Assembly: GCA_028679315.1 (NCBI GenBank) | Contig: JAJRBU010000050.1 | Location: 1 to 35,211 of the forward strand | DNA length: 35,211 nucleotides | Direction: 5' to 3' | From: Methanoregulaceae archaeon | GTDB taxonomy: Archaea; Halobacteriota; Methanomicrobia; Methanomicrobiales; Methanospirillaceae | Shown here: piece after piece, positions 1 to 35,211 of the stretch | Numbering within the stretch: position 1 is the stretch's first letter | Layout: the number at the start of each line of letters is the position of its first letter | The notes under the pieces: generated by a model | The model's input: only the letters and a program-made list of their open reading frames with translations | What the model was told of the DNA's origin: nothing | Database searches by the model: none | Translations under genes and position numbers: made by a program

Positions 1-690
1 GGCTGCCTGATCTGTGGTGCCGATCTCGAATACCTTGACCAGCCGGAGGAGATGGAGTGCTCGTACTGCAAGCGGAAATGCAAATCCAGTACACGGTGCG
101 TGAACGGCCACTACATCTGCGACCGTTGCCGCCGGCTGGATGCCGAGGACCTGATCGAGGTGATCTGCCTCCAGAGCACCGAAGACAATCCGTTCACACT
201 CATAGAGCGGATCTTCTCGAGCCCAACGGTGATGATGCACGGGCCCGAACACCATTTCCTGGTGCCCGCGGTCCTGGTTTCCGCATTTTATAATCATACC
301 AAGCAACCGGGAAAGAAGGAACTGGGAATCAAGAATGCCAGGCACAGGGCAGGGCAGGTGAAGGGGGGTTCCTGCGGCCTGCTTGGTGATTGCGGTGCGG
401 CGGTCGGGACCGGGATCTTTGTCAGCATCGTCACCGGTGCAACGCCGCTTTCACGCGAGGAATGGCGCATGGCCAACCTGATGACCGCACGGGCGCTCGA
501 GCGGATAGCAAATCAGGGGGGTCCCCGGTGCTGCAAGAGGAATACCTTCCTCGCACTGCAGGAAGCGATCAGGTTCATCTCATCAGAGATGGGGGTCCAC
601 CTCCCGGAACCGCGGGAGATTTCCTGCCGGTTCTCTGATCAGAACCGGGAATGCCTGAAGGATCGATGCCCCTTTTACCGAGAATTCTGA
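1..690 (+). CDS. DUF5714-like cysteine-rich protein, 5' truncated by the window edge
   Basis: Frame is open from base 1 (GCLICGADLEYLDQPEEMEC...) into the listed ORF; repeated CxxC motifs and the PGKKELGIKNARHRAGQVKGGSCGLLGDCGAAVGTGIF segment. Family name is from memory. Confidence 0.7.
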   Translation, partial: GCLICGADLEYLDQPEEMECSYCKRKCKSSTRCVNGHYICDRCRRLDAEDLIEVICLQSTEDNPFTLIERIFSSPTVMMHGPEHHFLVPAVLVSAFYNHTKQPGKKELGIKNARHRAGQVKGGSCGLLGDCGAAVGTGIFVSIVTGATPLSREEWRMANLMTARALERIANQGGPRCCKRNTFLALQEAIRFISSEMGVHLPEPREISCRFSDQNRECLKDRCPFYREF

Positions 691-837
691 TCCAGCCTGG
701 TTTCATCTTGTGACGGGAGCGTGCGAAAAGAGGTCTATTTCTGATGCCGTTCCATGCTCCAGGTATTCCCCGAGAAGACCTGCGCAGGGAGAAGGGAGAG
801 GCGGCGATAAAAGAGAACGTGTAGATGTATCCCTGAT

Positions 838-1263
838 TTACTCGTTCCTGTACTGCTCCAGCACTTTCCGGATAATCCGGCTCGTGCTGGAGCACGCGTC
901 CCCAGGATACTGGCCGACCCGTATAACCTCGGAACTGATCCCTCTCGCACGGAGATCTGCAACGAGCTTTGCCTCGTCGAAATGCTGGTTGAACCCAATC
1001 GTGATGATCGCGGGCTGGATCTCGCGGATAGGCCGGAACATGTCATGCAGGTCGCCAAGCACCGCGTGGTCGACCGGTTTCAGCGCCCCGACCATCTTCA
1101 TCCGCTGGTCTTCCTGGATGACCGGTTTTGGCTTGTGCCGGACATTGGCATCTCTTGCGATGATCACGTACAGCTCATCGCCGAGACGGCGCGATTCCTC
1201 AAGGTAATAGAGATGTCCCGGATGGAGCAGGTCAAAGGTTCCCGTGGCAACGACCCGCTTCAC
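838..1263 (-). CDS. ribL: Archaeal FAD synthase (cytidylyltransferase family)
   Basis: N-terminal VVATGTFDLLHPGHLYYLEESRRLGD nucleotidyltransferase motif; length typical of archaeal RibL. Confidence 0.88.
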   Translation of the reverse strand: MKRVVATGTFDLLHPGHLYYLEESRRLGDELYVIIARDANVRHKPKPVIQEDQRMKMVGALKPVDHAVLGDLHDMFRPIREIQPAIITIGFNQHFDEAKLVADLRARGISSEVIRVGQYPGDACSSTSRIIRKVLEQYRNE

Positions 1264-1631
1264 TCGATCACCCCGATGTCAACTGGCATGCCATTTGCGG
1301 AAAAGCAACGCCAGTCATCCTCATCATAGGGAAATCCCACGATGATGTGGTACCGCCCGGTCCTCGGGAAGAAGCCGAGATCGGCATCGGAAGGACGGAT
1401 GACCCCGTTCGGGTGGGAATGCACGCTCCCGGCAAGGTGCGTGTCGAGCGGCATCATGTCGAGAAAGAGGCTTGCAGAGCGATCGGTATTTGTAGTCCCC
1501 GGCAGGAGATCGATCTCATCGATGATACCATCCTGTTCGCGCAGAAGCCCTGCATACTCGTTCGGGTGCTGCTCCCGCCCGAGCTGGAGCAGGAGTGAGA
1601 GCAGGTTCTTCCGTATTCCCCTGATACGCAT
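1260..1631 (-). CDS. JAMM/MPN (Mov34/PAD-1) metalloprotease-like protein, 123 aa
   Basis: Start MRIRGIRKNLL at 1631 (CAT on the + strand); NEYAG...GSVHSHPNGVIRPSDADLGFF matches E...HxHPx(n)SxxD. Stop overlaps the ribL start. The longer listed ORF to 1868 overlaps the 1690..3102 gene and is not favoured. Confidence 0.8.
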   Translation of the reverse strand: MRIRGIRKNLLSLLLQLGREQHPNEYAGLLREQDGIIDEIDLLPGTTNTDRSASLFLDMMPLDTHLAGSVHSHPNGVIRPSDADLGFFPRTGRYHIIVGFPYDEDDWRCFSANGMPVDIGVIE

Positions 1632-1689
1632 ATCCTGCCCTAGTTCTAGGACGGCGGAAAGATTAAAGCAGAGGTTGCAACCCCTTGTC

Positions 1690-3102
1690 TCAGAATGGCC
1701 CGTCCTGTTCAAAACTTCTCCCGAACCGGATGGCAAGTTCTGCCTTGTACAGCTCGGCACCAAGGTAGGCCGCATGGTCGAGGAGTGAGACCTCGCCGCG
1801 CTCCTGAATCGTGTGGAAGACAGCGGCCCAGGAGCACCCCCTGTACGCCCTTCCGCCGATGACCGCAACGATCTCCTCCCCCTCTATCCCGATACGGAAA
1901 TTCCCGCAAGGGTCGTAGGTTATCTCCTGCGGCATCGTTCCTGCCGGAATCATCTCCCGGTAATCCAGGGGAGGTTCCCGTCTTCTCCGCTTTTCCTTGA
2001 GCACAAGAAGGTCGATCCCGAGATCCTTTGGGTAAGGCCGTTCCGCGGCGAGCACCATCATTTCAGTCGCTTGCCGCATCTCCCTGACCGATCCCTGGGT
2101 CTTGTCGGAATGCTCGCTCGTGAATATCACCGAGGCCTTCACCTCCATTGCCATCCCGGCAAGGAGGGCATTCACCCCGGGTGAGTCTGCATCGACAAGT
2201 TCTGCCACGTTTCCCGCCCCGAAAAAGAGCGGGTAGCTAGTATCAGCAAAATTACTGAGTGACGTGACCAGCCCTGACCCGACAGGGGCAAGCAGCGGGT
2301 CGGCAATGATACAGGAGATCCCGGCCTCTTCCGCGAGCCTGATATTCTCCCCAAGGGAGCGATCCCCGGTCACGACCACAGCAGCTGCACCGCACTCTGC
2401 CACCCGGTTTCCCACAAGGGCGATGTTCCGGTCTGAGAGCGAGAGGACGAGGTCTGCCCTTGGAAGTCCTGCTGCGATCAGCACGGGATTCTGGGTATCG
2501 ATGGAGAGGGGACCAGGGAGATCTTCCAGTTCACCAAAGACCCGTTTTACATCACCAGGGATTGCATCGAATCCAAATCCCAGATCCACGATGTCGGCAC
2601 CCGAAGAAAAATAGGAGAGGACCTTTCCCCTGATATCCGGCTCCCGGTGTGCGTCCATGATCTCGGCAAGGACCTTCATCCGGGAATTCCCGCCGATCTT
2701 CACACCCCGGATGAGGTATTCAGACTCCGCCTCCCGTTCTTTCCGGGCAATGGTCCGCATCGCCTCTTTCCGTCGCTCGCTTGCCAGGAGATCATCGGCA
2801 GGAACGGTACGGGAGAGAGGGATCGTGCCAAGGAGAGGCAGGATCAGGGGAAGATCTGCAGCATGGCGGGGGCCCCGGTACACAGGCACCCCTGTCCGCC
2901 GCTCAACCTCGTCAAAAGATGCCGTGCACATGCCGGAGACCAGGGCAAGGTCGTACCCACCCTCCATCAGGAGCGTTTCCAGCTGCGCAGGGGTGAGAAA
3001 GGAAGCAATCTCGCCGGTCACGGCAACAACAGCATCCATCCCTTCCGCTGCTTTTCTGACCATCGCTGCAGTGACAGTACCGGTTGGGAGGAGGATACGC
3101 AT
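1690..3102 (-). CDS. Dihydropteroate synthase-like (DHPS-related) protein with C-terminal DUF4346-like region
   Basis: 470 aa; DIVDLGFGFDAIPGDVKRVFGEL, LSIDTQNPVLIAAGL and VVVTGD segments typical of the archaeal DHPS-related family. Confidence 0.8.
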   Translation of the reverse strand: MRILLPTGTVTAAMVRKAAEGMDAVVAVTGEIASFLTPAQLETLLMEGGYDLALVSGMCTASFDEVERRTGVPVYRGPRHAADLPLILPLLGTIPLSRTVPADDLLASERRKEAMRTIARKEREAESEYLIRGVKIGGNSRMKVLAEIMDAHREPDIRGKVLSYFSSGADIVDLGFGFDAIPGDVKRVFGELEDLPGPLSIDTQNPVLIAAGLPRADLVLSLSDRNIALVGNRVAECGAAAVVVTGDRSLGENIRLAEEAGISCIIADPLLAPVGSGLVTSLSNFADTSYPLFFGAGNVAELVDADSPGVNALLAGMAMEVKASVIFTSEHSDKTQGSVREMRQATEMMVLAAERPYPKDLGIDLLVLKEKRRRREPPLDYREMIPAGTMPQEITYDPCGNFRIGIEGEEIVAVIGGRAYRGCSWAAVFHTIQERGEVSLLDHAAYLGAELYKAELAIRFGRSFEQDGPF

Positions 3103-3144
3103 AAGTTTCCTTAATACCAGTGAGATAAAAAGTCATATGATAGC

Positions 3145-3813
3145 ATGCTTTCCTGCGACCTCCATGTCCATACCAGTTTTTCAAAAGACGGGGAGAGCAC
3201 GCCTCTTGAGATTGTACGCAGGGCCGAGGCTGCCGGTCTCGACGCGATCGCAATCACCGACCATGATACGGTTGAAGGAGCCATTGCCGCACTCAGCATT
3301 CCCACGAGCATCGTGATCATCCCCGGGATCGAGATCTCAACCCGGCAGGGGCACCTTATTGCGCTGGGCGTGACCGAGAAGATCCCAGCCGGGCTGGATG
3401 TGATCGAGACCATACATATTGCAAAAGAGAAAGGCGCAGTCCTCATCCTCCCCCACCCCTACCACGTCTGGCGACACGGTGTGGGGAGAAAGCTCCGGTC
3501 TGCCTTATACTCGGTCGATGCCATCGAGGTGTTCAACAGCAGATACATCGTTGGTTCGGCAAACCTCAAGGCAGCACGGATGGCACGGCGCATCGGCAAG
3601 CCCTGTGTCGGAGGATCCGATGCCCACCACGCACGGTATATCGGATTCGGCAGGACTAACGTGGATGCGAAGAGGGACTGTGGATCGATCCTTGCCGCAA
3701 TCCGGGAGGGAAAAACCAGTGCAGCAGGAAAGATGACGCCCCTTCCGAGTTACACCCGCCAGACCATCAGGAATACATGGAAGAAGTTCAGGCGCCGGAT
3801 CTCCCACCGGTAA
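3145..3813 (+). CDS. PHP domain metal-dependent phosphoesterase
   Basis: MLSCDLHVHTSFSKDGESTP, AITDHDTVEG, ILPHPYH, GGSDAHHARYIG motifs. Confidence 0.88.
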   Translation: MLSCDLHVHTSFSKDGESTPLEIVRRAEAAGLDAIAITDHDTVEGAIAALSIPTSIVIIPGIEISTRQGHLIALGVTEKIPAGLDVIETIHIAKEKGAVLILPHPYHVWRHGVGRKLRSALYSVDAIEVFNSRYIVGSANLKAARMARRIGKPCVGGSDAHHARYIGFGRTNVDAKRDCGSILAAIREGKTSAAGKMTPLPSYTRQTIRNTWKKFRRRISHR

Positions 3814-4604
3814 GACTTGCATGCAGGGTGGCCTATCTCGGCGACCGGTTCTACGGATCGCAGATGCAGGCAGAGGAGCGGACCGTTGAGGGGGAGTTCG
3901 TGGCCGCATGCATCCGGATTGGCCTCTTTTCGGACCACCGTGAGGCAGGTTTCTCTGCCGCAGGGAGGACGGATCGCGGGGTCCACGCCAGGGGGCAGGT
4001 CTTTGCGTTTTCCACTCCCTATCCCTCCCGGGCACTCTCCGCGCTGAACTGGCAGCTCCCCCTGGACTGCTGGATCAGTGGTTACGCAAATGTTGAGGCT
4101 GGATTCCACCCGAGATACGATGCAAAACTGCGGACCTACCGGTACTACTTCGGGACAACAAACCTCGATGTGAAAGCCATGGACTCTGCAGCCCGCCTTT
4201 TTGTAGGTACGCATGACTTCTCTGTTTTTTCCCGTTCCAGTGAGCGAAATCCCGAGCGGACGATCACCTCCGCGAGGGTCTGGTGTGAAGGAGGCACCTG
4301 CATATTCGAGGTTACGGGTGACAGTTTCCTCTGGAACATGGTACGGCTCATGGCAGCAGCACTCAGGCGCATCGGTCAGGGAAAGGAAGGCGAGGAAGGG
4401 ATTGTGTTGCGGCTTGAGGGTGAACGGTTCTCTCCCCTCTCTCCGTTACCCCCCAATAGCCTCATCCTCTGGAACGTGGACTGCGGGATCTCCTTCCACC
4501 CTCTTCCTGTCGAGGGAAAGCGGCAGGTTTTCCTTGCACGGCTCCATGAGCACCATACAGCCCTCGAACGGGTGGTACACGACCTGAACGAAGGCAATAA
4601 GTAG
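3777..4604 (+). CDS. truA: tRNA pseudouridine synthase A
   Basis: ACRVAYLGDRFYGSQMQ, AAGRTDRGVHARGQ (catalytic Asp), LRTYRYYF, FLWNMVRLM. Confidence 0.92.
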   Translation: MEEVQAPDLPPVRLACRVAYLGDRFYGSQMQAEERTVEGEFVAACIRIGLFSDHREAGFSAAGRTDRGVHARGQVFAFSTPYPSRALSALNWQLPLDCWISGYANVEAGFHPRYDAKLRTYRYYFGTTNLDVKAMDSAARLFVGTHDFSVFSRSSERNPERTITSARVWCEGGTCIFEVTGDSFLWNMVRLMAAALRRIGQGKEGEEGIVLRLEGERFSPLSPLPPNSLILWNVDCGISFHPLPVEGKRQVFLARLHEHHTALERVVHDLNEGNK

Positions 4605-4763
4605 CGCACTGATTCGGTGTCTTTCGGGAAGACCATCACAGTTATTATCGAGTTGTGAGCTATTGCACCACCCATGGCTGGAATATAATAGCACCGCTGC
4701 ACGGAAGAGAATGCCGGATCAGCCTCCATCTTCATAAATCCTCCGGTGCAAGATCTTTTCTTG

Positions 4764-5222
4764 ATGGCACCGTTTGTCTGCACAAGATGTGGAAAATGTT
4801 GTATGAGCCTGGGGAGACATATCACGATCGAGCGAAGCCTCTCTCACGTGCAGCACTTCTGCCGCGTCGCAGTCACCGGGGAACTACTCCCTGTCTCGAT
4901 CCAGCCAGAGTACCGGGATCCCTACGCTTCAGGAGAGCGGGATCCAACCTGGTGCCCGTTTCTCAGGCGAGCCGATGCAGACTCATTCATCTGCACGATC
5001 TACCAGACCCGGCCCCGGATCTGCCGCGAATTCAGGTGCAGAACGATGCTGATCTATGACCAGAACGGCAATGAAGCCGGCTACGTAAAGGGGAGAAGGA
5101 CCCTTGTTTCAGATGATCCCTGTCTTGCAGACGCCTGGCGGGAGATCCCAGGAGATGCGGATGATGCTACCCTGAAAGAACTACTAAAGAAACATGGCTA
5201 CCGGGCCGAACCGCTTGAGTAG
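4764..5222 (+). CDS. YkgJ-family cysteine cluster protein
   Basis: CTRCGKCC ... WCPFLRRADADSFICTIYQTRPRICREFRC. ATG at 4764 preferred over 4746. Confidence 0.82.
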   Translation: MAPFVCTRCGKCCMSLGRHITIERSLSHVQHFCRVAVTGELLPVSIQPEYRDPYASGERDPTWCPFLRRADADSFICTIYQTRPRICREFRCRTMLIYDQNGNEAGYVKGRRTLVSDDPCLADAWREIPGDADDATLKELLKKHGYRAEPLE

Positions 5223-5297
5223 GGTATGGCATCCCCGGGAATTACCAGGATAATACCCTTATTACTGATGGAAGGCTAACCTTTTTCCCGATTTTCC

Positions 5298-6179
5298 ATG
5301 ACCGAGATCCCCAAAGAGGAGTATGTCCTGAAGTGCACCTCGGCCTGTGCCGGGTGCCCCTCCTCCCTCATTCTCCGGTATGTGCTCAAGGCTGCTGGAC
5401 CTGATACGGTGCTGGTGGTCCCTGCCTGCTGCACCAGCGTTATCCAGGGTATCTACCCCAATACCGCCCTGAATGTCCCGGTATACAATGTGGCGTTTGC
5501 CTCTGCCGCTGCCTGTGCATCCGGAATGACCGAAGCATTCCAGAAAGCCGGGAAGAAGACCAACGTGATCGTGTATGCCGGTGATGGCGGAACCGTCGAT
5601 ATCGGCATCCAGGCTCTCTCCGGAGCGTTCGAACGGGAGACCGATTTTCTCTACATCTGTTATGACAACGAAGCGTACGGCAATACCGGCATGCAGCGAT
5701 CCGGGTCGACGCCGATCGGTGCCCGGACCACCACCACCCCTGGGGGTAAGACCCATGCGAAGAAGGACCTCGATGCCATTGTCGATGCCCACAATCCCTC
5801 CTACCTCGCAACCGCCTGTGCGTCGTATCCGCTGGATCTCTTCAAGAAGGTGCAAAAAGCACTCTCCCTCCGGGGTTCAAAGTTCATCCATGTCCTTGCA
5901 CCCTGCCCACCCGGGTGGCGTTTCTCATCAGAGATGACAGTCGAGATGGGGAAGCTCGCGGTGAAATCCGGCCTGTGGATCCTGTACGAGAGGGAGTTTG
6001 GCAAGGTCACCATCAACGGTCCTTCAAAGGCGGCAATGATCAAACCGGTGCCGCTCGAAGATTACCTGTCAGGTCAGGGCAGGTTCAAGGGGATCGATCA
6101 AAAAGCGATTGATGCGCTGAAGTCCCAGTCAGAACTGCGTGCAAAGCACCTGCAGAAGGAGGCTGATGGGATATGCTGA
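5298..6179 (+). CDS. porB: Pyruvate:ferredoxin oxidoreductase (pyruvate synthase) beta subunit
   Basis: CTSACAGCPSSL, VPACCTSVIQG, AGDGGTVDIGIQALSGAFER, CYDNEAYGNTGMQRSGSTP (TPP binding). Confidence 0.9.
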   Translation: MTEIPKEEYVLKCTSACAGCPSSLILRYVLKAAGPDTVLVVPACCTSVIQGIYPNTALNVPVYNVAFASAAACASGMTEAFQKAGKKTNVIVYAGDGGTVDIGIQALSGAFERETDFLYICYDNEAYGNTGMQRSGSTPIGARTTTTPGGKTHAKKDLDAIVDAHNPSYLATACASYPLDLFKKVQKALSLRGSKFIHVLAPCPPGWRFSSEMTVEMGKLAVKSGLWILYEREFGKVTINGPSKAAMIKPVPLEDYLSGQGRFKGIDQKAIDALKSQSELRAKHLQKEADGIC

Positions 6180-7285
6180 CGATTGCAACCGGGAACAAGG
6201 CGGTCGCGGCAGCGGTAAAGGAGCTCAGCCCCGACGTCATCGCTGCATACCCGATCACCCCCCAGACCGAGATCGTTGAACAGATCGCCGAGTACGTGAC
6301 CTCAAAGGAGCTCGACAGCCGCTATATACCGGTGGAGAGCGAGCACTCCGCGATGGCAGCCTGTATCGGGGCAAGTATCACGGGTGCCCGGACGTTCACA
6401 GCGACTAGTTCACACGGACTTCTCTACATGCACGAGATGGTCAACTGGGCTGCGGGAGCACGGCTCCCCATCGTGATGGCAAACGTGAACCGGGCGCTGG
6501 GTCCCGGCTGGAATGTCTGGGCCGAGCATACCGATGCCTTCCAGGAACGTGATACCGGCTGGCTCCAGGTCTACGTCAGTACCGTCCAGGAGGCATATGA
6601 TACCACCCTCATGGCCTTCAGGATCGCGGAACACGCGGACGTGCTCCTTCCCGTGATGGTCAACCTGGACGGATTCCTCCTCTCGCACTCCATGCAGTCT
6701 CTTGACACCCTGAAACCGGGAGACTTCGTCCCGCCCCTCCACCTCCCCCATGCGATCGATGTTGCGAACCCGGCCGGATACGGGACCCTCACCGGCCCGG
6801 AGGAGCATTTCAAGTTCCGGTGGGAGATCGAGCAGTCGATGAGGAGATCACGGAAGGTCATTGCCGAGACCGAGAAGGACTTCGCCGACAGGTTCGGCAG
6901 GAGCTATAGTGTCGCAGAAGAGTACAGGTTCGAGGATGCCGATGTGGCAGTCATCGCGATGGGAACCCTGGGCAAAGAAGCAGAAGTGGCTGTCGATCTC
7001 CTGCGCAACGAAGGGGTAAAGGCAGGCTCCCTCAGGGTCAGGTGGCTCCGCCCGTTCCCCGATCTCGATCTTGCGGGCCGTGATATCGTGGTCATCGACC
7101 GTGATTACTCATTTGGTTCTGGTGGCATCATCGCCCATTCCCTGATGGCCAGGTCCCGCATCGAACCATACAGCGTGATCGCCGGACTTGGCGGGCAGGA
7201 GGTCACCTATGATGATATCGCCGGATTCGTGCGGGACAGAAGACCCGGTAGTGAGCTCTGGTTTGGGGTGAGCGGCAATGTATGA
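6173..7285 (+). CDS. porA: Pyruvate:ferredoxin oxidoreductase alpha subunit
   Basis: NKAVAAAVKELSPDVIAAYPITPQTEIVEQIAEYV, VESEHSAMAACIGASITGARTFTATSSHGL. Confidence 0.92.
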   Translation: MLTIATGNKAVAAAVKELSPDVIAAYPITPQTEIVEQIAEYVTSKELDSRYIPVESEHSAMAACIGASITGARTFTATSSHGLLYMHEMVNWAAGARLPIVMANVNRALGPGWNVWAEHTDAFQERDTGWLQVYVSTVQEAYDTTLMAFRIAEHADVLLPVMVNLDGFLLSHSMQSLDTLKPGDFVPPLHLPHAIDVANPAGYGTLTGPEEHFKFRWEIEQSMRRSRKVIAETEKDFADRFGRSYSVAEEYRFEDADVAVIAMGTLGKEAEVAVDLLRNEGVKAGSLRVRWLRPFPDLDLAGRDIVVIDRDYSFGSGGIIAHSLMARSRIEPYSVIAGLGGQEVTYDDIAGFVRDRRPGSELWFGVSGNV

Positions 7286-7805
7286 GATACGGATCCACTC
7301 CCGCGGTGGGCAGGGGGGAGTCACTGCCGCCCGGCTCCTTGCCCTTGCAGCCTTCCGGGACGGGAAATATGCAACGGCATGCCCCTTCTACGGTGCTGAG
7401 CGGCGTGGTGCCCCGGTCGTCTCCTATGTCAGGATCGATGACCAGCCTATCCGGATCTACAGCCAGATACGGAACCCGGACCTGGTTGTTGTGCTGGATC
7501 CGAGCGTGATGGAAGTCGTGGATGTCCTCCATGGCCTGAAACAGGGAGGAAAGGTCCTGATCAATGGGACGGATACCGAAAAGATCCACGGAGTCGCGGC
7601 GTGCGCTGTTGATCTTACCGGGATAGCACTCCGGGAAAAGCTGGTCGTTGCAGGCAGCCCGATCCTGAACACCCCCGTACTTGGGGCACTGGCAAAGATG
7701 GGGATAATTACGGTCGATTCGGCGAAAAAGGCGATCAGGGAGATGTTTTCCGATGAACGAAATGTCAGGGCTGCAGAAGCGGCCTTCCGGGAGCTGGTGA
7801 TATGA
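7278..7805 (+). CDS. porG: Pyruvate:ferredoxin oxidoreductase gamma subunit
   Basis: [47 protein letters not shown]. Confidence 0.92.
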
Positions 7806-8047
7806 GCACGCGCCCGGCAATGAGCAGGCCGGTCAAGGGGGCTTCGGGGAAGACCGGGTCCTGGCGGGTATTCAAACCCGTTGTTGATAAAGAAAAATGC
7901 AATGCCTGCGGCATCTGCGGCATGTTCTGCCCTGATGCGGTAATCAGCGATGAACTTGAGGTCGATCTCGATTACTGCAAGGGATGCGGGATCTGTGCAC
8001 AGGAATGCCCGAAGAAAGCGATTACCATGGAACGGGAAGAAAAATAA
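7802..8047 (+). CDS. porD: Pyruvate:ferredoxin oxidoreductase delta subunit, 2x[4Fe-4S] ferredoxin
   Basis: [15 protein letters not shown] and [16 protein letters not shown]; overlaps porG. Confidence 0.92.
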
Positions 8048-8329
8048 TCCCGGTGCTGACTTCACGTTCCTTTTTTCAGGTGTAGGACCGAACCACTCTG
8101 TTGGCTCAATTTGTATGAACTGGTTCTATCTTTTTATGCGAAACGGCTACCTCACCCTCCAGATTCTCTCTCCCGGTCCGGCACGATCTGATACCGAATC
8201 ATAAGCATGCACCTTTCAAAAAAAATCATGATCATATGAGTAAGTGCAGGAAGAAGACCGGTGATTTTTGCCAGATTTCGGGAAACGGTCAAAGATTACT
8301 GAGAATTGGATCGGAATGATAAAAGAGGG

Positions 8330-8698
8330 TCAATCGTCCCCTTCAATTGGACATTTGGCCACGTACTCGAGGTCAAACTTGTAGAAGTGGGTAAATCCGC
8401 AGTTCCTGCACCGTGCGGTGAAGTGGTTGCACCCGATGGCAAGGTCGTGGGGACCAGTGGTCCGGCAGTTCCTGCAGGATGCATCGGATACGATGTTCCA
8501 GAGATCATAGCAGCCGATCCTGGTAAAACTCCCCTCCTTTGTGACCTCCTCCCTCCGCGGGATAAAGATCCGGGTGGCACCACAGTTTTCGCAGATGACC
8601 TGTGACTGGTATGGGACTGCCTTGATGATCTGGTCCGCGTCCTTGTGGCAATGGTAGCAGGTCGTCCGGTACCTGGTGAAGATAAACCGGTCCGTCAT
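8330..8698 (-). CDS. Multi-zinc-ribbon protein of unknown function
   Basis: 122 aa with CYHC, CENC, C..CRNC and CNHFTARCRNC motifs; TATA-like sequence upstream (GCTATAAGAAAG on + near 8719). Confidence 0.65.
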   Translation of the reverse strand: MTDRFIFTRYRTTCYHCHKDADQIIKAVPYQSQVICENCGATRIFIPRREEVTKEGSFTRIGCYDLWNIVSDASCRNCRTTGPHDLAIGCNHFTARCRNCGFTHFYKFDLEYVAKCPIEGDD

Positions 8699-8837
8699 GC
8701 ATGATCATTCCCACGGAGGCTATAAGAAAGTACTCCCCAAGGGAGATCGCCCCAAGAGAAACGGGCGACTTATAGCCCGGTAGCCGTGATTACTTTTAAG
8801 GAACAGGAAAAAATGGTCTAGAAAGTGGATAATGCTC

Positions 8838-8845
8838 TAAAAAAC
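8838..8845 (-). terminator. T-tract terminator downstream of the thermosome gene
   Basis: + strand CTAAAAAACGGG reads CCCGTTTTTTAG on the minus strand just 3' of the stop at 8870. Confidence 0.4.
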
Positions 8846-8869
8846 GGGTGAGTCGAGAAGGGGGAGGGA

Positions 8870-10531
8870 CTAATAGTCTCCCATGCCGCCCATACCGCCC
8901 ATGCCACCCATGCCGCCCATGCCTTCCATACCGCCCGGGGGTCCCTGGGGGGCTGCAGTCTTGGACGCGGCGATGACATCATCGATACGGAGGATCATGA
9001 TGGCTGCTTCAGCAGCACTCGAGATGGCCTGGGTCTTGACACGGAGCGGTTCAACGACGCCTGACTTGAGCATGTCCTCGGCTTTCCCTTCGAATACGTT
9101 CAGGCCAACGGTCTTCTTGCCCTTCTCATGGGCTGCACGGAGCTCAACCAGCATATCAATCGGATCAAGCCCTGCGTTCTCGGCAAGGGTTCGTGGGATG
9201 ATCTCGAGCGCAATGGCAAATGCCTCGATGGCAAGCTGCGCACGACCTCCAACCGTTGCGGCATATTCGCGGAGGCGGAGCGAGAGTTCGATCTCGGGGG
9301 ATCCACCGCCAGCGACGAGTTTCTTGTCCTCAAAGACGACCCCGACCACGCGGAGTGCATCCTCAACGGCACGCTCGATCTCGTCCACCACGTGCTCGGT
9401 CCCGCCACGGACGATGAGCGAGACTGCCTTCGGGTTCTTGCACTCGACAACGAAGATCATCTCCTCACCGGAGACTTTCTTCTCCTCGACAAGCCCTGCG
9501 TACCCGAGCTCATCTTTGGATATGGCGTCGATGCTTGAGACGAGGTTTCCACCGGTTGCGCGGGCGAGCTTCTCCATATCGCTCTTCTTGACGCGCCGTG
9601 TCGCAAAGATGCCTGCCTTGGCGAGGTAGTGCTGGGCGATATCATCGATACCCTTCTGGCAGAAGAGGACGTTTGCACCGGATGCCACGATCTTGTCAAC
9701 GATGTTCTTGATCATCCGCTCCTCTTCATCAAGGAATGCCTGGAGCTGGTCCGGGCTCGTGATGTTGATCTCGGCATCGACCTCGGTCTTCTTGAACTCG
9801 ACTGCGGCATTCAGGAGGAGGATCTTTGCGCCCTTCACCTTCTTTGGCATTGCCGGGTGGACCCGTTCCTTGTCGATGAGGACCCCCTCAACAATCTCGG
9901 AGTCCTCGATGGATCCTCCGACCTTCTTCTCTACCTTGATATTATCCTTGTCGACGGTCCCATCGTCGTCGGCAACCATCATGACGGCCTTTACCACGAG
10001 GTCGCAGAGCTTCTCTTTTGAAGCCTCGGCACCCTTGCCGGTCATGGCGGTCTCTGCGATCTTCTTCAGCATCGCTGCATCGGTTGGCTTGATAGTGATC
10101 GCGATGTTCTTCAGGATCTCCTGTGCCTTCTCAGCGGCCTGCCGGTATCCCTGGGCAATCACGGTCGGGTGCACGTCCTGCTCGAGCAGATCCTCAGCCC
10201 GCTTCAGCAGTTCTCCGGCAATGACGACTGCTGTGGTGGTCCCGTCACCGACTTCATCGTCCTGGGTCTTTGCGATCTCCACCATCATCTTTGCCGCCGG
10301 GTGCTCGATATCCATCTCTTTCAGGATAGTCACCCCGTCATTGGTAATCACGACGTCGCCGATCGTGTCGACAAGCATCTTGTCCATGCCCTTGGGTCCG
10401 AGCGTGGTCCGTACTGCGTTTGCAACGGCCTTTGCGGCGGTGATGTTCATGCCCTGTGCATCACGTCCACGAGTACGTGAACTGCCTTCTTTCAGAATAA
10501 GGATCGGTTGTCCTCCAAGCTGCTGTGCCAT
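8870..10531 (-). CDS. thsA: Thermosome (group II chaperonin) subunit
   Basis: [69 protein letters not shown]-terminal GGM repeats. Confidence 0.97.
8882..8936 (-). repeat. 9-nt tandem repeat encoding the thermosome GGM tail
   Basis: Repeated ccgcccatr(cc) units, translated [21 protein letters not shown]. Confidence 0.85.
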
Positions 10532-10573
10532 AGATATTCACCACTTGTAGCGATAAAATTGGTTTGTGGTTCT

Positions 10574-10582
10574 ATATAAAGT
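10574..10582 (-). promoter_or_regulatory. Thermosome TATA box
   Basis: Minus strand AACTTTATATAGAACC, about 45 nt upstream of the thermosome ATG. Confidence 0.6.
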
Positions 10583-11500
10583 TTATGACTTATCGATCAT
10601 CTCGATCAGCTCTTCACCGTCTGCAAGTGAATGGAGCCGCTCCTCCCCAATCACCAGCGTGCTGCCGATCTTCTTCTGCTTGGTGTAATCGGTCAGCACA
10701 CACATTGCATGGGTACCGGTAACCTGCGAGATGTTCCCGATGAGTGCCGCCCTCCTGACCACTTTGTCAGAGGTACCATACCCAGTAAGAATCGTGTGAT
10801 CGGAAAATTCGATCATGGCCTGGAAGGGTGCCCGGTGCATGGCATGAAGTGTCATGCCTATCCGTTCAAGGAAACTCATCGGAACCTCATCTTTCCCCTG
10901 CTCAGGCTCATCCCTGAAATGCGACTCGTATCTGAGGAGATCGATTGACCGGACCAGGGCTGCATCAAAGATCTCCTCAATCCGGAGAGCGATGTCGAGC
11001 GTAGTCCCCATACCCCCCTCGTACTTGCTGATAGCCCTCCGGGAAACGCCAAGAAGGTTACCAAGGTCACCAAGGGAAAGGTTCCGCTTCTCCCTTTGCT
11101 CCCGGAGCACCTCACCATTGATGTTTACATAGAGTCCGCCGGGAGAGGCATACACAAGGGGCGGATTGTCCTCTACAAAGGCATCATAGAGCGTGGCAAC
11201 ACTGACTGCATAGATCCCGTACCGGACATACACGGCTCCCCGCTCGAGCTCCGCGTCACGGGCTCTCTCACCAATGATCACGGGAGACCCCCGGAGCGAC
11301 CGTGCAATGTGATCGAGGTCACGTGCCGTCTCCTCGCTCACGCTGTCAATATGCGAGACAACCTTGATGACAAGGAGGGTCTCCCTCCGTCCTGCAATTA
11401 GGTCGAAACTCCGCGGCCGCATGGAGAACCGTTCCGTGACCCGGAATCCGGCCATAAGCAGTACTGATATCACCATCTGGAGGAGGCGATCCTGGGACAT
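10583..11500 (-). CDS. Archaeal HTH (XRE/Cro-type) transcriptional regulator with N-terminal nuclease-fold-like domain
   Basis: LREQREKRNLSLGDLGNLLGVSRRAISKYEGGMGTTLDIALRIEEIFD; overall layout of the conserved archaeal putative HTH regulator family. Confidence 0.85.
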   Translation of the reverse strand: MSQDRLLQMVISVLLMAGFRVTERFSMRPRSFDLIAGRRETLLVIKVVSHIDSVSEETARDLDHIARSLRGSPVIIGERARDAELERGAVYVRYGIYAVSVATLYDAFVEDNPPLVYASPGGLYVNINGEVLREQREKRNLSLGDLGNLLGVSRRAISKYEGGMGTTLDIALRIEEIFDAALVRSIDLLRYESHFRDEPEQGKDEVPMSFLERIGMTLHAMHRAPFQAMIEFSDHTILTGYGTSDKVVRRAALIGNISQVTGTHAMCVLTDYTKQKKIGSTLVIGEERLHSLADGEELIEMIDKS

Positions 11501-11550
11501 TTCCGTTACGAATGGATATAGCAGGGCAGGATATTAATAGTAGTGCACAC

Positions 11551-12792
11551 ATGCGAATCGGAATCGATGACACGGATTCGCCGGCAGGGATGTGCACCAC
11601 CTACCTTGGAGCGGTGCTTGCGGACCGGCTCTCCGATTCGGGAATGACCGTTTGTGAGACATTTCTCATCAGGCTGAATCCCAATGTGATCTACAAGACA
11701 AGAGGGAATGCAGCGATATGCCTCGATGTTATTGGTGATGCCAACACGGCTTTTTGCATGGCCTGTGATATTGTCGAAGAGCTGGCAGATTTCTCATGCG
11801 AGGATACCAACCCGGGTGTCGTAGTTTCAGAGGATGCGCTTCCTCCAGCATTCTACCAAAAGGCGGTCAGCGACTTCTGCGAGATCAGCGAGGCAATTGC
11901 ACTGCTCGAGGAATCGGATGCGCTCTTCAGAGGATATAAAAACGGGAGGGGCCTGATTGGGGCTGTGGCGGCAGTCTCCAGCTTCCTGGAAGACAAAACC
12001 TCTGAGATTCTGACCTATCGCAGGCCTGAATGCTTGGGATCACCAAGGATCGTCGACCGTAAAAGCCTGTTTCTCGCTGAACAGGAGACATATCCTCACA
12101 CCTGGGACACTGTAGACAGAAGGAACGATATCGTTGTCTGTGTCCCCCATACTCCGGACCCGGTTCTCTATGGGATCAGAGGGGTATCGGGGGAATGGGT
12201 GCTCCGGGCACGAATGATGGTGGTATCAGAGGATCCTGAAAGAGAACATATCTTTACCACAAACCAGGGTACCGATGCTCACATGGTGGCGGGATCTCCA
12301 GGTGCTCTGGAACCAGGGAGATCTTACTTTGTCAGGGGAAGGGTCTCCACGGCCCCTGTCACCAGGAACGGCGGGCACGTCTCGTTCCTGCTTTCTGATA
12401 CCCGATCTTCTGTCAGGTGTATGGCATACGAGCCGACAAAAGGATTCCGTGATATCATACGATTGCTCTGTCCAGGGGACGAGGTAGTGGTTGCAGGGAG
12501 TTTCAAAGGTGGCAGCATCAACCTTGAGAAGATAGGGGTGATCTCCATTGTTTCCCGGACAGAACGGAAGGCACCACTCTGCGTCTCCTGCGGCAGGAGG
12601 ATGACCAGTGCCGGGAAGGGCCAAGGATACAAGTGCAGGACCTGCGGTGCGCGGGAACAGGAACCGGATCTGGTATGCATCACGAGGGAGCTGAAACCAG
12701 GGTGGTACGAGGTTCCCCCTTCTGCCCGGCGACACCTGGCAAAACCGCTCTGCAGGGGGAATCCGGACCTCGAAAAGTACGGGACTGGATAA
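11551..12792 (+). CDS. tiaS: tRNA(Ile2) 2-agmatinylcytidine synthetase
   Basis: MRIGIDDTDSPAGMCTTYLGAVLADRL; C-terminal OB-fold and zinc ribbon CVSCGRRMTS...YKCRTCG. Internal ATG at 11551 preferred over 11512. Confidence 0.88.
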   Translation: MRIGIDDTDSPAGMCTTYLGAVLADRLSDSGMTVCETFLIRLNPNVIYKTRGNAAICLDVIGDANTAFCMACDIVEELADFSCEDTNPGVVVSEDALPPAFYQKAVSDFCEISEAIALLEESDALFRGYKNGRGLIGAVAAVSSFLEDKTSEILTYRRPECLGSPRIVDRKSLFLAEQETYPHTWDTVDRRNDIVVCVPHTPDPVLYGIRGVSGEWVLRARMMVVSEDPEREHIFTTNQGTDAHMVAGSPGALEPGRSYFVRGRVSTAPVTRNGGHVSFLLSDTRSSVRCMAYEPTKGFRDIIRLLCPGDEVVVAGSFKGGSINLEKIGVISIVSRTERKAPLCVSCGRRMTSAGKGQGYKCRTCGAREQEPDLVCITRELKPGWYEVPPSARRHLAKPLCRGNPDLEKYGTG

Positions 12793-15700
12793 TCAGAGGG
12801 GCTGTTCTGTTCCTGAAGTGGCCGTCTCTACTATCCGGATCTCATACGGTGTTAACCGATAGAGATCATAGACCAGAAGATCTATCTTGTGATCTCTATC
12901 CCTGATTTGCTGCCAATATACCGCCTTTTTCACCGGATCTTCCGTTTCATTCACCATCTGGTGGAGAGCAAGCATCTGCCGGACCATCACTTCGACTGAA
13001 TCATGCCGGATGGCATCTTCCCGGTCCTCGAAGTCAGGGACATAGACAGGAATATTTTCAAAAAGAGGGCCGTACAATCTCCGGTAATCCCCCCGGAAAG
13101 GCGGCAGGGTCTGACTAATGAAAAACCACATTAATCGGGAGTTAAGAATCCCGAGAAGATAGAGAGAGGAGGATAGGATTAGCCCGCATGTATGAGGGCA
13201 GTAATGACCACCACAATCCAGGGTAAACCTTCTTTCTCTCGCAATTCCGGGAAACATTATTTTAGGCCTGGCAAATAGGTCAGAATACCTGTCTTTGCAA
13301 GGGAACCCGGATTGGGAATTTGCATCCGGCATTGTTCGTTTGTATGTCCCTGTCCCGCTTTTCTTTCGAATTGCCACTCCTGAATGGTTCCTGAGATGAC
13401 GAAACACTGCGGGATATTCCGCATCAGCACTTTCCTGAGCAGTGATGATTAGGTAGCATTGTGGGGATGGAGGAAGGTAGCGTTTCAGTCCTCCGGGGGT
13501 AACGAACGGCCTGAAGATCGCTGCTGATCCTGGATCTTCTGCAATCAACCGCTTCATAGTCACTCCATCAATGAGCCGGGGAGAATTGATTCCAATCCTG
13601 ATTCCATGGTACAGTGCACCCATCACATACTCGGCAAGCGACGTTCCTGCATTCTGAATCTTCCCGATAAGGTCCTGTGCGCTGGTATCCGCGAGAATCC
13701 AGATTTCCTCCCCGATCCGGCATCGCGGAACGCTGTACCTATTTTTCTCAAGGAAATGCGAAAAGTGCTCAGTATCCGGGAATATTCCCCGGACTACCGA
13801 TAAAGAGGGGCTTGGTTCCCCCTTTACCACCGTTACTATACAGGTACGCGGGATAGTGGGACTCCCCGTTTCCTGGTAGGCGAGATCAATAATCTCCTGT
13901 ATTCCGGATTGACTCAGGAACAGACGAAGCTTTGATCCATGCCTCGCACGCAGCCATGTATTGGGAAATATGGCGGATAAAATCCCTCCCTGCCTCAAAA
14001 GTGAAATTCCTCGCTCAACAAAACAGGGATAAAGTTCTCCCGTTAGAGGAAAGCAGAAGTAATGCTTCGCAAGATACTCGGTCTCTCCCTTGAGTGATTC
14101 ACGCTGATACGCGGGAAAACTTCCGATCACCCCATCAAATCCTCCCGGACTTATGATGTGGGGAAATGCGTCTTCCCAGGCAAACACTCTCATTCGTTCC
14201 CGGGAACCGGGGTCGATAAGCGACGTATCAGGATCGTCCAGAAAATCAGGGCTTACAATTGAATTCCCGCACCGGATACAGGATGAGAGATCCGGGCCCG
14301 GTAGCCCCTCCCTCCCACTCTCTTCCATCATCGTGACAAGGAGAAGGATCTTTGTCGTGTCGACCGCATTCCTGTCGATGTCAACACCGGACAAGGTGGA
14401 TAGGAGGATCCTCCTTCTCTCTGCAGGAGTCAGTCTCCATCTCTCTTGTTCTCCGGATGTATCTCCATAACTCCCCTGAGAGATGGGGAGAGGGAGTATT
14501 CTGTCCCCGTTCACGCTCTCCATCTGCCCAGGGAGGAGGGACAGGATATCATCGTCAGAGCAATCGCCTCGCTGCAGGACTGGGAGGAGGTTCCTGAAAT
14601 ACCAGTCCCGATGCCATTCGAGCAGAAACTCGTATGCCATGATCAGGAACAAGCCGGATCCACAGGCGGGATCAAGTACATGGAGGGTTTGGATCTCTTG
14701 CGGGGTCCTTTCCTTTACGAGCTCGGAGAGGGTCCTTCCCACAACATATTCTGCAATCTGATCAGGAATAGGATAAGGCCACACGGATTTTCCTTGGTCA
14801 GGACGTTCCTCCACGACGGCCTGGTGCCCGTTGGTGATTCGGATCACACTCTCAAGATAAAAGGAGAAGACCCGGGCAAGTACCCGTGCCGGGATGACAG
14901 CAAACTCATAAGGGCTCTGCCTTGATGTCAAGCCGGCAATAATAGTCTTGATCGCATCATCATCGACAGAAAGGGTGAAAATCAGGGGATCCGTGGGTTC
15001 TGGCCTTCCCGCACGTTCCGAGAAACAAAAGAGACCTCCTCCATATTCTTCCTCAGCGTACCGGAAAAGTCCGCAAAGCCTTCCATACGCTGATCCCCCT
15101 TCGGTGACCCTCATGAGCACCCCTTCCTGCCCGAGGTTCCTTGCTTCCATGATACGGAGAAAGAGGATCCGGGCAAGGATGTAATGCACCACGTCGTGGA
15201 GGGAGTCCTCAGCCAGCCCGTGGTTGTGGAGGGCAATCCTTTTCGCAAGCAGCACCCGCCACGCTTCCAGATCCTTCCGTAGCACCTGCCCAATCCGTGA
15301 TTCCTCCTTGATCCCTTGTTTTTTGAGGAAAAGCCCGATCGAACCCTGTGCTATACATTCACGGGAGAGGACAGCAGCAATCCGGTCCCAGTGCTCAGCA
15401 TATCGGTCAACAGGGATTGTGGTAATCAATGCTCTCTCCACGTCTTCCCTGCACTGTACCGGGGTGGTGGTGTCATATACGGCCGATTCACCGAATGTTG
15501 TGAGGATAGCGAGGTCAAGCCCGGCATTCCATGCATACCTCAAAAGGAGATAGGCGCTCTCCCAGCAGAGAGGGCGATCGGTGACCATGATCGGGAGAAC
15601 GCAACCCTCACGCGTACAAAGGATGTAATCGATGTATCCGGCCTTGCCGCTGATTCGCACCGGTACATCGATCATCAGGCCGCTTTGTCCGAGGCCGTTT

Positions 15701-15843
15701 CCGGTTCGTCTCTTCTTCCAGCCAAGGCACTCCAGGAAGGGATCGATGAATTCCCTGCAGAGAGTCTCCCTGCCCATGTCCCCTTTGAAGGCAGAGGCCT
15801 GATAGCGCTCGATGATTCCGGTGATTGCTGGTGACACTGGCAT
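12793..15843 (-). CDS. Type IIG-like restriction-modification fusion protein (Eco57I/TaqI_C-like) with apparently degenerate catalytic motifs
   Basis: 1016 aa; DPACGSGLFLIMAYEFLLEWH (motif I); motif IV position reads FDGVIGSFPAYQR; nuclease position IDYIL...VLPIMVTDRP; C-terminal LYLLGILNSRLMWFFI...LFENIPVYVP specificity-domain-like. Confidence 0.8.
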   Translation of the reverse strand: MPVSPAITGIIERYQASAFKGDMGRETLCREFIDPFLECLGWKKRRTGNGLGQSGLMIDVPVRISGKAGYIDYILCTREGCVLPIMVTDRPLCWESAYLLLRYAWNAGLDLAILTTFGESAVYDTTTPVQCREDVERALITTIPVDRYAEHWDRIAAVLSRECIAQGSIGLFLKKQGIKEESRIGQVLRKDLEAWRVLLAKRIALHNHGLAEDSLHDVVHYILARILFLRIMEARNLGQEGVLMRVTEGGSAYGRLCGLFRYAEEEYGGGLFCFSERAGRPEPTDPLIFTLSVDDDAIKTIIAGLTSRQSPYEFAVIPARVLARVFSFYLESVIRITNGHQAVVEERPDQGKSVWPYPIPDQIAEYVVGRTLSELVKERTPQEIQTLHVLDPACGSGLFLIMAYEFLLEWHRDWYFRNLLPVLQRGDCSDDDILSLLPGQMESVNGDRILPLPISQGSYGDTSGEQERWRLTPAERRRILLSTLSGVDIDRNAVDTTKILLLVTMMEESGREGLPGPDLSSCIRCGNSIVSPDFLDDPDTSLIDPGSRERMRVFAWEDAFPHIISPGGFDGVIGSFPAYQRESLKGETEYLAKHYFCFPLTGELYPCFVERGISLLRQGGILSAIFPNTWLRARHGSKLRLFLSQSGIQEIIDLAYQETGSPTIPRTCIVTVVKGEPSPSLSVVRGIFPDTEHFSHFLEKNRYSVPRCRIGEEIWILADTSAQDLIGKIQNAGTSLAEYVMGALYHGIRIGINSPRLIDGVTMKRLIAEDPGSAAIFRPFVTPGGLKRYLPPSPQCYLIITAQESADAEYPAVFRHLRNHSGVAIRKKSGTGTYKRTMPDANSQSGFPCKDRYSDLFARPKIMFPGIARERRFTLDCGGHYCPHTCGLILSSSLYLLGILNSRLMWFFISQTLPPFRGDYRRLYGPLFENIPVYVPDFEDREDAIRHDSVEVMVRQMLALHQMVNETEDPVKKAVYWQQIRDRDHKIDLLVYDLYRLTPYEIRIVETATSGTEQPL

Positions 15844-15984
15844 AGCATATGGGATGGTTTGATAGAATCTGATTCGAAGAACCGAAAAGATTTCTTTCTT
15901 TATACCACAGAACTACGGGAATATCCCCAATGGATGTAACGGTGAAGACGCAGTTATAACCGATCAGGGATTTAAGTTCTTATC

Positions 15985-16914
15985 ATGGAATGCGGGGATC
16001 CCGTGGAGCAGATATCACTAAAGCCTCGTATGAGCGTCAACGAGCTGATGTGCGAGCTCGCACGGGCCGGAGCGTACAATGGTGGTGCGCTTGCCAGGGC
16101 TGCTGACATCTATGAACAGATGCTCACCGATGAAAAAACTGTGAAGTTCTTCGGACTTGCAGGAGCGATGGTCCCTGCCGGGATGGGTGGGATAGTAAGC
16201 GATCTCCTCTCGCGCGGCTATATCGATCTCCTGGTCAGTACCGGGGCCAATCTCACCCACGACATCATCGAAGCACTTGGATGCCGGCATTATCATGGCT
16301 CTGCGTTCTGTTCAGACATCGATCTTCGGCAGGAAGAGATCAACCGTATTTACGATGTCTTCCTCCCAAATGAGGCCTTTTTAACCTTTGAAACCTTCAT
16401 GCAGGAATCCCTTTGCGCACTCGATCCCGGACGAAGTTATCCCATTACCGAGCTTCTGACCGTCCTTGGGCAGCGGCTCGACCGGGGAATCCTCTCCATC
16501 GCTGCGGAGAATGGGATACCAGTGTACTGCCCGGCGGTAGCTGATTCGATGATAGGGCTCCAGTGCTGGTTGTACTCCCAGTCGGGAAAAATCTCCGTTG
16601 ATGCTTTCTCTGATATGAAAGGCCTGATCGATCGTTGTTTTACGGCCGAGAGTGCCGGGGCACTTCTTGTTGGGGGCGGGGTTCCGAAGAACTTCATCCT
16701 TCAGAGCATGCTGATGACCCCACAGGGATTTACCTATGCTGTCCAGCTCACCGGGGACCGGCCGGATCTTGGGGGGCTATCAGGTGCAACCCTCGAAGAG
16801 GCGCGATCATGGGGGAAAATTACTGAGGATGCACGTGCGGTGACTGTCTATGGGGATGCGACTATCACCCTGCCAATGCTGGTTGCGGCAGTGCTGGAGC
16901 GGATAGCGCAATGA
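15985..16914 (+). CDS. dys: Deoxyhypusine synthase
   Basis: KFFGLAGAMVPAGMGGIVSDLL, GANLTHDIIEALG, VGGGVPKNFI, SWGKI (active-site Lys context), ATITLPMLVAAVLE. Confidence 0.9.
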   Translation: MECGDPVEQISLKPRMSVNELMCELARAGAYNGGALARAADIYEQMLTDEKTVKFFGLAGAMVPAGMGGIVSDLLSRGYIDLLVSTGANLTHDIIEALGCRHYHGSAFCSDIDLRQEEINRIYDVFLPNEAFLTFETFMQESLCALDPGRSYPITELLTVLGQRLDRGILSIAAENGIPVYCPAVADSMIGLQCWLYSQSGKISVDAFSDMKGLIDRCFTAESAGALLVGGGVPKNFILQSMLMTPQGFTYAVQLTGDRPDLGGLSGATLEEARSWGKITEDARAVTVYGDATITLPMLVAAVLERIAQ

Positions 16915-17546
16915 CTCTTCTGATCCTTTCCCTCGATGTCACTGAGAGCGACGATGCCATCCGCATCGCCAGTCAGTGTGCCCCTTACATCGATGCGATA
17001 AAAATTGGATACCCTCTTGTCCTCTCCTCAGGACTCACCGTTGCCCGCGATCTCGCTGCAACAGGCCTTCCCTTGATCGCTGACTTCAAGGTTGCCGATA
17101 TCCCGAACACCAACCACCTGATCGCCGAGCAGGTCTTTTCCTGCGGATTCTCTGCCCTCATCTGCCATGGTTTTCCTGGCAGCGACTCAGCAGAGGCCTG
17201 CATCGAATCTGCCCATGACCATGGTGGGGAATGTTACCTCGTTGCCGAGATGAGTCACCCGGGGGCTGAAGAATTCTTCCATGGTGGTGTTGCCGAAAAG
17301 ATTGCGGACCTCGCAGTCAGGCTCGGAGCTGACGGTATCATCGCCCCTGCCACCCGGCCGGCTCGCGTCCGTCTTCTCCGGGAAATTGTGGGGACGAAAA
17401 AGATATATTCGCCGGGTATAGGGACGCAGGGAGGTGATGCCGCCATTATGGCAGGTCTCGTCGATGGCATCATCGTCGGTCGTCAGATCTACCTCTCGCC
17501 GGATCCGGCTTCCGCTGCAGCAGAGTTTAATCCTTTTCGCCTGTGA
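16911..17546 (+). CDS. pyrF: Orotidine 5'-phosphate decarboxylase
   Basis: LILSLDVTESDDA, DAIKIGYPL, LIADFKVADIPNTN, GADGIIAPATRPARV, SPGIGTQGGD. Overlaps the dys stop. Confidence 0.92.
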   Translation: MTLLILSLDVTESDDAIRIASQCAPYIDAIKIGYPLVLSSGLTVARDLAATGLPLIADFKVADIPNTNHLIAEQVFSCGFSALICHGFPGSDSAEACIESAHDHGGECYLVAEMSHPGAEEFFHGGVAEKIADLAVRLGADGIIAPATRPARVRLLREIVGTKKIYSPGIGTQGGDAAIMAGLVDGIIVGRQIYLSPDPASAAAEFNPFRL

Positions 17547-17601
17547 TGAGACGACGATGCTGATCATGTGATGAGCCCTATGAGTCACCTGAGGCGAAAG
17601 G
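17532..17601 (+). ncRNA. C/D box guide sRNA
   Basis: C box GTGATGA 17543-17549; 10-nt guide; D' CTGA 17560-17563; 4-nt spacer; C' GTGATGA 17568-17574; 14-nt guide; D CTGA 17589-17592; terminal stem TTTCGCC 17535-17541 / GGCGAAA 17593-17599. Confidence 0.85.
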
Positions 17602-17613
17602 ACCCGTTCTAAA

Positions 17614-17623
17614 CTTTAAAATA
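17614..17623 (+). promoter_or_regulatory. TATA box for the zinc-finger/NrdD-tail-like gene
   Basis: CTTTAAAATA about 22-30 nt upstream of the ATG at 17645, consistent with a leaderless transcript. Confidence 0.5.
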
Positions 17624-17644
17624 CTGAATCGTTCATTTTACTGT

Positions 17645-18007
17645 ATGCAATGGAGCGAGGAACAGCAGAAACAGGCTGAAAAATACAAACGTCTTGGAGA
17701 CCTACCTGTTGCCGAGCGGCGATACAAGTGTCATACCTGTCACCTTATCGTCGATGAAATCCCCTGTCCGCAGTGCGGCGATGAGCACCTCGTCATCATG
17801 TGCCCCCTTGATCACTGCCACTGTTCTCATGAGATCATATCGGGGATCGAGTATTGTCCCCTCTGCGGAGAGCCGGTTTGTCCTGATTGTGGCTCGCATG
17901 ACGTTGTCCAGATAAGCCGTGTCACCGGATATCTTCAGGAAGTTTCAGGCTGGAACGCCGGCAAACAGCAGGAATTGAAGGACCGGAAACGCTACACGGT
18001 CGTATGA
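17645..18007 (+). CDS. Stand-alone zinc-finger/glycyl-radical-like domain resembling the C-terminus of anaerobic ribonucleotide reductase (NrdD)
   Basis: [19 protein letters not shown]...[47 protein letters not shown] resembles the NrdD tail (zinc CxxC pairs, RxxGYL, NAGKxxE). Confidence 0.7.
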
Positions 18008-18879
18008 GGTATTATATCCGGGAGAACACCCTCTTTGTACGAGGAAATTTCCGGTCGCTGAGTACAGGGGCTGGTGGCGGGATCGGCTCGGTCAGTACTC
18101 TTCTGAACCATGCCGTCGAACAGGGGTGGGATGCCCGGGATCCAATCCAAGAACTCTCCGCAGTCATATCACGGGAAGGACTCCCTGGCGATTTCTTCGG
18201 GCTTCTCTCCGCAGTCAGAATGCAGCATGTCTGCATTCTCCAGTATGATTTTGTGACGGTTTTTATCTCTGCAGAGATTCACGGGGGATCTTCCGGGACT
18301 ATCAATATCATTGTCTATAGCAGTGAAGGGATGTCCGATGCTGCACTCGCAGGAGCGATTATCACTGCAACCGAGGCAAAATCAGAAGCGCTCAGGAGAC
18401 GAGGTCACGAGGTTTGGGGTACTCCCACCGATGCCGTAATCGTTGCCTCTGAAGGTCCCGTTATACATCCCTATGCAGGAGTCCTTACCGAGGTAGGCAT
18501 GAGAATCCATGCGGCAATCTTGTTCGGAGTGCCCGAAGCCCTGCAACGGCGTGAAGGTGTGGTGATAAGGGACGCGCCCTCCTTTTTCATCTATTCAAGA
18601 TATGGCGGGGACCACTGGGCTGAGTGGCTTCCCAAAGCCTGTCCTTACTATCCCTGCCATTTTGAGGGGCAGCGCTGTGAATTCTGTTATTGCCCCTTCT
18701 ACCCATGCGGTGATGAATCGCTTGGGCAGTGGGTCAGGAGCGCCTCGAGAAACGGGCCGGTCTGGAACTGTGCCGGGTGCACCCTGCTCCACCAGCCGGG
18801 AATTGCACACTATCTGATACAGAATCCCGAAGCATCGCTTCGTGAACTGAAGACAAGACAGAGAAAAAAACAGGGATAG
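18004..18879 (+). CDS. cbiZ: Adenosylcobinamide amidohydrolase with C-terminal cysteine-rich domain
   Basis: [42 protein letters not shown]; tail [25 protein letters not shown]...[10 protein letters not shown]. Confidence 0.82.
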
Positions 18880-18922
18880 ACGTGAAATCCCACGCCAGCC
18901 CACCCCTTTTCTGAACTTCTTT

Positions 18923-19117
18923 TTAGGTTTCCTTGATGCCCAGTGCAGCCATGAGTTCTTCGAGCGGTATACCGTGGACCATGGCTGCCTCGCGGATAGT
19001 CTCACCGCGGGCAATCGCGCATCCCACGCAGCCCATCCCGAACTTGAAGAGTACCTCGGCCGATTCAGGCTTCGCTTTCAGAAGGTCGTAAATCGTGCTG
19101 TCAGCCGTTAATTCCAT
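18923..19117 (-). CDS. DUF1858 (redox-disulfide-like) domain protein
   Basis: TADSTIYDLLKAKPESAEVLFKFGMGCVGCAIARGETIREAAMVHG. Confidence 0.82.
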   Translation of the reverse strand: MELTADSTIYDLLKAKPESAEVLFKFGMGCVGCAIARGETIREAAMVHGIPLEELMAALGIKET

Positions 19118-19229
19118 GCCTCTTATGTTTGAGGGTGCAGGTACTTAAACTTGCAGCTAATGCATCATTTTCACTACCCGCTCGGATCCTTTATCTAGGA
19201 ACGATCCAGCTACCTTAGGCTGGAGATGT

Positions 19230-20471
19230 ATGAACATGGATTATTCCGTTATAAGTGAAAGAATCTCCCTGAAAGTAAGTGCAAAAGGCCACCAGGCCGA
19301 CAGGACAAAAATCGAAGGAAAACTCCGCCGTCTCATCGAGGAATTTGGAGTGCCACCCCAGGAAGCAGAACGAACTGTTTTAAACGAGCTTGCCCGCGAT
19401 CTCTCAATCCCGGATCTCGTACCCGGGACTGGTGCTGCAGCCGGAGAGGAGCGCCAGCTCCGACAGCTCTCTTCAGGTGACTGGGCAACGATCGAAGCTA
19501 AAGTGGTCTCTCTCTCCAGTTCTCCTTCCGCCGCTATCTCCCAGACAGGGATCCTTGCTGATCCCACTGGTGCAATGCGGTTTGTGGTATGGGCAAAAGC
19601 AAATGCCCCCCGGTTGTCTGTCGGTTCATGGTACCGCTTCGAATCGGTCGTCGTGGATGAGTATAGAGGATCACCCAACCTGAAGATTCATTCAGGGACC
19701 ACCATAAAAGAGATCTCCCGTGAAACACCCCTGATTCCCGAGATACTCGCAATCGGTGACCTGACACCCGGTATTGGGAGTGTGAAGGGAAAGTTTATCC
19801 AGGAATGGGATGTGAGCCATGACCGGATGCTCCAGGCTGGACTCCTCGGGGATGAATCAGGCACGGTAAAATTCGTAATATGGAAAGAGGAAGGGAAGGA
19901 ACGGCTCAATCCGGGAACCGTCTATAGTGTATACTACGCCCTTGTCGATGAGTACCAGGGTCGAATGTCCCTCAACCTTACCACCGCAACAGTAGTACCT
20001 GAAGAAGGAGATATCCCCGTAAGCGGAGGGGAAAGAGTGTTCACCGGGGCCCTTGTTCATATTGCACCAGGATCCGGGCTCATCAAGCGTTGCCCGGTGG
20101 AAGGATGCAACCGGGTCCTCTCGCGCCAGAACTATTGCCCGGTACACGAGATCCAGCCAGGATTTCTTTATGATCTCAGAATAAAGGGCTGGCTCGACAA
20201 TGGAGAGGAGACCCGCGAGATTCTGGTCCAGCGCGAAGTTACCGAGAAACTGACCGGCATCTCGATCCAGGAGGCAAAAGATCTTGCAGAGAACAACCCT
20301 CTGGGGATGGACGAGGTATTCCTGAGGATGCGTGAGCGGATTCTCGGGAGATTTTTTACCTGCAGGGGAAGAGAGATCGACCAGAGGATACTGGTTTCAG
20401 AATGCGGATTCCATCATTTTGATCCCGGTGAGATCCCGGCACTCCTGAACAGGGCAGGGGGGGCACCCTGA
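19230..20471 (+). CDS. Replication protein A-like ssDNA-binding protein (tandem OB folds, zinc finger)
   Basis: Repeated OB-fold segments (GILADPTGAMRFVVWAK; GLLGDESGTVKFVIWKEE) and CPVEGCNRVLSRQNYCPVH. Confidence 0.9.
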   Translation: MNMDYSVISERISLKVSAKGHQADRTKIEGKLRRLIEEFGVPPQEAERTVLNELARDLSIPDLVPGTGAAAGEERQLRQLSSGDWATIEAKVVSLSSSPSAAISQTGILADPTGAMRFVVWAKANAPRLSVGSWYRFESVVVDEYRGSPNLKIHSGTTIKEISRETPLIPEILAIGDLTPGIGSVKGKFIQEWDVSHDRMLQAGLLGDESGTVKFVIWKEEGKERLNPGTVYSVYYALVDEYQGRMSLNLTTATVVPEEGDIPVSGGERVFTGALVHIAPGSGLIKRCPVEGCNRVLSRQNYCPVHEIQPGFLYDLRIKGWLDNGEETREILVQREVTEKLTGISIQEAKDLAENNPLGMDEVFLRMRERILGRFFTCRGREIDQRILVSECGFHHFDPGEIPALLNRAGGAP

Positions 20472-21064
20472 TGGTAACCCCTGAGAGACCTTCTTTTACG
20501 CGAAGGGAGGCAACCTTTGAACGAGAACCGGCCCGTCGGGTCTTTGCCGCGGAGCTCCGCGAGACAAGAATTCACTTCAGGGAGGGCGACGATGAGAAGA
20601 GCCCTACCTATGTACTCCTTCCAACAGGGGAGCGGTGCAACCGGGTGTTCCTTGTCGGTACTCTCACCGAGAAGAAGAAGCAGGGGGAGCAGAACATGTT
20701 CTATCGGGCCAGGGTAGTAGACCCTACTGGGACATTCTTTATCATGGCAGGGAGTTACCAGCCGGAAGCAATGCAGCAGATGGCCCGGATCGAAGCCCCA
20801 GCCTTCGTTGCTGTTGCAGGGAAACCAAATGTATATGAGACACCTGACGGAGCTACCCTGATCTCGGTCCGGTGCGAGTCCGTCACCCCTGTTGAAAAGG
20901 AAACACGGGACCGCTGGGTACTTGACTGCGCTCGTTCCACGCTTGATCGCATTGATAAAATGGGAACGACGAAATACGGTGAGAGAGCACAAAAAGAGTA
21001 CCATACCGATCCGGCAGTGTTCAGGAAGATGGTGTTTGAAGCACTCACCCAGCTCAGTATGTGA
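20471..21064 (+). CDS. RPA-associated OB-fold protein
   Basis: REPARRVFAAELRETRIHF...CNRVFLVGTLTEKKKQGEQNMFYRARVVDPTGTFFIMAGSYQPEA; overlaps the RPA gene. Confidence 0.85.
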   Translation: MVTPERPSFTRREATFEREPARRVFAAELRETRIHFREGDDEKSPTYVLLPTGERCNRVFLVGTLTEKKKQGEQNMFYRARVVDPTGTFFIMAGSYQPEAMQQMARIEAPAFVAVAGKPNVYETPDGATLISVRCESVTPVEKETRDRWVLDCARSTLDRIDKMGTTKYGERAQKEYHTDPAVFRKMVFEALTQLSM

Positions 21065-21113
21065 ACAGCAATAATCTTTATTTTCCCGGGCAGACATCTT
21101 CGTCCGATCATCT

Positions 21114-21275
21114 ATGAATGAGAAAGAAAGAGCCGAACTGATCAAAAACCTGGACCTGAAGGTGCTGAAGGAAGCGGCTAAAGCCCGTGGGATCAAACCA
21201 GGGCGTTGTCCGACAAAGGCTTCAATCGCAAAATTATTGCCCGATGAAGAACTCCTCGAACTCTCTAAAAAATGA
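21114..21275 (+). CDS. 53-aa SAP-like small protein (absent from the ORF track)
   Basis: Manual translation: MNEKERAELIKNLDLKVLKEAAKARGIKPGRCPTKASIAKLLPDEELLELSKK*. Confidence 0.65.
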   Translation: MNEKERAELIKNLDLKVLKEAAKARGIKPGRCPTKASIAKLLPDEELLELSKK

Positions 21276-21283
21276 AGATCTGA

Positions 21284-21562
21284 CTACCCAACGAACATCA
21301 CCTGCAACGGGCAGAGCACCGCGGCTTCGTTGATGCACTCTTCGAGATCGGGAGGTGCATCCCCCTGTTCAGGTTTTCCGTCGACCCGATATGCTTTCGC
21401 TATCCGTAGGAGAGTATCATTACTTCCGAGTTCGAAGAATGCGGGGCACGCATCCGCGCAGGTCCGCAGCTGACACAGTCTTCCCGGTTGATACGCACCT
21501 TCACCATTCCCAAGCTTCTGTTTCACACGGGTATCAAAGGAAACAATAGAGTGTTGAAACAT
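21284..21562 (-). CDS. Ferredoxin-like protein, atypical single-cluster motif
   Basis: CQLRTCADACPAFFELGSND...ECINEAAVLCPLQVMFV parallels CxxCxxCxxxCP...CVEAAxxCP but with a Cys missing. Confidence 0.6.
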   Translation of the reverse strand: MFQHSIVSFDTRVKQKLGNGEGAYQPGRLCQLRTCADACPAFFELGSNDTLLRIAKAYRVDGKPEQGDAPPDLEECINEAAVLCPLQVMFVG

Positions 21563-21660
21563 CCTTGTGAGTCATCCAACAATACAGAGACGTTCCATAA
21601 AAGACAGGGGAGTGGCGAATCATGCCCTATTCTGTCCGGCTTTTCAGGCAGATTAAAAAT

Positions 21661-22338
21661 TTATCCGGATGAGAAACGTTCCCAGGCGTCGAGTACATCG
21701 TTTCCTTCGACAAAGACGAACTGATGCTTTTTCCCATAATCCCTGGCGTCTTCTTTGGATAGGGCAAGGCCTGACCGATCATCCAGCATCTCGCAGACCG
21801 TAATCGCAGGGGTGATTCCTGCCATGATAGCCATCGCAACCGAGAGCTCGGTCTGGCCTCTCCTCAAGGAAAGCAATCCCTCTGATGCCCTGAGAATTGC
21901 AACATGACCAGGTGATCGGAACTTGCCATGGAAGTCGCACCCTCCTCCGTTCAGGCTCCGTTTCACCTCATCTGCGATAGCTGTGATAGTAAGAGCCCGG
22001 TCATTGTCGGTAATCCCGGTAAACGTATTTCGATGGTTCACCCAGAGCGAGAACGATGAGTGGTTCTTCCGATCGTAGGGGATATCCCCTACTGTTTCTG
22101 CAATGCCGGTACAGGAACTGAGCACGTCGCGTGCAAAAGGCAGGCCGAGACACACTGCTGCCTTTGGATGGATGGCCGTGCAGATCAGCCCTCCTCCATC
22201 CTTCCTCATCAGGGCAATATCTGCCGGGCGTACCATATCCGAACGTATGGCAAAATCCGTTTCACGCTCCCGGTCGTCAAAATCATAGAGCAGGACAAAT
22301 TTCCCCTGCCGCAGGGCTCTTAGTGCTTCTTCTATCAT
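21661..22338 (-). CDS. ribB: 3,4-dihydroxy-2-butanone 4-phosphate synthase
   Basis: LLYDFDDRERETDFAIRSDMVRP; DGGGLICTAI; FTGITDNDRALTI; GHVAILRASEGLLSLRRGQTELSVAMA. Confidence 0.93.
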   Translation of the reverse strand: MIEEALRALRQGKFVLLYDFDDRERETDFAIRSDMVRPADIALMRKDGGGLICTAIHPKAAVCLGLPFARDVLSSCTGIAETVGDIPYDRKNHSSFSLWVNHRNTFTGITDNDRALTITAIADEVKRSLNGGGCDFHGKFRSPGHVAILRASEGLLSLRRGQTELSVAMAIMAGITPAITVCEMLDDRSGLALSKEDARDYGKKHQFVFVEGNDVLDAWERFSSG

Positions 22339-23000
22339 GGTGCCACCTCAACCTTCACCTCGTCCATATCATTCACCATCAGTGCTTCCCTGAGCGAGAC
22401 CGGTGCAATCAGCTCGAGAACATCATCGGGGTAATGGGTCCTCCCAGGGATCACAATGCCGCAGGGGATACCTGCAATGCTGCAGGGGAGGCAGCGGGCA
22501 TCCCCGAATGTGCGGCCCTCCGCTGAAAAACCCTGGATCCGTACCCATTCCAGCTGATCCAGCCTCTTCCGGACCTGCATACTCGATGGTTCAAGCCTGA
22601 TGTTCAGGGTTCCGGGATAGGGGGCAAACCCGATCTTCTGGAAGAACTGCTGCACATAGGGTTCAAGACTCATATAATACCGGCCTTCCCCAAGACCGGA
22701 GATTACGGTCCCATGGAGGACAAACTCTACCCGCCCGCTCCCGAATACTCGGCAGTAATCTGCATATTCATGCCTCAGCATCTCTTCACCGCTCCGCGTG
22801 ACCGTAACATACTGCCCATCCGGATTGACCGAGCGGGAGAGGTGCTGTTGTCGTTCAAGAGACTGGAGGCGCCGTGATGCAGTCTGCGGGCTTGTACCAA
22901 GCGCGCTCCCAAGTGACTGGGAGGAGACCCAGACCGGCCCTTTCAGGCCACCCTTCAGGGCAATCTCTTTCAGGCACTGGAGATCCTCGGGCAAAATCAT
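22335..23000 (-). CDS. rbkR: HTH / CTP-dependent riboflavin kinase fusion (RbkR-type)
   Basis: N-terminal winged HTH (SSQSLGSALGTSPQTASRRLQSLERQQHLSR); kinase GTVISGLGEGRYYMSLEPYVQQFFQKIGFAPYPGTLNIRL. Confidence 0.88.
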   Translation of the reverse strand: MILPEDLQCLKEIALKGGLKGPVWVSSQSLGSALGTSPQTASRRLQSLERQQHLSRSVNPDGQYVTVTRSGEEMLRHEYADYCRVFGSGRVEFVLHGTVISGLGEGRYYMSLEPYVQQFFQKIGFAPYPGTLNIRLEPSSMQVRKRLDQLEWVRIQGFSAEGRTFGDARCLPCSIAGIPCGIVIPGRTHYPDDVLELIAPVSLREALMVNDMDEVKVEVAP

Positions 23001-23017
23001 TTCTTTATCAAAGTTGA

Positions 23018-23040
23018 GATGCTTATTATTTATGAGTATC
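23018..23040. promoter_or_regulatory. Imperfect palindrome upstream of rbkR, candidate RbkR operator
   Basis: GATGCTTAT-TATTT-ATGAGTATC; 7 of 9 arm positions match, 18 nt upstream of the rbkR start. Confidence 0.35.
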
Positions 23041-23113
23041 TATAAGAAGGGTTCGTGGAATGTCGAAGTCATGTTCGTTAATTTTATCAACCCCGCTGCC
23101 CTCATAGTGAGGC

Positions 23114-23824
23114 ATGAAATCTGATGTGCGGTATCTGCTTGCCGAGAAGATGGCTGGGGAGATAACGCTTTCAGAATCGCCAGGGAAAGCCCTGAAGAAA
23201 TGGAGGATGAGTTTCAACATCCCCCAGGGCGTGCTCTGTGAACACCTGCAAGTCTCCCCTTCCGTGATCAGTGATTACGAGAGCGGGAGAAGAAAAAGTC
23301 CCGGTACTGCAGTTGTCGGAAAGATTGTTGACACGATCCTTTCCATCGATGAGGCAAACGGTGGAAAATACATCAAGAAATTTGCAAAGATCCTGTATAC
23401 CGATATTGACGATAATGTCATCTACGACATTTTTGATTATGCCAGCCCGGTCCAGCTCACCAGGTTAACGGAATTACTCTCATGTAAGACCCTGTGCGGG
23501 TCCCTGAACCAGTTAATATTTGGCTATACAATCGTCAACAGTCTTAACGCTATCACCCAGCTCTCTTCAAACGAGTTCAACCGTATCTACGGGTGGAGTA
23601 CAGAACGTGCACTCATCTTTACCGATGTAACCTCTGGAAAATCCCCCATGGTGGCGATACGGGTCACTCCTTTCAAGCCACGCTGTGTAATGCTGCAGGG
23701 AATCGAACCCGAACTCGTCCATCCCCTGGTACCAAAGATGGCCGAGCGGGACCACATCACCGTACTCTGCACCATGATGGGTATCGATGAGATTGTGGAT
23801 ATATTGAGGGAAGAACGATGGTAG
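23114..23824 (+). CDS. XRE-type HTH regulator, first gene of the HMG-CoA synthase operon
   Basis: [38 protein letters not shown]; overlaps the following HMG-CoA synthase start. Confidence 0.82.
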
Positions 23825-24870
23825 GAATCATTACATACGGGGTATACATTCCCCGGTATCGGATAAAAGTGGAAGAGATCACCAGGGTCTGGGGCGCAAA
23901 TGCCGAGGATGTGATTGGGGGACTCGGGGTATATTCAAAGTCAGTCCCGGACCTTGACGAAGATGCTGCCACTATTGCAGTTGAGGCTGCACGAAACGCA
24001 CTGAGGCGCAGGGAGATCGATCCCTGCGATATCGGAGCCGTGTACGTAGGTTCGGAGTCCCATCCTTATGCTGTCAAGCCGACTGCCTGTACGGTCGGTG
24101 AGGCGATCGGGGCTACCCCCTGCATGACTGCAGCCGATTACGAATTTGCCTGCAAGGCGGGTACCGCTGCGATCCAGACCTGTATGGGGCTTGCAAAGAG
24201 CCAGATGATACGGTATGGCTTTGCCATCGGATCAGATGTCGCGCAGGGTGCACCAAGTGATGCACTTGAATACACTGCTGCAGCAGGAGGTGCTGCCTTC
24301 CTGATCGGCCGGGAAGACCCGATCGCACTCATCCACCGGACCTGCTCGTTTACTACTGACACCCCTGATTTCTGGCGCCGGGAGGGGCAAGATTATCCGC
24401 GGCACGGAGGCCGGTTTACCGGAGAGCCCGGATATTTCAAACACATCGAAGGAGCGGTCCGTTTGATCTTTGACCAGTCAGGAAAAGGCCCGAATGATTA
24501 CGATTTTGCCGTGTTCCACCAGCCTAATGCAAAGTTCCCCCAGCGCGTGGCAAAGATACTCGGCTTCTCTCCTGACCAGATCAGACCTGGGCTTGTGGTG
24601 CCCCGGCTTGGCAACACGTACTCCGGCTCTTCCATGATCGGACTTGCCGCGACACTCGATATCGCCAAGGCCGGCGACCGCATCTTTGTCGCTTCCTTTG
24701 GATCCGGGGCCGGAAGCGATACATTTGATATCGAGGTGACCGATCAGATAGAAGGGGGTTCGTTCCGGCGGGATGCAGCACCGGGAGTCGAGCAGCTGCT
24801 GAAAGATCCGATTTACATCGGTTATGCACAGTATGCCAGACACAAGGGAAAGATCGTGATGCAGAAATGA
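23818..24870 (+). CDS. Hydroxymethylglutaryl-CoA synthase
   Basis: [73 protein letters not shown]. Confidence 0.93.
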
Positions 24871-26030
24871 GAGACGTAGCAGTAATTGGGGCAGGGTGCA
24901 CCACCTTCGGAGAGAAATGGGATACCTCGTTCCGGAATCTCTTTGTGGAGGCAGGCGCGCTTGCGCTTGAGGATGCCGGGGTTGCCGGTGAACAGATCGA
25001 TGCCTTGTATGTAGGCAATATGAGTGCAGGGCGCTTCATCGAACAGGAGCACGTCGGCGCCCTGATCGCAGACTATGCAGGGCTTGCGTCCCATCATGTA
25101 CCTGCTACAAGGGTCGAAGCGGCATGTGCTTCAGGGGGTCTCTCATTCAGACAGGCAGTGATTGCTGTAGCATCAGGACTTGAGGATATCGTTGTTGCGG
25201 CGGGTGTTGAGAAGATGACCGATGTTGGTACCGGTGCGAGCGTGGATGCTCTGGCTGGTGCCGCTGACCGCGAATGGGAAGGATTTGCCGGTGCAACATT
25301 CCCGGGCCTTTATGCAATGATCGCAAGGGACTACATGCACCGGTACCCCCTCACCCGTGAGCAGCTCGGTCTTGTTGCAGTAAAGAACCACTACAATGGT
25401 GCGAGAAATCCCATCGCCCAGTTCCAGCAGGAGATCAACCTTGAGACGGTCCTCAAGTCATCGCTTGTCGCAGATCCCCTCCGGCTCTTCGACTGTTCAC
25501 CGATCACTGATGGGGCGGCAGCGGTCGTAGTAGCTCCGCTCGACCGTGCCCGGGAGTTTACCGATACTCCCATCAGGGTACTCGCAAGTGCCCAGGCAAG
25601 CGATACCATCACTCTCCATGACCGGCGTGATATCAGCACCCTTGATGCTACCATCGCTGCAGGGCAACGGGCATTCAGGATGGCCGGGCTCTCACCTTCG
25701 GATATCGATATGGTAGAGGTGCATGACTGCTTTACCATTGCCGAGATCTGTGCCATTGAAGATCTTGGCTTCTGTCGGAAAGGAGAAGCCGGCCGGCTTA
25801 CCGAGGAGGGGGTTACCGCGTTGAACGGGGACCTTCCCGTCAATACGAGCGGGGGATTGAAGGCATGCGGGCACCCCGTCGGTGCGACAGGGATCAAACA
25901 GGTATACGAGATCACCCAGCAGCTCAGGGGAGAGGCAGGCAGACGACAGATCACGGGCGCTCAAATCGGGATGACCCACAATGTCGGTGGCACCGGGGCA
26001 ACGGTCGCCGTGCATATCCTGGGGGTGTGA
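24867..26030 (+). CDS. Archaeal acetyl-CoA acetyltransferase (thiolase)
   Basis: [68 protein letters not shown]. Confidence 0.93.
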
Positions 26031-26033
26031 AGC

Positions 26034-26426
26034 ATGTCGGTCGCTCGTTTCTGGAGAAAGATTCCCCAACGTTATAACCTGATCGGAACACGCTGTACCA
26101 CCTGCGGGAGGTACTTCTTCCCGCCCCGCTCCTTCTGCCCGGAATGCCGCAGGGCTGGAAAGATCGTCGACCACAAGTTTGCTGGAAACGGAAAAATTGT
26201 GACGTTTACCGTGATTCGCACGGCAAGCGAGCAGTTTGAACAGCTCACCCCTTACGTCTTTGCGATTATTGAACTCGACGAAGGGCCGCGGATCTCAGCG
26301 CAGATCGTCTGCTCACCTGATGAAGCCCGGATCGGGATGCGGGTAAAACCAGTTTTCCGGCGGATAGGGGCTGACGGGGTGAGTGGTGTCATCTACTACG
26401 GGACCAAGTACGCACCCGCAGAATAA
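26034..26426 (+). CDS. DUF35 zinc-ribbon/OB-fold acyl-CoA-associated protein
   Basis: RYNLIGTRCTTCGRYFFPPRSFCPECRRAGKIVDHKFAGNGKIVTFTVI. Confidence 0.92.
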   Translation: MSVARFWRKIPQRYNLIGTRCTTCGRYFFPPRSFCPECRRAGKIVDHKFAGNGKIVTFTVIRTASEQFEQLTPYVFAIIELDEGPRISAQIVCSPDEARIGMRVKPVFRRIGADGVSGVIYYGTKYAPAE

Positions 26427-26459
26427 CCTTTTTTAAATACTCCTCTTCCGGGATTACCT

Positions 26460-26562
26460 TCTGGATAACCGCGGGATTCGGATACCCGGGATACTATTCC
26501 TTCGTCCGGGTGGGGGAATCAGGGATAACGGAAGCTGAACCTGATCTCTTCAGGTTTTTTTT
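26460..26562 (+). ncRNA. Candidate structured RNA or structured 3' UTR after the DUF35 gene
   Basis: TTTTAAATA at 26431-26439; hairpin ACCCGG 26484-26489 / CCGGGT 26506-26511 inside GATTC 26475-26479 / GAATC 26516-26520; ends in a stem-T8 terminator. Confidence 0.35.
26538..26562 (+). terminator. Stem-loop plus T8 terminator
   Basis: AACCTGA (26538-26544) TCTCT TCAGGTT (26550-26556), T run 26555-26562; overlaps the Trm5 stop codon on the other strand. Confidence 0.6.
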
Positions 26563-27467
26563 CGTATGTCATACACCGCATGCCACTTGCCTGGCGAATA
26601 GGAGCGGACGTAGTGTTCAGCGACTTCTGCAACGGGATATTTCATAAGTTCCGGGATAGCTTCCCCCTCTCGGGACTGGAGCACATAACAGTGGATGGTG
26701 CCGCTGGGTTTGCAGAGATGGAACGCATGCGGGAGGAAGGCAAGTGCTCCCGTTGGATGGTTCATGATAACCCGGTCAAAGGTCCAGGAGACGAGATTGG
26801 GAAGCCTGTTCGCATCGGCGAGAAAGGGGATGACATTGTCTGCATGGTTCAGCCAAACGTTCCTGACCAGGAGGCGGATCGCCCCGGGATTGATGTCCAC
26901 ACCAAGAACACCCCCTGCTTTTCCTGCAAGGATGATCGCAAACGGGCCAACCCCGGTGAACATATCGAGAACCTGCTCACCCTCATCCTGAAGCGCAGCG
27001 ATCCGCTGCCGCTCGGTGGCAAGACGGGCTGAGAAGTACGCTTCTGCAAGATCGATCTCGAACCGGTGCCCGTATTCGAGGCAGCGCGTTTCGGTGACCG
27101 GTCTGCCTGCCAGCACCTCGAAATTACGGATACGGTGCTCTCCTTGAACATCACTTAACGGGAAGAGGACGGAATGGAGCGATGGCCGGAGCGCAAGAAG
27201 CTGCTCTGCCGCTGCAGGGTCGCGATCAAGCATGATAGCAATCCCTCCAATGAGTTCGTGACGCGGCAAGTGGGGGAGGGGATCCCGCGTCTCGAACACA
27301 TTCAGCTCTGCCCCCTCAATCTCTTTTATTACCGGTAAAAGGAGCGATTCACCATCAATCCGGGGCCTCTTTTCGCGGTCCAGGACTCCGGCAAGGATAA
27401 GCTCCCGTCGTATCTCCTCTCCCCGGTACCGGGGCACCCTTACCGCCCACTGCTCATGCTTCTCCAT
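26550..27467 (-). CDS. Trm5-family class I methyltransferase (tRNA m1G37 type)
   Basis: FEIDLAEAYFSARLATERQRIAALQDEGEQVLDMFTGVGPFAIILAGKAG, GVDINPGAIRLLVRNVWLN, DRVIMNHPTGAL. Confidence 0.85.
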   Translation of the reverse strand: MEKHEQWAVRVPRYRGEEIRRELILAGVLDREKRPRIDGESLLLPVIKEIEGAELNVFETRDPLPHLPRHELIGGIAIMLDRDPAAAEQLLALRPSLHSVLFPLSDVQGEHRIRNFEVLAGRPVTETRCLEYGHRFEIDLAEAYFSARLATERQRIAALQDEGEQVLDMFTGVGPFAIILAGKAGGVLGVDINPGAIRLLVRNVWLNHADNVIPFLADANRLPNLVSWTFDRVIMNHPTGALAFLPHAFHLCKPSGTIHCYVLQSREGEAIPELMKYPVAEVAEHYVRSYSPGKWHAVYDIRKKT

Positions 27468-27514
27468 CTCTGCTCAGTCACCCTCATGTATACCGGGAAC
27501 GCACACCTATATCT

Positions 27515-28720
27515 ATGGAAGATTATCTCGAGAGGCTTAAAATGGGGTCGCTTAAACTCTATGCGCTCGAGGAGGAACTCCCGGCAGACGAAGCAGCCCG
27601 GGTTCGGCGGGCGTATATTGAACGCGAAACCGGCGTCGCGCTCCCGGCAGTTGGTGCCTATACCATCCCGGTCGACCGGGTGGCAAAGAAGAACTGTGAG
27701 AACCTTATCGGGGCGATCCAGGTCCCGGTCGGGGTTGCCGGGCCCCTCATTGTCCATGGGGAGTACGCAGAAGGCTCGTTTTTCCTTCCCCTTGCTACCA
27801 CTGAGGGGGCCCTCGTCGCTTCGGTCAACCGGGGGTGCAGTGCTATCACTCGGGCTGGTGGGGCGGAAGCCCGCATCTTCAGGGATGGCATGACCCGTGC
27901 ACCGGTCTTTGCTGCAAGGGACGTAGTCCATGCTCGCACCATTGTTGATTATGTGAATTCACATCCTGCTGAGATAGCCGCCGCTGCCGAGAGCACGACC
28001 TCTCATGGGAAACTCACGGGAATAACCAGTTTTGTAGCGGGGACAAGCGTCTTTGTTCGTCTCGAATTCGATACCAAGGACGCGATGGGCATGAACATGG
28101 TGACGATCGCGAGCGCTAAGGCGGCAGACTTGATCGTAACCGAAACGGGTGCCAGACTGATTGCACTGTCAGGAAATGTATGTACTGATAAAAAACCGGC
28201 TGCCATCAACATGATAATGGGAAGGGGACGTTCGGTTGCTGCGGGTGTAATGCTCACCGATACACTCATCCGCGAGGTGTTCAAGACCGATGCTGCCACT
28301 CTTGCAGAAGTGAACATGCGGAAAAACCTGGTAGGGTCGGCAAGAGCGGGCTCGCTTGGTTACAATGCTCAAGCCGCTAACATCATCGCCGCGCTGTTTA
28401 TTGCCTGTGGCCAGGATCCTGCCCACGTGGTGGAGGGAAGCCTGGCAATAACAACGGTGGATCTTGTTTCCGGAGGAGCCTATGTTTCCGTCACGCTTCC
28501 CTCACTCCCGTCCGGAACGGTCGGGGGAGGAACCGGAATCGCGACCCAGCAGGAGTGCCTCAAACTTCTCGGGGTTGCTGGGGGTGGGGATCCGCCAGGT
28601 TCGCATGGGCGGAAATTTGCCGAGATCATCGCGGCAGCGGTCCTTGCCGGCGAACTATCGCTGCTTGGCGCGCTCGGTGCCCAGCACCTTGCACGGGCAC
28701 ACCAGACTCTGGGCCGCTAG
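27515..28720 (+). CDS. hmgA: Hydroxymethylglutaryl-CoA reductase
   Basis: CENLIGAIQVPVGVAGPL, LATTEGALVASVNRGCSAI, MGMNMVTIASAKA, GNVCTDKKPAAIN, GTVGGGTGIATQQECL. Confidence 0.96.
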   Translation: MEDYLERLKMGSLKLYALEEELPADEAARVRRAYIERETGVALPAVGAYTIPVDRVAKKNCENLIGAIQVPVGVAGPLIVHGEYAEGSFFLPLATTEGALVASVNRGCSAITRAGGAEARIFRDGMTRAPVFAARDVVHARTIVDYVNSHPAEIAAAAESTTSHGKLTGITSFVAGTSVFVRLEFDTKDAMGMNMVTIASAKAADLIVTETGARLIALSGNVCTDKKPAAINMIMGRGRSVAAGVMLTDTLIREVFKTDAATLAEVNMRKNLVGSARAGSLGYNAQAANIIAALFIACGQDPAHVVEGSLAITTVDLVSGGAYVSVTLPSLPSGTVGGGTGIATQQECLKLLGVAGGGDPPGSHGRKFAEIIAAAVLAGELSLLGALGAQHLARAHQTLGR

Positions 28721-29184
28721 AACCTGAACCATTTCATCATGACAACGGCATCGTCACCGTTTGCATAATAACGGTCAATCAGGAAGACCTCGCGGTATCC
28801 GATCTTTCGGTAAAACTGCTGGGCTGCGTAGTTGGAGAGTCGGACCTCAAGCTGAACCCCCGCGGCAAGCTCGATGGCAAACTGGTGCTCCTCGCGTTCG
28901 ACAAGCATCCTACCCACCCCGCTGTAACGGAACGGTGGAGCAACTGCCAGGTTGCAGATATGCCCATATATCTGTTCACCTGTATCTTCAAGGCCTCCCA
29001 CAATGAAGCCGATAACCGATCCCCGGAATGTGGCGACGAAAAATGTCTTTGGGAAGTAACTGAGCGTTTCAGCGAGGATACCCGCGCTCCAGGGATCCGG
29101 GAAGGAGACTTGCTCGATATCAGAGACAGCGGTGATATCTTCAGGTCTTGCCCGCCGTATCGTGACTGTGTCGCCCATTGCCAC
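28717..29184 (-). CDS. rimI: Ribosomal protein S18 alanine N-acetyltransferase (RimI-type GNAT)
   Basis: TIRRARPEDITAVSDIEQVSFPDPW...LAVAPPFRYSGVGRMLVE...EVRLSNYAAQQFYRKIGY. True start may be 29178. Confidence 0.85.
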   Translation of the reverse strand: MAMGDTVTIRRARPEDITAVSDIEQVSFPDPWSAGILAETLSYFPKTFFVATFRGSVIGFIVGGLEDTGEQIYGHICNLAVAPPFRYSGVGRMLVEREEHQFAIELAAGVQLEVRLSNYAAQQFYRKIGYREVFLIDRYYANGDDAVVMMKWFRF

Positions 29185-29249
29185 ATACTATGGGTGTCAC
29201 TGGAATAATATAGTGTCAGAGGAAATGAGTAAAGAGAGCCGGTATTTTC

Positions 29250-30497
29250 ATGGTTAGAATCTTTCCTTTCGCAGCAGTCCGGCCTGTCCGGGATGCTGCC
29301 CCGCAGGTTGCTGCGGTGCCCTATGATGTAGTAACCGCCGAAGAGGCACGGATTGTCATCAGGGATAATCCAATGAGTTTTTTACGTATCAGCCGTCCGG
29401 ACGCCGAGCTTCCTGAACTGGCCCCGACTGATCCCCGTGTGTATACGCATGCCAAGGACCGTTTCTCTTCCCTCATGTCATCAGGGGTGTTGGCACGTGA
29501 TCCCGGGCCGTGTATGTATATCTACCGGGTCATCACACCCACCGACACGTACATCGGACTCTGCTGCTGCCTCCATGTCGATGATTATGAATCAGGGATT
29601 ATCCGGAGGCATGAACAGACCAGGTATGATAAGGAGGAGGACCGGACACGACATATCGATACCGTGAATGCCCAGACCGGCCCGGTTGTACTCATTTACC
29701 GGGATTCCGGTGATCTCTCCCGTTCTATCGCTTCACTAGCCGTAGGATGCCCGGATGAGGAAGTACACTGGAAAGATGGATCCATCCACCAGGTCTTCAG
29801 GATCTCTGATGCCAGGGTACTCTCCCTTCTTGAAGGGAACTTTTCACAGGTGGGCAGGCTGTACATTGCAGACGGTCACCACCGGGCAAAATCCGCCGTA
29901 AATGTAGCAAGAGGGCGCAGGGATTCGGGTGATGATAATGGTGAAGCAGAACGGTTCATGGGAGTACTCTTTGCCGATTCGGGTGTCCGTATTCATGGGT
30001 ACAGCCGGCTTGTGCGTGACCTTGGGGGACGTACCCCTGGCGAGTTCATGAAGGAGATCTCACGGACATGTTCGGTCCTCCCCTATGGGACGGTAAATAA
30101 TGGTTCTTTCCAGATCTCCCCAAGGACTGATCGTCCCCATGTCTTTCACATGTACCTGGAGAGAATATGGTACGAATGCTCGCTGCCGGATACGGTGCGG
30201 TCAGATCTGATCAACTCTCTTGATGTCTCGCTCCTACAGCGTCAGGTACTTGAGGGGATTCTTGGGATCAAAGATCCCCGTGGTGATCCACGGCTCCAGT
30301 ACCTTGGTGGTGCCCGGCCGGTCGCCGATCTTGAGGCCATGGTTGACCGGGGGGACTATGCGGTCGCGTTCTCAATGCAGCCACTACAGGTGGATACCGT
30401 GCTCTCAATTGCGGACAAGGACGGCATTATGCCCCCGAAATCAACATGGTTTGAACCTAAGCTCCTCTCCGGGCTCGTCATCCATTCCCTCTCTTAA
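29250..30497 (+). CDS. DUF1015 family protein
   Basis: IFPFAAVRPVRDAAPQVAAVPYDVVTAEEAR, NPMSFLRISRPDAEL, RHEQTRYDKEEDRTRHIDTVNAQTGPVVLIY, YIADGHHRAKSA. Confidence 0.9.
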   Translation: MVRIFPFAAVRPVRDAAPQVAAVPYDVVTAEEARIVIRDNPMSFLRISRPDAELPELAPTDPRVYTHAKDRFSSLMSSGVLARDPGPCMYIYRVITPTDTYIGLCCCLHVDDYESGIIRRHEQTRYDKEEDRTRHIDTVNAQTGPVVLIYRDSGDLSRSIASLAVGCPDEEVHWKDGSIHQVFRISDARVLSLLEGNFSQVGRLYIADGHHRAKSAVNVARGRRDSGDDNGEAERFMGVLFADSGVRIHGYSRLVRDLGGRTPGEFMKEISRTCSVLPYGTVNNGSFQISPRTDRPHVFHMYLERIWYECSLPDTVRSDLINSLDVSLLQRQVLEGILGIKDPRGDPRLQYLGGARPVADLEAMVDRGDYAVAFSMQPLQVDTVLSIADKDGIMPPKSTWFEPKLLSGLVIHSLS

Positions 30498-30601
30498 ATC
30501 CTCGATGAGAGACAAGGAAAGTATACGACAGTAGTGCAAAGGCATACCAACCCCATTATCAATCAGGGGTGTTTTTTTCCTGGGCTGTCAAATTATATGC
30601 C

Positions 30602-31474
30602 ATGATCACTATCGCACTTCCCAAAGGCAGCCTCGAAGCTCAGACCCTCCAGCTCTTCAAGGAAGCAGACCTTGAGGTGAAACGGGGTGACCGGGATTAT
30701 AATCCACTCATCCATGACAGCCGGATCGGCAAGGTGAAGATTCTCCGCCCACAGGAGATCCCCAAATATGTAGAGATGGGGTATTTTGACATGGGTATTT
30801 CGGGGCTCGACTGGGTGAAGGAGACCGGGGCGAGAGTGCGGGAAGTAGCCCCACTCTCCTATTCAAAGACGGGAGAAGGAACGGTGAAGATTGTGGTGGC
30901 AGTCCACCGCGATGAACCGATCGATGATGTCACCAGGATTCGCCCAAACAGCAGGGTGACAACTGAGTATCCGGAGATTACCAAGGAGTACTTCGGACGG
31001 ATTGGCATTCCGGTCCAGCTCTTCCACTCGTTCGGTGCATCGGAGGCAAAGGTGCCGGACCTGATGGACGTTGTGGTGGATCTGACGGAAACCGGTACCA
31101 CGCTGCGACGGAACGGACTCAAGATCATCGGGCAGATCATGGAGTCATATACGGTCATCATCGCCAACCGCGAGAGTTTCGAAGATGTGGCAAAGCGCCG
31201 CGCCATCGAAGAGATCGTAACGCTGCTTCTCGGTGTCATCGATGCCCGCCATCAGGTGCTCCTCTCCATGAACGTACCTGAGAACGCGATGGAGCGGGTT
31301 GTCTCCGTTCTCCCTGCCCTTAAAAGACCTACGGTCAGTCGCCTGCACGGTGTGGATTTCTATAGCATCCAGACCGTCGTGCAGAAAGGTCATGTCAATA
31401 CGCTTATCCCGAGCCTCAAAGCTGCCGGGGCACAGGATATCCTTGAGATCCCGATCGCAAAGATCATCCGTTAA
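30602..31474 (+). CDS. hisG: ATP phosphoribosyltransferase, long form
   Basis: MITIALPKGSLEAQTLQLFKEADLEV, MGISGLDWVKETGARVREV, VPDLMDVVVDLTETGTTLRRNGLKII. Start at internal ATG 30602. Confidence 0.94.
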   Translation: MITIALPKGSLEAQTLQLFKEADLEVKRGDRDYNPLIHDSRIGKVKILRPQEIPKYVEMGYFDMGISGLDWVKETGARVREVAPLSYSKTGEGTVKIVVAVHRDEPIDDVTRIRPNSRVTTEYPEITKEYFGRIGIPVQLFHSFGASEAKVPDLMDVVVDLTETGTTLRRNGLKIIGQIMESYTVIIANRESFEDVAKRRAIEEIVTLLLGVIDARHQVLLSMNVPENAMERVVSVLPALKRPTVSRLHGVDFYSIQTVVQKGHVNTLIPSLKAAGAQDILEIPIAKIIR

Positions 31475-31573
31475 TTTTTTTGGGCACTTTCATTGAACAG
31501 CTCCTTTTCCGGAAAACGGTCCAATCTTCATACCGGGCGATTTGTATCATTATTTTGCCGATCAAAGCAAAAA

Positions 31574-31583
31574 TTTTAAATAT
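31574..31583 (+). promoter_or_regulatory. TATA box upstream of the structured region before rnh
   Basis: TTTTAAATAT, about 190 nt upstream of the likely RNase H ATG. Confidence 0.55.
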
Positions 31584-31604
31584 CACAAGGTCTGATTCCC
31601 TTCT

Positions 31605-31703
31605 ATAGCCACCGGAGGGAGAGAACCGGTTGCACCAGGACAGGAACGTTGGGGAGATTGCGGATGGCCCGGTGGTCCCCCCTCGCGCCCTGTCCTCCTT
31701 TTT
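31605..31703 (+). ncRNA. Candidate structured ncRNA or regulatory leader upstream of RNase HI
   Basis: CCACCGG 31609-31615 can pair with CCGGTGG 31669-31675 or, in part, with CCGGT 31626-31630; AGGACAGG 31637-31644 / CCTGTCCT 31689-31696, then TTTTT 31699-31703. Confidence 0.4.
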
Positions 31704-31767
31704 CCAAGATTCTGGAACATTCGAAATCCAGCCTGATTTCTATTTCACGGGATATAGTGAGGTACCA

Positions 31768-32292
31768 ATGCAGGAGCGGATCGATATTGTGGTGGACGGG
31801 AGCGGGGACGGTCATTCGGTCGCCCTGTTCCCGGGAGAGGAGGTCTTTTTCTCCTATGAACGAGGAGCGTCCAACAACGAGGCCGAGTTCAACGCGGTCA
31901 TCCTTGCCCTTGAGCACCTTCCTGAATATTCGCGTGCGACAATTCGGACCGACAGCCAGGTCGTGGTCTGGCATCTCTCGGAGTACCAGAAATCGTGCCA
32001 TTCCACTTTCCTCCGGAAGAAAGTTGCCATAAAGGACCTGATTGTGACGAAGAACATCAGGCTCGATATCCAGTGGATACCAAGGAAGCAGAATAATGCA
32101 GACCGGTACCTGAAGCACTATATTGCAAGCCTCTGCGGTGCGGGCGGAGCTGAGCCTCTTTACCGGCGCGTCCGTCGCCTTGAGAATGAGAATACCCGGC
32201 TCAGGGCTCGGTTGAAACGGGCGATGAAGATGCTCGAACGCCGGAGTTCCTTCGCCTCTGATACCGGGATCCCGCTCGAGATATTGCAGTGA
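31768..32292 (+). CDS. Ribonuclease HI-like protein with C-terminal coiled coil
   Basis: MQERIDIVVDGSG, SNNEAEFNAVILAL, RTDSQVVVWHLS, WIPRKQNNADRY retain D-E-D-D; charged helical tail. The upstream TTG start at 31630 is less likely. Confidence 0.85.
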   Translation: MQERIDIVVDGSGDGHSVALFPGEEVFFSYERGASNNEAEFNAVILALEHLPEYSRATIRTDSQVVVWHLSEYQKSCHSTFLRKKVAIKDLIVTKNIRLDIQWIPRKQNNADRYLKHYIASLCGAGGAEPLYRRVRRLENENTRLRARLKRAMKMLERRSSFASDTGIPLEILQ

Positions 32293-32552
32293 GGCAAAGG
32301 AACGTGAGGCCGGTTTATTCGATCGATCCAGATCTAGCCGCCTGGTACAGGTTTTTTATTTTTACATAAAAACGATTCTACCCGATATTCTGAGTGAACA
32401 GTCTTCATGTCCCACTTTCAGGATGCTTATCATATTTGATAGCATTTTCCCGATCAGGTTCCTCCAGGATAATCGGAGGCCAATCTAGGCTCCGTTTCCG
32501 ATGTCATGTGAGCTTCGAGTGGAAGAACCGTTCACACGTCTGGAAAAATCTC

Positions 32553-32561
32553 TTTTAAATA
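32553..32561 (+). promoter_or_regulatory. TATA box of candidate intergenic ncRNA
   Basis: TTTTAAATA; perfect palindrome TTAATCGATTAA at 32576-32587 lies over the expected transcription start. Confidence 0.5.
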
Positions 32562-32585
32562 GTTATTTTTTCAAATTAATCGATT

Positions 32586-32701
32586 AAAATCGTTAAAAAG
32601 TTTTCGCTATATCGGGCTTTCAGGGGAGGTATTTTGAGGGGGGTCCAATTTGCCCGGACCTCTCTATGAATCGCTGCCAGAATGCGATAGCGAACCTTTT
32701 T
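32586..32701 (+). ncRNA. Candidate structured small RNA
   Basis: Outer stem TTCGCTAT 32603-32610 / ATAGCGAA 32687-32694; inner hairpin AGGGGGGTCC 32637-32646 / GGACCTCTCT 32656-32665 (10 bp including 2 G-U); T5 at 32697-32701. Confidence 0.45.
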
Positions 32702-32784
32702 CCTGTGTCTTAAAAGGGGGAGTCTCCTGATGGGTTAAAAAACGACATTTTTCCCAGTTTCAGCAGAGAAATGATTTTATACCG

Positions 32785-32864
32785 CCATTTTACCCCCATT
32801 TTTCCCAAACCTATCCCATTTCTCCACTATTTGCCCTATTTTATCTCCTATTTCTGCTCTATTT
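32785..32864. repeat. Phased ATTT tracts near helical periodicity
   Basis: ATTT at 32787, 32798, 32818, 32829, 32838, 32850, 32861: spacing 11, 20, 11, 9, 12, 11. Confidence 0.5.
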
Positions 32865-33299
32865 CACACGGCCAGGTTCCCGGACCATCGGGCAGACATT
32901 GCACCCCTCCATCTCTCCAAAGCAGAAGATGAACCGCTCCCTGATGGATTTTGGCAGCTGGTCTTCAGGGATAGGAGTCCACCCGAAAGTCTTGTAAAAG
33001 GAGATCAAGACGAGGGTGGAATGAATATATATCCGCTCCGAACCACAGGCATCAACAAGGGCCTGTACTACCTTCCGGGCATACCCCTTCCCCCTGTACT
33101 CATCAAGTGAGAAGACGCAATCCATCTCGTTCCCATCCTGGTGCCGGGTGAACCGGGCAGTTGCCGCAAGCTTCCCATCCTCAATTACACCGAAAATCCT
33201 TTCCGTCGCAGAATTTGCTTTCTGACCCCGGTACTGCTCCCATATTTTCTCTGCAAGAGGAAATTCAGCCGGTGTAAGCTCGCGTACGATAGTTGTCAT
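32859..33299 (-). CDS. GNAT N-acetyltransferase
   Basis: TIVRELTPAEFPLAEKIW...DCVFSLDEYRGKGYARKVVQALVDAC...VLISFYKTFGW. Confidence 0.85.
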   Translation of the reverse strand: MTTIVRELTPAEFPLAEKIWEQYRGQKANSATERIFGVIEDGKLAATARFTRHQDGNEMDCVFSLDEYRGKGYARKVVQALVDACGSERIYIHSTLVLISFYKTFGWTPIPEDQLPKSIRERFIFCFGEMEGCNVCPMVREPGRVK

Positions 33300-33339
33300 T
33301 GGTCTTCCCTTTCTTCATCGATCAAGTTAATATGAATTG

Positions 33340-33349
33340 ACCAATTGGT
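33340..33349. promoter_or_regulatory. Palindrome in the divergent GNAT/pilin-like promoter region
   Basis: ACCAATTGGT, overlapping the TATA-like GGTTATAAG. Confidence 0.35.
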
Positions 33350-33381
33350 TATAAGCTTCGTTTTCTATAACTGCTGGTACG

Positions 33382-34449
33382 ATGCGATTTCCCCGGAAAG
33401 TGGACAGGGAAGAGGGGTTACTCTCTCTTGACTTCCTCATTGGTTTCACAATTTTTTTGATTGCTCTCATTTTCGTCGGGATCATGATCTCCGGGCTGCT
33501 CGTTCATCTGCAAAGTAGGACGATCGATTATGATGCCGTTGCATACCGGACGTCGGTCGTGCTGGTTGAGGATCCAGGGGAGCCAGCGAACTGGCAGCTT
33601 GCAGATTTAAAATACCCTGCAGAGAGAGCAAACGTTAAAAGGCTTGGCCTGGCAATCCAGAAAAATTACCCCGGAATACTGTTGCAGGACAAGGTTGGAA
33701 AATTTTTTGACGATACCTCTTCAACAGGATGTCTTGCTGAAGGAACATTTTGTAATCCTGAAGATTATCGGGAGAAACTCATCTTTGGGGACTATCCTTA
33801 CCACTTCAACATTTCCCTAAAGACTCTTGATTCATCTTCACAAACGAGAAGCGTTGGCGATCCTGTTCCCGATCAGTCAAGGTATGGGTATATAAAGCGT
33901 ATCGTCAAAATCCAGAAACCTGATTCCATTCATATTTATAATGCCACATCTGAAAGCGAATCATGTTTGAAAACTACCTCATTCCGTTTCAATATTACAA
34001 AACTTTATGATGATGTACCACCGCCGTACCGGATTGATCCACTTAGTCAGAATGTTTCCATCCTGTTCAGGAATTTCAGCCAGAATGGAACGGGTGCATG
34101 GCCCAGTATTACCGACATCCAGATCTGTACCTACCCTATCGCTTTGACAGGTGGGGGATGCATAGGTGCTGATGCCTATGATGACTCTCCACGGATGATA
34201 GTAACTATCGATGGGAATAAGGAGTACAACTCAGGAGATCCGGCCGCAAATACGGTGACAGATTATGTGTCCATCAATCTCGAAAAGGGATTCTTCACCA
34301 GGATCGGATATGACCGGTTTGGAACAATCGACCTCATCATGACGTTTGATCAAAACGTAACAAACCAAGACTATAACTATGATTATTCATCTTCTGCAGC
34401 CTCGTTACCTGAACTTCAATCCGCTGTGCTGGAGGTCTGGGTATGGTAA
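33382..34449 (+). CDS. Pilin-like/secreted membrane-anchored protein
   Basis: EEGLLSLDFLIGFTIFLIALIFVGIMISGLLVHLQ near the N-terminus, then a long polar domain. Confidence 0.6.
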   Translation: MRFPRKVDREEGLLSLDFLIGFTIFLIALIFVGIMISGLLVHLQSRTIDYDAVAYRTSVVLVEDPGEPANWQLADLKYPAERANVKRLGLAIQKNYPGILLQDKVGKFFDDTSSTGCLAEGTFCNPEDYREKLIFGDYPYHFNISLKTLDSSSQTRSVGDPVPDQSRYGYIKRIVKIQKPDSIHIYNATSESESCLKTTSFRFNITKLYDDVPPPYRIDPLSQNVSILFRNFSQNGTGAWPSITDIQICTYPIALTGGGCIGADAYDDSPRMIVTIDGNKEYNSGDPAANTVTDYVSINLEKGFFTRIGYDRFGTIDLIMTFDQNVTNQDYNYDYSSSAASLPELQSAVLEVWVW

Positions 34450-34955
34450 CCGACGATGGGCAACTGTATACCATAGAAGGGATCGCTGCTGCGCTCATGA
34501 TCGTAGTAACTGCATATCTTGTTGTGAGTACAACTACAGTTCTTACACAACAGGATGTCCATATTATCGATCTGCAATTGCAGCAGCTGGGGAACGATGC
34601 TCTTGCCATGATGGATACTCCCAATAAATACGGGGATGAGAGTAACCTTTCCAGTTTAGTAAAAGGAAACAAAACCAATGAATTTCATAATCAATTCCTT
34701 GCTTATCTAAATGTGGAATCTGGTAGTGGGATGGTATCGGGAAATTATGAATATAATGCAACGATTTATTATCGTAACATTAGCGGGATTAATTCATTTT
34801 CATTTGATGAATCACAAGAATATTATCGCGAAAATGCCGTAAAAGTCAGTCGCTGGGTTTCGCTTAAAGAATTCAATCCATCTCCCCAATACATTCCGTA
34901 TTTAGAACCCGGCAATCGAACTGTCCTTCTTGAGGTGCAGCTATGGCGAGAATGA
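34443..34955 (+). CDS. Pilin-like membrane-anchored protein
   Basis: DDGQLYTIEGIAAALMIVVTAYLVVSTTTVL N-terminal hydrophobic helix; overlaps the preceding gene. Confidence 0.6.
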   Translation: MVTDDGQLYTIEGIAAALMIVVTAYLVVSTTTVLTQQDVHIIDLQLQQLGNDALAMMDTPNKYGDESNLSSLVKGNKTNEFHNQFLAYLNVESGSGMVSGNYEYNATIYYRNISGINSFSFDESQEYYRENAVKVSRWVSLKEFNPSPQYIPYLEPGNRTVLLEVQLWRE

Positions 34956-35211
34956 ATGAAAACGGGCAGTGGATTGTCATGCTCGGCTTCATCATCAGCA
35001 TCATCCTCGTTTTTCTCGCCCTTATCGTGAATCAATCGGCGCTCGTTGGGAAGACCACTTCTGAAAGTGTCCTGGAATTTCCGAAATCAGAGATCCAGGA
35101 CCTCCGGGCAGAGATCATGGAGTATTGCTGGACAGGTGACCTTTCCCTTTATGAAACAACGCTTAATCAAACGTTTCACGACATTTCACTGGAAAGAAAA
35201 GGTTCGGTTAT
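34943..35211 (+). CDS. Pilin-like membrane-anchored protein, truncated by the window edge
   Basis: Manual translation MARMNENGQWIVMLGFIISIILVFLALIVNQSALVGKTTSESVLEFPKSEIQDLRAEIMEYCW...; overlaps the upstream stop. Confidence 0.6.
   Translation, partial: MARMNENGQWIVMLGFIISIILVFLALIVNQSALVGKTTSESVLEFPKSEIQDLRAEIMEYCWTGDLSLYETTLNQTFHDISLERKGSV

Follow-up and report, generated by a model that had tools for sequence, protein, structure and literature searches.

A candidate domesticated pseudoenzyme of type IIG restriction-modification ancestry at a housekeeping locus in Methanoregulaceae

Introduction

Restriction enzymes are usually viewed as short-lived, shuffled, selfish or defensive. A gene in the window, by which we mean the whole 35,211-nt stretch analysed here (contig JAJRBU010000050.1 of a Methanoregulaceae archaeon), raises the question of why a protein built like a type IIG restriction-modification enzyme would be kept when both of its active sites appear to be gone. 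The original prediction, made from the sequence, described an intact type IIG-like frame that had lost catalysis and was retained for a non-catalytic role rather than decaying. Here, the domains and motifs of the protein, its locus, its orthologues and the selection on its frame are described, and the possible roles of the gene are weighed.

Results

A type IIG-like protein without either catalytic centre

The gene is a single open frame of 1016 codons plus a stop, as had been predicted, and it is encoded on the minus strand, which the prediction had left unsaid (Table 1). Its assignment as a type IIG-like restriction-modification protein is borne out by profile matches to REase_MTase_IIG in PADLOC (E=4e-94) and to Eco57I in Pfam (1.2e-22), and the proposed C-terminal specificity-like region is recognized as a TaqI_C specificity domain (3.2e-7, residues 854-933). 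An Eco57I-type gamma-class methyltransferase domain and a C-terminal recognition domain are thus joined in one chain, and the SAM-binding motif I (DPACGSG) is present where it had been claimed. The other two defining features of type IIG enzymes are missing: SFPA stands at the position of catalytic motif IV ([DNS]PP[YFW]), and D72 alone remains of the PD-(D/E)XK nuclease active site. Because these two features were tested and failed, the protein is classed, from its sequence, as a pseudoenzyme of type IIG ancestry and not as a type IIG enzyme.

Motif IV aligns without a gap with that of close active homologues (GNPPYVRQE against GSFPAYQRE), and NPPY has become SFPA through N>S, P>F and Y>A, with one Pro kept. 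The loss of NPPY and the change of Asn to Ser were therefore predicted correctly, while the Phe insertion also proposed there is ruled out by the gapless alignment, the real further changes being P>F and Y>A. In the nuclease domain, the Asp of IDY (D72) is retained and E and K are the only missing residues; the absence of the ExK pair holds, since no [EDQ]xK occurs within residues 1-180. No [DNS]PP[YFW] was found along the whole protein, and the search suggested earlier for a functional motif elsewhere in the chain came out empty.

An AlphaFold2 model built from 15 sequences (mean pLDDT 77, pTM 0.67) matched the DNA adenine methyltransferase CamA, BpuSI, BrxX, M.BseCI and MmeI in the PDB, with global TM-scores that are low (0.2-0.4) because of the domain arrangement. 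The predicted structure supports the fold assignment, not the details of the active sites.

Table 1. Features of the type IIG-like gene and its two neighbours (positions in the window)
Feature	Position	Strand	Remarks
TiaS (tRNA-Ile2 agmatinylcytidine synthase) homologue	11512..12792	+	convergent; stops abut; Pfam TiaS_FLD 1.2e-37
Catalytically dead type IIG-like protein	12793..15843	-	1016 aa, frame intact
C-terminal helical tail, ~residues 940-1012	12808..13026	-	predicted long helices 941-966, 970-994, 999-1012
Target-recognition (TaqI_C-like) region, ~residues 661-935	13039..13863	-	Pfam TaqI_C; approximate alignment-based limits
Catalytic motif IV position GSFPAYQR, residues 574-581	14101..14124	-	NPPY gone
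Motif III RCGNSI, residues 524-529	14257..14274	-	kept
Motif II GVDIDRNAV, residues 486-494	14362..14388	-	kept
SAM motif I DPACGSGLF, residues 391-399	14647..14673	-	kept
Degenerate N-terminal PD-(D/E)XK-type nuclease domain, ~residues 1-180	15304..15843	-	alignment with active homologues; D72 kept, ExK gone
Former nuclease active site IDYILC...PIMVTDRP, residues 71-91	15571..15633	-	active homologues: IDYSF..FICEAKKP
Deoxyhypusine synthase (DHS) homologue	15985..16914	+	divergent from dead gene; Pfam DS 1.4e-96

One chromosomal locus in the genus

The gene is flanked by housekeeping genes, with a thermosome gene, an HTH protein gene and tiaS on one side and those of DHS, OMP decarboxylase and others on the opposite side. 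Among 101 related genomes searched, orthologues occur in seven genomes of the genus, at 53-67% identity in six of them (G000, G003, G005, G006, G009 and G011) and as a more diverged copy in G004. TiaS and/or DHS stands beside the orthologue in the six genomes in which the flank lies on the contig (G000, G003, G004, G005, G006 and G009); further orthologues sit at this locus on a second-strain contig of G000 and in G011, whose copy is beside DHS. The order TiaS, dead gene, DHS is found where the contig spans both flanks (L002, L032 and L031), and the remaining orthologue contigs stop within the dead gene or shortly past it. Four other near-complete genomes of the genus (L114-L117) have TiaS and DHS directly adjacent and lack the dead gene, which is thus not essential in the family. 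A close active homologue was sought in G003, G000 and G011 and found in none of the three; G003, which is 98% complete, holds the dead copy only. With the window protein as query, no related loci were found in the wider genome-contig collection; an alignment of the dead clade contained no stretch sufficiently conserved to serve as a query, and further related loci were gathered by scanning genome contigs with the neighbouring DHS gene.

The assembly of the window contains a second locus of the TiaS-DHS type (L038, G000:C28:1-3250). Its N-terminal part is 45% identical, ~65 residues are identical to a G006 contig, and it probably stems from another strain or species that shares the bin.

Shared loss of catalytic residues and retention of SAM motifs

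Where motif IV was recovered from orthologues of the genus, it reads SFPA in four copies and HPPH, HLPG, HLPR or EPPH in the others. Neither the catalytic Asn (0/8) nor the Tyr (0/8) is present, with S, H or E standing in place of the Asn and A, H, G or R in place of the Tyr, and the first Pro is also gone in most copies. The nuclease ExK is absent in every copy that covers the segment. It had been proposed to check whether orthologues carry canonical motifs; none does where motif IV was recovered, and such motifs appear only in remoter, paralogue-like homologues of 34-39% identity. The catalytic residues are thus absent across the orthologues, as in a pseudoenzyme. Since orthologues at 55-64% identity share the losses and still have open frames, the losses are more than chance and are not private decay.

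The SAM motifs present another picture. Residues typical of the active family (shared by at least 90% of 30 homologues) are kept by the clade at a background rate of 61% in the methyltransferase core, and the rate rises to 86% for motif I, 88% for motif II and 95% for motif III. To judge by these residues, catalysis is lost and the SAM pocket is retained in the clade of the window protein, and SAM binding by the protein is plausible because motifs I-III remain.

Selection on the reading frame

For pairs within the clade, NG86 dN/dS is 0.23-0.41, compared with 0.12-0.16 for TiaS, 0.08-0.12 for DHS and 0.10-0.31 for active homologues. As the values are two to three times those of the neighbours, the constraint on the dead gene is estimated to be moderate. 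Between the window gene and L002 (dS 0.97), an unselected frame should have gathered ~118 nonsense changes and none is seen; the orthologues of the genus contain no in-frame stops. All 48 contig-complete dead homologues have a single open frame, while 2 of the 29 contig-complete active-type genes are split. Both frame and sequence are thus under purifying selection, and the seven genomes, the 48/48 open frames and the dN/dS of 0.23-0.41 lend good support to the earlier claim that the protein is retained for a non-catalytic role and is not decaying.

Relatives in Methanoregula and beyond

Dead relatives of ~800 aa, which have no nuclease domain, are common in Methanoregula (genus g5) and also occur in g12. 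Their motif IV reads APPP, APPA, SPPP, NPPE, NPPD, NPPA, NLPD or CPPE, and the fourth residue is never aromatic. Several of these relatives lie inside the TiaS-DHS interval (L059, L078, L084, L086, L089 and L094) and others beside one flank. The same interval holds an active homologue with NPPY and ExK in Methanoregula fen_60 (L135 = L200), and another active homologue lies near DHS in L126; dead and active homologues occur together in many Methanoregula genomes. The interval is variable in Methanoregula (L059, L078, L082, L086 and L094), where it also contains MFS transporters, PIN/AbrB-type pairs and other genes, a variability that the genus of the window does not share.

In a tree calculated with motif IV removed, one branch parts the dead rows from the active ones (SH-aLRT 97). 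A scan of viral contigs yielded three active-type relatives only, and with these as the outgroup the dead rows form one clade (SH-aLRT 98), the sole stray "dead" row being a fragment without the motif. The tree favours one common origin for the whole dead set (SH-aLRT 92-98). It contains long branches, and the AU test does not reject separate origins (p 0.07 and 0.17). Very divergent homologues, one per genome, in other genera (L058, L060-L064, L066-L070 and L100-L104) are assigned tentatively, Pfam recognizing just part of this set.

Two observations concern the 3' ends of these genes. In the dead Methanoregula homologues L079, L088, L092 and L093, the last ~110 residues, which form the C-terminal helical tail, match active homologues at up to 69-73% identity, a much closer match than over the remainder of those proteins; the identity suggests extra constraint or gene conversion. 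Active type IIG genes are followed downstream by repeated copies of their own 3' tail in L218 (G218:C109:6000-23000, at 5128-12496) and also in L219, L220, L221, L222 and L205, the copies in L218 being ~200 bp long and 82-89% identical. Single toxin-antitoxin or nuclease modules lie between the tail copies (HicA, MqsA, HEPN/nucleotidyltransferase, RhuM, DUF1016/YhcG and NERD), as if modules had been added one after another behind the restriction gene.

A recognition domain that follows the core

In active homologues, divergence is much greater in the recognition domain than in the core, the pattern that domain shuffling would produce, while the recognition domain of dead homologues tracks the core. 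Gaps of more than 15 points between core and recognition-domain identity are seen in 8 of 11 sister pairs of active homologues and in 1 of 18 dead pairs, with medians of 22 and 2.7 (Mann-Whitney p=0.02, the dead pairs not being fully independent). The dead pair L078/L110, whose recognition domains differ, is an exception. In another dead homologue, L137 (7259-9754), identity to the active-type L126 is 73% over the recognition domain and 43% over the core; by these identities, the domain was taken over from an active-type enzyme. Because of these two cases, the freeze in specificity is not absolute.

Discussion

Comparison with known systems

The window protein shares with type IIG enzymes (BpuSI, MmeI, DrdV; PADLOC REase_MTase_IIG) the order of nuclease, helical linker, Eco57I-type methyltransferase, TaqI_C-like recognition domain and helical tail, and its fold matches theirs; it differs in lacking ExK and NPPY, in its unshuffled recognition domain and in its housekeeping locus. 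Over the methyltransferase and recognition domains, the best structural and sequence matches are the orphan or solitary adenine methyltransferases CamA, M.TaqI and M.BseCI, which are active enzymes with motif IV intact. The BREX methyltransferase BrxX/PglX also matches in profile and fold searches. Membership in PglX/BrxX is ruled out by a score of 48.8 bits against an NCBIfam cut-off of 500; no BREX genes were found in the window regions scanned, where the neighbours are housekeeping genes. A precedent for inactivity is DndH, in which inactive methyltransferase and recognition domains beside a REase have been read as a recognition unit (PMC10853773). DndH is likewise a type IIG-like unit with a lost methyltransferase motif, thought to serve recognition, but its SAM loop is eroded too, its nuclease is kept and it belongs to a large ATPase defence protein (PMC10853773), whereas the window protein keeps the SAM motifs and stands alone.

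What the gene may do

The reading that we prefer, to which we give a probability of roughly 55%, is that the window gene encodes a domesticated pseudoenzyme of type IIG origin, which has kept its fold, SAM motifs and locus under selection and would bind DNA at a fixed sequence, probably together with SAM or SAH. By its sequence, the protein has lost both catalytic centres of a type IIG restriction-modification enzyme while keeping the fold and the SAM-binding motifs, and the gene is inherited at one chromosomal locus within the genus under purifying selection. Its recognition domain is not exchanged as that of active relatives is and may bind one fixed DNA sequence, with SAM (or SAH) as a probable ligand. 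The product would act on the chromosome as a sequence-specific DNA-binding protein, such as a regulator, a roadblock or a reader of SAM or methylation state, and would neither cut nor methylate.

The strongest competitor, though we consider it unlikely, is that the dead protein is an accessory or decoy in defence, which binds foreign or host target sites or partners an active restriction enzyme and so modulates defence non-catalytically. Descent from a restriction enzyme, the coexistence of dead and active homologues in many Methanoregula genomes and the inactive methyltransferase-recognition-nuclease unit within the defence protein DndH (PMC10853773) all speak for such a role. The window gene, however, lies among housekeeping genes and in no defence island. 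The specificity domain does not diversify and three genomes lack a close active homologue, which makes a decoy role, or pairing with an active enzyme, less likely in the genus of the window; such a role may still apply to Methanoregula, where both kinds often coexist. Slow decay of a restriction-enzyme remnant would agree with a dN/dS above that of the neighbours and with the Methanoregula relatives that lack the entire nuclease domain; it is made improbable by the consistently open frames of the dead homologues, set against two split active-type genes, by the dN/dS range itself and by SAM motifs kept above background. Least probable of all is an active methyltransferase with an unusual motif IV. 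Motifs I-III are retained, and Ser may stand for Asn in some amino-methyltransferases ([DNS]PP[YFW]), which counts for this possibility, but the Asn and Tyr positions both vary within the genus, the first Pro is mostly gone and the protein offers no alternative motif.

Meaning for the family

In the open-access papers searched, and in the keyword-matched parts of an archaeal survey (PMC10609329), no description of the dead family or of such a fate of stand-alone restriction enzymes was found. Annotations and defence surveys based on profiles only would overcount restriction systems, the window protein itself being scored as type IIG by PADLOC. We propose tentatively that Methanoregulaceae may have domesticated a type IIG enzyme into a chromosomal DNA-binding protein of fixed specificity that reads SAM or methylation state. 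If true, the family would be a natural experiment in the conversion of a defence enzyme into a housekeeping DNA-binding protein, one that has given up both activities while its fold, SAM pocket and locus are kept and its recognition domain stays frozen.
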